In this document: positions 1 to 64,000 of the stretch, one piece after another
Numbering within the stretch: the first letter of the stretch is position 1
Layout of the letters: the number at the start of each line of letters is the position of its first letter
Source: Limnohabitans radicicola
GTDB taxonomy: Bacteria > Pseudomonadota > Gammaproteobacteria > Burkholderiales > Burkholderiaceae_C
NCBI RefSeq assembly: GCF_014837235.1
Contig: NZ_JACYFT010000001.1
Coordinates: forward strand, 1,129,688-1,193,687
DNA length: 64,000 bases
Direction: 5' to 3'
The notes under the pieces: generated by a model
What the model saw: only the letters and a program-made list of their open reading frames with translations
Databases searched by the model: none
Told to the model about the DNA's origin: nothing
Position numbers and translations under genes: made by a program

Positions 1-2
1 AA

Positions 3-488
3 CTGGCCGCCGAAAAAGCCGGCTGGGGCAAGCCCGTGGCCGCAGGCCGTGCACGCGGCATCGCCTTGATGGAAGGCTACGACAGCTACATGGCCCAAGT
101 GGCCGAAGTCAGCATCGACAAGGACGGCAGCGTGCGCGTGCACAAGGTCACCGTGGCCGCTGACGTGGGCCACATGGTCAACCCCGACACGGTCGAGGCC
201 CAGCTGCAGTCGAGCATCGTGTTCGGCGTGGGCGCTGTGCTCAAGCACCAGATCACCCTGAAAAATGGCCGTGTGCAAGAGACCAACTACAACAGCTACG
301 AGCCGGTGCGCATGTACGAATCGCCTCAGATCGACATCGTGCTGGTCAAGAGCACCGAAAAGCCCGGCGGCATTGGCGAACCCGGCACAGCCGTGGCTGC
401 GCCTGCGATTGCCAACGCCGTGGCCGCCCTGACCGGCAAGCGCGTGCGCCGTCTGCCGATCACGGCCGACGCGCTGCGCACGGCCTGA
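3..488 (+). CDS. xanthine dehydrogenase / isoquinoline 1-oxidoreductase-type molybdopterin-binding subunit, C-terminal fragment (5' truncated by window edge)
   Basis: Open frame from window start; KPGGIGEPGTAVAAPAIANAVAALTGKRVRRLPI tail typical of aldehyde/xanthine oxidoreductase large subunits; XdhC follows. Confidence 0.85.
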   Translation: MAAEKAGWGKPVAAGRARGIALMEGYDSYMAQVAEVSIDKDGSVRVHKVTVAADVGHMVNPDTVEAQLQSSIVFGVGAVLKHQITLKNGRVQETNYNSYEPVRMYESPQIDIVLVKSTEKPGGIGEPGTAVAAPAIANAVAALTGKRVRRLPITADALRTA

Positions 489-504
489 TCGGCTGGAGGC
501 CCGG

Positions 505-1524
505 ATGGAAAGCCTGGATCTTCGCGTTCTGTCGGATGTGCTGGCCTGGAAACAGGCTGGCCATCAGGTCACGTTGGTCACCGTGGTGGAAACCTGGGGC
601 AGTGCCCCCCGTCCACCCGGGGCCTTGCTGGCCGTACGGGACGATGGCGGCGTGAGCGGCTCGGTCTCGGGCGGCTGCGTCGAGGACGATCTGATCGCCC
701 GCATCCGGGCGGGTGAATACGCCGATCTGCAAACCCCTTCGATGGTCGCCTATGGCGTGACCAAGGAAGAGGCCACCCGCTTCGGTCTGCCTTGCGGCGG
801 CACCTTGCGGCTGGTGCAAGAGCCCGTGCTGGACACCACCTGGATCGAACAGGTCTTGCACCGAACGAGCGAGCACCAACTGGTGGCGCGCACCCTCACC
901 TTGCGTGACGGCAGTGTGCAATTGCGCGAAGCCGAACGTGGCGAGGCTTTGCAGTTCGACGGCAGCACGCTGACGACGCTGTTTGGCCCCCGCTGGCGCT
1001 TGCTGCTGATTGGCGCGGGCCAACTGAGCCAAGCTGTGGCGCAGATGGCGCAAATGCTGGACTTTGAGATCCTGGTGTGCGAGCCACGTCAGGAATACAC
1101 CGCAGGTTGGAGCCTGCCCGGTGTGACCCACCTGAGCGGCATGCCCGATGACGAAGTGCTGGCCCTGCGGCCCGATGCGCACACCGCCATCGTGGCGCTG
1201 ACGCACGACCCGAAACTCGACGACATGGCGCTGCTCGAAGCGCTCAACTCGCCCGCTTTTTATGTGGGCGCACTCGGCTCGCGTCGCAACCAGCAAGCGC
1301 GCAAGGAACGCCTGGCCGAACACTTTGACCTGAGTGAGCAGGCCCTGGCCCGCTTGCACGGCCCTGTGGGTTTGCGTTTGGGCGCCAAGACGCCTTCCGA
1401 GATCGCGGTCTCGATCATTGCCGAAATCGTGCAGGTCAAGAACAAAGGCGTGTCCGACGCCATGGTGCAAATCAAGGCCGATGCCGCGCCCACCGAGTGG
1501 CGCAGCCCGGCTTGCGCGATTTGA
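505..1524 (+). CDS. XdhC/CoxI family protein (molybdenum hydroxylase maturation)
   Basis: VTVVETWGSAPRPPGALLAV and GSVSGGCVEDDLI motifs; C-terminal YVGALGSRRNQQARKERL. Confidence 0.92.
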   Translation: MESLDLRVLSDVLAWKQAGHQVTLVTVVETWGSAPRPPGALLAVRDDGGVSGSVSGGCVEDDLIARIRAGEYADLQTPSMVAYGVTKEEATRFGLPCGGTLRLVQEPVLDTTWIEQVLHRTSEHQLVARTLTLRDGSVQLREAERGEALQFDGSTLTTLFGPRWRLLLIGAGQLSQAVAQMAQMLDFEILVCEPRQEYTAGWSLPGVTHLSGMPDDEVLALRPDAHTAIVALTHDPKLDDMALLEALNSPAFYVGALGSRRNQQARKERLAEHFDLSEQALARLHGPVGLRLGAKTPSEIAVSIIAEIVQVKNKGVSDAMVQIKADAAPTEWRSPACAI

Positions 1525-2084
1525 ATCGACCACCGCTGCCAGTCGTCGTCATCCTGGCTGCAGGGCAGGGTGAGCGCTTTCGGCAAGCGGGCGGCACACA
1601 CGACAAACTGCTCGCCCCCATGGGCCCGCAACGCGTGCGCGACCATGTGGTGGCCGCCACCCAGGCCAGCGGCCTGCCCTGGCACGTGGTGGAGCGCGAA
1701 CACACCCAGCACCTGAGCGCACAAGGCATGGGCGCGAGCATCGCCACGGGCGTGGCCGCCACGGCTGAGGCGCCAGGTTGGCTGATCCTGCCCGCGGACC
1801 TGCCCCTGGTGCAAGCCGACTCCCTGCGCCGCGTGGCTGAGGCCCTGGCCCACCACACCGTGGTGGTGCCCTGGGTGCAGGGCGAGCGTGGGCACCCGGT
1901 GGGCTTTGGCGCCGTATGCCGCGAAGCGCTGCTGGCCTTGTCGGGCGATCAGGGGGCCAAAAGCGTGATGCAAACGCACGCGCCCTGGCGGCTGGACTTG
2001 GATGACCTCGGCTGCATTTTGGACGTGGACACCCCCGAAGCTTTGGCACAAGCCCACACGGTTTGGAAGAGTCGCTCAGCCTGA
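1497..2084 (+). CDS. MobA/MocA-like nucleotidyltransferase (molybdenum cofactor cytidylyltransferase family)
   Basis: VVILAAGQGERFRQAGG...KLL nucleotidyltransferase signature; overlaps xdhC; exact start uncertain. Confidence 0.85.
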   Translation: MAQPGLRDLNRPPLPVVVILAAGQGERFRQAGGTHDKLLAPMGPQRVRDHVVAATQASGLPWHVVEREHTQHLSAQGMGASIATGVAATAEAPGWLILPADLPLVQADSLRRVAEALAHHTVVVPWVQGERGHPVGFGAVCREALLALSGDQGAKSVMQTHAPWRLDLDDLGCILDVDTPEALAQAHTVWKSRSA

Positions 2085-2095
2085 GACCACGCAAA

Positions 2096-2125
2096 AAAGC
2101 CCGCACACCGAAGTGAGCGGGCTTT
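2096..2125. terminator. bidirectional stem-loop terminator between convergent mocA-like gene and amtB
   Basis: AAAGCCCGC (2096-2104) / GCGGGCTTT (2117-2125) perfect 9-bp arms with A/T flanks. Confidence 0.75.
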
Positions 2126-2167
2126 GAAAGGAGGTGGCTCACGCCACCTTTGCAATGAATTGGTCGA

Positions 2168-3640
2168 TCAGCCGTGGTAGGCAGACTCACCATGGGAGGT
2201 GATGTCCAAGCCTTCGCGCTCATCTTCTTCCGAGACACGCAGACCCACAGTGAGGTCAACGATCTTGTAGGCGACCACGGAGACCACAGCAGACCAGACC
2301 ACAGTGACCAACACCGCTTTGGCCTGCACCCAGACCTGGGCACCGATGGAGAAGTCAGCCGGTGTCACCATGGTGGCGGTGACCCAGTCGGCCACGAAGC
2401 CAGGGCCACCCAGGCTGGGCGAGTTGAACACGCCGGTCAGCAAGGCACCCAGAATGCCGCCCACACCGTGCACGCCGAACACGTCCAGCGAGTCGTCAGC
2501 GCCCAGCAGCTTCTTCAGGCCGTTCACACCCCACAGGCAGGCAAAACCTGCAATGAAGCCAATGATCACGCCACCGCCGATGCCGACGTTGCCAGCCGCA
2601 GGAGTGATGGCCACCAGACCAGCCACAGCACCCGAGGCCGCACCCAGCATGGAAGCTTTGCCACGCATCAGGGCTTCACCCATGCACCAGGCGATCACGG
2701 CTGCTGCAGTGGCCACCATGGTGTTGATGAAGGCCAGGGCAGCGAAACCGTTGGCTTCCAGGGCGGAACCTGCGTTGAAACCGAACCAGCCCACCCACAG
2801 CAGGGCAGCGCCCACCATGGTCAGTGTCAGGCTGTGAGGCGCCATGGATTCGCGACCGTAACCGACGCGCTTGCCAATCATGAAGGCACCGACCAAGCCA
2901 GCGACAGCGGCGTTGATGTGCACCACGGTACCGCCAGCGAAGTCCAGCGCACCCCACTGCCACAGCAGACCCGCCTTGGCAGTCATCTCGTCGACGACTT
3001 CTTTGGAAGCGTAGGCGTCAGGACCCATCCAGAACCAGACCATGTGTGCGATCGGCAGGTAGCTGAAGGTGAACCACAGCACCATGAACAGCAGCACGCC
3101 GGAGAACTTGGCACGCTCGGCAAAGGCACCCACGATCAGCGCGCAAGTGATGCCCGCGAAAGTGGCCTGGAATGCGGCGAACGAGATTTCCGGAATGTAG
3201 ACGCCCTTGGAGAAGGTCGCGGCATTCGCAAAAGTGCCCGCTGCGTTGTCCCAGATGCCCTTCATGAACAGGCGGTCAAAACCACCGATGTAGGCATTGC
3301 CCTCGGTGAACGCCAGGCTGTAGCCATAGATGAACCACAGCACCAAGATCAGCGAGAAGGTGACCATGACCTGCATGAGCACCGACAGCATGTTCTTGCT
3401 GCGCACCAGACCACCGTAGAACAGGGCCAGACCCGGCACGGCCATCATCAGCACCAGCAAGGTGGACACCATCATCCAGGTGGTGTCGCCCTTGTTGGGC
3501 ACAGGCACGGCAGCCGCCGCAGTGGCTGCCGCATCGGCCACGGCCGCCGTGGCATCGGGGGCGGCAGACTGGGCCCAAGCCAAAGCGGCTGTACCCAACA
3601 ATCCCAGACCGACGGCCAGGGGTTTCATGATTTTTTTCAT
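2168..3640 (-). CDS. amtB: ammonium transporter AmtB with N-terminal signal peptide
   Basis: Multi-TM protein with MVSTLLVLMMAVPGLALFYGGLVRSKN and GVHGVGGILGALLTG; start at MKKIMKPLAVG (3640). Confidence 0.97.
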   Translation of the reverse strand: MKKIMKPLAVGLGLLGTAALAWAQSAAPDATAAVADAAATAAAAVPVPNKGDTTWMMVSTLLVLMMAVPGLALFYGGLVRSKNMLSVLMQVMVTFSLILVLWFIYGYSLAFTEGNAYIGGFDRLFMKGIWDNAAGTFANAATFSKGVYIPEISFAAFQATFAGITCALIVGAFAERAKFSGVLLFMVLWFTFSYLPIAHMVWFWMGPDAYASKEVVDEMTAKAGLLWQWGALDFAGGTVVHINAAVAGLVGAFMIGKRVGYGRESMAPHSLTLTMVGAALLWVGWFGFNAGSALEANGFAALAFINTMVATAAAVIAWCMGEALMRGKASMLGAASGAVAGLVAITPAAGNVGIGGGVIIGFIAGFACLWGVNGLKKLLGADDSLDVFGVHGVGGILGALLTGVFNSPSLGGPGFVADWVTATMVTPADFSIGAQVWVQAKAVLVTVVWSAVVSVVAYKIVDLTVGLRVSEEDEREGLDITSHGESAYHG

Positions 3641-3662
3641 GTTGAACTCTCTTTCGTGATGG

Positions 3663-4798
<1,136 letters not shown>

Positions 4799-4836
4799 AG
4801 GGACTCCGATAAATGGGTTGAGTGACAATTCCATCT

Positions 4837-4853
4837 AGCAGATACCGTGCCAA
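4837..4853 (-). promoter_or_regulatory. sigma-54 (RpoN) promoter candidate for porin-glnK-amtB
   Basis: Minus strand TTGGCACGGTATCTGCT against TGGCACG-N4-TTGCW, one mismatch; about 40 nt upstream of the porin start codon. Confidence 0.78.
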
Positions 4854-4995
4854 GTCATTGAAAGGCAGGACTCCGGGGATTCACCAGTGCATGCCTCCCC
4901 CGATGGGTGCTTCAATGGCATTCCAACAAGCTTGGGACGCCTTGACAGCGTGCCAAAGCACACACCATGCACCAGCATGGGGCAGGGAGTTCAAA

Positions 4996-6528
4996 ATGAG
5001 TCTTTCTTTGGTGCATAGCCGCGCCCTGGTGGGTCTGCTCGCCCCCGCCGTCACCGTGGAGGTGCACCTGGCCAACGGCCTGCCCAGCTTCACCCTGGTC
5101 GGGCTGGCTGATGTGGAGGTCAAGGAGGCCCGCGAACGGGTGCGTTCGGCCCTGCAGAACAGCGGCCTGGAATTCCCCCACAACAAGCGCATCACCGTGA
5201 ACCTGGCCCCCGCCGACTTGCCCAAAGACTCGGGACGGCTGGATTTGCCCATCGCCCTGGGCATCCTGGCGGCCAGCGGACAAATCGACGCCTCCAAGCT
5301 CGCAGGCCATGAATTCGCGGGGGAGCTCTCACTGTCTGGCGAGTTGCGCCCGGTGCGCGGGGCCCTGGCCATGAGCCTGGCCCTGCGCCAGCAGCACATC
5401 CACACTCGCCTGGTCTTGCCGCCGGGCAGTGCCGAAGAGGCGGCACTGGTGCCCGATGCGATCATTTTCAGGGCCCGGCACCTGCTGGACGTGGTGCAGC
5501 AATTCCTGCCCCCGTCCGGCGAAGCGCCTCCTGAGTCCAGCGAAGGCTGGGCGCGCCTGGCCAGCGCTGCGCCGGCCGAAACTCCACGCTACGCTGACCT
5601 GGCTGATGTGAAAGGTCAGGCGGGCCCCAAACGGGTGCTCGAGATCGCCGCTGCTGGAGGTCATTCGCTGCTGATGGTTGGCCCCCCAGGCTCGGGCAAA
5701 TCCATGCTGGCCCAGCGCTTTGCCGGACTGCTGCCGCCCATGCAGACCGAAGAAGCCCTCGAAAGCGCTGCACTGGCCAGCCTGGCGGGCTGCTTTGATC
5801 TGGGCCGGTGGGCGCAGCGCCCCACCCGGCAGCCCCACCACTCGGCCAGTGCCGTAGCGCTGGTAGGTGGCGGCTCGCCGCCCAGGCCCGGCGAGATTTC
5901 GCTGGCGCACCACGGCGTGCTGTTCCTGGATGAGCTGCCGGAATTCCCTCGCCCCGCTCTGGAAGCCTTGCGCGAACCGCTCGAAACGGGGCAGATCACC
6001 ATCGCCCGGGCGGCCCGGCGGGCCGAGTTTCCGGCGCGCTTTCAGCTGATCGCCGCCATGAACCCCTGCCCCTGCGGTTACCTGGGCAGCGCGGTGCGCG
6101 CGTGCCGCTGCTCACCCGATCAGGTCAGCCGCTACCAAGGCAAACTCAGCGGCCCTTTGCTCGACCGGATCGACCTGCACATCGAAGTCAGCAGCCTGCG
6201 GCCTCAGGAACTCATTGAAGCGGTGCCCGGCGAAAGCACCCAGGCCATCGCCACGCGAGCGCTGGCAGCCCGTGAACGCGCTCTGACGCGGCAAGGCTGC
6301 AGCAACCAGGCGCTGCAAGGTCAGGCACTGGACGCACAAGTGCAGTTGAGCGAAGCCGCCACCGCCTTGCTGCAAAAAATCGCCACCCAATTGGGCTGGA
6401 GCGGGCGTGGCACCCACCGAGCGCTCAAGGTGGCCCGCACCATCGCCGACCTGGCAGGCAGTGAACAGGTGATGCCCGCCCATGTGGCCGAGGCTGTGCA
6501 ATACCGCCGGGTGCTCAAGGCGCATTGA
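4996..6528 (+). CDS. comM: YifB/ComM family Mg-chelatase-like AAA ATPase
   Basis: MSLSLVHSRALVGLLAPAVTVEVHLANGLPSFTLVGL; Walker A MVGPPGSGKSMLAQR; GEISLAHHGVLFLDELPEF; AMNPCPCGY. Confidence 0.95.
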   Translation: MSLSLVHSRALVGLLAPAVTVEVHLANGLPSFTLVGLADVEVKEARERVRSALQNSGLEFPHNKRITVNLAPADLPKDSGRLDLPIALGILAASGQIDASKLAGHEFAGELSLSGELRPVRGALAMSLALRQQHIHTRLVLPPGSAEEAALVPDAIIFRARHLLDVVQQFLPPSGEAPPESSEGWARLASAAPAETPRYADLADVKGQAGPKRVLEIAAAGGHSLLMVGPPGSGKSMLAQRFAGLLPPMQTEEALESAALASLAGCFDLGRWAQRPTRQPHHSASAVALVGGGSPPRPGEISLAHHGVLFLDELPEFPRPALEALREPLETGQITIARAARRAEFPARFQLIAAMNPCPCGYLGSAVRACRCSPDQVSRYQGKLSGPLLDRIDLHIEVSSLRPQELIEAVPGESTQAIATRALAARERALTRQGCSNQALQGQALDAQVQLSEAATALLQKIATQLGWSGRGTHRALKVARTIADLAGSEQVMPAHVAEAVQYRRVLKAH

Positions 6529-6640
6529 ACGGCTGCGCGCAGCACACCCTGTTACAGGTCTGCGAGGCATCGGCAGGGGAGCGTCAACGCACCGGCCATT
6601 GGCACGTTGAACACGCACAACCCTGCCAACGAGGTGCCTT

Positions 6641-6988
6641 ATGAAAAAAATCCTGCAAACCCTGGGTCTGGTCATCGCGATGGCCGGTGTGAGCGGCCAA
6701 GCGCTGGCCGATGGGGGTCACCACGGCTGGGAGCATCCGCGCCATGGTGGCCATGGCCACCGATCAGGCGGCAACTGGGTCGCCCCTCTGATCGCTTTGG
6801 GTGTGGCAGGCGCCGTCTGGAGTGCTGCCGCGCGCCCCGCCCCCACGTATGTCGCCCCACCGGTGACCTATTACCCGCCGCAACCGGCGCCCAGTGCCTC
6901 CTATTACTGCGCGTCGTCTGGCCAGTTTTACCCCTACACCTCTTACTGCCCTGAAGGCTGGCAGCTGGTGCAACCTGCCTACCGCTGA
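6641..6988 (+). CDS. secreted small Gly/His-rich hypothetical protein
   Basis: Signal peptide MKKILQTLGLVIAMAGVSGQALA; HHGWEHPRHGGHGHRSGG segment; C-terminal YYCASSGQFYPYTSYCPEGWQ. Confidence 0.75.
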   Translation: MKKILQTLGLVIAMAGVSGQALADGGHHGWEHPRHGGHGHRSGGNWVAPLIALGVAGAVWSAAARPAPTYVAPPVTYYPPQPAPSASYYCASSGQFYPYTSYCPEGWQLVQPAYR

Positions 6989-7100
6989 CCGGCTTATCCG
7001 GTGCAAGCGCCCTCAGGCGACAGGCCGGGGGCGCCACTTGCGTCATGCTGGCGGACATGCGGACCGGTCAAAATGAGGCCATCCGCGCACCGCCTGACCC

Positions 7101-8312
7101 ATGCACCCTTCGTCCCCATCATCGCCCGTTTCCCGTCTGGGCGCTTTCAGCGGCTGGTTGTCTTTGCCCCAACTCATCACCTGGGGCAGCGTTTTTTACA
7201 CCTTCTCTTTGCTGGTCACGCCGCTCGAAGCCGAGTTAGGCATGACGCGCGCCCAATCTTCCGTGGCCTTCAGCCTGGCCTTGCTGGCCGAAGGCGCGGG
7301 CGCCTGGCTGGTGGGCCGCTGGATCGACCGGGGCCACGAGCGCGCGGTCATGGCGCTGGGTTCGGTCTGGGTGGGCACGGGCTTGCTGGCGCACAGCTTC
7401 ATCGCCACGCTCTGGGGGTTTTATGCCGTGTGGCTCTGGCTGGGCCTGGGCCTGGCCGCCACGCTGTACACGCCAGCGTTTGCGGTGGTCACGCGCAGAT
7501 TTCCGCAAGACTTTCGCCGCGCCATCATCACCCTCACCTTTCTGGGCGGGCTGGCCAGCACAGTGTTCATCCCGCTGTCGAGCTGGTGGATTGAACTGTG
7601 GGGCTGGCGCCGCGCTTTGTGGGCGCTGGCGGCCATCCAGCTGCTGCTGTGCGCCCCGCTGCACGCCTGGCTGCTGCAAGGGGCTCGAACACACCACCCC
7701 CACCACACAACACACCAGCCCCTGGGTCCGGTGCGACAACACCTGAAGGCCCCGTTCTGGCTGCTGGCCCTCTTCATGGTGCTGATGATGTCGGTCACCT
7801 CGGCCCTGCCTGCGCACATGATCAACCTGCTGCAAGAAGCTGGCCTTTCACCCGCCTGGGTGGTGGCCATTCCTGCGGCCATCGGGGTGATCCAGGTCAT
7901 TGGCCGCTTCGTACTGTTCGTGTTCGAGCGGCACTGGAATGTGCACACCGCGAACCGCTGGATTCCGAGTCTGATTCCGATGGGCTTGCTTGCACTGGTG
8001 GTCGGCGGCGTCACCCCCTGGGCCGCGCTGCTGTTTGTGGTGCTCTTTGGTCTGGGCAATGGCCTGAACACCATCGTCAAGGGCACGGCCATGGCGCAGT
8101 ACGTGAGCGCTGCGCATGTGGGGCAACTCAACGGTGTGCTGGGCATGCCCGTGGCACTGGCCCGTGCGGCAGCGCCACTGATGCTGGGCGTGCTCTGGTC
8201 ACCCACAGCGGGCTACACCTACGGCCTGTGGTGGATGCTTGGCGCGAGCATCCTGGGTATGGGTGCCTTGTGGGCGGCGCAGCACCTGGCCTTGAAACGC
8301 CACAGACCCTAG
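7101..8312 (+). CDS. MFS transporter
   Basis: 12-TM-like hydrophobicity pattern with MFS-type loop GRWIDRGHERAVMALGSV. Confidence 0.88.
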   Translation: MHPSSPSSPVSRLGAFSGWLSLPQLITWGSVFYTFSLLVTPLEAELGMTRAQSSVAFSLALLAEGAGAWLVGRWIDRGHERAVMALGSVWVGTGLLAHSFIATLWGFYAVWLWLGLGLAATLYTPAFAVVTRRFPQDFRRAIITLTFLGGLASTVFIPLSSWWIELWGWRRALWALAAIQLLLCAPLHAWLLQGARTHHPHHTTHQPLGPVRQHLKAPFWLLALFMVLMMSVTSALPAHMINLLQEAGLSPAWVVAIPAAIGVIQVIGRFVLFVFERHWNVHTANRWIPSLIPMGLLALVVGGVTPWAALLFVVLFGLGNGLNTIVKGTAMAQYVSAAHVGQLNGVLGMPVALARAAAPLMLGVLWSPTAGYTYGLWWMLGASILGMGALWAAQHLALKRHRP

Positions 8313-8319
8313 GCCTGAG

Positions 8320-8817
8320 TCAAGGCAAGCGACGCGCAATGGTGTAATCGAGCGACAAGCGCCCAGGCCCCATGAACACCAGCGGTAACAACATTGCAAT
8401 GTAGATCACCGGAAGTTTGAAATTGCCAAAACCCTCGTTGGTCAATGCATAGCCCCTGAGCAGTTCACTCCAGTTAGACCACGACTCAGGCCAGTGCACG
8501 CTGAGCATGGCCACGATGGTCAAGGCGATGAGAGAGGCCGAGAAAAACCGCGTGCCCAGGCCAATGACCAAGGCCACTGCGCCGACCACCTCGAACCCCA
8601 GCGCCAGCGCCCAATTGATGTCTGGCGGGATCAGCTTGAATGGCCAGGGAAACTGGTTCTGGATGTCGGCAAACCAATTGCTGCCGTGCAGCTTTTCAAA
8701 GCCGGCTTCGCCAAACTCCCAGGCCAAAAGCAGGCGCAAACTCAGCAGTCCGAGCCACAAACCGACATGGTCGAGGGTGTTAAGCCCCTGACGGGCGATG
8801 TGCTGCGCTTTGTTCAT
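8320..8817 (-). CDS. DoxX family membrane protein (last gene of the RiPP metallophore operon; HvfX/BufD-like position)
   Basis: RLLLAWEFGEAGFEKLHGSNWFADIQ...LALGFEVVGAVALVIGLGTRFFSASLI; 4-nt overlap with upstream DUF2063 gene. Confidence 0.88.
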   Translation of the reverse strand: MNKAQHIARQGLNTLDHVGLWLGLLSLRLLLAWEFGEAGFEKLHGSNWFADIQNQFPWPFKLIPPDINWALALGFEVVGAVALVIGLGTRFFSASLIALTIVAMLSVHWPESWSNWSELLRGYALTNEGFGNFKLPVIYIAMLLPLVFMGPGRLSLDYTIARRLP

Positions 8818-9548
8818 GGTTTTGTTCCCAAAATGACGCCCTGCCCACGCAGGCTGATCAACAGTTGCTGCCCAAAACTCACCAATGCTTGTGGATCAAG
8901 ATGCGCCATCTCGCGGGCCAGTTGCTCAAACACCTGCTGACCCGTGCGGCTTTCATTCAGCAGGGCCAGCACACGGGCTGTGACGGCATTGATTTCAGAA
9001 AATTGCACCTGCTGCTGTGCATCGCGAAACACCACCAGAAAAGTGGGCTCCGACTGACGCGGCCGCCAGGTCGGGCCGATGCGGTGCACGGGCCAGGGAC
9101 TGACCACGTCGATGCGCGCCGGGTTAAGCACCACAGCGCAGGCCATCAGGTCACCCTGCGCGTCGTGTACGGGTGCCGCGACATCCATCACATCCACTGC
9201 CAACTCCGCCCATTCGTACCGCGCCAAATCGGCCAGCCAGTGCGGCAAGGGCTGGGCAATGTGGGCTTCATCGAGGTAGCGCACAAACTCACGCGGGATC
9301 TCGCGAAACCAAGGTGTGTGCAAAGGCCAGTCACGGTAGAAGGTGCGGCACAGCCTGCGCCAGCGGCCGTCACCGAGCAACTGGCGGCACACCGGAAAAC
9401 AGCTGTCCACAAAACCGCAGATGTTGTTGAACAAGAGCTCGTTGTACACCGCCATGCGGCGCGCAGGCACGCCTGCGGGACGGCGCGTGTGGTGTGGGTC
9501 GCGCAGGTGCCGCGCCAAATCGTGTTGGAATTGTTGGAACGCTAGCAT
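8814..9548 (-). CDS. hvfC: DUF2063 / HvfC-BufC family RiPP maturation partner protein
   Basis: MLAFQQFQHDLARHLRDPHHTRRPAGVPARRMAVYNELLFNNICGFVDSCFPVCRQLLGDGRWRRL; overlaps the DUF692 gene. Confidence 0.9.
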   Translation of the reverse strand: MLAFQQFQHDLARHLRDPHHTRRPAGVPARRMAVYNELLFNNICGFVDSCFPVCRQLLGDGRWRRLCRTFYRDWPLHTPWFREIPREFVRYLDEAHIAQPLPHWLADLARYEWAELAVDVMDVAAPVHDAQGDLMACAVVLNPARIDVVSPWPVHRIGPTWRPRQSEPTFLVVFRDAQQQVQFSEINAVTARVLALLNESRTGQQVFEQLAREMAHLDPQALVSFGQQLLISLRGQGVILGTKP

Positions 9549-10414
9549 CAGGCCACCCGCCTGTTTACCAACCGATGCGCGTCATGCGCTTCTTGCTGCA
9601 ACCGCACCACCTGCGCCACCTCTTGCGTGAGGGTGTGCAAATCGGGCAGGTTGAAATCACGCTCCAGGCATGTGGGTACCGTACGACCAATGCGGGCATA
9701 CGCCTCACGCAGCAATTGCCAGACCGGCTCGATCACGTCACTGCCATGGGTGTCCACCACCAGGCCGTCGTCCTCAACCCAGTGCCCCGCCACATGCACA
9801 TAGCAGGTGCGCTCCAATGGCAACTGCCGCAAATAAGCGTGGGGGTCAAAACCGAAGTTGCAGCTGTTGACATGGATGTTGTTCACGTCCAGGTGCAGCA
9901 GACAATCCGCGCGCTCAACCACCGCGCGGATGAATTCGGGCTCACTCATGTCGGCGCCGGGGGGGGCGATATAGGTCGATGCGTTTTCCACACCGATGCG
10001 TATGCCCAAAATGTCTTGTGTACGGCCAATGCGCTCGGCCGTCCAGCGCACCGCCTCTTCGGTCATGGGGATGGGCAAGAGGTCATACAAGTGGCTGTCA
10101 TCCGCACACCAGGACAGGTGCTCGGTGAACAGCGTCATTCCGTGCGTGCGCATGAAGTCACGGGTGCGCCGCAGTAAGACTTCATCCAAAGCGCCTGGTC
10201 CGCCCAAGGAGAGCGAGAGTCCATGGCACACAAACGGGTAACGCTCGGTGAAGGCCCGCAGCACATGGGCCGAACGACCGCCCATGCCAGCCCAGTTTTC
10301 GGGAGCGACTTCAAAAAACTGGATCTCGGACGGGACCGCCTGCTGAAGTGCAGGGGTCAACTCGCGCCGAAAACCCAGACCCGCACAGGTGGGGAAAGCG
10401 TTGTTCAAGGTCAT
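9548..10414 (-). CDS. hvfB: DUF692 family multinuclear non-heme iron oxidase (MNIO; HvfB/BufB-type RiPP maturase)
   Basis: GLGFRRELTPALQQAVPSEIQFFEVAPENWAGMGG; VCHGLSLSLGGPGALD; FTEHLSWCADDSHLYDLLPIPMTEEAVRW; LLHLDVNNIHVNSCNFGFDP. Confidence 0.95.
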   Translation of the reverse strand: MTLNNAFPTCAGLGFRRELTPALQQAVPSEIQFFEVAPENWAGMGGRSAHVLRAFTERYPFVCHGLSLSLGGPGALDEVLLRRTRDFMRTHGMTLFTEHLSWCADDSHLYDLLPIPMTEEAVRWTAERIGRTQDILGIRIGVENASTYIAPPGADMSEPEFIRAVVERADCLLHLDVNNIHVNSCNFGFDPHAYLRQLPLERTCYVHVAGHWVEDDGLVVDTHGSDVIEPVWQLLREAYARIGRTVPTCLERDFNLPDLHTLTQEVAQVVRLQQEAHDAHRLVNRRVA

Positions 10415-10445
10415 GGCTTTGGGTGTGTGGGGTCCTGAAAGCCAT

Positions 10446-10480
10446 GCGCGCACTGTGCGCGCAGGCCTGCTGTGACAGGC
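10446..10480. other. tandem stem-loops in the precursor-maturase intergenic gap
   Basis: GCGCGCA-CTG-TGCGCGC (10446-10462) followed by GCCTG-CTGTGA-CAGGC (10465-10480), both perfect arms. Confidence 0.65.
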
Positions 10481-10491
10481 TCAAGCTGGGA

Positions 10492-10803
10492 TCAAGACTT
10501 TTTGGCGCCGCAAGTAGCGTCTTTCTTCTTATCGGCACCGCAGCTGGCTTCTTTGGCTTTCTTGTCAGCACCGCATTTGGCTTCACCGCACTTGCCGTCT
10601 TTTTTCTTGTCCATCTTTTTTTCAGCACCGCACTTGGCTTCGCCACACTTGCCATCTTTGGCCTTGGTGTCGGCCTGAGCGACTTGGTAGCCAGCGTCCA
10701 GCGCCTTGGCGGCAAATGGGTTGCCGGCAGCCTGAGCCGGCAATGCCGCGACAGCGGCGAATGCAGAGCCCAAAGCGATGGTCAACAGTTGTTGCTTGTT
10801 CAT
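10492..10803 (-). CDS. hvfA: Hvf/bufferin-type RiPP metallophore precursor, signal peptide plus six Cys-Gly motifs
   Basis: MNKQQLLTIALGSAFAAVAALPAQA signal; DGKCG, EAKCG, DGKCG, EAKCG, EASCG, DATCG; AGGAG ribosome-binding site before ATG 10803. Confidence 0.92.
   Translation of the reverse strand: MNKQQLLTIALGSAFAAVAALPAQAAGNPFAAKALDAGYQVAQADTKAKDGKCGEAKCGAEKKMDKKKDGKCGEAKCGADKKAKEASCGADKKKDATCGAKKS
10558..10659 (-). repeat. internal duplicated 15-residue module in the precursor
   Basis: KDGKCGEAKCGAEKK (10615-10659) and KDGKCGEAKCGADKK (10558-10602), 14/15 identical. Confidence 0.88.
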
Positions 10804-10888
10804 GAAAATCTCCTGAAAGGTTGGTGCTTGGATACGACCCGCTGAAACCACGCCTTGAAGGTGCTTGTTCATCAGGGTCATGGTGTAA

Positions 10889-10914
10889 TCCGCCGCAACC
10901 GATTTGAAAGTTAC
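10889..10914 (-). promoter_or_regulatory. ECF-type promoter candidate for the RiPP operon
   Basis: Minus strand GTAACT (10909-10914) - N16 - CGGA (10889-10892). Confidence 0.68.
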
Positions 10915-10947
10915 ACAAAGCCAAATTTTTTATGCATTTTGTTATCT

Positions 10948-10973
10948 GTAACTTTTCCAACCCCACACACGAA
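10948..10973 (+). promoter_or_regulatory. ECF-type promoter candidate for the sigma factor gene
   Basis: GTAACT (10948-10953) - N16 - CGAA (10970-10973); same hexamer and spacing as the opposite-strand site. Confidence 0.7.
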
Positions 10974-10981
10974 CTCTTTGC

Positions 10982-11542
10982 ATGAGCGAAAGCCTGCACA
11001 CTGTCGAATCCCAGCTGCACGCCTTGTGGATGCAATCACTGCAAGGCGACCGCGCCTGCTACGAGCGTGTGCTAACGCTGCTCAGTACTTATGTGCGCGG
11101 CTTTCTCAGAAAGCGCCTGCAGTCCCAGCTCAGCGACGTTGAGGACCTTGTGCAAGAAACCCTGATGGCCATCCATCAAAAGCGCCACACCTACCAAAGT
11201 GATCAGCCACTCACCGCCTGGGTGTTTGCGATTGCGCGCTACAAGTGGGTGGACCACTTGCGTGTCCATGGCCGTCGTGAAAAATTGCACGACGACATCG
11301 ACGACTGGGCCGACACCCTGACGGTGGACAGCGACACCGAAACGAGCGATGCTCAGCGCGATCTGGCCCAGGTGCTGGCCGACCTGCCGCCGAAACAACG
11401 TGCCGCCATCGAACACACGCGGCTACAAGGCCTGTCGATCACCGAAACCGCACAGCTGACCGGGCAAAGCGAAGCGTCCGTCAAAGTCAATGTCCACCGA
11501 GGCCTGAAAACCTTGATGGCCAAATGGGGAGTCCAAAAATGA
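10982..11542 (+). CDS. ECF-type sigma-70 family RNA polymerase sigma factor (SigF-like)
   Basis: VEDLVQETLMAIHQKRHTYQSDQPLTAWVFAIARYKWVDHLR (region 2) and LPPKQRAAIEHTRLQGLSITETAQLTGQSEASVKVNVHRGLKTL (region 4). Confidence 0.95.
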   Translation: MSESLHTVESQLHALWMQSLQGDRACYERVLTLLSTYVRGFLRKRLQSQLSDVEDLVQETLMAIHQKRHTYQSDQPLTAWVFAIARYKWVDHLRVHGRREKLHDDIDDWADTLTVDSDTETSDAQRDLAQVLADLPPKQRAAIEHTRLQGLSITETAQLTGQSEASVKVNVHRGLKTLMAKWGVQK

Positions 11543-12177
11543 AAACACAAGACCTGATCGGCCTGCTGGCTCAAGACCCGATGCCTGCGGCGCCTCCGGT
11601 GCGCCAGCAACTGAGCCAGGCTCTGCTCGGTTCGGCGCTGGTGAGCGGGACATGGCTGCTGGTGTTCTGGGGCTTGAACCCTGACATGGGCACGATGGCT
11701 ATCCACCCAGCTTTTGCCACCAAGATGCTGTGGCTGTTGGCGCTGGCCGTCTTCAGTGCCCGGGGCCTGCTGCACCTGTCGCGCCCGGGCATGGGTGTGG
11801 GGTCCACGTTCTGGGGGCTCGCGCTCGCCCTGCTGGCCATGGGCAGTCTGGGTCTGATGCAATCGCTGGAGGCCAACCCCGACAGCCGCATGGCCCTGTG
11901 GATGGGCAGCTCTTGGCAGACCTGCGCGCTGAGCATACTGGCACTGGCACTGCCGGTGCTCGGCGCACTGCTGTGGGCTCTGCGCCAACTGGCGCCCACC
12001 CGGCCAGCGCTGGCGGGTGCCGCAGCGGGTGCCATGGCCGGCTGTGTGGCAGCGGGCTTTTATTCACTGCACTGCACCGAGACGACCTTTGCCTTCTTCG
12101 CCGCGTGGTATGGCGGTGGCATGCTGATCGTGAGTGCGTTGGGCGCGCTGCTGGGCAGTCGTTTACTGCGCTGGTAA
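11539..12177 (+). CDS. NrsF-like (DUF1109) membrane anti-sigma factor
   Basis: About six hydrophobic segments; Cys in CALSI and GCVAAGFYSLHCTE; ATGA overlap with the sigma gene. Confidence 0.88.
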   Translation: MKTQDLIGLLAQDPMPAAPPVRQQLSQALLGSALVSGTWLLVFWGLNPDMGTMAIHPAFATKMLWLLALAVFSARGLLHLSRPGMGVGSTFWGLALALLAMGSLGLMQSLEANPDSRMALWMGSSWQTCALSILALALPVLGALLWALRQLAPTRPALAGAAAGAMAGCVAAGFYSLHCTETTFAFFAAWYGGGMLIVSALGALLGSRLLRW

Positions 12178-12198
12178 AACGACGCAGACCGTACAGAC

Positions 12199-13269
12199 TC
12201 AAACAGCGCTGGCCAAAGGCAGGTTGAGCAAGATGTTTTGCGGTTTGAGTTTGAGCAGACGCTGATCGTTCATGGCCAGCCCCAAATAGACCGGCTTGCC
12301 CTGAACGTCGGCCCGCATGTCTTGTGGGTTGTCAAAGCGCAGCGTGAAGAGGCTGATGAGTTGCTGCTGGCGCTTTTCATCCAGCGCTTGGCCCTGGTAC
12401 AGATCGTTGAGCAAGGCGGTGGCCGTGACGTCCAGCCCCACATGCCAGCGCCAGGCCGGGTCGTCGACTTTTTGCACCGGCTCAATGCTGACCGATACGC
12501 CCAGAAAGTGCTGCACCCAGCGGGCCAACACCACCGACAAGGCTTTCAGGCCCGAGCGGGCGTTGACCATTTTCAGAATCAGACCGTGCGGCAGTTCGTT
12601 CCGGACCTCGTGCGTCATGTCGAGCAAAAACGCGTAACGGCCCAGACCTTCGCGCTGCGCCAGATAGCGGTCTTCGTTGTCTTTGTGCAGCACTTTGACA
12701 TCCACCGCTTTGAGCGGCGCACCGCCTTCCAACAGCAAGCGGCCCATCTCGCCCAGACCGCCCGTTGCCTTCAAAGCGTCCAGCGTGTCGCTGTCACCTG
12801 CGAGCACACGACCGCCTTCGATGGTGATGCGCTGGCGGCGAAACAGCAGCTCGGCGGCGCGCCAGATCCAGGCGTCTGGCTCATCGGCCAAGACATTGCA
12901 CACGATGGCCTGCACCACCACGTCGATGAACAGCGGGGGCATCTGGATGTTGCCATTGCGCTGCCAGGCCATGTAGGCCGACTCCAGGGAACCCGCGCTT
13001 TCCACATCGTCCCGAAAGCGCAGGAACAGTTCGTAGTTCTCGCGCGCATCATCGTCCTTGAAGGCATGGAGTTGTGCGGGTGAGACCTGCATCAACGGTG
13101 CATCGAGCAGGGCCTGGTGCAGACGCATTTCTTCTTTGCACGATTCGGGCACCAGCGCCATTTCGGGGCGCTGCAACCACAGGCGCCAGTAGTCTGGACT
13201 GGGCACCAGCCAACCCCGCTCGTTGCGCGTCAGATGTTGGTGGCCGCAGGCGGTCCAGAAGGTTTGCAT
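12199..13269 (-). CDS. conserved hypothetical protein (DUF6352-like)
   Basis: Full-length ORF starting MQTFWTACGHQHLTRNERGWLVPSPDYWRLWLQRPE; immediately downstream of the metH part. Confidence 0.75.
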   Translation of the reverse strand: MQTFWTACGHQHLTRNERGWLVPSPDYWRLWLQRPEMALVPESCKEEMRLHQALLDAPLMQVSPAQLHAFKDDDARENYELFLRFRDDVESAGSLESAYMAWQRNGNIQMPPLFIDVVVQAIVCNVLADEPDAWIWRAAELLFRRQRITIEGGRVLAGDSDTLDALKATGGLGEMGRLLLEGGAPLKAVDVKVLHKDNEDRYLAQREGLGRYAFLLDMTHEVRNELPHGLILKMVNARSGLKALSVVLARWVQHFLGVSVSIEPVQKVDDPAWRWHVGLDVTATALLNDLYQGQALDEKRQQQLISLFTLRFDNPQDMRADVQGKPVYLGLAMNDQRLLKLKPQNILLNLPLASAV

Positions 13270-13274
13270 GGTGT

Positions 13275-16025
13275 TTACAGGTTGGGAGCCAACAAGCGCT
13301 GCAGGTCTTTGACTTCCACACCGCTGCGCTGCGCCAGGTCTTGCACCTGGTCATCGCCGACCTTGCCCACGTTGAAGTACTGAGCCTCGGGGTGCGCGAT
13401 GTAAAAACCACTCACACTGGCCGCAGGCGTCATGGCCAGGCTCTCGGTCAGGCCCATGCCAATGTCGTGGCATTGCAGCAGCTCGAACATGGCCTTTTTG
13501 GCGCTGTGGTCGGGGCAGGCGGGGTAGCCGGGTGCAGGGCGGATGCCTTGGTATTTTTCGGCAATCAACTCTTCGTTGCTCAACGCCTCACCAGCGGCGT
13601 AACCCCACAGGTCGGTGCGCACTTTTTGATGCAGGCATTCGGCCAGCGCTTCGGCCAGGCGGTCGGCCAGTGACTTGAGCATGATGGCGCTGTAGTCATC
13701 ATGTGCGGCCTCAAAAGCGGCGGCACGTTTGTCGGCACCGATGCCTGCGGTGACGGCGAACACACCAACGTGGTCGGGTGCTGTGCCATGCGGCGCGACG
13801 AAGTCGGCCAGGCAACGGCTGGGGCGCATGACACCATCGATCATGTGTTTCTCGGTCTGCTGACGCAGGCCGCGCCAGGTCATGGCGACTTGCTGGCGTG
13901 ATGCGTCGGTGTAGAGCGCGATGTCGTCGTCATTCACGCTGTTGGCGGGGTAGAGGCCCAGCACCGCGTTGGCCGTGACCCAGCGGCCGTCGATGATTTT
14001 TTGCAGCATGGCTTGGCCGTCGGCATAGACCTTGCGCGCCTGCTCGCCCACCACCTCGTCGTCAAGGATCGCGGGGAATGGACCGGCCAAGTCCCAGGTC
14101 TGGAAGAACGGCCCCCAGTCGATGTACTGCGCGATCTCGGCCAGGTCGTAGTTCTTGAACACACGGCGGCCAATGAACTTGGGCGCAGAGGGCACGCCTT
14201 GCGTCCAGTCGATCGGCGTCTTGTTGGCGCGTGCCTGCGCCAGCGTCCACATGGGGGTTTGCTTTTTGTTGGCGTGCTGCTCGCGCACCTTGTCGTAGTC
14301 GGTGTTCAAGTCGGCGATGAACTTGGCGGCTTGCTCGGACAACAAACCCTGCGCCACACCCACGCTGCGCGAGGCATCGGGCACATAAACCACCGGGCCG
14401 CTGTAGTTAGGCGCGATCTTCACAGCAGTGTGCACGCGGCTGCAGGTGGCGCCGCCAATCAGCAGCGGCATCTGGCGTTCGCGGAAATACGGGTCTTTTT
14501 CCATCTCGGCCGCCACGTACTGCATCTCTTCGAGGCTGGGCGTGATCAAGCCCGACAGACCGATGATGTCGGCGTTTTCTTCCTTAGCCTTGGCCAAAAT
14601 TTCGTGGCAGGGCACCATCACGCCCATGTTGACCACTTCAAAGTTGTTGCACTGCAAGACCACCGTGACGATGTTCTTTCCGATGTCGTGCACATCGCCC
14701 TTGACGGTGGCGATCACGATCTTGCCCTTGGCTTTCACGTCTTCGCCCGCCGCTTCTTGGGCCAATTTCTCGGCCTCGATGTAGGGCAGCAAATGCGCCA
14801 CGGCTTGCTTCATTACGCGGGCGCTCTTGACGACTTGCGGCAAGAACATCTTGCCTTGGCCGAACAGGTCGCCGACCACGTTCATACCGTCCATCAACGG
14901 GCCTTCGATCACATGCAGCGGGCGACCGCCCTGCGCCAGTACCTCTTGATAAGCCGCTTCGGTGTCCTCGTTGATGAAGTCGGTGATGCCGTGCACCAGC
15001 GCGTGCGAGAGGCGCTGCGCCACGCTCACAGGCGCATCGGGCGTACCGCGCCAGGCGAGCTTGGTGCTCTCGTCTTTGGCCGCGCCTTTGGCGCTGTCGG
15101 CAATCTCCACCAAACGCTCACCCGCGTCAGGGCGGCGATTCAGCACCACGTCTTCGACCCGCTCGCGTAACGTGGGCTCCAGGTCGTCGTACACGCCGAC
15201 CATGCCTGCGTTCACGATGCCCATGTCCATGCCGGCTTTGATCGCGTGGTACAGGAACACGGTGTGGATCGCTTCGCGCACCGGGTCATTGCCCCTGAAG
15301 CTGAAGGATACGTTGGACACACCGCCCGACACCTTGGCACCCGGCAAGTTCTGCTTGATCCAGCGCGTGGCTTCGATGAAATCCACCGCATAATTGTTGT
15401 GCTCTTCAATGCCGGTGGCGATCGCAAAAATGTTCGGGTCGAAGATGATGTCTTCGGGCGGGAAGTCCACCTCATCGACCAGCACGCGGTAAGCGCGTTC
15501 GCAAATCTCGATCTTGCGTTCGTAAGTGTCTGCTTGGCCTTTTTCATCAAACGCCATCACCACGGCGGCCGCGCCATAACGCTTGACCAGCTTGGCCTGG
15601 CGCTTGAACTCTTCCACACCCTCTTTCATGCTGATCGAGTTGACGATGCCCTTGCCCTGGATGCAGCGCAGACCAGCTTCGATCACGGTCCATTTGCTCG
15701 AATCCACCATCACCGGCACGCGGGCGATGTCGGGCTCACCGGCCATCAGGTTCAAAAACCGCACCATGGCCGCCTGGCTGTCGAGCATGGCTTCGTCCAT
15801 GTTGACGTCGATCACCTGCGCACCATTTTCGACCTGCTGACGCGCCACGGCCAAAGCCTCTTCGTACTGGCCGTTCAAAATCATGCGGGCAAAGGCTTTG
15901 GAACCGGTCACGTTGGTGCGCTCGCCCACGTTGACAAACAGAGACCCCGTGCCGATGGAGACAGGCTCCAGACCGGACAGCTTCATGGGGGGAACAGACA
16001 CGATTTCAGACGCGACAACAGACAC
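13275..16025 (-). CDS. metH: methionine synthase, pterin-binding + cobalamin-binding + activation domains (lacks the homocysteine-binding N-terminal domain); GTG start
   Basis: [31 protein letters not shown]; activation-domain C-terminus [21 protein letters not shown] ribosome-binding site upstream of GTG 16025. Confidence 0.95.
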
Positions 16026-16027
16026 AG

Positions 16028-16052
16028 GCTCACCTTGGGGCTACAGGTGAGC
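16028..16052 (-). promoter_or_regulatory. putative riboswitch expression platform hairpin sequestering the metH Shine-Dalgarno
   Basis: Transcript GCTCACCT (16045-16052) - 9 nt - AGGTGAGC (16028-16035); 8-bp stem whose 3' arm contains the AAGGTGAG ribosome-binding site. Confidence 0.7.
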
Positions 16053-16140
16053 GTCGTTGTGCAAAACAATCAGGAATTGAAGGCCCCAAGCCTGACCTGC
16101 GGCACCTGGACGGTGGCGGGCTGCAACGCTCCTTGGGAGG
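16046..16140 (-). ncRNA. S-adenosylhomocysteine (SAH) riboswitch aptamer candidate upstream of metH
   Basis: Transcript CCCAAGGAGCGTTGCAG...GGTCAGGCTTGGGG...CAACGACGCTCACC: P1 CCCAAG/CTTGGG, GAGCG/CGCTC pseudoknot strand, AGGAGCGYTGCA and AACGRCGCTCA blocks of the SAH class. Confidence 0.82.
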
Positions 16141-16226
16141 GTTGAGATTTTAACCGGAGCATTTTTCATCACGTTCGATGCCAAAATGGGCCCCATCCAG
16201 TCCTTAGACATCGAACCCATCCGGCC

Positions 16227-16970
16227 ATGAAGCCCCCCATTGCAATGACCTCCCCGCTGCAAGGCGCCTCCAACTTTCGCGATGTGGGCGGCTACATCAC
16301 CCAAGACGGCCGCCGTGTCAAGCGCGGCCAGGTGTTTCGCTCAGACCACCTGGCGGGACTGACGGCCGATGATGTGCTGCAAGTTCAAGGCATGGGCCTC
16401 ACGCACAGCCTGGATTTTCGGGGCGTGGCGGAATGTGCGGCCACGCCTTATGACATCGCGGGCGTTCAACGCGTCGCCTTGAGCATCGAGCCCAGCGTGA
16501 TTGCCAAGATGCAAGCGCTCGTGGCCCAAGGGATTGAGCCCACCACCGAAGAGACGGTGGAGCTGATGCGCGGCACTTACCGGGATTTCGTCAACCACAA
16601 CGCCGACACCTTTGGTCGGTTTTTGAAGCACTTGCTGGCGCATTCCACACCTCAAGTGTTCCATTGCACCGCGGGCAAAGACCGGACAGGTTTTGCTGCG
16701 GCCCTGCTCTTGTCAGCGTTGGGGGTGGACCGCGCCACCATCGAGCACGACTACCTGCTCACCAACCAGCTGTACCGCCGCGACCCGCACATCGAAGGCA
16801 AGGGTCCTGCGCATGTGATGAAAGTACTCTGGCAAGTGCAACCGGCTTTTTTGCATGCGGCATTTGAAGCGGTGGACCAACAAGGCGGCATGCAAGACTA
16901 CTTGCATGGCCCCATTGGCCTGGACACGCACGAGGTGCAAGACTTGCGCGACTGGTTGCTGCAAGCCTGA
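16227..16970 (+). CDS. tyrosine-protein phosphatase (Y_phosphatase3-type)
   Basis: NFRDVGGY start region and HCTAGKDRTGFAAALLL P-loop. Confidence 0.93.
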   Translation: MKPPIAMTSPLQGASNFRDVGGYITQDGRRVKRGQVFRSDHLAGLTADDVLQVQGMGLTHSLDFRGVAECAATPYDIAGVQRVALSIEPSVIAKMQALVAQGIEPTTEETVELMRGTYRDFVNHNADTFGRFLKHLLAHSTPQVFHCTAGKDRTGFAAALLLSALGVDRATIEHDYLLTNQLYRRDPHIEGKGPAHVMKVLWQVQPAFLHAAFEAVDQQGGMQDYLHGPIGLDTHEVQDLRDWLLQA

Positions 16971-16974
16971 GTGG

Positions 16975-17418
16975 TCAATACTGTTTGTAGGGCAAGAACT
17001 TGCCCGACAGCACCACGTTGACCCGATCACCTTTCGGGTCGGGCTGGCGCACGATGTCCATGCTGAAGTCGATGGCGCTCATGATGCCGTCGCCAAACTC
17101 TTCATGGATCAGCTCCTTGATGGTGGTGCCATACACGCTCACGATTTCGTACCAGCGGTAGATCAGCGGGTCGGTGGGCACCGGGGTGGGCAACGAGCCT
17201 TTGTAGGGCACCACCTGGAGCCACTTGATCTCGTCGGCCGTCAGGCCAAAAATCTTGCCGATGACCTTGGCCTGCTTGGCATCAAAGGTCATTTGGCCCA
17301 GGCAGCCCGCAGTGACCCATTCCTTGGACAAACCGACTTTGTCGGCGACATCGCTCCACTTGATGCCTTTGGCCACTTTGGTGGAGATGATTTTTTCGGT
17401 GACTTCTAAACGGTTCAT
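16975..17418 (-). CDS. cynS: cyanase (cyanate hydratase)
   Basis: MNRLEVTEKIISTKVAKGIKWSDVADKVG...PTDPLIYRWYEIVSVYGTTIKELIHEEFGDGIMSAIDFSMDI. Confidence 0.96.
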   Translation of the reverse strand: MNRLEVTEKIISTKVAKGIKWSDVADKVGLSKEWVTAGCLGQMTFDAKQAKVIGKIFGLTADEIKWLQVVPYKGSLPTPVPTDPLIYRWYEIVSVYGTTIKELIHEEFGDGIMSAIDFSMDIVRQPDPKGDRVNVVLSGKFLPYKQY

Positions 17419-17464
17419 GAAAGACCTCTTGAGGGGGGTTGATGAAAATTCGGGGTGAAACAAA

Positions 17465-18340
17465 TCAATGGGCTTTGGCGCGGGACACCAAAAAGTCGAC
17501 GATGTGGTTGCGCATGTCGTAGTAGCCCGGCAGGTGGTGCAGCTGTGCGCGGGTGCGCTCACGCGGCAGCGGGTTGACCACCACCTCGGCCAAGCCACCG
17601 GGCACATAGCTGCCGCCCGATGCGTTGCCATTGCTCATGAGCAGGATGCGGTCAGACAGCAAAATGGCTTCGTCCACGTCATGCGTGATCATGAAGACCG
17701 TCTGCTGCGTCTGGCGTACGATGCCCATCAGCTCGTCCTGGATCGTGCCGCGTGTCAATGCGTCCAGCGCGCCAAAGGGCTCGTCAAGCAGCAGCATCTT
17801 GGGCTGAATGGCAAAGGCCCGGGCAATGCCCACGCGCTGCTTCATGCCGCCCGAGAGTTGGCTGGGTTTCTTGTCGATGGCGTGCAACAGTCCCACCATA
17901 CCGACGTGCTTTTCCACATGCACATTGACCTGGGGCGTTTTCCATTCAGGCCATTTGGACTTGACGGCGAACGCGATGTTTTGCCGCACCGTGAGCCAGG
18001 GCATGAGTGCGTGGCTTTGGAACACCACACCGCGCTCCAGGCTGGGGCCTGCAATCTCACGCCCGTCCATGAAGGCGTGGCCCTCACTGGCCGTGTCCAG
18101 GCCCGCCAACACGTTCAAGATGGTGGTCTTGCCACAGCCAGAGTGGCCGATGATGCAGACGAACTCGCCCTTGTCGATGTTGAAGGACACGTCCGAAAAC
18201 ACCGGCTTGTCGCTTTGGTAGGCCTTGCCCAGTTTTTCGATTTTGAGGAAAGCGTTCATGGCTTTGGCCTTGGGTTGAGGTGCAAAAGTCTCTGTGGGCA
18301 AAGGTGCGATCAGCTCGCGGTCGCTGGCGTCACTCCACAT
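17465..18340 (-). CDS. nitrate/cyanate-type ABC transporter ATP-binding protein (NrtD-like)
   Basis: Walker A GHSGCGKTT, signature LSGGMKQRVGIARAFA, Walker B MLLLDEPFGALDALTR; alternative start at 18259. Confidence 0.92.
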   Translation of the reverse strand: MWSDASDRELIAPLPTETFAPQPKAKAMNAFLKIEKLGKAYQSDKPVFSDVSFNIDKGEFVCIIGHSGCGKTTILNVLAGLDTASEGHAFMDGREIAGPSLERGVVFQSHALMPWLTVRQNIAFAVKSKWPEWKTPQVNVHVEKHVGMVGLLHAIDKKPSQLSGGMKQRVGIARAFAIQPKMLLLDEPFGALDALTRGTIQDELMGIVRQTQQTVFMITHDVDEAILLSDRILLMSNGNASGGSYVPGGLAEVVVNPLPRERTRAQLHHLPGYYDMRNHIVDFLVSRAKAH

Positions 18341-19196
18341 AGGTCACCGCCTTTTGCACCTGGGCAAAGGCCAGGTCCAGCAACATGCCGACCACACCGA
18401 TCACCAGCACTGCAAAGATCACGTTGACCAGCGAGAGGTTGTTCCACTCGTTCCACACGAAGTAGCCCACGCCCGTGCCACCCACCAACATCTCGGCGGC
18501 CACGATCACCAACCAGGCGATGCCCATGCTGATGCGCATGCCCGTCACGATGGTGGGCGCTGCGGCAGGCAAGATGACCAAGAAGGCTTTGCGCAACGGC
18601 TGCACTTCCAGTGTGCTGGCCACATTTAGCCAATCGCGCTTGACCGCCGCCACGCCAAAGGCGGTGTTGATCAGCATGGGCCAGACCGAACAGATGAAGA
18701 TGACGAAGATGCCGCTGACTTCTGAGTCTTTCAGCGTGTACAGCGCCAGTGGCATCCACGCCAGCGGGCTGATGGGTTTGAGCACCTGAATGAACGGGTC
18801 AAACGCCTTGCGCATGAGGGGCGACATGCCGATCATGAAACCCACAGGCAGCGCCACCAGCACGGCCAGGAAAAAGCCCAGGCCCACACGGCCCAGCGAA
18901 TGCGCCAGCTGGATGCCGATGCCTTTGTCGTTGGGGCCTTTGTCATAGAAGGGGTCGGCCAGATGCCCGATCATGGCCTTGCCCACTTCGATGGGCGGCG
19001 GAAATCCGGTGCTTTTGACGGCGCCCGGGTCCTTACCCATCATCTTCTGGTACTCGATCTCTTCGGCGCTCATGCCCGCCTTGGCGGCGGCGCCTACCGA
19101 GGGCGCCGTGGCCGACAGCTGCCAGGCCCCCAGAAAGACCAGGAACATGAGCAGCGAGACCATGGCCGCGCGCAAATTCAGGTGCGTGGTTTTCAT
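18330..19196 (-). CDS. nitrate/cyanate-type ABC transporter permease (NrtB-like)
   Basis: Multi-TM protein with PAAAPTIVTGMRISMGIAWLVIVAAEML motif. Confidence 0.92.
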   Translation of the reverse strand: MKTTHLNLRAAMVSLLMFLVFLGAWQLSATAPSVGAAAKAGMSAEEIEYQKMMGKDPGAVKSTGFPPPIEVGKAMIGHLADPFYDKGPNDKGIGIQLAHSLGRVGLGFFLAVLVALPVGFMIGMSPLMRKAFDPFIQVLKPISPLAWMPLALYTLKDSEVSGIFVIFICSVWPMLINTAFGVAAVKRDWLNVASTLEVQPLRKAFLVILPAAAPTIVTGMRISMGIAWLVIVAAEMLVGGTGVGYFVWNEWNNLSLVNVIFAVLVIGVVGMLLDLAFAQVQKAVTYVE

Positions 19197-19202
19197 GGCA
19201 GC

Positions 19203-20609
19203 TCAACCCATCTTGTGGAGCGCAAAGCTCTTGAGGTATTCCTCGGGTTTGGCCGGATCAAACTCCTTGCCCATGATCTTGTGCTTGGGGTAAGGCGTGG
19301 TGGCGGCAAAGTCCTGGCCCAACGCCTTCATGTGCTTGCGCGCATCGGTGATCAGGAAGACTTTTTCAGCGATCTGTTTGTAGTCCACGTTGCCCTTGAT
19401 GTAACCCCAACGCTTCATCTGCGTGAGCATCCACACCGCCATGCTCTGCCAGGGCATGGGGTCAAAGTCGGCGCGGTCAGGCACGTTTTGCACCTTGCCC
19501 AGGCCGTCGGCAAACTTGCCCGTCAGCACCTGACTGAGCACCGCCTCGGGTTGGTTGAGGTACTGCGCAGGCGCGATGACCTTGGCGATCAGCTCGCGGT
19601 TGCCTGGCTGGCGCGCCATGGCCGCCGCCGTGAGCACCGCGCGGTAGAGCGCCGCAAAGGTGTTGGGGTTCTTCTGGATGAACTCGGTGCTGGTGCCAAA
19701 GGCACAGCAAGGATGGCCACTCCACAGATCCTTGGTCAGCATGTGGATGAAGCCAACTTCGTCGAACACCGCTCGCTGGTTGAACGGATCGGGGCCGAGG
19801 AAGCCGTCGATGTTGCCCGAGCGCAGGTTGGCCACCATCTCTGGCGGTGGCACCACGCGGATCTGCACATCGGTGTCGGGGTTGATGCCGTTTTCTGCCA
19901 GGTAGTACCGCAGCAGGAAGTTGTGCATCGAGTAGTCAAAGGGCACGGCGAACTTGAAGCCCTTCCAGTTTTTCGGATCGCGGTTGTTCTTGTGTTTGAC
20001 AGCCAGCGTGATCGCCTGACCGTTGACGTTTTGAATGGTGGCCACGTTCATGGGCGTGGCGTTGGAGCCCAGCCCCATGCTGATGGCCAGTGGCATGGGC
20101 GACAAGAAATGCGTGGCGTCGTATTCCTTGTTGATCATCTTGTCGCGGATCAAGGCCCAACCGGCGGTCTTGGTGACTTCAACATCCAATCCCTGCTTGC
20201 TGTAAAAGCCCAGGGGGTGGGCCATGATCAGCGGCGTAGCGCAGGTGATCGGGATGAAGCCGATCTTGAGGCTGGTTTTTTCGAGCGGACCTTTTTCCTG
20301 CGCCATGGCCTGCAAGCTGGCCACGGGCAGCACGCTGGCGATGGCCGCCATGGCCGTCTTCTTGCCCACGGCGCGCAAGAACATGCGGCGCTCGTGGTCG
20401 TGCGGGAACAAGGACTTGACCAGCGTGGCCTCGATGAATTCCTGGCTGTAGGCCTCAAACTCGGCCGTTTCGGAACGCGCACGCAATTGGGCCGCTGCCG
20501 CATCGGCCACCACCTCGGCATGGTGGTCTGCGGGCGAATGGTCGCGGCCGCAGCTGCATTTGAGCATCAGGGGGCGGTCGGCGTTGTACGGATCAAAGAA
20601 TTCAGACAT
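19203..20609 (-). CDS. NrtA/CmpA family ABC transporter substrate-binding protein
   Basis: LKIGFIPITCATPLIMAHPLGFYSKQGLDVEVTKTAGWALIRDKMINKEYDATHFLSPMPLAISMGLGS. Confidence 0.92.
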   Translation of the reverse strand: MSEFFDPYNADRPLMLKCSCGRDHSPADHHAEVVADAAAAQLRARSETAEFEAYSQEFIEATLVKSLFPHDHERRMFLRAVGKKTAMAAIASVLPVASLQAMAQEKGPLEKTSLKIGFIPITCATPLIMAHPLGFYSKQGLDVEVTKTAGWALIRDKMINKEYDATHFLSPMPLAISMGLGSNATPMNVATIQNVNGQAITLAVKHKNNRDPKNWKGFKFAVPFDYSMHNFLLRYYLAENGINPDTDVQIRVVPPPEMVANLRSGNIDGFLGPDPFNQRAVFDEVGFIHMLTKDLWSGHPCCAFGTSTEFIQKNPNTFAALYRAVLTAAAMARQPGNRELIAKVIAPAQYLNQPEAVLSQVLTGKFADGLGKVQNVPDRADFDPMPWQSMAVWMLTQMKRWGYIKGNVDYKQIAEKVFLITDARKHMKALGQDFAATTPYPKHKIMGKEFDPAKPEEYLKSFALHKMG

Positions 20610-20723
20610 GGCAACCTCGTGGATGAAAGATGCCTGTCACCTTGCAAGCTGCGGGCCAGAAAATGCCACCCCCGTGGCCAACCGGTTGACTTGCGCAAAA
20701 TCGCGATGCCGTTGTCGATGCGG

Positions 20724-20741
20724 TGTAGGGCTGCCCCTACA
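20724..20741. promoter_or_regulatory. inverted repeat between response-regulator gene and NrtA-like gene
   Basis: TGTAGGG-CTGC-CCCTACA, perfect 7-bp arms; function unknown. Confidence 0.5.
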
Positions 20742-20770
20742 TCTCCCGCACGCCAGGCACCACAAGTGCC

Positions 20771-21451
20771 TCAGTTCCTGGGGGCTCCGGGACCATGGCC
20801 ATGGCTTTGCGCATACAAGGCCAGCTCCACATCGTTCTTGGTCCCGGTCTTTTCGAGGATGCGTGCACGGTAAGTGCTCACCGTGTTGGGTGCCAGATTG
20901 AGCTGCGCACCAATTTCGCTCACTGTGCGGCCCTGGGTCAACAAAAGGTAGACCTGGTGCTCGCGGTGCGAGAGCAACTCGATCCCGGTTTTGGTGCGTC
21001 CCAGGCTGACCAGGCTGGCCAAGGCCTCGGCAGTGGCGGGCGTGACATGCATGCCCCCGGCAGCGACACGGTGCAAAGCCGCCAGAAGTTCATCGGGGTC
21101 GGTGCTTTTGTTCAGGTAACCCGAAGCGCCCAACTTGATGCAGCGCACCGCGTATTGTTTTTCGGGGTAAGTGCTGAGCATGAGCACAGGCAGTTCAGGC
21201 CAGCTCTTACGCAAAACCTGCAACACGTCCAGACCGTCCATGCCAGGCAAGGCGATGTCCAAAAGCACCACGTCGATGCCCAGGGGACCTTGCAGCTTTT
21301 GGACTTCATCGAGTACGGCAGGACCGGTGTCGGCTTCGGCCACCACCTGAACCTGCGGGTCATCAGCCAACACCATCTTGAGGCCCTCGCGCACGATCTT
21401 GTGGTCATCGCCCAGCAACACGCGCAGTGCCCCCCGAGTGGTCGTCATCAT
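20771..21451 (-). CDS. NarL/LuxR family response regulator
   Basis: RVLLGDDHKIVREGLKMVL receiver; VSEIGAQLNLAPNTVSTYRARILEKTGTKND HTH. Confidence 0.95.
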   Translation of the reverse strand: MMTTTRGALRVLLGDDHKIVREGLKMVLADDPQVQVVAEADTGPAVLDEVQKLQGPLGIDVVLLDIALPGMDGLDVLQVLRKSWPELPVLMLSTYPEKQYAVRCIKLGASGYLNKSTDPDELLAALHRVAAGGMHVTPATAEALASLVSLGRTKTGIELLSHREHQVYLLLTQGRTVSEIGAQLNLAPNTVSTYRARILEKTGTKNDVELALYAQSHGHGPGAPRN

Positions 21452-22719
21452 GGCTGCACCTGCGGCAAGGGCATGGACAAGCGCATGCAGGTGCCCCGTC
21501 CCGGCTGACTGTCGACCTCGATCAGGCCCCCAAAGTGGCGTGCCCGCTCACGCATGCCCATGATGCCGTACGCCTGAGGCGACTCAAACGCTTGCGGTAA
21601 GGCACCGCAGCCGTCGTCCTCCACAGACAGATGGAGCCAGCCCTCGCGCAGGGCGATGTCGATGTCAACCGTGCGCGCCCGGGCGTGCCGACCCACGTTG
21701 CTGAGCATTTCCTGAAAGATGCGGAACACCGCCATGGCCATGGGCTCGGGCAATTCAATGCGCTCATTGACCTCCATGCGCCACTGCAGCCGCTGCTCGG
21801 CCGATTGGACAAACTCTTGCGCTTGCCACTCCAGTGCGCCCCAGAGGCCCTGGTGGTCCAGGATGCTGGGGCGCAGATCGGTGATGATGCGGCCCACATT
21901 GACGACCGCGTTCTCAATCAGGCGGCTCATGTTCTGACACTTGCCCCGCATCTTCTCGCGCATGGCTTGGGCTTCTTCGGCCACCCGCTGCTCCTGCTCG
22001 GACAGGCGCTTGTCCAGCCAGCCCACATCCATCTTGAGAGCAACCAGCAAGCTGCCCAGCTCGTCGTGCACCTCACGCGCGATGCGGGTGCGCTCTTCTT
22101 CGCGCACCGCATCGGACCAGGCCGCCAGTTCGCGCAGTTGCTGCAAAGCGGTTTCAAGCGCATGGGTGCGTTCGGTCACGCGCAGCTCCAGGTCGTTTTT
22201 CGCCTGGTGCAAAGCCTCTTGTGCGCGCTTGCGCTCGGTGATGTCGACAAAGGTGACCACTGCTCCACGCACGACACCGTTGTCAAAAACCGGGTAGCTC
22301 GAATACTCCACGGGAAAGCTGCTGCCGTCCTGCCGCCAGAACACTTCCGTGTCGATGCGGCACGAGTTGCCTTGGCGGAAAGCGTTGTAGATGGGGCAGT
22401 CGTCCATCGGGTAATGTGCCCCGCCCGCATGCGAATGGTGGGTCAGGATGTGCATGTTCTGCCCCAGCACCTGTTGCGGCTCAAAACCGATCATCCGGGC
22501 CCCTGCCGGGTTGATGAAGACGCACAGACCTTCCAGGTCTACGCCAAAAACCCCTTCGCCGGTCGAAGCGAGCATGAGACCCAGCGGGTCACGCCAGGCG
22601 TCGGCCACGCCCAGGCCCGGGGGTTGAAGCTTGTGGAGGTCTGTACACATGCGGAGGCACAAGCAAACGCTATGCCAAATAGCTTGCTGCCGCCCATCGG
22701 GGGAGCGCCTCCCAAACAC
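21448..22719 (-). CDS. PAS domain sensor histidine kinase (HisKA_3)
   Basis: PAS region GVFGVDLEGLCVFINPAGARMIGFEPQQVLG; ERTRIAREVHDELGSLLVALKMDVGWL; GYGIMGMRERA-like HATPase end. Confidence 0.93.
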   Translation of the reverse strand: MFGRRSPDGRQQAIWHSVCLCLRMCTDLHKLQPPGLGVADAWRDPLGLMLASTGEGVFGVDLEGLCVFINPAGARMIGFEPQQVLGQNMHILTHHSHAGGAHYPMDDCPIYNAFRQGNSCRIDTEVFWRQDGSSFPVEYSSYPVFDNGVVRGAVVTFVDITERKRAQEALHQAKNDLELRVTERTHALETALQQLRELAAWSDAVREEERTRIAREVHDELGSLLVALKMDVGWLDKRLSEQEQRVAEEAQAMREKMRGKCQNMSRLIENAVVNVGRIITDLRPSILDHQGLWGALEWQAQEFVQSAEQRLQWRMEVNERIELPEPMAMAVFRIFQEMLSNVGRHARARTVDIDIALREGWLHLSVEDDGCGALPQAFESPQAYGIMGMRERARHFGGLIEVDSQPGRGTCMRLSMPLPQVQP

Positions 22720-22741
22720 TTTGAGTGCTGGCAGGCAAGGC

Positions 22742-23890
22742 TCACATCGCCCGCGAAATCACCTCTTTCATGATTTCGCTGGTGCCGCCATAGATGCGCT
22801 GGATGCGGGCGTCGGTGTACATGCGGCCGATCAGGTACTCGTTCATGTAGCCGTAGCCACCAAAGAGCTGCAGGCAGGTGTCAATCACGCGGCCTTGCGC
22901 TTCCGAGCCCCAGAGCTTGGCCATGGACGCGGTGGCGGTGTCCAGCTTGCCCGCCACCAGGTCTTCGACGCAGCGGTCGATGAAGGCACGGCCCACCTGG
23001 ATTTCTGTGGCCACTTCGGCCAGCTTGAACTTGGTGTTCTGGAAGTCGGCCACCGTCTGGCCAAAGGCCTGGCGTTCGCGCACGTAGTCGAGCGTGATCT
23101 GGTACGCCCCTTCCATCGCCGCCAAAGCCGTGAGGCCGATGATGAGCCGCTCGTAGGGCAGGTCGGCCATGAGTTGGAAGAAGCCCTGCCCCTCCTTGCC
23201 ACCCAAGAGCTGCTCCGCGCCCACGCGCACATCGTCAAAAAACAGCTCGGAGGTGTCCTGGGCCTTGAGGCCAATCTTGTCGAGCACCCGGCCCACGCGA
23301 TAGCCGGGACAGTTTTCGGTCTCGACGATCAGGATGGACGTGCCCTTGGCGCCCAGGCCCGGATCGGTCTTGACCACCACCAGCACCACCCCGGCCAGAA
23401 AGCCATTGCTGATGAAGGTCTTGGAGCCATTGATCAGATAACCGCTGTCGGTGCGCTCGGCGCGGGTGCGGATGCCCTGCAGGTCTGAGCCGGTGCCGGG
23501 CTCGGTCATGGCAATCGCCCCCACCAACTCGCCCGTGGCCATGCGCGGCAGGTAGCGGCGTTTTTGTTCTTCGGTGCCGTGGTTCAAGAAGTAATGCGCC
23601 ACGATGGAGTGCACCGACGAGTTCATGCCTGTCAGGCTGCGGCGGGCCATTTCTTCATAGAGCACGGCTTCGTGACGGAAGTCTCCACCGCCGCCGCCCC
23701 ACGATTCAGGGATATCGGTGCACAAAAGGCCAAGGGCCCCGGCTTTGCGCCACATCTCATGGCCAACGTGGCCGCGCTTGCGGGCGGCCTCGTCCTCGGG
23801 CTGCATTTCTTCTTCGAGGAACCGGACCACGGTGTCGCGGTACTGGTCCAGATCGGGGTCGGTCCAGGAACGGCGGAACTGAATGGGCAT
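22742..23890 (-). CDS. acyl-CoA dehydrogenase
   Basis: GAIAMTEPGTGSDLQGIRT; CLQLFGGYGYMNEYLIGRMYTDARIQRIYGGTSEIMKEVISR. Confidence 0.96.
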   Translation of the reverse strand: MPIQFRRSWTDPDLDQYRDTVVRFLEEEMQPEDEAARKRGHVGHEMWRKAGALGLLCTDIPESWGGGGGDFRHEAVLYEEMARRSLTGMNSSVHSIVAHYFLNHGTEEQKRRYLPRMATGELVGAIAMTEPGTGSDLQGIRTRAERTDSGYLINGSKTFISNGFLAGVVLVVVKTDPGLGAKGTSILIVETENCPGYRVGRVLDKIGLKAQDTSELFFDDVRVGAEQLLGGKEGQGFFQLMADLPYERLIIGLTALAAMEGAYQITLDYVRERQAFGQTVADFQNTKFKLAEVATEIQVGRAFIDRCVEDLVAGKLDTATASMAKLWGSEAQGRVIDTCLQLFGGYGYMNEYLIGRMYTDARIQRIYGGTSEIMKEVISRAM

Positions 23891-24005
23891 GGCGGACTTT
23901 CAGATCAAGAGAACACGGTCTCCATTGTGCAAGCCCCGCGCCCGCCTGGCAGTCACCTTTGCCCAGGGGAAGACCCGCAGCGCCAACCGAGCGCGCGGGC
24001 TTGGG

Positions 24006-25052
<1,047 letters not shown>

Positions 25053-25088
25053 GGCCCCTATTGTAAAAGTCCGGGCTTCAGGTCTTTT

Positions 25089-25808
25089 TCAGGCTTTTTG
25101 GTAACGCTCAAAGCCCGCGGCCCTGAGCTGGCAAGCCGGGCACTGGCCGCAGCCATAACCCCAGGCGTGGCGCTGCGTGCGCTCACCCAGGTAGCAGGTG
25201 TGGCTGTGCTCAACAACCAGATCCACCAGCGCCTGACCGCCACCCGAGGCATCGGCGCGCTGGCCCAAGTCATAAGCCAGTTGCCAGGTCTGGGCCTTGT
25301 CGATCCACATGAGCGGTGTCTCGATGAGCAGCTTGCGGTCCATGCCCAGCGACAAGGCGACCTGCATGGCCTTCATGGTGTCGTCGCGGCAGTCGGGGTA
25401 ACCTGAAAAGTCGGTCTCGCACACCCCCGTGACGATGACCTGCAAGCCCCGGCGGTAGGCCAGCGCAGCCGCCAACGTGAGGAACAACAGATTGCGGCCC
25501 GGCACAAAGGTGTTGGGCAGGCCCGAACTTTCCATCGCGATCGCGGTGTCACGGGTCAAAGACGTTTCGCTGATTTGGCCCAGGATGCCGGCATCCAGCA
25601 GGTGATCCTCGCCCATTTTGTCGGCCCAAGCCGGGAAGCGGCTCTGGACCGCAGCCAGCACGTTCAGGCGGGCGTCCAGCTCCACCTTGTGGCGTTGGCC
25701 GTAATCAAACGCCAGGGTTTCGACCCGCTCGTAGCGGGCCAAGGCATGGGCCAGGCAGGTGGTGGAGTCCTGACCACCGGAGAACAAGACAAGGGCGGAG
25801 GTGTGCAT
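25089..25808 (-). CDS. queC: 7-cyano-7-deazaguanine synthase QueC
   Basis: [20 protein letters not shown]-terminal [14 protein letters not shown]. Confidence 0.96.
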
Positions 25809-25848
25809 GGGCGGCAATGGTAATCGGTAGCGCACAATATCGGCTGTT

Positions 25849-27747
25849 TTGCCGTCACAGAGTCCCTTTTTGTCCCCCCACCTGCCCATCCTGCGCGAAG
25901 TTTTTGGCTACGACGCCTTTCGCGGTCCGCAGCAAGCCATCATCGACCATGTGGCTGCGGGCGGTGATGCACTGGTGCTCATGCCCACTGGCGGCGGCAA
26001 ATCGCTGTGCTACCAGATCCCGGCGATTGCGCGCCAGCGGGCGGGCCACGGCATCACGGTGGTGGTCTCGCCCCTGATCGCGCTGATGCATGACCAGGTG
26101 GGTGCGCTGCACGAAGCGGGCGTGAACGCGGCTTTCCTCAACTCGACCCTCACCAGCGACGAAGCCAGCGACATTGAACGCCGCCTGCTGCGCGGCGAAA
26201 TCACCCTGCTGTACGCCGCGCCCGAACGCGTGACCAACGCCCGCTTTCTGGCGCAGATGGATTCGCTGCTCGAGCGCGGGCTGTTGAGCCTGTTTGCCAT
26301 CGACGAAGCGCATTGCGTGAGCCAGTGGGGCCACGACTTCCGCCCCGAGTACCGGGGCTTGGCGGTGCTGCACGAACGCTACCCCAGCGTGCCGCGTGTG
26401 GCGCTCACGGCCACGGCCGATGCGCTGACGCGTGCTGACATCGTCGAGCGGCTGCAACTGGAAAGCGCACAGCTGTTCATCAGCAGCTTTGACAGGCCCA
26501 ACATCCGCTACACCATCGTCGAGAAAAAAGACGCCAGCACGCAGCTGCTGCGCTTCATCGAGCGCGAGCACCCCGAAGAAGCGGGCGTGGTCTATTGCCA
26601 GTCGCGCAAGCGGGTCGAAGAAATCGCCGCCATGCTGGTTGAAGCCGGAGTGCGTGCGCTGCCCTACCACGCGGGCCTGGACGCAGCGGTGCGTCAGCGC
26701 CACCAGAACGAATTCCTGCGCGAAGAGGGTGTGGTGATGGTCGCCACCATCGCGTTCGGCATGGGCATCGACAAACCCGATGTGCGTTTTGTGGCGCACC
26801 TGGACATGCCCAAGAACATCGAAGGCTACTACCAGGAGACGGGCCGCGCCGGGCGCGATGGCCTGGCGTCGGACGCCTGGATGGCCTATGGCCTGCAGGA
26901 CGTGGTCAACCAGCGCCGCATGATCGACGAGAGCCCGGCGGGCGAAGAGTTCAAGCAGGTCATGCGCGGCAAACTCGACGCGCTGCTGGGTCTGGCCGAA
27001 GCGACCGACTGCCGCCGCGTGCGCTTGCTCAGCTACTTTGGCGAGACCTACGCAGGCCAGCAGGACAGCACACAAGGCATTTACATGCCGTATTGCGGCA
27101 ACTGCGACAACTGCCTGAATCCGCCCGAGGTGTGGGACGGCACCGACGCGGCGCGCAAGCTGCTGTCGACCGTGTACCGCTGCCACCAGAGCAGCGGCCA
27201 CAACTTTGGCGCAGGCCACACCATGGACATCGTGCGGGGCAAGAAGACCGACAAGGTGGTGCAGCGCGGCCATGAAACGCTGAGCACCTTTGGTGTGGGC
27301 GCGGACTACAGCGAACAGCAATTGCGCGCCGTGATGCGCCAGCTGATCGCCATTGGCGCACTGCACGTGCACACCGAAGACGGTTTCAGCACCCTGCACC
27401 TGACCGAAGGCTCACGCGCTGTGCTGCGCGGCGAGGTGGCGGTGCAACTGCGAGAAAGCACCAGCCAGCGCGCCGACAAACGCAGCCGCTCGCGCAGCGC
27501 GCCCAGCCCGGCGGCGGCCAACCTGGGGCAGGATGCGATGGTGCGCTACATCAACCTCAAAGCATGGCGCGCCGAAGTGGCCAAAGAGCACAACCTGCCC
27601 GCGTATGTGATCTTCCACGACGCCACACTGGCCGCCATCGCCGAAGCCGCGCCGCAAACCCTTGCCGACCTGCAAGGCATCAGCGGTCTGGGCGTCAAAA
27701 AACTCGAAGCCTACGGCGCGCAGGTGCTGAAGGTCTGCCAAGACTGA
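25849..27747 (+). CDS. recQ: ATP-dependent DNA helicase RecQ
   Basis: [35 protein letters not shown]; zinc region [12 protein letters not shown] tail. Confidence 0.97.
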
Positions 27748-27850
27748 ACCCCCTTGTGCGGGTCAGCCCACAGACAGGCCCGGCACCCGCCATTACGCTG
27801 GCCTTGCGCGGATCTTTGACCGCATGCATTCACCGCACAAGGAGCCTGTC

Positions 27851-28384
27851 ATGTTCACGTTTTCACCGCTGGCGAAGGCCTTGTCTCTGATTCTTCTGGT
27901 GTCCAGCGTGCAGGCCGCACCGCGAGACCACTTCGGCACACCGCCTGAGCAACAAGAGAAGTCGCGTGCCATGCGCCCGCAAGGGCATGCCCCCATGCAA
28001 CACCCACGTTGCGGCGAACGCGAAGACCGTGACACACGCACCAGCGCACCAGACGCGCACCACTGGGCACCCGGCAGAGGCTCTTACTTCACGCCGGACC
28101 ACCACGAACGGGCACGCGACTACTTCGACATGCCTGAGCACCGGGGCTTTGTGCCTCCGGGCCTGGTCAGCAAAGGGGGCATGCCTCCGGGGCAGGCCAA
28201 AAAGTGGCGAATCGGGCACCCCCTGTCCCGGGAAGTGGTGTTTTATGACTTGCCTCGCCCGCTGGAAATCCACCTCGGCCCACCACCCTCGGGCTACAGG
28301 TACGTGCGGGTCGCCACCGACATTTTGCTGATCGCCGTCGGCACCGGCATCGTGATGGATGCGCTGGAGAATCTGGCGCGCTGA
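27851..28384 (+). CDS. CigR/RcnB-like periplasmic hypothetical protein
   Basis: Signal peptide; GFVPPGLVSKGGMPPGQAKKW...GYRYVRVATDILLIAVGTGIVMDAL. Confidence 0.7.
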   Translation: MFTFSPLAKALSLILLVSSVQAAPRDHFGTPPEQQEKSRAMRPQGHAPMQHPRCGEREDRDTRTSAPDAHHWAPGRGSYFTPDHHERARDYFDMPEHRGFVPPGLVSKGGMPPGQAKKWRIGHPLSREVVFYDLPRPLEIHLGPPPSGYRYVRVATDILLIAVGTGIVMDALENLAR

Positions 28385-28463
28385 CGTGCACATCGTCGCG
28401 GTGCTTTGTGAGGACAACGCCCTCGCGGCGAGGGCGTCGCGCCCACCAAGAGCGCGCAGACTT

Positions 28464-29546
28464 TCAGGACGCGTCCACCGTGATCGCCCCACGCCGGATC
28501 TGGTCGCGCTCCAGGCTTTCAAACAGCGCCTTGAAGTTGCCTTCGCCAAAGCCCTCGTCGGCCTTGCGCTGGATGAACTCGAAGAACACCGGGCCCAGCA
28601 GGGTCTGGCTGAAGATCTGCAGCAGCAAACGCTTTTCGCCGTTGGCGGTGGAGCCGTCCATCAAGATGCCGCGCGCCTGCAACTCGGGCACGGGCTCGCC
28701 GTGGCCTTTGAGGCGCTCTTCGAGCATCTCGTAATAGATGTCGTTGGGCGCAGTCATGAGCGGGATGCCAGCCATCTGCAAGGCGTCCACGCTTTTCAGG
28801 ATGTCGTCCGTCAGCAGGGCAATGTGCTGGATGCCTTCGCCGTTGAACTGCATCAGGAACTCTTCGATCTGCCCGCCGGTCTTGCCCGACTCTTCGTTGA
28901 GCGGGATGCGGATCAACCCATCGGGCGCGGTCATGGCACGGCTGGTCAGACCGGTGTACTCGCCCTTGATGTCGAAATAACGGATTTCGCGGAAGTTGAA
29001 AATCTTCTCGTAAAAACTACTCCAGAAGGCCATCCGGCCCTTGTAGACGTTGTGCGTGAGGTGGTCGATGGTCTTGAAACCATGGCCGGGGGGGTGGCGG
29101 TCCACGCCCTCGATGAATTCAAAGTCGATGTCATAAATGCTCTTGCCGTCTTCAAAGCGGTCGATCAGGTACAGCGGTGCACCGCCAATGCCCTTGATGG
29201 CGGGCAAGCGCAGCTCCATCGGGCCGGTGGGGATCTCCACCGGTTGCGCACCCATGTCCAGTGCGCGTTCGTAGGCCTTGTGCGAATCCTTCACACGGAA
29301 CGCCAGCGCGCAGGCGCAAGGGCCATGCTCGGCGGCAAAGTAACCGGCCAAGCTTTTGGGCTCGCGGTTGACGATGAAGTTGATGTCGCCCTGACGGTAC
29401 AGCACCACGTCCTTGGAGCGGTGTTTGGCCACCAATGAAAACCCCATTTTTTCAAACAGGGGCTCCAGCACGCCTGCGACAGGCGAAGCAAACTCCACAA
29501 ACTCAAAACCGCACAAACCCATCGGGTTGTCAAACAGATCAGCCAT
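28464..29546 (-). CDS. hpd: 4-hydroxyphenylpyruvate dioxygenase
   Basis: [25 protein letters not shown]-terminal [33 protein letters not shown]. Confidence 0.96.
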
Positions 29547-29621
29547 GTCTTTTCTCCATGCAATGGCATGCGCCGCACCCCCACAGGGTGCGCGCAAACA
29601 AACAAAAAGGGAAGAAGAAAA

Positions 29622-29638
29622 ACCGGGCAGTGCCCGGT
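29622..29638 (-). terminator. intrinsic terminator downstream of the HMG-lyase/CoA-transferase/Bug operon
   Basis: Minus strand ACCGGGC-ACT-GCCCGGT followed by TTTTTCTTCTTCCC. Confidence 0.75.
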
Positions 29639-29767
29639 CAGGCTGCTGGTGGCGCGCAAGGCTTGCCCCGCGTGCTGCGCGCGAGGTGGATGCCGACGAT
29701 CAGGACCTGGATGGACATGGCGCGATTGTCAGGGTTGCCCGCCAGCTTGGCAAGCGCCCCCGCCGCA

Positions 29768-30745
29768 TCACTCGGGCGTGATGCCTGCCTTTTTCACCAG
29801 CGCGGCGTATTTGGCCAACTCGGTGCGAAAGCCTTTTTGCGCCTGTTCGGTGCTGCTCACATTGATGGTGTTGCCCTGCTTGGCCATGGTCTCGCGCACA
29901 CCCGCATCGTTGAAGGCGGCCACCACGGCGTCGTGCACCTTCTTGACCGCCGCCGGGGTCATGCCCTTCGGCCCCACGACCGCAAACCAGGCCTCCATGA
30001 CGTAACCGGGCAAGCCCTGCTCCACGAACGTGGGCACATCGGGCAAGGCCGTTGTGCGCTTGTCGCCGCACATGCCAATGGCGCGCAGTGCGCCGGACTT
30101 GATGTGCTGCTGCACGCTGGGTGTGGCCACCACGGCGAAGTCGATCTGACCGCCCAGCAGGTCGGTCACCATCGGTCCCACGCCTTTGTAAGGGATGTGG
30201 CGGGCCGTGACCTTGGCCTCGTCCAGGAACATCTCGGCGGCCAGATGCAGGATGGTGCCGTTGCCACCCGAACCGAAGTTGTAGCTGTCAGGCTTGGCCT
30301 TGAGCTGGGCAATGAATTCGCGGCCGTTGGTCGCGCTCACTTTTTGCGGGTTGACCACCAACACCATGGGTGTGCTGCCCACGATGGCAATCGGCGTGAA
30401 GTCACCGGGCATGTCAAACGGCAGTGACTTGAGCACGCTGGGGAAGATCACCACGTTGTTGGACACCACCGACAGCGTGTAGCCATCGGGGGGGTTCTTG
30501 GTCAGGGCCTGCAGGCCCACCACACCACCGGCACCTGCTTGGTTCTCCACCACCACGGTGGTGCCCAGCGCCTTGCCCAGTGCAGGGGCGGCAGCGCGGG
30601 TGATCGCGTCCACGCCCGAGCCCGTGGCATTGGGCAAGATGAATTTGACAGGCCGCTCGCTTTGCGCAAGCGACAGGCCCGGCGCGACCGATGCAGCGCA
30701 AGCCAGCGCGGTCAGGGCGGTGCGGCGTGTGATGTGTGGCTTCAT
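29768..30745 (-). CDS. Bug/TctC family tripartite tricarboxylate transporter substrate-binding protein
   Basis: Signal peptide; VKFILPNATGSGVDAITRAAAPALGKALGTTVVVENQAGAGG. Confidence 0.93.
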   Translation of the reverse strand: MKPHITRRTALTALACAASVAPGLSLAQSERPVKFILPNATGSGVDAITRAAAPALGKALGTTVVVENQAGAGGVVGLQALTKNPPDGYTLSVVSNNVVIFPSVLKSLPFDMPGDFTPIAIVGSTPMVLVVNPQKVSATNGREFIAQLKAKPDSYNFGSGGNGTILHLAAEMFLDEAKVTARHIPYKGVGPMVTDLLGGQIDFAVVATPSVQQHIKSGALRAIGMCGDKRTTALPDVPTFVEQGLPGYVMEAWFAVVGPKGMTPAAVKKVHDAVVAAFNDAGVRETMAKQGNTINVSSTEQAQKGFRTELAKYAALVKKAGITPE

Positions 30746-30791
30746 GTTGGTCTCTCTCTGGTGGATGGGATACAGGGGCTTCGTCAGCCCA

Positions 30792-31991
30792 TCAGGCCAC
30801 CGCCTTGGCGGCACGCAAGCGTTCGATCTCTGCCGCGTTCAGGCCCAGGCCCTGCAACAGCTCGTCGGTATTTTCGCCTTGCTTGGGTGGCTGGTGGCGC
30901 ACCCCCAGTCGTTGCCCATCCATGGTGAAAGGAAACAACGCTGCGCGCGCGGTCTGGCCGGCTTTGGGGCCATCGGTCAGGCGCACTTCGGCCAGGCCGC
31001 CCGTGGCGTTCAGATGCGGGTCGTCGAACAGTTCTTCGGGTTTGACGATGGGCGCAAAAGGCAAGCCGGCTTTTTCAAAAATCGCCGTCAACTCGGCGGC
31101 CGTGAAAACCTCCAGACGGCGGCGCAGCTCGGGCATCATCACATCGCGCTGCGACACGCGGGCATTGTTGTCGCCATAGCGCGGATCGGCCTTGAGGTCA
31201 GCAAAGCCCAGCACATCGCAGAAGGTGGCCCACTGCGCATCGCTGACTGCCGCCAGGAAAATTTGCTCCCCATTCTTGACTGTGAACACGTCATACACCG
31301 CCCAGGCCGAGATGCGGTTGGGCATGGGTTCGGCCGCTTTGCCGGTGATGGCGTATTGCAGCATGTGCTGGCCGACCAAAAACACATTGTTCTCGAACAG
31401 GGCCGACTGGATCTCTTGTCCGCGCCCGGTGATGCCACGCTGGATCAGCGCGCCCAGCACGCCGATCGCGCCGAACATGCCGCCCATGATGTCGTTCACG
31501 CTGGTGCCTGCGCGCAGCGGGTCGCCGGGGCGCCCCGTCATATAGGCCAGGCCCCCCATCATCTGCACCACCTCATCGAGCGCCGTGCGGTGGTCATAGG
31601 GCCCGGGCAAAAAGCCCTTGAGGCTGGCGTAAATCAGCTTGGGGTTGGTTGCCGACAAGCTGGCGTAGTCCAGACCGTACTTGACCATGGAGCCGGGCTT
31701 GAAGTTTTCGGCCACCACATCGGCCGTGGCGCACAAGCGCCGCGCCATCTCGGCGCCTTCTGGAGACTGCAGGTTGATCAGGATGCTCTTCTTGTTGCGA
31801 TTGAACATCGGGAAAAAGCCCGCACCCGAGCCCAACAAATGCCGTGTGCGGTCGCCCTCGATGGGTTCGACCTTGATGACTTCGGCCCCCATGTCGGCCA
31901 GCACCATGCCGCAGGTCGGGCCCATGACCATGTGAGTGAACTCGACAACGCGCAGGCCTTCGAGCGGGAGTTTCTTGTCCAAATTGTTCAT
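30792..31991 (-). CDS. CaiB/BaiF (class III) CoA-transferase
   Basis: LEGLRVVEFTHMVMGPTCGMVLADMGAEVIKVEPIEGDRTR; NRNKKSILINLQSPEG. Confidence 0.95.
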   Translation of the reverse strand: MNNLDKKLPLEGLRVVEFTHMVMGPTCGMVLADMGAEVIKVEPIEGDRTRHLLGSGAGFFPMFNRNKKSILINLQSPEGAEMARRLCATADVVAENFKPGSMVKYGLDYASLSATNPKLIYASLKGFLPGPYDHRTALDEVVQMMGGLAYMTGRPGDPLRAGTSVNDIMGGMFGAIGVLGALIQRGITGRGQEIQSALFENNVFLVGQHMLQYAITGKAAEPMPNRISAWAVYDVFTVKNGEQIFLAAVSDAQWATFCDVLGFADLKADPRYGDNNARVSQRDVMMPELRRRLEVFTAAELTAIFEKAGLPFAPIVKPEELFDDPHLNATGGLAEVRLTDGPKAGQTARAALFPFTMDGQRLGVRHQPPKQGENTDELLQGLGLNAAEIERLRAAKAVA

Positions 31992-32932
31992 GCCATCACT
32001 TCTGAGGTACGCAGGGTCTTGGGCAAGCCTGCCTGCGCGATCGAACCGTGCAGGCATTCGCCTGCGAGCCACTGCGCCACCTGGGCGCGCAAAGCCATGA
32101 GCTTACCGAAATCGATGCCGGTGGTGATGCCCATGCTGGCAAACAAATAGGCCAAGTCTTCGGTGGCCACATTGCCGCTGGCCCCCGGGGCGTGCGGACA
32201 GCCACCGATGCCGGCCAGGCACGCATCAAAACGGGTCTCGCCGGTTTGCAGCGCGGCCATGACGTTGGCCATGCCCAAACCGCGTGTGTCGTGAAAGTGC
32301 CCGCAGGCCAGCCTGTCACCCGCCACTTCGCGGGCCTGGGCAAACAGCTCACCCACCTGGCGCGGGTCGGCATAGCCCACGGTGTCGGCCAGGCCCACGC
32401 GGTCCACCCCCAGCGCCAGCACGGCCTTCAATAGACGCAGCACTTCATCGACCTCCACCCGCCCTTGGATGGTGCAACCCAGCGCGGTGCTCATGCCCAC
32501 TTCGATGCGGATGTTCGAGCCGCGTGCGCGGCGCGCTTCCACCATGGCGGCGATCTCGACCAGCACCTCGTCGGGCGTCTTACGCAGATTGGCCAGGCTG
32601 TGCGCGTGGCTGGCCGACAGGGGCAGCAGCATCCAGTCGGCCCCGCTGTCCATGGCGCGCTCGGCCCCTTTGAGGTTGGGCACCAGCACCGACACCACCA
32701 GCCCCGGCAGGGTTTTGGCAAAGGCCACCAGCTCGGCCGTGTCGGCCAGCTGCGGCAGCAGTTTGGGCGGCACAAAAGAGCCGACCTCGATCTCGCGCAG
32801 ACCGGCATCGTAGGCACCCTGAATCCACTGCAACTTGTGCGCTGTGGGCAATGTGCGGGCGATGCTTTGCAGCCCATCACGCAGACCGACTTCGCGGACC
32901 GTCACGCGCTGGGGCCAGTGAAATGCGTTCAT
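31988..32932 (-). CDS. hydroxymethylglutaryl-CoA lyase family protein
   Basis: VTVREVGLRDGLQSIARTLPT; CLAGIGGCPHAPGASGNVATEDLAYL; ATGA overlap with CoA-transferase. Confidence 0.94.
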   Translation of the reverse strand: MNAFHWPQRVTVREVGLRDGLQSIARTLPTAHKLQWIQGAYDAGLREIEVGSFVPPKLLPQLADTAELVAFAKTLPGLVVSVLVPNLKGAERAMDSGADWMLLPLSASHAHSLANLRKTPDEVLVEIAAMVEARRARGSNIRIEVGMSTALGCTIQGRVEVDEVLRLLKAVLALGVDRVGLADTVGYADPRQVGELFAQAREVAGDRLACGHFHDTRGLGMANVMAALQTGETRFDACLAGIGGCPHAPGASGNVATEDLAYLFASMGITTGIDFGKLMALRAQVAQWLAGECLHGSIAQAGLPKTLRTSEVMA

Positions 32933-32968
32933 GTTCAATGTCTTTGGGAGAGTGTGCAGCGAGTTTAA

Positions 32969-33024
32969 GGTTTCCAATCGATCATACAATTCAATTTTGG
33001 AAGCCTATTTGTTCCAAAAAGGAA
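32969..33024. promoter_or_regulatory. cluster of TTCCA/TGGAA half-sites in the HMG-lyase / LysR divergent intergenic region
   Basis: GGTTTCCAA (32969-32977) / TTGGAAGCC (32997-33005), plus TTCCAAAAAGGAA (33012-33024). Confidence 0.5.
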
Positions 33025-33031
33025 TAACTTG

Positions 33032-33943
33032 ATGCGTGACCTCGACCTGACCTCGCTGCGCCTGTTCGTGACCGTCTGCGACACGGGCAACATGAGCCGT
33101 GCCGCCGAAAAGGCCAACATGGTCGCTTCGGCCGTGAGCAAACGGCTGGCCCAGTTGGAAGCCACCGTGGGCGCGAGCCTGCTGACCCGGCGCAAGCACG
33201 GCGTGGTCCCGACCGCCGCTGGCGAAACCCTGCTGGAGCACGCCCGCAGCATGCTGCTGAGCGCCAGCCGCATCGAGCGCGACATGGCCAGCCACGCGGC
33301 AGGCATCCAGGGCCGGGTCAATGTGCTGGCCACCGCCTCGGTCATGGCCGAATCGCTGGCCGACGAGATCGCCGAGTTCCTGAAACAAGCCGAACACCAG
33401 AACATCCAGATCGACCTTGAAGAACGCATCAGCCCTGAGGTGGTGCGGGGCATCCGCGACGGCGTGGCGTCCATCGGCATCTGCTGGGACGCGGCCGAAA
33501 CCGGCCTGCTGCACACCCGCACCTACCGCCACGACCACCTGTGTGTGGCGGTGCCCCATGGCCACCCGCTGTGCGCGCTCAAGGAACTGCGCTTCGAAGA
33601 CACCCTGGATTTTGAACACGTGATCATGCCGATCAACTCGGCCGTCGAAGTCATGCTGCAACGCGAAGCGGGCCTGTTGGGCAAGCGCCTGCAGCACCGC
33701 GTGATCGTCACCAATTTTGAAGCTGCGCTGCGCGTGGTGCGTGCCGGACTGGCCATTGCCCTGGTGCCACGCGAAGTGACCGGCCTGTATGCCGAGGCTT
33801 ACGGGCTGGCCGTACTGCCGCTGCAAGAACCCTGGTCCCGGCGCCGCTTTGTGCTTTGTCACCGGGGGGAAGAAGTCCTCACCCCCGCGGCCTTGAAGCT
33901 GCTCGATGCCCTGTCGGCCGCCCACACACCCGCAAGCCCATGA
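33032..33943 (+). CDS. LysR family transcriptional regulator
   Basis: LTSLRLFVTVCDTGNMSRAAEKANMVASAVSKRLAQLEATVGASLL. Confidence 0.95.
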   Translation: MRDLDLTSLRLFVTVCDTGNMSRAAEKANMVASAVSKRLAQLEATVGASLLTRRKHGVVPTAAGETLLEHARSMLLSASRIERDMASHAAGIQGRVNVLATASVMAESLADEIAEFLKQAEHQNIQIDLEERISPEVVRGIRDGVASIGICWDAAETGLLHTRTYRHDHLCVAVPHGHPLCALKELRFEDTLDFEHVIMPINSAVEVMLQREAGLLGKRLQHRVIVTNFEAALRVVRAGLAIALVPREVTGLYAEAYGLAVLPLQEPWSRRRFVLCHRGEEVLTPAALKLLDALSAAHTPASP

Positions 33944-35901
33944 ACACCACCGACTGGAAGATCCTGTATCTCAGTCAGGACCCGACCCTGATCCAAAGTC
34001 AACTGGCCGGTGAGGCGATGACACGCGAACAGGCCGGGCCTCTGCGCCACGATGTCTCGACCGACGAGATCACGCCCGTTCACATCCTCAGCCATCACGA
34101 CGACACGCTGGGTGACTTTGCCCACACCGGGCTGCGCTGCGCAGGCGTGAACCCCATCGGGTGGCGAAGCTTGCGCGAAGCCAGATTTGCGGTGCTGGTG
34201 GCGGGCCGCCGCTACGGCAAAGGCTCATCGCGTGAACACAGCCCCACCGCTGAAAAGCTGGCCGGCGTGCGGTTGGTGATCGCCGAAAGCTTTGAGCGCA
34301 TCTACCGCCAAAACGCGGACAACATCGGTCTGTTCACCTCGACCGATTTCGGCCTGCTGGACCGCATCGCACGGGGCGAGACCTTGAGCGTGGATGACCT
34401 GGTGGCCGACCGCGACCCCCTGGCGGCAGCGGTGCTGCGCGCCGGTGGCCTGCTGCGCTGGGGGCAGCAGCACCTCGCTGCTGTCCATGCGGGGGCGCCA
34501 CACCCGCAAGTCAACTCACCCCAAACCCTGTTCGAGAAAATCCTTTCGCGCCACCTGCTGCCCACCGCATTCACACCTGCCGCCCCGCAAACGGGTGACG
34601 GCCTGTTTGTGCAGGCCGACTGGCGCTTCATCCACGAGTACTACACCGGCATGGCCGACACGCTCATGAAGCGCGCGCTGGGCGAAAACTTCACCCTGCA
34701 ACGCCCCGAACAGATCGTGGTGTTTGAAGACCACACCTCCTACGTCGACGAAAGCCCGGCGCATGTGCGCGGCGGCCTGATCGCCCCCATGCACGCCATG
34801 AGCCAGGCGCAGCGGGACTTCGCCAGGCGTCACGGTCTGCGCATGCACCGCACGCTGACCGATGCCGAAGTGCTGCAGGACGACGGCAGCAATGTGGCCG
34901 GCATCTCGCACGCCATGGTGGCCGAGCACTACGCACTGCCGGGCCAGGTGGTCGTGGGCACCGATTCGCACACACCGCACAGCGGCGCTTTGGGCTGCGT
35001 GGCTTTTGGTGTGGGCACCAGCGACATGGCCAACGCTTTCGTGACCGGTGCAGTGCGCCTGCGCTGGCCCGACAGTGTGCGGGTGTCAATGCAAGGCCGC
35101 CTGCCTGCAGGCGTGACCGCCAAGGATCTGATGCTGCACCTGCTGGCCCTGCCCTACATCCGCGAGGGCCAGGGCGTGGGCAAGGTGTTCGAGTTTGCGG
35201 GCGAGGGCATCGCCCATCTGTCGATCGACGAACGCGCCACACTCACCAACATGTGCGCCGAGCTGGGGGGCCTGACCGGGATCGTGGCACCAGACCAGGA
35301 AACCATGCGCTTCCTGAAGGAACGCCGGGGCGTGGATTTTCAGATCGAGGACTGGATGCACAGCGACGCAGACGCCCGCTTTGCGCACCAGATCGCGGTG
35401 GACCTGAGCCAGCTGCAGCCCATGGTGGCACGGCCCGGCGATCCGGGCCAGGGCCTGGCGCTGTCGGAGCTGAAAGAGCGGGTGCGCATCGACATCGCCT
35501 ACGGCGGCTCATGCACCGCAGGCAAACGCGAAGATTTTGACCACTACCACGCGGTGCTGGCCTGGGGCCTGCAACACGGCTTGAAGGTGCCCGAGGGCAT
35601 GCAGGTGTTTTTGCAGTACGGCACCACCGCCGTGCGGGACTACTGCATTGACAAAGGCTACGACAGGACTTTCGCGGCCATGGGGGTGCGGATTTTGCAG
35701 CCCTCGTGTGGGGCCTGCGCCAACTGTGGGCCGGGCTCGTCCACCGATGCGACGCAGGTGACGGTGAGCGCCATCAACCGCAATTTTCCGGGTCGCTCGG
35801 GGCCGGGCCAGGTCTGGCTGGCCAGCCCGCCCACGGTGATGGCCAGTGCGCTGGCGGGGGAGCTGCTGTCGTTCGAGGCGCTGCAGCAGCGCGTGCGCTG
35901 A
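33940..35901 (+). CDS. aconitase-superfamily hydro-lyase with N-terminal LeuD-like swivel domain fused to C-terminal LeuC-like catalytic domain
   Basis: Swivel motif RRYGKGSSREHSPTAEKLAGVRLVIAESFERIYRQNADNIGL precedes HLRGGLIAPMHAMSQ-type, GTDSHTPHSGALGCVAFGVGTSDMA, GGSCTAGKREDF and PSCGACANCGPG Fe-S motifs. Confidence 0.92.
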   Translation: MNTTDWKILYLSQDPTLIQSQLAGEAMTREQAGPLRHDVSTDEITPVHILSHHDDTLGDFAHTGLRCAGVNPIGWRSLREARFAVLVAGRRYGKGSSREHSPTAEKLAGVRLVIAESFERIYRQNADNIGLFTSTDFGLLDRIARGETLSVDDLVADRDPLAAAVLRAGGLLRWGQQHLAAVHAGAPHPQVNSPQTLFEKILSRHLLPTAFTPAAPQTGDGLFVQADWRFIHEYYTGMADTLMKRALGENFTLQRPEQIVVFEDHTSYVDESPAHVRGGLIAPMHAMSQAQRDFARRHGLRMHRTLTDAEVLQDDGSNVAGISHAMVAEHYALPGQVVVGTDSHTPHSGALGCVAFGVGTSDMANAFVTGAVRLRWPDSVRVSMQGRLPAGVTAKDLMLHLLALPYIREGQGVGKVFEFAGEGIAHLSIDERATLTNMCAELGGLTGIVAPDQETMRFLKERRGVDFQIEDWMHSDADARFAHQIAVDLSQLQPMVARPGDPGQGLALSELKERVRIDIAYGGSCTAGKREDFDHYHAVLAWGLQHGLKVPEGMQVFLQYGTTAVRDYCIDKGYDRTFAAMGVRILQPSCGACANCGPGSSTDATQVTVSAINRNFPGRSGPGQVWLASPPTVMASALAGELLSFEALQQRVR

Positions 35902-35905
35902 AGCG

Positions 35906-37117
35906 TCAGGCCACAGCAGGTTTGGGCATGGCCGCTTCACGGATCGGCAGGTTCACCAGCGCCGCGCCCAGCGCCAGCGCCATGTCGGCGTACCACATCC
36001 ACGAATAGTCGCCCATGCGGGTGATCGCCAAACCGCCCAGCCATGCGCCCAAAAAGCCGCCGATCTGGTGCGACAGCAGCGTCATGCCAAACAACGTGGC
36101 CAGGTAGCGCGTGCCAAACAACTTGCCCACCAGCGTCGCCGTGGGCGGCACCGTGGCCAGCCAGGTGAACCCGAGGCCCGCCGCAAAGGCGTAGAACGTC
36201 CACTCGGTCTTGGGCAGCAGCAGGTAAGCGGCCACCAGTACAGCGCGCGAGCCGTACATCACGGCCAGCACGTACTTGCTGCGGTATTTGGTGACCGATG
36301 CACCAGCGTACAGACTGCCCGCGATGTTGGTCAGACCAATGATGGCCAGCGACCAGCTCGCCACCGAAGGCGGCAGGCCACACAGGTCCACCTCACCGGG
36401 CAAGTGGGTGACCAAAAATGCGATGTGAAAACCACAGGTGAAAAAGCCCAGGTGCAGCAAGCCGTAGCTGGGGTCACGGAACGCATCCTTGAGCGCCTGG
36501 CGCATGCCACCGTCGGGCGTGGCGCTGGCTTGGGGTGCCTGGGTGTTGGCGGTGAGCTTGCCCACCAGCGGCAAAGCGGCCAGGGTGATGAGCGCCATCG
36601 ACCACATGGCCCCCATCCAGCCCAGGGACTGGATCAGTTTTTGGGCAATGGGTGCAAACACAAACTGGCCAAATGACCCGCCTGCATTGATCACCCCCGA
36701 GGCGGTGCCACGCGATTCGGCCGGCATGCGCTGGGCCGCCGCACCGATCAAGACAGAAAAACTCGCCGCGCCCGAACCCGCCGCCGACAGCACGCCCAGT
36801 GTCAAGGCCAGGCCCCAGGTGCTGTTCATCAGAGGCGTGATCGCGGTGGCCACGGCCATCAGCACCACGCCACCCAACAGCACCGGACGGGGCCCAAAGC
36901 GGTCCGACAATGCGCCCGTCACCGGCTGCACCGCGCCCCAGAAGAATTGGCCAATCGCCATGGCCAAACTCAGGCTGGCAATGCCCAAACCGGTGGAGGT
37001 ATTGATCGGCCCCAGAAACAGGCCATTGGCCAGACGGATGCCATTGGTGATCATCAAGATGCCCGCTGCGGCGAGCGTGATGGCGACCACGCCAGGGTGT
37101 TGGAGGGAACGGAACAA
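35906..37117 (-). CDS. MFS transporter
   Basis: GALSDRFGPRPVLLGGVVLMAVATAI; 12-TM pattern. Confidence 0.9.
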   Translation of the reverse strand: MFRSLQHPGVVAITLAAAGILMITNGIRLANGLFLGPINTSTGLGIASLSLAMAIGQFFWGAVQPVTGALSDRFGPRPVLLGGVVLMAVATAITPLMNSTWGLALTLGVLSAAGSGAASFSVLIGAAAQRMPAESRGTASGVINAGGSFGQFVFAPIAQKLIQSLGWMGAMWSMALITLAALPLVGKLTANTQAPQASATPDGGMRQALKDAFRDPSYGLLHLGFFTCGFHIAFLVTHLPGEVDLCGLPPSVASWSLAIIGLTNIAGSLYAGASVTKYRSKYVLAVMYGSRAVLVAAYLLLPKTEWTFYAFAAGLGFTWLATVPPTATLVGKLFGTRYLATLFGMTLLSHQIGGFLGAWLGGLAITRMGDYSWMWYADMALALGAALVNLPIREAAMPKPAVA

Positions 37118-37190
37118 GGTGAGGCCTTCGTGAAAAAATTGTTGACGATGGTAGGGGAAATCCGTGAACCACGCTCAGCAGGCCGCCGGC

Positions 37191-38381
37191 TCAAGCCGTG
37201 GCTGTCTGACGCCTCTGACTCCACCACAACACCAGCGCACTGCAAGTGGCCACCCCCATGAGGGCCAGAAAGCCCGCACGGTAAGTGCCAAACACGGTCG
37301 AGAGCAAACCGAACACGGGCGGGCCGAGCACCACGCCCAAAAACGTGAACGCCAGCGTGCCGCCTGTGGCCAGGCTCGCCATGCCTTCGGGCGCACGGCG
37401 GGCCACTTCGGCCAGGTACACGCCGTTCCAGCCAATGGCCGAGGCACCGAAGACCACCAACACGAGGATCATCCAAAGCCGTGGCGCGTCGTCCGACAGC
37501 AGGGCGGTGGACAGCGCACCGCCCACCATCAAGCCCGCCAGCACAAAAAGCATGCGCCGTGCACCCAGCCAGCGGTCGGCCACAAAACCCCACAGAATGC
37601 GGCCACCGATGCCGCCCATCTGGGTCACCGACAGCAGCAGCCCGGCCAGCACCAGGCCAAAACGCAAATCGTCATGCAAGTAGGTCACCAGATAGGTGGT
37701 CAGTGACATCTGCACCATCGAAAACATGAACGAGCAAGCGGCCATGGTGGTGAGTGCCTTGTGCGCCAGTACCAAACGGATCGGCTGGATCAGGCTGCCC
37801 AGATGCACGCGGTGGCCTGCATCGCGGTCTTCGTCGAGTTCACGGCGCAGGGGCTGCGACACCAGAGCGCAGACCACGCAAACCGCCGCGACCGCCGTCA
37901 TGCTCAGCTGCCAACCCACCAGCAGCAGCAAGCTGGGCACCACGGCCCCCGCCAACATGCTGCCCACGGGCACGCCGGTTTGCTTGATCGAGAACACCAG
38001 CGACATCTGGTCTTTGGGCGTGGTGCGCGCCAGCAGGTGCGAGCTGGCGGGCGTGATCGGCCCGTAACCCAGGCCAATGCACACCGCCCCCAGCACCATC
38101 GCAGGCAGCCAGGGCACCATGCACAGCAAGAGGCCAATTGCGCACAGCAGCAAGCCCCACTGGCTCACACGGATGGCGCCCAGGCGCCGCACGGTGGCGC
38201 CGCCCAGCAAGCTGGCGGTCATGGCCCCCGCGTAGGTGATCGAAACGTACATCCCAACCAAGGCGGGCGAGACCTGGAGTGCCTCCGCCACCACTGGGGC
38301 CATGACGGGCAAGGTCAGCAAGGCCATGGACACCATGGCCTGGATCACCAGCGTGATCAGAAGCGGGAGCCAGGCGCTCAC
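37191..38381 (-). CDS. MFS transporter
   Basis: Multi-TM; GGRILWGFVADRWLGARRMLFVLAGLMVGG. Confidence 0.9.
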   Translation of the reverse strand: MSAWLPLLITLVIQAMVSMALLTLPVMAPVVAEALQVSPALVGMYVSITYAGAMTASLLGGATVRRLGAIRVSQWGLLLCAIGLLLCMVPWLPAMVLGAVCIGLGYGPITPASSHLLARTTPKDQMSLVFSIKQTGVPVGSMLAGAVVPSLLLLVGWQLSMTAVAAVCVVCALVSQPLRRELDEDRDAGHRVHLGSLIQPIRLVLAHKALTTMAACSFMFSMVQMSLTTYLVTYLHDDLRFGLVLAGLLLSVTQMGGIGGRILWGFVADRWLGARRMLFVLAGLMVGGALSTALLSDDAPRLWMILVLVVFGASAIGWNGVYLAEVARRAPEGMASLATGGTLAFTFLGVVLGPPVFGLLSTVFGTYRAGFLALMGVATCSALVLWWSQRRQTATA

Positions 38382-39369
38382 TCTGGCTTGACACCTGCTT
38401 TGGTCAGCAAGCTCCCCAAGGTGTCGATTTCATGTTTGAGGTGGGCCCGCAAAGCATCAGGTCGGGCCAGATCGACACTCACGGCCGAGATGCCCATGCT
38501 CTCCAGACGCTGGCGCACCTCGGGGTCACCCACCGAGGCTTGCAGCGCCGCCGTGAGTTTGTCGAGCACCGGTTTGGGGGTGCCCTTGGGGGCGTAAAGG
38601 CCAAACGAGATGTTGATGTCAAAGCCCTGCACACCGGCTTCGGACATCGCCGGCATCTGGGGCAGCGAAGGCAAACGCGTCTTGCCTGCTGCGGCATAGG
38701 CCTTGATCTTGCCCGCCTTGATGGACGGCACCGTGCCCGAGGTCTGGTCGCACAGCAGGTCCACCTGTCCGCCCATCAGGTCGTTGAGCGCCGGACCTGT
38801 GCCCTTGTAGGGGATCTCGTTGAACTTCACGCCCAGCGTGCTCATCATCATGAGCGCGCACAGGTGCGAGGCCGAGCCCACACCCGCGTGGGCCAGGCTG
38901 ATTTTGGGGGCGTTGGCTTTCACATAGGCCACAAACTCGTTCAGGTCTTTCGACGGGAACTCGTTGGCGCCGCGATCAGCATCGGACCACTGGTGGCACG
39001 GCCAATTGGCTCGAAATCGTCCACTGGGTGGTAGGGCAAGTTTTTGTACATCACCATGTTTGTCGCGTGGCTCACATGGATCATGAGCAGTGTGTAGCCA
39101 TCGGGCTTGGCACGCGCCACTTTGGCCGTACCGATCGAGCCCGAAGCACCCGCGGTGTTGTCCACCACAATTTGCTGACCCAGCACCTTTTGCATGGCCC
39201 CGGCAAACACCCGCGTGATGGTGTCGCCCGGCCCGCCTGGGGCATAGGGCATGACCATGGTGATGGGCTTGCTTGGGAAATCCTGCGCAGCCACCTGAAA
39301 AGACAAGGCACAAGCGACAAAGGCAAGAAGGTGGGTGATCGGGGTTTTCATGAAAGGCTTTCGGTTCAT
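38378..39369 (-). pseudogene. frameshifted Bug/TctC family substrate-binding protein
   Basis: N-terminal half in ORF 38941-39369 (…GPMLIA|APTSSRRKT), C-terminal half in another frame (…GANEFPSKDLNEFVAYVKANAPKISLAHAG…); frames join near 38969-38973. Confidence 0.85.
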
Positions 39370-39968
39370 TGGAGCAGGCGCTCTCGGATGTCGATCGGGT
39401 GCAGCACTTCGAGCGGCAAAGCGCCGCCATTCGGAATACCGACCTGGGTGGCATTGAGCAGCATGGACACCATCACATAGGTGCCCGACAGCACCGTCAG
39501 GTCCACCACCGCCTGCTCACCCATGGCGTCCACCGCTTTTTGCCACAGCGCATCGGGCACGCGGTGGTTGAGCGAGAGTTGCACACAGTAGTCGTACACC
39601 AGGGCCTCATCGGCCTGCATGCTGGTCGGGCGGCGGCAGGCACGCAGATCGTCCATCACGGCATCGGACAACCCCGCCTTGCGGGCAATGATTTCGTGCG
39701 CCCACCACTCGTACTGGGCGTTCGAGATGCGCGCCTGGATCAGGATGGCGAATTCGTTGAGCCGCTTGTTGACCGAAGTGCGAAAACGCAGGTAGTCCAG
39801 AAAATCAAAACAGCGCCGCGCCATCTCGGGACTGCGCAACAAGGCGTTGTAAGGGCCGCCCAGCGCCGCACTCGACACCTTGAGGATGTCATCGGCCAGG
39901 GGCCGGACTTCGGGCGCCAGCGATGCGTAGGTGAGTTGCGCCAAACGTTCAGGCAGAGGGTGTGTCAT
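39366..39968 (-). CDS. carboxymuconolactone decarboxylase family protein
   Basis: LNEFAILIQARISNAQYEWWAHEIIARKAGLS. Confidence 0.85.
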   Translation of the reverse strand: MTHPLPERLAQLTYASLAPEVRPLADDILKVSSAALGGPYNALLRSPEMARRCFDFLDYLRFRTSVNKRLNEFAILIQARISNAQYEWWAHEIIARKAGLSDAVMDDLRACRRPTSMQADEALVYDYCVQLSLNHRVPDALWQKAVDAMGEQAVVDLTVLSGTYVMVSMLLNATQVGIPNGGALPLEVLHPIDIRERLLQ

Positions 39969-39985
39969 GGCCAGCTCGCTCCGGT

Positions 39986-40975
39986 TCAGTCGATCTTGGC
40001 GCCCGAGTCCTTGACGATCTGCGCCCAGCGCACCAGATCGGACCGGACAATGGCCCCCAACTGCTCGCCCGTGCCCTTGAAAGGCTCACAGCCGAGTGTG
40101 GCCAGTTTGTCTTTGACATCGGCGCTGTCGAGCGCCTTGCCGATCTCGTCTTGCAACGCGGCCAGCACCGCTTTGGGCGTGCCCGCAGGTGCAAACAGGC
40201 CATACCAAGGCGTGGTGCCAAAGCCCTTGATGGTCTCGCCAATGGTGGGCACATCGGGCAACTGGGCCAGCCGCTTTTCATTGACCACGCCCAGCGCCTT
40301 GAGCTTGCCGGATTTGATGAAGGCGAGCGAGGATGGCGTGCTCTGCACCGACAGCGGCACCTGGCCACCCACCACATCGGCCGCGGCGGCGGCAGACGCT
40401 TTGTAGGGGATGTGGGTCAGCTGGATGCCCGTGGCTTTTTGCAGCATCTCGCCAATCAAGTGGTTGAGCGTGCCGTTGCCCGCCGAGGCGATCGAGAACT
40501 TGCCGGGCTGGCCTTTGGCCTGCTGCACCAGCTCGGCCACGTTGTTGCCCGGGAAGGACGGATGGGCCACCAGCACATAGCCCGCCTTGGCCACGGGGGC
40601 CACCGGATCGAAGTCCTTGACCGGGTCAAAGCCGGTTTTGGGGTAAAGCGCCGGATTGATGACCTGCGCGCTGTCGGCCGTGAGCATCAGGGTGTAGCCA
40701 TCGGGCCGGGTCTTGGCCGCGTAGGCGATGCCCACATTGCCGCCTGCGCCCGTGCGGTTCTCGACCACAAAGGACTGCCCGGTCTGCTCGCTGAGCTTTT
40801 GTGCCAGCACACGGGCAATCGCGTCGTTGGCCCCCCCGGCAGACTGCGGCACGACCAGGGTCACGGGTCGTGAGGGGTATTTGTCCTGCGCCTGAACAGC
40901 GGGCACCAGCGCCAGCACGCTGGTCAGCACGGCCAGCGCCGTGCGGCGGCGCATGAAACAAAAGGTGGTGTGCAT
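39986..40975 (-). CDS. Bug/TctC family substrate-binding protein
   Basis: YPSRPVTLVVPQSAGGANDAIARVLAQKLSEQTGQSFVVENRTGAGGNVG. Confidence 0.94.
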   Translation of the reverse strand: MHTTFCFMRRRTALAVLTSVLALVPAVQAQDKYPSRPVTLVVPQSAGGANDAIARVLAQKLSEQTGQSFVVENRTGAGGNVGIAYAAKTRPDGYTLMLTADSAQVINPALYPKTGFDPVKDFDPVAPVAKAGYVLVAHPSFPGNNVAELVQQAKGQPGKFSIASAGNGTLNHLIGEMLQKATGIQLTHIPYKASAAAAADVVGGQVPLSVQSTPSSLAFIKSGKLKALGVVNEKRLAQLPDVPTIGETIKGFGTTPWYGLFAPAGTPKAVLAALQDEIGKALDSADVKDKLATLGCEPFKGTGEQLGAIVRSDLVRWAQIVKDSGAKID

Positions 40976-41156
40976 CTGTGTCTCCTCATTGGCCCTTGGC
41001 TGCGCCTGCGAGATGCTCCCTCGGGCACGGCTGGCCATGATAGGCGGCAAGCCCGCATGACCCCAGTAATGCGGGTGACAGGCCCATCCCCGCCCTTGGC
41101 AAGGGGAGAAATGCGCGCAGGTATGATGGTTTTTTTCGATTCTGGAGCCCCATTCC

Positions 41157-42377
41157 ATGAACGCACCGACCCCCCATTCGGCACTCGCCCCCGTCCAGGC
41201 CAGCGACCTGGCAGCCCTGCCCTTGATTGAAAAGTGGATTTCGTTCGCCACCGTCTCACGTGACAGCAATCTGGCTTTGCTCGACTGGACCGAGGCGTAC
41301 CTGAACGACCTGGGCATCCAGTGCAGCCGAACCTACGACGACAGCGGCAAAAAGGCCAACCTCTGGGCCACTTTGCCTGCGCATGACGGTGAAACCAAGG
41401 TCGGCGGCATCGTGCTGTCGGGCCACACCGACGTGGTGCCGGTCGACGGTCAGCCATGGAACACCGACCCGTTCCAGGTCACCGTCATCGGCGACAAGAT
41501 GTACGGCCGTGGCGTGACCGACATGAAGAGCTTTGGTGCCACCGCCCTGATGATGGTGCCCGAACTGCTCAAGCGCCAACTCAAACGCCCGGTGCACCTG
41601 GCCTTCAGCTACGACGAGGAAGTCGGCTGCATCGGCGTGCGCCGCATGATCGCCGACATGGTGGCACAAGGCTTCAAACCTGCGGGCTGCATCGTGGGTG
41701 AGCCCACGGGCATGCAGGTGGTGATCGCGCACAAGGGCAAGCACGCCTACAAGACCACCGTGCACGGTTTTGAGGCGCATTCCTCGCTCACACCACTGGG
41801 CGTGAACGCGGTCGAAATCGCTTGCGAATTTGTGGCCAAGCTCAAGTCCATGCACCGCACCCTGGCGGCCAACGGTCCCTTCGATCCGATCTACGACGTG
41901 CCGCACACCACGGTGCACACGGGCGTGATCGCCGGGGGCACGGCACTCAACATCATCCCGCGTGAATGCGAAGTAACCTGGGAAATCCGCCACCACCACA
42001 TGAACAGCCCCGAAGACCTGTTCGCCCAGGCCAAAGACTTTGCCGACAGCCTGGTGCCCGCCATGCAGGCCGTGGCCCCTGGCACGGGCATCACACACGA
42101 GCTCAAATCGGTGCTGCCCGGCTTTGCCACCGAGGCCGACAGCGAGATCGCACAGTTGTGCTTTCACTGCGCCGATGTCGACCCTCAAAGCGGCGCAGGC
42201 AAGGTGTCTTTCGGCACGGAAGCTGCTTTGTTCCACCAGGCGGGTGTGCCCACCATCGTGTGTGGCCCCGGCCACATCGCCCAAGCGCACCAACCCAATG
42301 AGTGGGTGACGCTGGAGCAACTGGCCTGGTGCGAGCGCTTCATGCGCCGCCTGGCCGATCAACTGTGTGTGAACTGA
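41157..42377 (+). CDS. argE: acetylornithine deacetylase (M20 family)
   Basis: VLSGHTDVVPVDGQPWNTDPFQ; FSYDEEVGCIGVRRMI; GFEAHSSLTPLGVNAVE. Confidence 0.93.
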   Translation: MNAPTPHSALAPVQASDLAALPLIEKWISFATVSRDSNLALLDWTEAYLNDLGIQCSRTYDDSGKKANLWATLPAHDGETKVGGIVLSGHTDVVPVDGQPWNTDPFQVTVIGDKMYGRGVTDMKSFGATALMMVPELLKRQLKRPVHLAFSYDEEVGCIGVRRMIADMVAQGFKPAGCIVGEPTGMQVVIAHKGKHAYKTTVHGFEAHSSLTPLGVNAVEIACEFVAKLKSMHRTLAANGPFDPIYDVPHTTVHTGVIAGGTALNIIPRECEVTWEIRHHHMNSPEDLFAQAKDFADSLVPAMQAVAPGTGITHELKSVLPGFATEADSEIAQLCFHCADVDPQSGAGKVSFGTEAALFHQAGVPTIVCGPGHIAQAHQPNEWVTLEQLAWCERFMRRLADQLCVN

Positions 42378-42396
42378 ACCCTGAAAGGACATCGAC

Positions 42397-43365
42397 ATGA
42401 TGCAACGCCGTGAACTGATCGCCTCCAGCCTGGGCGCCGCCCTGCTGTCTGCCTTTGACCTGGCCCGCGCCCAGTCGTCCAAAACAGTGCGCATCGTCGT
42501 GCCTTTTGCGGCAGGTGGCGTGCAGGACATCCTGGCCCGCGCACTGTCCAACGAATTGGGTGCCGCCCTGGGTCAAACCGTGATCGTCGAGAACAAGGCG
42601 GGTGCCGGCGGCACCATCGGGACGGGCTTTGTGGCACGCGCCGAAGCCGATGGCACGGTCATGGTGGCCGCCGCCGTGAGCCACAACATCGCAGGTTCGC
42701 TCTACAACAAACTGAGCTACGACCCCCAGAAAGACTTCACGCCCTACGCCCACATCGGGCACGCCAGCTACGTGATGATGGTCCACCCGGACGTGCCCGC
42801 CAAAACGGCCGCCGAGTTCATCCGGTACGCCAAAGCCAACCCCGGCAAAATGAACTACGCCTCGGCCGGTGTGGGCAGCGCAACACACCTGGCCATGGCC
42901 TACTTCTGCGGACTGGCCAACATCGACATGGTGCATGTGCCGCTCAAGGCCACGGGCGAAGCCATCAACGAAGTCATTTCGGGACGGGCCCAGGCCGTCA
43001 TTGCCGCGAGCATCGGCGCGCTGGCCTTCGCCAAGGACAGCCGTCTGCGCCTGCTGGGTGTGACCTCGCCCAAGCGCAGCAAATACCTGCCCGATCTGCC
43101 GCCCCTGGCCGACAGCGGCCTGCCCGGTTACCAGTTCGATTCGTGGTTTGGCTTTGTGGGGCCCGCCGCAACACCTCCTGCACAGGCCGACCGCATCAAC
43201 GCTGCCGTGGGCAAACTGCTCAAGGACCCGGCCATCCTCGAGCGCCTGGACAAGCAGGGCATCGAGCCCCAGGCCATGAGCAATGCGGACTTTGGCAAAC
43301 TCCTGGCCGCCGACTACGTGCGCATGGCCGCCGTGGTCAAGGCAGCAGGCACCAAACTGGATTGA
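42397..43365 (+). CDS. Bug/TctC family substrate-binding protein
   Basis: VRIVVPFAAGGVQDILARALSNELGAALGQTVIVENKAGAGGTIG. Confidence 0.94.
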   Translation: MMQRRELIASSLGAALLSAFDLARAQSSKTVRIVVPFAAGGVQDILARALSNELGAALGQTVIVENKAGAGGTIGTGFVARAEADGTVMVAAAVSHNIAGSLYNKLSYDPQKDFTPYAHIGHASYVMMVHPDVPAKTAAEFIRYAKANPGKMNYASAGVGSATHLAMAYFCGLANIDMVHVPLKATGEAINEVISGRAQAVIAASIGALAFAKDSRLRLLGVTSPKRSKYLPDLPPLADSGLPGYQFDSWFGFVGPAATPPAQADRINAAVGKLLKDPAILERLDKQGIEPQAMSNADFGKLLAADYVRMAAVVKAAGTKLD

Positions 43366-43462
43366 GGTGCCGAATATCAGCGGTCTGTGAACCAAACCAC
43401 TGAGGGTCTCTCGTCAGGTGCGCATGCTCCATGTCTGCGTCCACACACGAAAGGGGCACCAG

Positions 43463-43696
43463 ATGCACGGGAATTTTTTCACCATGACCGACCTGTTTGA
43501 GCAGCTGGGCCTGCCCTCAGACGCCGAGGCCATCGAACAGTTCATCCGTCAGCATCGGGGCGTCTGCCGTCAGCACACCCTGGTGGCCGCACCGCTGTGG
43601 AACGACAGCCAGCGGCACTTCCTGAAAGAGGCGATCGCCCAGGATTCGGACTGGGCCATCGTGGCCGAAAGGCTGACCGGTCTGCTCAGCCAGTGA
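43463..43696 (+). CDS. DUF2789-like small protein
   Basis: MTDLFEQLGLPSDAEAIEQFIRQHRG...LWNDSQRHFLKEAIAQDSDWAIVAERL. Confidence 0.8.
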   Translation: MHGNFFTMTDLFEQLGLPSDAEAIEQFIRQHRGVCRQHTLVAAPLWNDSQRHFLKEAIAQDSDWAIVAERLTGLLSQ

Positions 43697-43699
43697 GCC

Positions 43700-44773
43700 T
43701 CAGCGCCGGGCGCGGCGCTGCTGCACCGCGTTGGCCAGCGCGTCGAGCACAGGCACGGTCTGCTCGAAGCTGATGCAGGCATCGGTGATCGACACGCCGT
43801 GCTGCAGCGGCACACCGGGTTTTTGGTCCTGACGGCCTTCGTTCAGGTGGCTCTCGACCATCAGGCCCATGATGCGGGTGTCACCTGCGGCGATTTGCCC
43901 GGCCACATCGTGTGCGACTTCAATCTGCTTTTGGTGCTGCTTGCTGCTGTTGGCGTGCGACACATCGACCATGACCTGCGGTGCCAGGCCTGAGGCCTGC
44001 AGCGCTTTGCAGGCCGCGTCCACATCGGCGGCCGAGTAGTTGGGCTGCTTGCCGCCACGCAGGATGATGTGCACGTCCTGGTTTCCACGTGTTTCGAAAA
44101 TCGCGGCCTGGCCCATCTTGGTCATGCCCATGAAGGCGTGCGGGGCTTTGGACGCCACCACCGCATCGGCCGCGACTTTGACGCCACCGTCGGTGCCGTT
44201 CTTGAAGCCCACCGGACACGACAGGCCGCTGGCGAGCTGGCGGTGGCTCTGGCTTTCGGTGGTGCGTGCACCAATCGCGCCCCAGGTCACCAGGTCACTG
44301 ATGTACTGTGGGCTGAGCAGATCGAGGAACTCGGTCGCCACAGGCAGGCCCAGGCCAATGATGTCGAGCAACAATTTGCGCGCCATCTCCAGCCCCTCGT
44401 TCATGGCAAAGCTGCCGTCCAGGTGCGGGTCATTGATGTAGCCCTTCCAGCCCACGGTGGTGCGCGGTTTTTCAAAGTACACACGCATCACCACAATCAA
44501 GTCTTGGGCGTGCTTGTCGGCTTCGACCTTGAGGCGGCGGGCGTAGTCGATGGCCTGGTCGTGGTCATGGATGGAGCACGGCCCCACCACCACCACGAGG
44601 CGGTCGTCCTGGCCTTGCAGCACATGAGAAATGTCCTGACGGGATTGCTCCACCAGCGCCAGGTGCTGCGGCGATGCGGGCCAGCGCTCTTCGAGCAGCG
44701 CGGGTGTCATCAAGGGGCGCACCGAAGCAATGCGGGTGTCGTCGATGCGGGTTTTGTCTTGGGTGGAGAGCAT
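43700..44773 (-). CDS. aroG: 3-deoxy-7-phosphoheptulonate (DAHP) synthase, class I
   Basis: VVVGPCSIHDHDQAIDYARRL; YFEKPRTTVGWKGYINDPHLDGSF. Confidence 0.97.
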   Translation of the reverse strand: MLSTQDKTRIDDTRIASVRPLMTPALLEERWPASPQHLALVEQSRQDISHVLQGQDDRLVVVVGPCSIHDHDQAIDYARRLKVEADKHAQDLIVVMRVYFEKPRTTVGWKGYINDPHLDGSFAMNEGLEMARKLLLDIIGLGLPVATEFLDLLSPQYISDLVTWGAIGARTTESQSHRQLASGLSCPVGFKNGTDGGVKVAADAVVASKAPHAFMGMTKMGQAAIFETRGNQDVHIILRGGKQPNYSAADVDAACKALQASGLAPQVMVDVSHANSSKQHQKQIEVAHDVAGQIAAGDTRIMGLMVESHLNEGRQDQKPGVPLQHGVSITDACISFEQTVPVLDALANAVQQRRARR

Positions 44774-44842
44774 GAAAAATCACCGGTGAAATTGCGGTGA
44801 GTTTAAAGGCTGCCTTGTGACAGCCTGAGGACACAAGCCAAG

Positions 44843-45223
44843 TCAGAGCGCTTGCTGCGCGTCCAAAGCGGCCCGCACGGCCGCATCGCCTGCGGCGTCT
44901 TCGACCTCGATCTCCATGCGCAGCAGCAGCGCGCCGAAGGTCTTGCCCAGGTTGTCGCTGCGCAGGCTCGACGCCGCACCGCCGCCCAGGGCGTCGTTCA
45001 GCACCCACTTGATCGCCAAAATGCGCGGCAACTCATAGCGCTCCACCGCTTCAGCGCCAGGCTGCTGCATCACATGCGCAAAGTGCGCAGCCACGCGCTC
45101 AGACGTGACGTATTTTTGGAGCAAGGCATAACCCAAGGGCTCCCAGGCGAACAAGCCGATATCGGCCCGGTTGGCCTTGTCGCCACTGCGGGCGTGGGCG
45201 ATGTGCGCCAGACGCAGTTTCAT
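44843..45223 (-). CDS. AtuA C-terminal-related small protein
   Basis: MKLRLAHIAHARSGDKANRADIGLFAW; overlaps AtuA-like gene by 4 nt. Confidence 0.85.
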   Translation of the reverse strand: MKLRLAHIAHARSGDKANRADIGLFAWEPLGYALLQKYVTSERVAAHFAHVMQQPGAEAVERYELPRILAIKWVLNDALGGGAASSLRSDNLGKTFGALLLRMEIEVEDAAGDAAVRAALDAQQAL

Positions 45224-46596
45224 GCGATCTCCTGAACATCGACAAGGATGTGCGGCTCGATCGCCTCGCGCCTCACCAGCGAAGGCCACAGGCCCAGCAA
45301 CTGGCTGGCCGGTTCGATCCCGTGAAAGCCCCCCATGTAAGGCGGGCCAGAGAGCGCCAGCCATGGGAACAGTCGGCCAAAGCCGTCGGCCACACGTTTG
45401 TCGGGTGTGCGCACCGCCATGCGCAGCCAGATTTCGTTGATGTCGTCTTCGCTGGCAGGCTGGCTCGCGTGCGGTCCCAAAAACACGTTGTGCCCCAAAA
45501 ACTCCACGCACACCTCGTCGTGCGGCATCTGCTTGTCGCGCAACTGCTGCTCGATGTTCTCGGCCACCGCCCGCGCTTTGGTGAGGGCATCGGGCCAGCT
45601 GAAACCGACCACGGCGTGCCCCATCCAACCCTTCTGGTAACCGGCAACCAGTTTGAATTGTTCTGGCGCAGGGTGGCCTTTGGCGCCCACCACCTCCACA
45701 CGGTCCGACCCCGCGTCCAACAGCTCCATCTCCCCCATGTCCAGTACCACATCGGGCGTCACGTAGCGGTGTGGGTTGTGCACCTCGTACAGCAACTGCT
45801 GGCGCACGGTGTGAAAGTGGATGCGCCCGCCCGTGCCCGGCGCTTTGGTGATGAAGAGCCGACCGTCTTCGCTGACCTCGGCCATGGGGTAGCCGATGTG
45901 GGCAAAGTCGGGCATGCGCTGCCAGGCTCCGGCCGAGCCGAAGTTGCCGCCCGCGCCCTGGCCTGAACATTCGAGCAAATGCCCGGCCACGATGCCCTGG
46001 GCCAGCTTGTCGAGTTCATTGGCCTGCCAGTTGAATTCGTGCAGCATGGGCGCCAGAAACAGCGCCGCATCCGCCACGCGTCCGGTGATCACAATGTCCG
46101 CCCCCTGGTCCAAGGCCTGCGCGATCGGGCGTGCGCCCAGGTACACGTTGGCAAACACCAGCTGCTCGCGCACAGTGTCGATGGCTTGGCCGTTGTCCAT
46201 GTGGGCAAGGGCCTCGCCCGACTGCTGCAAAGCATCAATTCGGTCCAGCACGGCGTCACCCGTCACCACGGCGATCTTGGCTTTCCAGCCGCGTTTATTG
46301 AACAGCTGCACCAGCGCATCGCGCGCGCCCTGGGGATTGAGCCCACCCGCATTGAGCACAAAGCGCACGCCGCGCGCAGCAGCCAATGGCCACAGCTCGG
46401 CCAGCATCGGGATCAGGTCTTTGGCATAACCGGTCGCCGGGTCGCGCTGTCGGTCCTTTTGCAGGATCGCCAGGGTCAACTCGGCCAGGTGGTCCGAGCA
46501 GACGTACTGCACATCGCCATGCTCAATGGCCGCACGGATCGGGGCCCAGGCATCGCCATAAAAGCCCAGGCCAGCAGCGATGCGAATGGTTTTCAT
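45220..46596 (-). CDS. AtuA-like (DUF1446) protein
   Basis: IRIAAGLGFYGDAWAPIRAAIEHGDVQYVCSDHLAELTLAILQKD; VITGRVADAALFLAPM. Confidence 0.92.
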   Translation of the reverse strand: MKTIRIAAGLGFYGDAWAPIRAAIEHGDVQYVCSDHLAELTLAILQKDRQRDPATGYAKDLIPMLAELWPLAAARGVRFVLNAGGLNPQGARDALVQLFNKRGWKAKIAVVTGDAVLDRIDALQQSGEALAHMDNGQAIDTVREQLVFANVYLGARPIAQALDQGADIVITGRVADAALFLAPMLHEFNWQANELDKLAQGIVAGHLLECSGQGAGGNFGSAGAWQRMPDFAHIGYPMAEVSEDGRLFITKAPGTGGRIHFHTVRQQLLYEVHNPHRYVTPDVVLDMGEMELLDAGSDRVEVVGAKGHPAPEQFKLVAGYQKGWMGHAVVGFSWPDALTKARAVAENIEQQLRDKQMPHDEVCVEFLGHNVFLGPHASQPASEDDINEIWLRMAVRTPDKRVADGFGRLFPWLALSGPPYMGGFHGIEPASQLLGLWPSLVRREAIEPHILVDVQEIA

Positions 46597-47246
46597 GGGG
46601 CCTCGCGCATGAAGAAGCGCACCGTGCGATCAGACAGCGCATCGAGGTCCATCGCCCCACGCCCTGTGTGCTGCTTGTACCAGGTGACGGTGAAGTTGAT
46701 GGCCCCCATGATCATGAGGCGCGCCGTTTTCACATCGTCGGCCGCGGCCTTGTCGTGGTCGGAATTGGCACCCAGCAAGCCCAGGCTCAGCATTTCCTGG
46801 AGACAGGCCTGCCAGAGCAGGTCGTAACGGTCCTTCACCGCAATGATGTCCTGCTTGTGTTCGTCGGGCAGGCTGCGCCAGTCGTACAACAACACCGCAA
46901 TGAACTCGCTGCCCTCGTCGTGCAGGATGCCATAGTGCGTGCGCACCATGGCCCGAAAGCGCTCCTGCGGTGTGGTGGCCGCCTTCAGGGCCTCCTCGGT
47001 GCGGTCCAGGCCCTGACGCAGGCCTTCCTCCATCACGGCTTTGAGTATTTCCTGCTTGTTGCTGAAATGGTAGAACGGGCTGCCCGAGCGCATGCCCACG
47101 GCGCCCGCGATGTCACGCACCGTGGTGGCCTCAAAACCTTTTTCGCGGAACAGGCGGGCCGAGGCCCGGATCAGGGCTTGCCTGCGGTTGGCCTCGTCTT
47201 GCCCATCGGCAACGGAACGCTTCACTTGTTTACGGGTTTCTGCCAT
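46593..47246 (-). CDS. TetR family transcriptional regulator
   Basis: LIRASARLFREKGFEATTVRDIAGAVGMRSGSPFYHFSNKQEIL. Confidence 0.95.
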   Translation of the reverse strand: MAETRKQVKRSVADGQDEANRRQALIRASARLFREKGFEATTVRDIAGAVGMRSGSPFYHFSNKQEILKAVMEEGLRQGLDRTEEALKAATTPQERFRAMVRTHYGILHDEGSEFIAVLLYDWRSLPDEHKQDIIAVKDRYDLLWQACLQEMLSLGLLGANSDHDKAAADDVKTARLMIMGAINFTVTWYKQHTGRGAMDLDALSDRTVRFFMREAP

Positions 47247-47396
47247 GGCCTAGGGGTTTCCCCAAATTGCGGCGTGTGGTTCACGGCCTAAGATGAAAAG
47301 CAAGTGCTTGTTTGGTCATGATAGTGGATTCGATTTTGCTGTCAATGAACTGACTTCCCTTTGAAATCACCCGCCTCAACAGGCAGGAAGGCAAGG

Positions 47397-48272
47397 ATGC
47401 AGGAGTTGCAAGTCATCTTCAGTGGGGTCGCACAAGGCTGTATCTACGGCTTGATCGCGCTGGGTTTTGTGTTGATCTACAAAGCCACTGAAACCGTGAG
47501 CTTTGCGCAAGGCGAACTCATGATGCTGGGGGCTTTTTGTGGCCTGGCCTGCGTGAACTGGCTGGGCCTGCCGTTCTGGCTGGCCATCCCCTCGTCCATG
47601 CTGGCCATGGCCATCATGGGCTGGCTGATCGAGCGCGCCGTCATCCGGCCGGTACTGGGACAACCGGCCTTCTCGATCGTGATGTTGACCATCGGCATCG
47701 GCTACGTGGCGCGTGGCCTGATCACCATGATCCCCGACATCGGCACCGAAACCCACACCCTGCAGGTGCCCTACAAGGACACGTCCTTCGACCTGGGAGG
47801 GGTGGTCATCGGTGCCACCCAGGTGGTCGTCGTGACGGCCACTGCACTGCTGTCGCTGGTGCTGTACGTCGTGTTCCGCTACTCGCGGGTGGGCATCGCC
47901 ATGCAGGCCTCTTCCCAAAATCAGCTCGCCGCGTACTACATGGGCATCCCGGTGCAAAAGCTCAACGGCTTGGTCTGGGCCTTGGCCGCAGCAGTGGCCG
48001 CCATCGCGGGCTTGCTGCTGGCGCCCATCACTTTTGTACACGCCAACATGGGTTTCATCGGCCTCAAGGCCTTCCCGGCGGCGGTGGTGGGCGGCTTTGG
48101 CAGCCTGCCCGGTGCCATAGTGGGCGGCGTGATCATTGGTGTGGTCGAGGCCCTGTCGGGCTTTTGGTTGCCCGAAGGCTTCAAGGACATTGCGGCCTAC
48201 ATTGTGGTGCTTTTGATGCTGGTGCTCAAGCCCAATGGCTTGTTTGGCGAAAACCTGCGCAAGAAAGTCTGA
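47397..48272 (+). CDS. livH: branched-chain amino acid-type ABC transporter permease LivH
   Basis: VIFSGVAQGCIYGLIALGFVLIYKATETVSFAQGELMMLGAF. Confidence 0.95.
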   Translation: MQELQVIFSGVAQGCIYGLIALGFVLIYKATETVSFAQGELMMLGAFCGLACVNWLGLPFWLAIPSSMLAMAIMGWLIERAVIRPVLGQPAFSIVMLTIGIGYVARGLITMIPDIGTETHTLQVPYKDTSFDLGGVVIGATQVVVVTATALLSLVLYVVFRYSRVGIAMQASSQNQLAAYYMGIPVQKLNGLVWALAAAVAAIAGLLLAPITFVHANMGFIGLKAFPAAVVGGFGSLPGAIVGGVIIGVVEALSGFWLPEGFKDIAAYIVVLLMLVLKPNGLFGENLRKKV

Positions 48273-48275
48273 TCC

Positions 48276-49352
48276 ATGCGCTTCATCTTCAAGACCGACT
48301 ACGACCAGGACATCCGGCTGGCCAAGCACGGCGGCCATGTCTTCTGGTACAGCCTGCTGCTGGCCTTCCTGGTGGCCGCACCCTGGCTGATCGAAGAATA
48401 CTGGCTGGCCCAGCTGACCTTTGTGCTGATTTACAGCGTGGTGGGTTTGGGGCTGATGCTGCTGGCGGGCTTCACCGGACTGTTCTCGATCGGACACGCC
48501 GCCTTTCTGGGTGTGGGGGCCTACACCGAAGCCGTGCTGGCCGCCAGAGGTTGGCCGTTCCCGGTGTCGCTGGCGATGGCAGCCGGTCTGTCGGCCGCCG
48601 TGGGCGCAGTGGTGGGGCTGCCTGCGCTGCGCGTGAAAGGCATCTACCTGGGCATCGCCACACTGTCCTTCGGCTTCATCGTCGAAGAGGGCCTGGCACG
48701 CTGGGAAAGCGTCACGGGCGGTAACGCAGGCATGCACGTCAAAGGCATCCAGATGTTCGGCTGGGAAGCCAACACCAGCGAATCCTTTTACATGGTTTGC
48801 CTGGTGGTCACGGTGCTCAGCACCCTGGCCGTACTCAACTTGCTGCGCAGCTCGACTGGCCGGGCCTTTGTCGCCATCCGCGATTCGGAAATTTCCGCGC
48901 AAAGCATGGGCATCCACCTGGCGCGCTACAAAACGCTGTCGTTCATGATCTCGGCGGCGCTGGCGGGCATGGGCGGTGCGCTCTACGCCCACAAGCTGCA
49001 GTTCATCAGCCCCGACCAGTTCAACATCCTGCAGTCGGTGGACCTCTTGCTGATGGTGGTCATTGGCGGGCTGGGCTCGATCCACGGCGCATTCCTCGGG
49101 GCCATCTTCCTGATCACCATGCCGCAGCTGATTTCGCTGGGTAAAGACTACCTGCCCGCGGCCATCGGTCAGGCCCCAGGCCTGCAAGCGGTGGTTTATG
49201 GCGCGGTGCTGATCGCTTTTGTGATGTTCGAGCCCATGGGGCTGTATGGCCGCTGGCTCAAGGTCCGCACCTGGTTCCAATTGTTCCCGTTCTACCGCAA
49301 GGGCATGTTCAAGCGGCAAAAGAGCTTCCAGAAATCGGACAGGCTGAAATGA
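48276..49352 (+). CDS. livM: branched-chain amino acid-type ABC transporter permease LivM
   Basis: GLGLMLLAGFTGLFSIGHAAFLGVGAYTEAVL; VKGIYLGIATLSFGFI. Confidence 0.95.
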   Translation: MRFIFKTDYDQDIRLAKHGGHVFWYSLLLAFLVAAPWLIEEYWLAQLTFVLIYSVVGLGLMLLAGFTGLFSIGHAAFLGVGAYTEAVLAARGWPFPVSLAMAAGLSAAVGAVVGLPALRVKGIYLGIATLSFGFIVEEGLARWESVTGGNAGMHVKGIQMFGWEANTSESFYMVCLVVTVLSTLAVLNLLRSSTGRAFVAIRDSEISAQSMGIHLARYKTLSFMISAALAGMGGALYAHKLQFISPDQFNILQSVDLLLMVVIGGLGSIHGAFLGAIFLITMPQLISLGKDYLPAAIGQAPGLQAVVYGAVLIAFVMFEPMGLYGRWLKVRTWFQLFPFYRKGMFKRQKSFQKSDRLK

Positions 49353-50164
49353 TGAACGACATCCTGCTTTCTGCACAAAACCTGTCGGTGCGCTTTGGCG
49401 GCGTGCTGGCGGTCAACAACGTGAGCTTCGACGTGCAGCGCGGCGAAGTCTTCACCCTGATCGGCCCCAACGGTGCGGGCAAGACCACGGTGTTCAACCT
49501 GATCAGCCGCATCTACACCCCCACCTCGGGCCAGATCCTGTACGACGGCCAGGTGCTCACCGATGTGCCGCCGCATGCGGTGGCCAACCTGGGCATCGCA
49601 CGCACCTTCCAGAACATCGAACTGTTCGAGCACGCCACCGTGCTGCAGAACCTCTTGATCGGTCGACACACGCACCGCAAAACCAGCCTGTGGAGCGAAA
49701 TGTTCTTCACAGCCAAGACGCGTGCGGCAGAAATCGAAGCGCGTGAAAAGGTCGAGCAGGTGATTGAGTTGCTGGACCTGCAGCACCACCGCGAATCGAT
49801 GGTCGCAGGTCTGCCCTACGGCGTGCGCAAGGTGGTCGAGCTGGCCCGCGCCTTGTGCACCGAACCGAAACTGTTGCTGCTCGACGAACCGTCCTCGGGC
49901 CTGAATGTCGAAGAAACCGAAGACATGGCCTTCTGGATCAGCGACATCAAGAACGTGCTGGGCATCACGGTGCTGATGGTCGAACACGACATGACGCTGG
50001 TCTCCAAAGTATCGGACCGCGTGCTGGCGATGGCCCAGGGCATGGAGCTGGCCACCGGCACACCTGCGCAAGTGCAAAGCGATCCGGGCGTGATCGAGGC
50101 CTACCTCGGCACCGTCGATGACGTGTCGAGCCTGCGCCGTGAAAACGCGAAGGAGTCGGCATGA
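49349..50164 (+). CDS. livG: ABC transporter ATP-binding protein LivG
   Basis: LIGPNGAGKTTVFNLISRIYTPTSGQI; IARTFQNIELF; LLLLDEPSSGLN. Confidence 0.95.
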   Translation: MMNDILLSAQNLSVRFGGVLAVNNVSFDVQRGEVFTLIGPNGAGKTTVFNLISRIYTPTSGQILYDGQVLTDVPPHAVANLGIARTFQNIELFEHATVLQNLLIGRHTHRKTSLWSEMFFTAKTRAAEIEAREKVEQVIELLDLQHHRESMVAGLPYGVRKVVELARALCTEPKLLLLDEPSSGLNVEETEDMAFWISDIKNVLGITVLMVEHDMTLVSKVSDRVLAMAQGMELATGTPAQVQSDPGVIEAYLGTVDDVSSLRRENAKESA

Positions 50165-50940
50165 CAACAGACGGCATTGTGCTCAAGCTCTCCAATGTGG
50201 AGAGCGCCTACGGCCCCATCAAGGCCATCCGTGGGGTCAGTCTGCAGGTCAAACAAGGCGAGATCGCCACGGTGCTGGGCTCCAACGGCGCGGGCAAGAC
50301 CACCATCCTCAAGACCATCAGCGGCATCATCGATCCGCGCAAAGGCTCCATCGAATTCAAAGGCGAAGACATCACGGCGCGCGACCCTTCGCTGATTGTG
50401 CAGCGCGGCCTGATGCATGTGCCCGAGGGCCGTGAGGTGTTTCCGCTGCTGTCGATCCGGGACAACCTGCTCATGGGCGCCTACACCCGCCAGGACCGCG
50501 ACGGTGTAGCCCGCGACATGGAAGCGGTGTTCAATTACTTCCCCATCCTGCGCGAGCGCTCCGCGCAGGACGCCGGGCTGCTGTCGGGCGGCCAGCAGCA
50601 GATGCTGGCGATCTCGCGCGCGCTGATGGCCAACCCCGACCTCATTTTGCTGGACGAACCCAGCCTGGGCCTGAGCCCGAAGCTGACCAAGGAAATCTTC
50701 GAGATCGTGGTGCGCATCAACCGCGAGCGCGGCACCACCATCTTGCTGGTCGAGCAGAACGCCAACATGGCGCTCAACGCCTCGGATTACGGTTATGTGC
50801 TCGAAAACGGCCGCATCGTGATGGAAGACACCTGTGCCAACCTGCGCGAGAAGGAGGACATCAAAGAGTTCTACCTCGGCATGAAGGAAGAAGGCGTGCG
50901 CGCCGACCGCCGCTGGAAGAAAAAGAAGAACTGGAGATGA
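50161..50940 (+). CDS. livF: ABC transporter ATP-binding protein LivF
   Basis: VLGSNGAGKTTILKTISGI; MHVPEGREVFPLLSIRDNLLMGAY; SGGQQQMLAISRALM. Confidence 0.95.
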   Translation: MTTDGIVLKLSNVESAYGPIKAIRGVSLQVKQGEIATVLGSNGAGKTTILKTISGIIDPRKGSIEFKGEDITARDPSLIVQRGLMHVPEGREVFPLLSIRDNLLMGAYTRQDRDGVARDMEAVFNYFPILRERSAQDAGLLSGGQQQMLAISRALMANPDLILLDEPSLGLSPKLTKEIFEIVVRINRERGTTILLVEQNANMALNASDYGYVLENGRIVMEDTCANLREKEDIKEFYLGMKEEGVRADRRWKKKKNWR

Positions 50941-50944
50941 CCCC

Positions 50945-52804
50945 ATGAGCAATTTGTGGAACCTCTCGGACATCCAGCCTCAAAAAGAGGTGGTGATGGC
51001 GGGCGACACCATCCCGGCCATCTTCTGGAACGCCGTGCGGGCGCGAGGTCCGAACGTGTGGATGCGGCAAAAGGACTTTGGCATCTGGCGCAGCTGGACC
51101 TGGGACCAGACCGCCACGGCGGTGCGCGAGATCGGCAACGGCCTCCTGTCGCTCGGCTTTGCGCCGCACGAGACCGCCTCCATCCTCTCCAACACCAACA
51201 TCGAATGGGTGTTGTGCGACCTGGCCGTTCTCAGCAGTGGCGGCGTGGCCAACGGCATCTACCCCACCGACGCGGCCGCGCAGGTGCAGTTTTTAAGCGA
51301 AGACTCACGGACCACCGTGTTGTTTGTCGAAGACGACGAGCAGCTGGACAAAGCCCTGGAAGTGCGCGCTCAATTGCCCCTGCTCAAGAAGATCGTGGTC
51401 TTCGACATGGAAGGCCTCTTGAACCTCAACGACCCCCAGGTCATCGGCCTGGACGAGCTGCGGGCGCTGGGACGCGCTTACGGCCAGGCCCACCCCCATG
51501 AACTGGACGAACGGGTGGCTGCCTGCCGCCCCGAAGACCTGGCCATCCTGGTCTACACCTCGGGCACCACCGGCAAACCCAAGGGTGCCATGCACAGCCA
51601 CCGGGGCCTGGTGTATTCGGTGCGCGGCTACAACACACTGATCGCCCGGGACGAAACCGACGAGTGCATGTGCTTTTTGCCGCTGTGCCACATCGCCGAA
51701 CGCATGGGCGGCGAGTACTTTTCACTCTACACCGGGGCCAAACTCAACTTCGTCGAAAACCCCGAAACCGTGCCCGAAAACGTGCGCGAGATCGCACCCA
51801 CCGTCTTCACTGCGGTGCCACGCGTGTGGGAAAAGTTCTACTCGGGCGTCATGATCACGCTCAAGGAAGCCAGCGGCCTGCAGCAAGCCGCCTATGCCTG
51901 GGCCATCGGTGTCGGTGAACGCGTGGCCGACAAGGTGCTGGCCAGACAAGTCGTGCCTGCCACGCTCAAGCTGCAATTCCACATCGCCCGCCTCTTGGTG
52001 CTCAACAACGTGCGCAAGCTCATCGGCATCCACCGCTCGCGCTTTCTGGTCACGGGTGCCGCCCCCATCTCGCCCGAGCTGGTGCGCTGGTACCTGGCGC
52101 TGGGCTTGCCCATGCTCGAAGTCTGGGGCATGACCGAAACCTGTGGCGCCGCCACCGGAGTACCTGCCGACCGCATCAAACCGGGCTCGATCGGGCCAGC
52201 GGCCGAATTCAACGAAGTGCGCCTGGATCCGCAAACGGGCGAAATCCTGGTGCGTGGCCCCAATGTGTTCATGGGCTACCTGAACCTGCCCGACAAGACC
52301 GCCGAAGCCATCGACGCGGATGGCTGGCTCCACACGGGCGATGTGGGCAAGGTGGACGAGGAAGGGTTTTTCCGCATCACGGACCGGATGAAAGACATCA
52401 TCATCACGGCAGGCGGCAAGAACATCACGCCCAGTGAACTCGAAAACGAGCTGAAGTTCTCGCCCTATGTGACCGATGCGGTGGTGATTGGTGACCGGCG
52501 GCCCTACCTGGTCGTGATCATCATGATCGACCAGGAAAACGTGGAGAAATTCGCCCAGGATGCCGATGTGCCTTTCAGCAACTACGCCTCTTTGACACGC
52601 GCCCCGCAAGTGCAGGCCCTGATCCAGGCCGAGATCGACCGGGTCAACAAAAAGTTCGCGCGTGTCGAGCAGATCAAGAAGTTCTTCCTGCTCGACACCC
52701 AGTTGACGGCCGAGGACGAGGAATTGACCCCCACCATGAAGCTCAAACGCAAACTGGTGGAAAAGAAGTACAGCGAAAAGATCGACGCGATGTACCGCGA
52801 TTGA
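50945..52804 (+). CDS. AMP-dependent (long-chain-type) acyl-CoA synthetase
   Basis: LAILVYTSGTTGKPKGAMHSHRG; EVWGMTETCGAATG; GWLHTGDVGKVDEEGFFRITDRMKDIIITAGGKNITPSELEN. Confidence 0.96.
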   Translation: MSNLWNLSDIQPQKEVVMAGDTIPAIFWNAVRARGPNVWMRQKDFGIWRSWTWDQTATAVREIGNGLLSLGFAPHETASILSNTNIEWVLCDLAVLSSGGVANGIYPTDAAAQVQFLSEDSRTTVLFVEDDEQLDKALEVRAQLPLLKKIVVFDMEGLLNLNDPQVIGLDELRALGRAYGQAHPHELDERVAACRPEDLAILVYTSGTTGKPKGAMHSHRGLVYSVRGYNTLIARDETDECMCFLPLCHIAERMGGEYFSLYTGAKLNFVENPETVPENVREIAPTVFTAVPRVWEKFYSGVMITLKEASGLQQAAYAWAIGVGERVADKVLARQVVPATLKLQFHIARLLVLNNVRKLIGIHRSRFLVTGAAPISPELVRWYLALGLPMLEVWGMTETCGAATGVPADRIKPGSIGPAAEFNEVRLDPQTGEILVRGPNVFMGYLNLPDKTAEAIDADGWLHTGDVGKVDEEGFFRITDRMKDIIITAGGKNITPSELENELKFSPYVTDAVVIGDRRPYLVVIIMIDQENVEKFAQDADVPFSNYASLTRAPQVQALIQAEIDRVNKKFARVEQIKKFFLLDTQLTAEDEELTPTMKLKRKLVEKKYSEKIDAMYRD

Positions 52805-52830
52805 ACTGTTTTTACCCAGGAGACCGCCCC

Positions 52831-53994
52831 ATGAAACTTCAGATCATCACCACACTGGCCGCTCTGGCCGTGAGTGGCGCAGCCCTTGCCCAACAGCAAG
52901 GCGTGAGCAAGACCGAGATCACCATCGGCACCATCCAGGATTTGTCCGGGCCGCTGGCCGGTTACGGCAAGGCGGTGCGCAACGGCATGCTGCTGCGCAT
53001 CGACGAGGCCAACGAGCAAGGCGGCGTCAATGGCCGCAAGCTCAAGCTGATCACCGAAGACTCCGGTTACGACCCCAAGCGTGCCGTGCTGGCCGCGCAA
53101 AAACTGGTCAACCAGGACAAGATCTTCATCATGGCTGGCCACATCGGTACAGCGCAGAACAACGCCGCGATGCCGGTGCAGTTCGAGAAAAAGGTTGTGA
53201 ACTTCCTGCCCGTGACGGCCGCTCGTGAGATGTACGAGCCGCTGAGCAAGTTCAAGTACGCCCTGTTCGCCACCTACTTTGACCAGATGCGTGCCGCCGT
53301 GCCTGCCCTGGTCAAGGAAAAGAAGTCCTCCAAGGTCTGCGCCATCTACCAGGATGACGAATTTGGCCTCGAAGTGCTGCGCGGTGCCGAAGCGGGTCTC
53401 AAAGCCATCAACATGGACTTTGCCGAGAAAACCTCCTACAAACGCGGCGCGACCGACTTCTCTTCGCAGGTGGCGCGCATGAAGTCTGCTGGCTGCGAAA
53501 TGGTGGTGCTGGGCACCATCATCCGCGAGACCGTGGGCACCATTGCCGAAGCCCGCAAGACCGGTTTCAACCCGGTTTTCATTGGCTCCAGCGCAGCCTA
53601 CACCGACCTGATCCACAAACTGGGCGGCAAAGCCATGGACGGCATGTACGCCACCATGACCGTGCCACACCCCTACCTGGACGAAGCCTCCAACCCGATC
53701 CGCTTCTGGGCCAACAAATACAAGACCAAGTTCAACGAAGACCCCACCGTCTTCTCGGTCTATGGCTACGTGATTCTGGACACTTTCATCCAGGCCGCTC
53801 AAAAAACCGGTCCCAACCTGACCAGCGACAGCTTCATCGCCACCATGGACAAGCTGACCGTGCCCTCCGACATCTTCGGCAGCCCCGAAGGCAAGTTCAC
53901 ACCCACCCAGCACCTGGGCTCCAACAAGTCGCGCCTGTCGCAAATCCAGGACGGCAAGTGGAAGATCGTGTCCGACTATTACAAGCTCGATTGA
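52831..53994 (+). CDS. branched-chain amino acid-type ABC transporter substrate-binding protein
   Basis: Signal peptide MKLQIITTLAALAVSGAALA; ITIGTIQDLSGPLAGYGKAVRNGMLLRIDEANEQGGVNGRKL. Confidence 0.94.
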   Translation: MKLQIITTLAALAVSGAALAQQQGVSKTEITIGTIQDLSGPLAGYGKAVRNGMLLRIDEANEQGGVNGRKLKLITEDSGYDPKRAVLAAQKLVNQDKIFIMAGHIGTAQNNAAMPVQFEKKVVNFLPVTAAREMYEPLSKFKYALFATYFDQMRAAVPALVKEKKSSKVCAIYQDDEFGLEVLRGAEAGLKAINMDFAEKTSYKRGATDFSSQVARMKSAGCEMVVLGTIIRETVGTIAEARKTGFNPVFIGSSAAYTDLIHKLGGKAMDGMYATMTVPHPYLDEASNPIRFWANKYKTKFNEDPTVFSVYGYVILDTFIQAAQKTGPNLTSDSFIATMDKLTVPSDIFGSPEGKFTPTQHLGSNKSRLSQIQDGKWKIVSDYYKLD

Positions 53995-54011
53995 GCCTGT
54001 CACACGCACTG

Positions 54012-54037
54012 AAAAAACCGCCTTCGGGCGGTTTTTT
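54012..54037 (+). terminator. intrinsic terminator after the Liv/acyl-CoA ligase operon
   Basis: AAAAAACCGCC-TTCG-GGCGGTTTTTT. Confidence 0.92.
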
Positions 54038-54067
54038 CATGTCTGCTCACGCCATCCACCGTGCCGT

Positions 54068-54093
54068 CATTTGGTTGCGCACGCAACCAAATG
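54068..54093. promoter_or_regulatory. MarR operator candidate
   Basis: CATTTGGTTGCG-CA-CGCAACCAAATG, perfect 12-bp inverted arms, 16 nt upstream of the marR-type gene start. Confidence 0.72.
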
Positions 54094-54109
54094 CGGTTAC
54101 GATGGCACC

Positions 54110-54544
54110 ATGACCACCCCGCTTGAGCGTTCGTTCACCTACCGCCTGCACCTGCTGCACAAGGTCTCTGACCAGGGCAGCCACCAGTCGTATTTGCAGA
54201 CGCTGGGGCTGTCGCTGAGCGAAGCACGTAGCCTGGCTGCGATTGGCGCATTCCAGCCCATGTCGGTCGTGGCACTCGCCGACAAAGGCAACCTCAACAA
54301 AAGCCAGGCCAGCCGGGCCGCGCAGATCCTGGTGGACAAAGGCTGGGTCCACAAAACCGAACACCCCGTGGACGGACGTGGGGTTGAACTCAGCCTCACC
54401 CCCGAAGGCCGCAAGCTCTGGAAAAAAGCCATGGCCCTGATCGAGCAACGCAACGAAGACATCTTCGGCTGCCTCAACGCCCAGGAGCAGGCCACCCTCA
54501 GTCGCCTGCTGGACCGCCTGATCGCCCACAACCTGGGCATCTGA
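54110..54544 (+). CDS. MarR family transcriptional regulator
   Basis: SLSEARSLAAIGAFQPMSVVALADKGNLNKSQASRAAQILVDKGWVHKTEHPVDGRGVELSLTPEGRKL. Confidence 0.93.
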   Translation: MTTPLERSFTYRLHLLHKVSDQGSHQSYLQTLGLSLSEARSLAAIGAFQPMSVVALADKGNLNKSQASRAAQILVDKGWVHKTEHPVDGRGVELSLTPEGRKLWKKAMALIEQRNEDIFGCLNAQEQATLSRLLDRLIAHNLGI

Positions 54545-54562
54545 CCGCCCACAAGGACACAC

Positions 54563-56254
54563 ATGCACACCCCCAGCACCGAGGCACGCCCTTCGATTTA
54601 TTACACCTACCAAGTCTTCCAGCCTTGGCTGGCATCAGCGCATCCGAAACAAGACCGAAAAAAAGTCGTGATCGTCGGCTCGGGGCCGGCCGGCATGGTG
54701 ACTGCGCTCGAACTGGCGCGCCACGGCGTACCCAGCGTGGTCTTGTCGGCCGAGCTGCAGTTCTCGCAAGGCAGCCGGGCGATCTGCTTCACACGCCGCT
54801 CGATGGAGATCCTGCAGCAAGTCGGCGTGGCCGACCGCATGACCGCAGGCGGCCTGCCTTGGCGCTTTGGCAACTCGTTTTACCGGGGCCAGCGCGTGTT
54901 CCGCATGGAAGCGCCGCACGATGCCGATGATCGCTTCTTCCCGATCATCAACGTGCAGCAGCAGTTCATGGAGGAGTACCTGCACGACGCCTGCAAAGCC
55001 AACCCGCTGATCGACTTCCGCTGGGGCAACAAGGTGAACAAAGTGGACCAGAAGGACGGCTACGCCGTGCTCGAAGTCGACACGTCAGAAGGCCCCTATG
55101 CGTTGGAGAGCGACTGGGTGGTCGCCGCTGACGGCGGGCGCTCGGGCATCCGCACGGCCATGAACCTGCGGATGGAAGGCGCGTCTTACGAAGGATTTTT
55201 CGTGATCGCCGACATCCAAATTGACCTGCCTTACCCCACAGAACGGCTGGCTTTTTTTGACCCCGAGTGGAACCCCGGCAACACCATCCTCATGCACCGC
55301 GAACCGAACGGCATCTGGCGCGTGGACTACCAATTGCCCCCCGGCGAAACACCCGAAGAGGCGCTGCGCCCCGAATCGCTCAAGACCCGCATCGATGCTC
55401 AGCTGGCCATGATCGGCCACGCCGGTCTGAAGTGGGAAATGGACTGGTCTTCGGTCTACTCGGCCCGCACGCTCACGCTGCCCGACTTTGTGCACGGCAG
55501 CGTCATCTTCACCGGCGACGCGGCGCACCTGCTGCCCATCTTTGGCGTGCGCGGGGCCAACACCGCCTTCCAAGACGCGCAGTCGCTGGGCTGGCACCTG
55601 GCCTTTGTGGTCAAGGGTCTGGCGGGCAAAACCTTGCTGGCCAACCACAGTGCCGAACGTGTGGGTGCAGCCCGCGAAATCATCACAGAAGCGGGCAAGA
55701 GCACCCGCTTCATGACACCCCCCAGCCGTGGCTTCAGGTTGCTGCGCGACGCGGTGCTCTCGCTCTCGCTCACGCAAGAATTCGTGCGCCCTCTTTACCA
55801 CTGGCGCACCTCGCGCCCGCATGAGTACACCCACTCCCTGCTCAACAGCACGGGCGACGACAACGCCCTGTTCAAAAGCGGTCCCGCGCACGGGGCACCG
55901 CCACAAAACGTGCGCTTGGGTGCGAACGACTTTTTGCTCGACCACCTGGGCGGCGGCTTTGACCTGCTGTACTTCACCGATGCACCCGCAATACCTGAGG
56001 CCTTGCAACAGGTCATCCAGAACGCACGGCAACAAGGCATGCCGCTGAACGTGATCGCGGTGGGCGCGGCCCAGCCTGTGGCGGGCGCCGACAAGCACCT
56101 GCTCGATGCCGACGGCCACCTGCGCGCGCGCTACGGCGTGCCTGCCAGTGGCGGCGCATATTTGCTGCGCCCCGACCAGCACGTCTGCGCCCGCTGGCTC
56201 ACCCTCGACGCCACACGCCTGCAAGCCGCACTCACCACCGCACTGCCTCAATAA
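54563..56254 (+). CDS. FAD-dependent oxidoreductase (MhpA-like aromatic hydroxylase family)
   Basis: VVIVGSGPAGMVTALELARHGVPSVVLSAE; GSVIFTGDAAHLLPIFGVRGANTAFQDAQSLGWHLAFVVKG. Confidence 0.93.
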   Translation: MHTPSTEARPSIYYTYQVFQPWLASAHPKQDRKKVVIVGSGPAGMVTALELARHGVPSVVLSAELQFSQGSRAICFTRRSMEILQQVGVADRMTAGGLPWRFGNSFYRGQRVFRMEAPHDADDRFFPIINVQQQFMEEYLHDACKANPLIDFRWGNKVNKVDQKDGYAVLEVDTSEGPYALESDWVVAADGGRSGIRTAMNLRMEGASYEGFFVIADIQIDLPYPTERLAFFDPEWNPGNTILMHREPNGIWRVDYQLPPGETPEEALRPESLKTRIDAQLAMIGHAGLKWEMDWSSVYSARTLTLPDFVHGSVIFTGDAAHLLPIFGVRGANTAFQDAQSLGWHLAFVVKGLAGKTLLANHSAERVGAAREIITEAGKSTRFMTPPSRGFRLLRDAVLSLSLTQEFVRPLYHWRTSRPHEYTHSLLNSTGDDNALFKSGPAHGAPPQNVRLGANDFLLDHLGGGFDLLYFTDAPAIPEALQQVIQNARQQGMPLNVIAVGAAQPVAGADKHLLDADGHLRARYGVPASGGAYLLRPDQHVCARWLTLDATRLQAALTTALPQ

Positions 56255-56264
56255 GGAAAACAGC

Positions 56265-56453
56265 ATGTCCAAGACACCCCTGTCCATTGACGGCCTCGAG
56301 ACCGTCTACGATGCACTGGCCACCGCCATTGACCAGGCAGGCCCGGACAAGGCCGAACTGTTTCTGGTCAAGCTCGCCTTGCTCCAGGCCAACGCGCTGG
56401 GTGATGAAGCGCAATTTAGCCAGCAGGTCCACACCGCCCTGCAAGACCTTTGA
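56265..56453 (+). CDS. DUF2783-like small protein
   Basis: 62-aa ORF MSKTPLSIDGLETVYDALATAIDQAGPDKAELFLVKLALLQANALGDEAQFSQQVHTALQDL between FAD oxidoreductase and fahA. Confidence 0.8.
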   Translation: MSKTPLSIDGLETVYDALATAIDQAGPDKAELFLVKLALLQANALGDEAQFSQQVHTALQDL

Positions 56454-56478
56454 ACACCCACGCCGGAACAAGACCCAC

Positions 56479-57795
56479 ATGACGACCCTGAACGAAACCC
56501 ATGACCCCGCCTTGAAGAGCTGGGTCGGCTCGGCCAACACCGCAGGCTGCGACTTCCCCATCCAGAACCTGCCGTTCGCGGTGTTCCGCCGCCAAGGCTC
56601 GGCTGAAGCCTTCAGGGGCGGTGTGGCCATTGGCGACCAGATCGTGGACTTGGCGGCACTCGCCCAATCAGGCGTGCTGAAAGGCGAAGCAGCAGCAGCC
56701 GCACAAGCGGGTGCGCAAGACAAACTCAACGCCCTGATGGCGCTGGGCAGCTCGGCCTGGAGCGCACTGCGCCTGGCCTTGTCACGCGCCCTGCGCGAAG
56801 GCGCTGCCGAACAAGCGGCCTTGCAAGCGTGCCTGGTGGCGCAAGCCGAGGCCGAATACGACGTGCCCGCCCGCATTGGCGACTACACCGACTTCTACAC
56901 CTCGGTGCACCACGCCACCAACATCGGCAAGCAATTCCGTCCCGACAACCCGCTGCTGCCCAACTACAAATGGGTGCCCATCGGCTACCACGGCCGCGCG
57001 TCCAGCATTGGCATCTCGGGCCAGCAGTTCCGCCGCCCGGTGGGCCAGACCATGCCCCCCGGGGCCACCGAACCCACATTCGGCCCCTGCAAGCGTCTGG
57101 ACATCGAACTCGAATTGGGCATCTTCATTGGCAGCGGCAATGCCCTGGGCGAGCCGGTGCCGATCACCGAAGCCGAAGACCATGTGTTCGGCATCTGCCT
57201 GCTCAACGACTGGTCGGCGCGTGACATTCAAGGTTGGGAATACCAGCCGCTAGGCCCGTTTCTGTCGAAAAACTTCGCTTCCACCCTCTCGCCCTGGGTC
57301 GTCACGCTCGAAGCGCTGAACCCTTACCGCGTGGCCTTCACCCGCCCTGAGGGCGATCCGCAGCCCATGGCCTATCTGGACTCTGCGGCCAACCGGGCCG
57401 AAGGCGCTTTCGACATTCAGCTGCAAGTCGGTCTGCAAACCGCGCAGATGCGCGCCGCAGGCCAGGCGGACGCCAGCATCTGCCGCACCAGCTACCGCCA
57501 CGCCTACTGGACGGTGGCGCAAATGGTCGCACACCACACGGTGAACGGCTGCAACCTGCAGCCGGGCGACCTGTTCGGCAGCGGCACCCTGTCTGGCCCT
57601 ACGCTCGACCAGGCGGCGGCCCTGATCGAGCTGACCACGGGTGGCAAAAACCCGGTGGCGCTGCCGGGCGGCGAGCAGCGCACCTGGCTGGAAGACGGCG
57701 ACAGTGTGGTGTTGCGCGGCTGGTGCGAGCGCGAAGGCGCAGCCCGCATCGGCTTTGGCGAATGCGTGGGCACCGTGCTGCCTGCGCGCACCTGA
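56479..57795 (+). CDS. fahA: fumarylacetoacetase
   Basis: FPIQNLPFAVFRRQG; DYTDFYTSVHHATNIGKQFRPDNPLLPNYKWVPIGYHGRASSI; LLNDWSARDIQGWEYQPLGPFLSKNFASTLSPWVV. Confidence 0.96.
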   Translation: MTTLNETHDPALKSWVGSANTAGCDFPIQNLPFAVFRRQGSAEAFRGGVAIGDQIVDLAALAQSGVLKGEAAAAAQAGAQDKLNALMALGSSAWSALRLALSRALREGAAEQAALQACLVAQAEAEYDVPARIGDYTDFYTSVHHATNIGKQFRPDNPLLPNYKWVPIGYHGRASSIGISGQQFRRPVGQTMPPGATEPTFGPCKRLDIELELGIFIGSGNALGEPVPITEAEDHVFGICLLNDWSARDIQGWEYQPLGPFLSKNFASTLSPWVVTLEALNPYRVAFTRPEGDPQPMAYLDSAANRAEGAFDIQLQVGLQTAQMRAAGQADASICRTSYRHAYWTVAQMVAHHTVNGCNLQPGDLFGSGTLSGPTLDQAAALIELTTGGKNPVALPGGEQRTWLEDGDSVVLRGWCEREGAARIGFGECVGTVLPART

Positions 57796-57930
57796 ATCTG
57801 GCATGGGTGGCTCTGAGCGAGTCACCCACGTTATACCCACGGATTGACCGAGGTCTCTGCCTGCTCCTAAGATGGGTTTGCCCTGTCCGGCTCAAGCGCC
57901 GGTCCTCTTGTCCATCCACGGAGACTTTCG

Positions 57931-58794
57931 ATGAAACGCTTGCAACCCCGCAGCTTCGCTGCTTGCCTGTTGGCTGGCCTGCTGGCCTTTGGCGCACACC
58001 ACACATCGGCCCAGACCGCTGCAGCACCTGCTGCATCTGCCGCGACAGGCAAAACCGAACTGCTCTGGCTGGGCCAGGCGAGCTTTCGCATCAAGACCCC
58101 GGGCGGCAAAACCATTGTGGTTGACCCCTGGCTCACCGGCGGTCCCAAAACGCCTGCGCCCTACAAGACCGACATCTCCGCATTGGGCAAGGTGGACCTG
58201 CTGCTGGTCACCCACGCGCACGTGGACCACATCGGTGACGCCCCCGATCTGGCCAAAATGCACAACACCAAACTCTATGGCCCGGCCGACATGGTCACGC
58301 CACTGATCACCCTGGGCGTGCTGCCCGCCGATCTGGGTCACCGCTTCAACAAGACCGGCAGCGTCAAGCCCCTGCCCGGCATCAAAGTCACCGCCGTCCA
58401 GGCCGAGCACTCTTCGCTGCTGGTGTGGAAGAACCCCGCCACCAACAAAAACGAGTCGCATCCTGCGGGCGAAGCCGTGGGCTACATCATCGAGCTGGAA
58501 AACGGCTTCAAGATCTGGCACATGGGCGATACCGGTCTGTTCGGCGACATGAAGTTCATCACCGAGCGCTACAAGCCCGATCTGGTGCTGATGCCCATTG
58601 GCGGCAACTTCACCATGGCGCCCGACGACGCGGCTTTTGCGGCGCGCAACTGGATCCAGCCCAAGATGGTGATCCCGATGCACTACAACTCCAACCCGCT
58701 GACCCCCGGCACCCTGGCCGAGTTCCAGGACGCCATGAAGGGCAGCAGTGTGAAAGTGGTGCCCATGACCGAAGGCCAGAGCGTCGAGTTCTGA
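57931..58794 (+). CDS. secreted metal-dependent hydrolase, metallo-beta-lactamase fold (UPF0173-like)
   Basis: Signal peptide; LLVTHAHVDHIGDAPDLA; WHMGDTGLFGDM; MVIPMHYNSNPL. Confidence 0.92.
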   Translation: MKRLQPRSFAACLLAGLLAFGAHHTSAQTAAAPAASAATGKTELLWLGQASFRIKTPGGKTIVVDPWLTGGPKTPAPYKTDISALGKVDLLLVTHAHVDHIGDAPDLAKMHNTKLYGPADMVTPLITLGVLPADLGHRFNKTGSVKPLPGIKVTAVQAEHSSLLVWKNPATNKNESHPAGEAVGYIIELENGFKIWHMGDTGLFGDMKFITERYKPDLVLMPIGGNFTMAPDDAAFAARNWIQPKMVIPMHYNSNPLTPGTLAEFQDAMKGSSVKVVPMTEGQSVEF

Positions 58795-58799
58795 GCGCC

Positions 58800-59594
58800 A
58801 TGCACAAGCTGACCCGCCGGGCCTGCGCCGTGCTGGGCCTGGCGCTGTGCGCTAGCGCCTGGGCCCAATCTGCCACAGACACTGCCCGCGCCGACATCGC
58901 GCCCACAGGCACTTTGCGTGCCGTCATCAACCAGGGCAACCCCATCCTCGCCAGCAAAGACCCCTCCACGGGCGAGCCCGTGGGCGTGTCGGTGGACCTG
59001 GCCCGTGCCTTGGCTGCGCAGTTGAAACTGCCGCTGCAGTTGATCCCGGTCAGCTCGGCAGGCCAATCGGTCGAACTCGTCACGCAAGAGAAGGCCGATG
59101 TCGGCTTCTTCGCCATCGACCCGGTGCGTGGGCAGGGCATCGCTTTCACTGCAGCCTATGTGCAGATCGAAGGCAGCTACCTCGTCCGGCAAGACTCGCC
59201 CTTGCAAAAAAACGAAGACGTGGATCGCCCCGCACACCGCGTGGTGGTCGGCAAGGGGAGTGCCTACGACCTGTTCCTCACGCGCGAACTCAAGCAGGCC
59301 CAGCTGGTGCGCGCGCCGACATCGCCCGAGGTGGTGTCGTTTTTCATGGCAGGCCCCTACGACGTGGCGGCTGGCGTCAAACAGCAGCTCGAATCCGATG
59401 CGCGCCACACCCCTGGTGTGCGCCTGCTGCCCGGGCGCTTCATGGTGATTGATCAGGCCATGGGCTTGCCCAAAAGCCGCAGCGCCAGCGCCCACGAGCG
59501 GCTCAGCCGGTTTGTGAGCGACATGAAGGCCAGTGGCTTTGTGGCCGATGCCCTCACGCAGCACCGGATTGATGGCGCGGTGGTCGCGCCATGA
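58800..59594 (+). CDS. transporter substrate-binding domain protein (amino-acid type)
   Basis: Signal peptide; GTLRAVINQGNPILASKDPSTGEPVGVSVDLARALAAQLKLPLQLIPV. Confidence 0.88.
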   Translation: MHKLTRRACAVLGLALCASAWAQSATDTARADIAPTGTLRAVINQGNPILASKDPSTGEPVGVSVDLARALAAQLKLPLQLIPVSSAGQSVELVTQEKADVGFFAIDPVRGQGIAFTAAYVQIEGSYLVRQDSPLQKNEDVDRPAHRVVVGKGSAYDLFLTRELKQAQLVRAPTSPEVVSFFMAGPYDVAAGVKQQLESDARHTPGVRLLPGRFMVIDQAMGLPKSRSASAHERLSRFVSDMKASGFVADALTQHRIDGAVVAP

Positions 59595-59626
59595 TCATTG
59601 AACAAAATCCCTGACGAAGGATCAAG

Positions 59627-60172
59627 ATGCATCGCGCAGTCGTGATCATTGATGTGCAACGTGTTTTTGAGGACGGCCCTCACCAAGCCTTCCAGGCCGC
59701 GGAAGTGATCGCCCGGCTCAATCAGATCACGCAAGCTGCAAGACAGACCCAAACTCCCGTTTTCATGGTGCAACACGCCGCCACGTCAGGGCCGCTTGCG
59801 TACGGCGAGCCAGGCTGGGCATTTGCCCATCTGCTGACAGTGTCTCCTGCAGACACTGTGGTTCATAAAAATACCGCCGATGCCTTCCACAACACTACGC
59901 TGCATGCGCAACTGCAAGCGCGAGGGATCACGGAATTGATCGTCGGTGGCATCCAGACCGATTTTTGTGTGGACACATCCATACGCCGGGCATTGGCGTT
60001 GGGCTACGCCATTTCGCTGGTTTCGGATGGCCACACCACGTTGGACAACACGGTGTTATCGGCCGAGCAAATCATTGCGCACCACAACGTGAACCTGTCG
60101 AGCATTTCCAGTTTTGGTCCCAGAGTCACGCTGGTGCCAGCAGCGGTCATGGCCACCACGCTTGCAGCCTGA
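59627..60172 (+). CDS. cysteine hydrolase (isochorismatase family)
   Basis: RAVVIIDVQRVFEDGPHQ; ELIVGGIQTDFCVDTSIRRALALGYAISLVSDGHTT. Confidence 0.93.
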   Translation: MHRAVVIIDVQRVFEDGPHQAFQAAEVIARLNQITQAARQTQTPVFMVQHAATSGPLAYGEPGWAFAHLLTVSPADTVVHKNTADAFHNTTLHAQLQARGITELIVGGIQTDFCVDTSIRRALALGYAISLVSDGHTTLDNTVLSAEQIIAHHNVNLSSISSFGPRVTLVPAAVMATTLAA

Positions 60173-60181
60173 CTGGCCTCT

Positions 60182-61933
60182 CTAATCCCCGTAGCGCACC
60201 TGCACATAGCTGCCCGGTGCGGGCTCCAGCACATCGGCCGGGCTGATCTCGCGGGCCAGCACATGCTCGCCGCCGTGGCTGCGCAACCATGCATGCCAGG
60301 CGGGCCACCATGAGCCGCTGAAACGGGGGGCCTTGCGCTGCCAGACTTCCGGCGCTGTGGCCTCGGCGGTCAAGGGCGTGTGCAGCAGCTGGTAGTGGTG
60401 GTGTGCATGCCCGGGCTCGGAGACGATGCCGGCGTTGTGGCCACCGCTGGTGAGCACGAAAGTCACATCCGAACGGGTCAGGCTGTGGACTTTGTAGGCC
60501 GACCGCCAGGGCGTGACGTGGTCTTTTTGCGTGCCCACGGCAAACACTGGCATGCGTAGGTCACCCAACGACACAGGCTGGCCTTCGACCTTGTAGCGGC
60601 CATTGGCCAGGTCGTTGTGCAGGTACATCTGGTGCAGGTACTGGCTGTGCATGGTGGCGGGCATGCGCGTGACGTCGGCATTCCAGGCCATCAGGTCGTT
60701 GGCGCTGATGCGCTCGCCGAGCCAGTATTCGCGCATGCGGGCCGACCAGATGAGGTCCTGCGCATGCAGGAACTGGAACGAGCCGCCCATCTGCCTGCCG
60801 GTCAAAAAGCCTTTTTCGGCCATGCTGTCTTCCAGCACCGCCACCTGCGCTTCGTCCAGCAGCACCCCCAGCTCGCCTGCATCCTGAAAATCCAGCTGCG
60901 TGGCCAGCAGGGTCAAGCTGGCCAAGGGGGCGATGGCCTGCGCGTCCTGCATCGGTTCATCGCGCGCAAGCGCAGCCGCAGCGATGGACAGCAGCGTGCC
61001 CCCCAGGCAGTAACCCACCGCATGGATGGGCACGCCGCCCGTGCGCTCGGTGATGACGGCCAGCGGGTTGAGCACGCCCAGGCGCAGGTAATCTTCCATG
61101 TCGAGCAAGGCGTCGCTGGCGTCCGGGTTGCGCCAAGACAGCATGTACACGGTGTGCCCCTGATCGACCAGGTAGCGCACCAGCGAGTTGTGCGGCGACA
61201 GGTCCAGGATGTAGTACTTCATGATCCACGAGGGCACGATGAACACCGGCTCGCGCTGCACCTGCGCGGTGGTCGGCGTGTACTGGATCAACTCCACCAG
61301 GTGGTTGCGGTGCACCACGGCCCCGGACGTGCAGGCGACCTCGATGCCAGGCCGGTAGGCGGCGTCGCCGTCCATCGCCGTCTGCGGATGGATCTGCCGC
61401 TGCATGTCCTGCCAGGCGTGGTGCCAGCCCTGGCGCAGGTTGTCGCCCCGGGTCTGCAGCGTGGTCATGAGCACCTGGGGGTTGGTGTGCGGCCAGTTGC
61501 TGGGCGAGAGCATGTCCAGCCACTGCCGCGCCATCAGGTGCACCACGTCCTGGTGGTGGTGTTCCATGCCCCGCAGGTGGCTGGCGTGCGCCCACCATTG
61601 CTCGGCGGTGTGGTGCGTGCTGGCCAGCGCGCAAAACGGCCACATCGCCCAGGTCGGATCGGCGTAGCGTTTGTCCGGATGCGGGTGTTCCTGACACCCC
61701 ACCTGCTTGAGCGAAGCCAGCCAGTGGTCCACGCTCTCGCTCTGCAAGCGCATGCGCGTGCCCGGCGATGTGCCCAAATGCCAAGCCCAATCGGCCAGCG
61801 CCAAACCCAGCGAGATGGGCGACAGGCCACCGGTCATGGCCACCCAAGGGGCCTTGACCTTGCGGTCCCAGACCAGGGCGGTGTCGGACAGCGCTGCGGG
61901 CGGCGTGGGGTGGGTGGACAGGTTCATCCGCAC
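60182..61933 (-). CDS. phaC: poly-beta-hydroxybutyrate polymerase (PhaC-like)
   Basis: VFIVPSWIMKYYILDLSPHNSLVRYLVDQGHTVYMLSWRNP; lipase-box-like GYCLGGTLL; AWNADVTRMPATMHSQYL. Confidence 0.93.
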   Translation of the reverse strand: MRMNLSTHPTPPAALSDTALVWDRKVKAPWVAMTGGLSPISLGLALADWAWHLGTSPGTRMRLQSESVDHWLASLKQVGCQEHPHPDKRYADPTWAMWPFCALASTHHTAEQWWAHASHLRGMEHHHQDVVHLMARQWLDMLSPSNWPHTNPQVLMTTLQTRGDNLRQGWHHAWQDMQRQIHPQTAMDGDAAYRPGIEVACTSGAVVHRNHLVELIQYTPTTAQVQREPVFIVPSWIMKYYILDLSPHNSLVRYLVDQGHTVYMLSWRNPDASDALLDMEDYLRLGVLNPLAVITERTGGVPIHAVGYCLGGTLLSIAAAALARDEPMQDAQAIAPLASLTLLATQLDFQDAGELGVLLDEAQVAVLEDSMAEKGFLTGRQMGGSFQFLHAQDLIWSARMREYWLGERISANDLMAWNADVTRMPATMHSQYLHQMYLHNDLANGRYKVEGQPVSLGDLRMPVFAVGTQKDHVTPWRSAYKVHSLTRSDVTFVLTSGGHNAGIVSEPGHAHHHYQLLHTPLTAEATAPEVWQRKAPRFSGSWWPAWHAWLRSHGGEHVLAREISPADVLEPAPGSYVQVRYGD

Positions 61934-61934
61934 A

Positions 61935-62237
61935 TCAACGGGGCAAACGGATCAGCTTGTCTTTGAGGCTGCCCTTGACCCAGAAATCCTTGCCTTTGCC
62001 GAGCAAGGCCTGGTAGGCCGCATCGCCCATCATTTTCTGGTTCATGGCCATACCCGCGTCGGCGCTGTCCATGTCCAGCAGCCAATGGATGCGCAAATGC
62101 CCGAACACCTCCATGCCACAACGCATGTTGACCTGGTAGGTCTTGTTGACATAAGCGCACACATCACCGGCAAACTGCAGGGCTGCCGCCGCCGAAGCGG
62201 CGTGCTTGACGGTCACGGAACGAATGAACAAGTGCAT
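61935..62237 (-). CDS. conserved hypothetical protein
   Basis: 100-aa ORF between PhaC-like and acyl-CoA dehydrogenase genes on the same strand. Confidence 0.65.
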   Translation of the reverse strand: MHLFIRSVTVKHAASAAAALQFAGDVCAYVNKTYQVNMRCGMEVFGHLRIHWLLDMDSADAGMAMNQKMMGDAAYQALLGKGKDFWVKGSLKDKLIRLPR

Positions 62238-62322
62238 GTGGAACTCCTCGGAATGAGGGTCCCATGGTGGCCAAAACCTTTTCGCGTGTCGGTGGGCTGA
62301 CGCACGCCTGCGGATGACGCGC

Positions 62323-63474
62323 TCAAATGCCCAGCTGCTTGCCCGCGAGTTCTTTCATGATCTCTTCGGCGCCGCCACCGATCATCATCACCTTGACTTC
62401 GCGGTAGATGCGCTCCACCCGCGTGCCGCGCATGAAGCCCATGCCGCCCAGGATCTGCACCGCCTGATCGGCGCAGAACTGCATGGTCTGCGTCGTGTGG
62501 TTTTTCAGCATGCACAGCTCGGCCACCGTGCGGGGGCTGTGGTCGCCCGCGTCCAGTTTTTGCGCCAGCTGCTCCAGCCAGGGTTGGCAGGACGCGATCT
62601 TCATCTGCATATCGACCAGCTTGTGGCGGATGACCTGGCGCTCGATGAGCGGCGCACCAAAGGTCTTGCGCTGGCGCGCCCAGTCGAGTGCATCGTCGTA
62701 GCAGACCTTGGCAAAGGCCCAGGCCCCCACCGCCAGCGTCAGGCGCTCGGTGTTGAAGTTCGTCATGATGGCGCGAAAGCCCGCGCCTTCTTCGCCGATC
62801 AGGTGGTCGTGTGGCACGCGGCAATCGTCAAAGCGCAGGTGCGCGGTGTCGCTGGACCACCAGCCCATCTTGCGCAGCGGCGTGCGCGACAGGCCCGGCG
62901 CATCGCCCGGCACCGCGATCAGCGACAGGCCCGAGGCCCCCGGCCCGCCCGTGCGCACCGCCACCGTGATCCAGTCGGCGCGCAGGCCGGAGGTGATGAA
63001 CACCTTCTCGCCGTTGAGCACCCACTCCCCACCGTCCAACCGGGCGGTGGTGCGGATGGCCGCCACGTCCGAGCCGCCACCGGGTTCGGTGATGGCCAGC
63101 GCCGCGATCTTGTGGCCCGCCAGCACCTCGGGCACGATGCGTTGCTTGAGGGCCTCCGAGCCCAGCGCCACCACGGGCGGCAGGCCGATGGTGTGCGAAA
63201 ACAGACTCGCCAGCACACCCCCCGAGCCCGCCTTGGCGACTTCTTCGCTCACGATCAGGCGGTAGAGGTTGTCGGCCGCGATGCCGCCATAGGCTTCGGG
63301 GTAGCCGATGGCCAGCAGGCCGATGTCGGCGGCTTTTTTGTACAGCGAACGGGGAAAGTACTCGCCACGCTCGGCGGCTTCGTCCCAGTCGTTGACATGG
63401 GGCGCGATCTCGCGCTCGACAAACTGCCGGACCGTGGCGCGGAAGTCCTCGTGGGCAGCGGTGTAGGGGCTCAT
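62323..63474 (-). CDS. acyl-CoA dehydrogenase
   Basis: IAALAITEPGGGSDVAAIRTTARLDGGEWVLNGEKVFITSGLRADW; QILGGMGFMRGTRVERIYREVKVMMIGGGAEEIMKEL. Confidence 0.96.
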   Translation of the reverse strand: MSPYTAAHEDFRATVRQFVEREIAPHVNDWDEAAERGEYFPRSLYKKAADIGLLAIGYPEAYGGIAADNLYRLIVSEEVAKAGSGGVLASLFSHTIGLPPVVALGSEALKQRIVPEVLAGHKIAALAITEPGGGSDVAAIRTTARLDGGEWVLNGEKVFITSGLRADWITVAVRTGGPGASGLSLIAVPGDAPGLSRTPLRKMGWWSSDTAHLRFDDCRVPHDHLIGEEGAGFRAIMTNFNTERLTLAVGAWAFAKVCYDDALDWARQRKTFGAPLIERQVIRHKLVDMQMKIASCQPWLEQLAQKLDAGDHSPRTVAELCMLKNHTTQTMQFCADQAVQILGGMGFMRGTRVERIYREVKVMMIGGGAEEIMKELAGKQLGI

Positions 63475-63490
63475 GGTGGCGTCTCCGTGC

Positions 63491-64000
63491 TCAAGCGGCC
63501 GCTTCGATTTCGGCCAGCACACGGCGCGCGGCCACCTGCTCGCCCGCCCGGGCATGCAGGCCCTTGACCTGCCCGGCAATGGGCGCGAGCAGGCGGTGTT
63601 CCATCTTCATCGCCTCCATCACCAGCAGGGTTTGACCGGCCTGCACGCTCTGGCCCGGTGCCACTTCGACGCGCACCACGCGGCCGTGCATGGGGGCCAG
63701 CACCGCCCCGCTGCTGGCGGTCTGGGCGCGGCTGGCCGCTTGCCAGCGCAGGTCTTCGCCGTGCAGCTCCAGAGGGCCAACTTGCAACCAGAACTGATCA
63801 CCTTGGCGCACCAGCACCGCCTCCACAGGTTGTCCGTTGACGATCGCCGACACCTGACCGTCAGCCGCCCTGCGCAAGTCGGTGATGGCGACCTCATGGT
63901 CTTGCCCGTGCGCTTGCCACGCACCGCCCTGGCCTTGCACCGTCCAGACTTGCCGCTCGCCCTGCAGCTGCAAGGGCAGCGCCGTGTCCACACGCCCCGC
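63491..64000 (-). CDS. acyl-CoA (acetyl/methylcrotonyl/geranyl-type) carboxylase biotin-containing subunit, C-terminal fragment (5' truncated by window edge)
   Basis: Biotin attachment motif VMEAMKMEHRL; open frame runs off the window edge. Confidence 0.9.
   Translation of the reverse strand, partial: AGRVDTALPLQLQGERQVWTVQGQGGAWQAHGQDHEVAITDLRRAADGQVSAIVNGQPVEAVLVRQGDQFWLQVGPLELHGEDLRWQAASRAQTASSGAVLAPMHGRVVRVEVAPGQSVQAGQTLLVMEAMKMEHRLLAPIAGQVKGLHARAGEQVAARRVLAEIEAAA

Follow-up and report, generated by a model that had tools for sequence, protein, structure and literature searches.

Two back-to-back promoters were found between a sigma factor gene and a RiPP operon in a 64,000-nucleotide stretch of Limnohabitans radicicola DNA (the window). 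We propose with high confidence that an ECF16 sigma factor activates its own gene and drives the HvfA-type RiPP operon through this pair of promoters, under the control of the anti-sigma factor NrsF. Homology argues strongly that the sigma factor very probably transcribes both promoters. A circuit of this type is already known, and what is new here is a slightly different, uncommon peptide cargo together with a derived -10 element. For a freshwater gene cluster of the oxazolin type with a predicted copper-binding peptide, this defines a control circuit precise enough to be tested.

The divergent promoter pair and its rarity

Both promoters were located by direct sequence reading within an 85-bp intergenic region (10889-10973). 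On the minus strand, the promoter facing the RiPP operon consists of a -35 element GTAACT (10909-10914), which most genus relatives keep as GTAAC, and a -10 element CGGA (10889-10892), separated by 16 nucleotides. On the plus strand, the promoter facing the sigma gene has the same -35 element GTAACT (10948-10953) and, after another 16-nucleotide spacer, the -10 element CGAA (10970-10973); both elements recur in the loci of relatives, and the -35 element was also recovered in a genus alignment. An earlier sequence-only reading had described two GTAACT-N16-CG[A/G]A promoters on opposite strands, the minus-strand one pointing at the RiPP operon and the plus-strand one at the sigma gene, and its positions proved exact and its orientations right. 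The likeness that it noted to the GTAACC-N16-CGAA promoters of Caulobacter SigF agrees with the motif as published (PMC3511200). That reading did not identify the RiPP as HvfA/oxazolin-type or point out that CGGA differs from the consensus of the family.

A pattern scan for GTAACY-N16-CGRA returned these two sites as the only matches in the window, and dinucleotide shuffles of the window gave a mean of 0.12 matches (sd 0.33), with two matches in none of 100. The 3.34-Mb genome holds seven matches versus 55 for a reversed control pattern, indicating that the motif is under-represented. A tighter pattern, GTAACTTT-N14-CGRA, matched the genome twice, both times at this pair. Since the remaining five strict matches lie within long ORFs in antisense orientation, and one match to a relaxed motif, on contig C11, looks ribosomal by eye, neither scan supports a second target of the sigma factor in the genome. 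The genome scan suggested earlier for defining the full regulon recovered the pair itself as two of its seven matches, and a wider regulon was not supported.

Genes on either side of the pair

The sigma factor gene (10982-11542, plus strand) encodes 186 amino acids with region 2 and region 4 only (Sigma70_r2, Sigma70_r4_2), which is the ECF architecture. A sigma tree was built that included Cupriavidus metallidurans RpoQ (51% identical) and Buf1-linked loci and left out Caulobacter SigF itself; in it, the sigma factor of the window falls into a 19-locus clade with a support of 100/100. The start of the following nrsF-type anti-sigma gene (11539-12177, plus strand) overlaps the sigma stop codon. 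Its product matched PF06532 (DUF1109) with E=9.5e-54 and 182.8 bits (cut-off 26.8), and the strict NCBIfam NrsF equivalog with E=1.6e-37, under the cut-off of that model. A simple hydropathy scan gave six hydrophobic segments, and the alignment columns of Cys129 and Cys179 each contain cysteine in 77 of 78 homologues. An NrsF-family neighbour with both conserved cysteines indicates that the sigma factor is of the ECF16 or Caulobacter SigF-NrsF kind, and a further ECF16 trait is that its gene is preceded by a GTAAC...CGAA promoter. Among 35 genus relatives the sigma gene was present in eight, six of which also carry the MNIO gene, and in none of the 35 was an MNIO gene found without the sigma gene.

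The target operon is encoded on the minus strand. It comprises a RiPP precursor of the HvfA/oxazolin type with a signal-peptide-like N terminus and KCGExKCG repeats (10492-10803), an MNIO enzyme of the HvfB maturase family (9548-10414; PF05114, E=1e-96 on the longer ORF from 10453), and, from domain and NCBIfam profile searches, a DUF2063 partner protein of the HvfC family (8814-9548) and a DoxX-family membrane protein of the HvfX family (8320-8817). The precursor scored 46.4 bits against NF050137 (cut-off 19.5) and did not reach the threshold of the strict HvfA equivalog (NF050188); the MNIO enzyme scored 380.7 bits against NF003818 (cut-off 360) and fell under the threshold of the BufB model. 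The profiles NF050145 and NF050144 of the HvfA/EGKCG oxazolin cluster likewise exceeded their cut-offs. The precursor had no Pfam match, and in place of the DUF2282 domain of a bufferin 1 cluster it carries the KCGExKCG repeats. These profile matches assign the target operon to the RiPP clusters of the HvfA/EGKCG "oxazolin" type and set it apart from the DUF2282 bufferin cluster usual for SigF-NrsF.

By precursor pattern, the 88 sigma loci include 16 with KCGExKCG precursors, of which 14 belong to the 19-locus clade of the window, and 29 with DUF2282-type bufferin precursors; others encode a Met-rich peptide, a molybdopterin oxidoreductase or both. In the available part of a 2025 MNIO survey, sigma and NrsF genes are placed in Buf1 but not in Buf2 clusters, and that part of its text names no such genes for EGKCG clusters (PMC12452194). 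Relative to this portion of the literature, which describes ECF16/NrsF linkage for DUF2282 bufferins, the present locus extends the linkage to RiPPs of the EGKCG type. The product of the Haemophilus MNIO enzyme was first assigned as an oxazolone/thioamide and was later re-examined as a thiooxazole (PMC13097082).

Conservation of the pair and alternative readings

Conservation was assessed in 80 sigma loci from named genomes, 73 of them with non-redundant upstream regions, the nearest being from Limnohabitans and other Comamonadaceae. GTAAC-N(1+16)-CGRA was present toward the sigma gene in 66 of the 73, away from it in 44 and in both directions in 41. Other spacers from N11 to N21 were found in zero to six loci, the maximum of six belonging to N12 toward the sigma gene, while the same test applied inside the gene gave 0 and shuffles gave about 0.3. 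In an alignment of seven species of the genus, GTAAC and CGAA/CGGA are kept on both strands amid a diverged spacer. The conservation of the N16 divergent pair in relatives shows that it is no coincidence of a single sequence.

The -35 element is mostly GTAACT in the Limnohabitans-like set and mostly has C as its sixth base outside the genus; one genus relative has GAAAC in the RiPP-facing promoter. Every one of the 15 genus loci that have the motif carries CGAA as the sigma-facing -10 element, and in the target-facing promoter of the Limnohabitans-like set this element is CGGA in 9 of 14 and CGAA in 5 of 14. Because motif-bearing relatives outside the genus always have CGAA, as do all sigma-facing sites within it, CGGA is most simply explained as a genus-specific derived -10 element confined to the target promoter. 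This departure from the CGAA consensus on the RiPP side, which reaches AGGA in one relative, is a counterpoint to the proposed circuit. One Limnohabitans locus (L027) has the sigma factor and NrsF without the RiPP operon; its divergent site faces an apparent ABC transporter operon, and the strict motif toward the sigma gene is absent.

The probability that the pair merely arose by chance within AT-rich intergenic DNA is negligible. By eye the region does look rich in AT, and the motif was picked after the sequence had been read, but the window shuffles, the rarity in the genome, the specificity for N16 in the 73 loci and the footprint in the genus are all contrary to it, and conservation across many genera refutes it, bearing out the earlier judgement that such a pair is unlikely by chance. 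It is also very improbable that the inverted GTAACT/AGTTAC hexamers form the operator of a dimeric regulator between ordinary promoters. Their inversion at a distance of about 33-35 bp within the genus would fit a palindrome, but across relatives the two sites lie from about 35 to more than 100 bp apart, each hexamer keeps a fixed N16 distance to a CGRA of its own, and some loci retain just one site. The operator palindrome was rejected on this variable distance, which points to two separate promoters.

A further reading is that the RiPP promoter alone depends on this sigma factor, and that a housekeeping or other sigma factor accounts for most transcription of the sigma gene, leaving little feedback. 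Precedents exist: the Caulobacter sigF promoter is still active in a sigF mutant and sigF is not exclusively SigF-dependent (PMC3511200), C. metallidurans rpoQ was reported to be RpoD-dependent (PMC10304878), and autoregulation of Haemophilus influenzae RpoE2 is very limited (PMC7907618). We nevertheless consider it unlikely. The sigma-facing motif is better conserved than the target-facing one (66 versus 44 of 73 loci) and always has CGAA, no sigma-70-like housekeeping promoter was matched within 10780-11000, copper raises sigF in Caulobacter (PMC8224329), and Brucella BcrS is autoregulated (PMC8315932).

The transcript starts were considered on both sides of the pair. Directly downstream of the CGGA element, the predicted transcription start region TTACACCATG (10879-10888, minus strand) is near-invariant in the seven aligned genus members. 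The genus alignment gives a near-invariant TTACACCATGAC after the target promoter, and CACCATGAC directly past the -10 element is kept in most genus members. This conservation, and a run MTA(M/I/L).KC that recurs in several members, would agree with a regulatory leader peptide beginning at the conserved ATG of the predicted RiPP transcript. Against this, a comparison among genus relatives showed that the reading frame of the ATG in TTACACCATGAC is not conserved: its length ranges from six codons to an in-frame fusion with the precursor gene, and frameshifts separate close relatives. A leader peptide is therefore highly unlikely, and it was rejected because neither frames nor stops are conserved; TTACACCATGAC more probably belongs to the -10/start region of the target promoter. 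On the sigma side, 8 nucleotides (10974-10981) separate the CGAA element from the start codon. Transcription from ECF promoters usually starts 6-8 nucleotides downstream of the -10 element; should this hold here, the sigma-dependent sigma mRNA is predicted to be almost leaderless. Several relatives have TTG as the apparent sigma start codon.

The proposed circuit and related systems

In the favoured circuit of autoactivation and operon control, the membrane protein NrsF would hold the sigma factor at rest. Copper or oxidant/thiol stress, the probable periplasmic signal, would act via the two NrsF cysteines and free the sigma factor. The holoenzyme would then produce more sigma and anti-sigma factor from GTAACT-N16-CGAA, and from GTAACT-N16-CGGA it would express the RiPP operon (precursor, MNIO, DUF2063, DoxX), whose Cys-modified peptide product would act as a periplasmic chelator of Cu(I). 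The analysis itself shows the sequence, its rarity in the genome, its conservation, the specificity of the spacing and the gene content; for the specificity of the sigma factor, the mechanism of NrsF, the nature of the inducing signal and the function of the peptide, the circuit relies on homologues.

Caulobacter crescentus SigF-NrsF likewise combines an ECF16 sigma factor and NrsF in one operon with an adjoining MNIO RiPP operon, and has the N16 spacing, the promoters of the two transcription units closely resembling each other (PMC3511200). Its target promoters were established by 5'RACE and lacZ fusions and that of sigF by primer extension, and the regulon is expressed more strongly when the two conserved cysteines of NrsF are replaced (PMC3511200). 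Copper induces the SigF regulon including sigF, and copper sensitivity is seen in a sigF mutant (PMC8224329). The Caulobacter consensus is GTAACC/CGAA, whereas here the sites have GTAACT, with CGGA on the RiPP side. In addition, the precursor of the Caulobacter operon CC3254-CC3257 (DUF2282/DUF692/DUF2063/DoxX) is a DUF2282 bufferin (Buf1) and not a KCGExKCG peptide. The SigF regulon of Caulobacter also includes a second DUF2282/DUF692 operon and msrPQ, targets for which no counterpart was found here.

Two divergent promoters between sigma gene and target operon are also seen in Brucella BcrS-AbcS/bcrXQP, where the GTAACC...CGAA pair was mapped by 5'RACE (PMC8315932). Unlike the present operon, bcrXQP starts with a Met-rich peptide gene in place of an MNIO RiPP cluster, and its inducer is HOCl. 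On overexpression, Sinorhizobium meliloti RpoE7 appears to activate its own promoter and a divergent operon (PMC6180224). The divergent arrangement is shared by C. metallidurans RpoQ-RsqA/gigPABT, whose MNIO operon is Buf1. In strain CH34 (L141 3762-3847, NC_007974.2), the rpoQ-gig spacer was found to have GTAACC-N16-CGAA on each strand, with GTAACCGGATGGCGCCCGCCGACGAA toward rpoQ and GTAACCGGTGACGGATCCCCCGCGAA toward gig. In the published work no gig promoter was found, control by RpoQ was only assumed, without direct evidence, and rpoQ deletion raises gig expression (PMC10304878); the full divergent pair makes the missing gig promoter directly testable. ECF sigma factors also control a DoxX/DUF2063/MNIO (Hvf-type) operon, along with msrAB, in Neisseria meningitidis (SigE-MseR, PMC3240639) and H. 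influenzae (RpoE2-HrsE, PMC7907618). Those sigma factors belong to ECF group 13 and have a small ZAS-related anti-sigma peptide, whereas here an ECF16 sigma factor is paired with a six-helix NrsF.

A broader reading is offered tentatively: the divergent SigF promoter cassette and sigF-nrsF may form a portable control module that evolution has recoupled to various operons for the control of periplasmic damage (bufferin, oxazolin, thioredoxin-CcdA, Mo-oxidoreductase/Met-rich peptide), and the drift of the Limnohabitans target -10 element to CGGA, with CGAA kept on the sigma side, might set a lower or later output than that of the feedback loop.

Secreted-type msrB genes were observed in four genomes without NrsF and the sigma factor of the window (G007, G022, G027 and G028), G022 having TTAAC. 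In several genus relatives (loci L143, L144 and L147), a secreted-type msrB has GTAACTTT(T)...ACGAA about 45 nucleotides upstream of its start, and at two others (L146 and L148) msrB has the same kind of site with a spacer one base shorter. Thioredoxin-like and CcdA-like genes follow the RiPP operon without a site of their own in one genome (G011), replace the RiPP operon opposite the divergent promoter at one locus (L032, 2934-3554), and have their own GTAACTTT...CGAA site at another (L132, 1501-2748).
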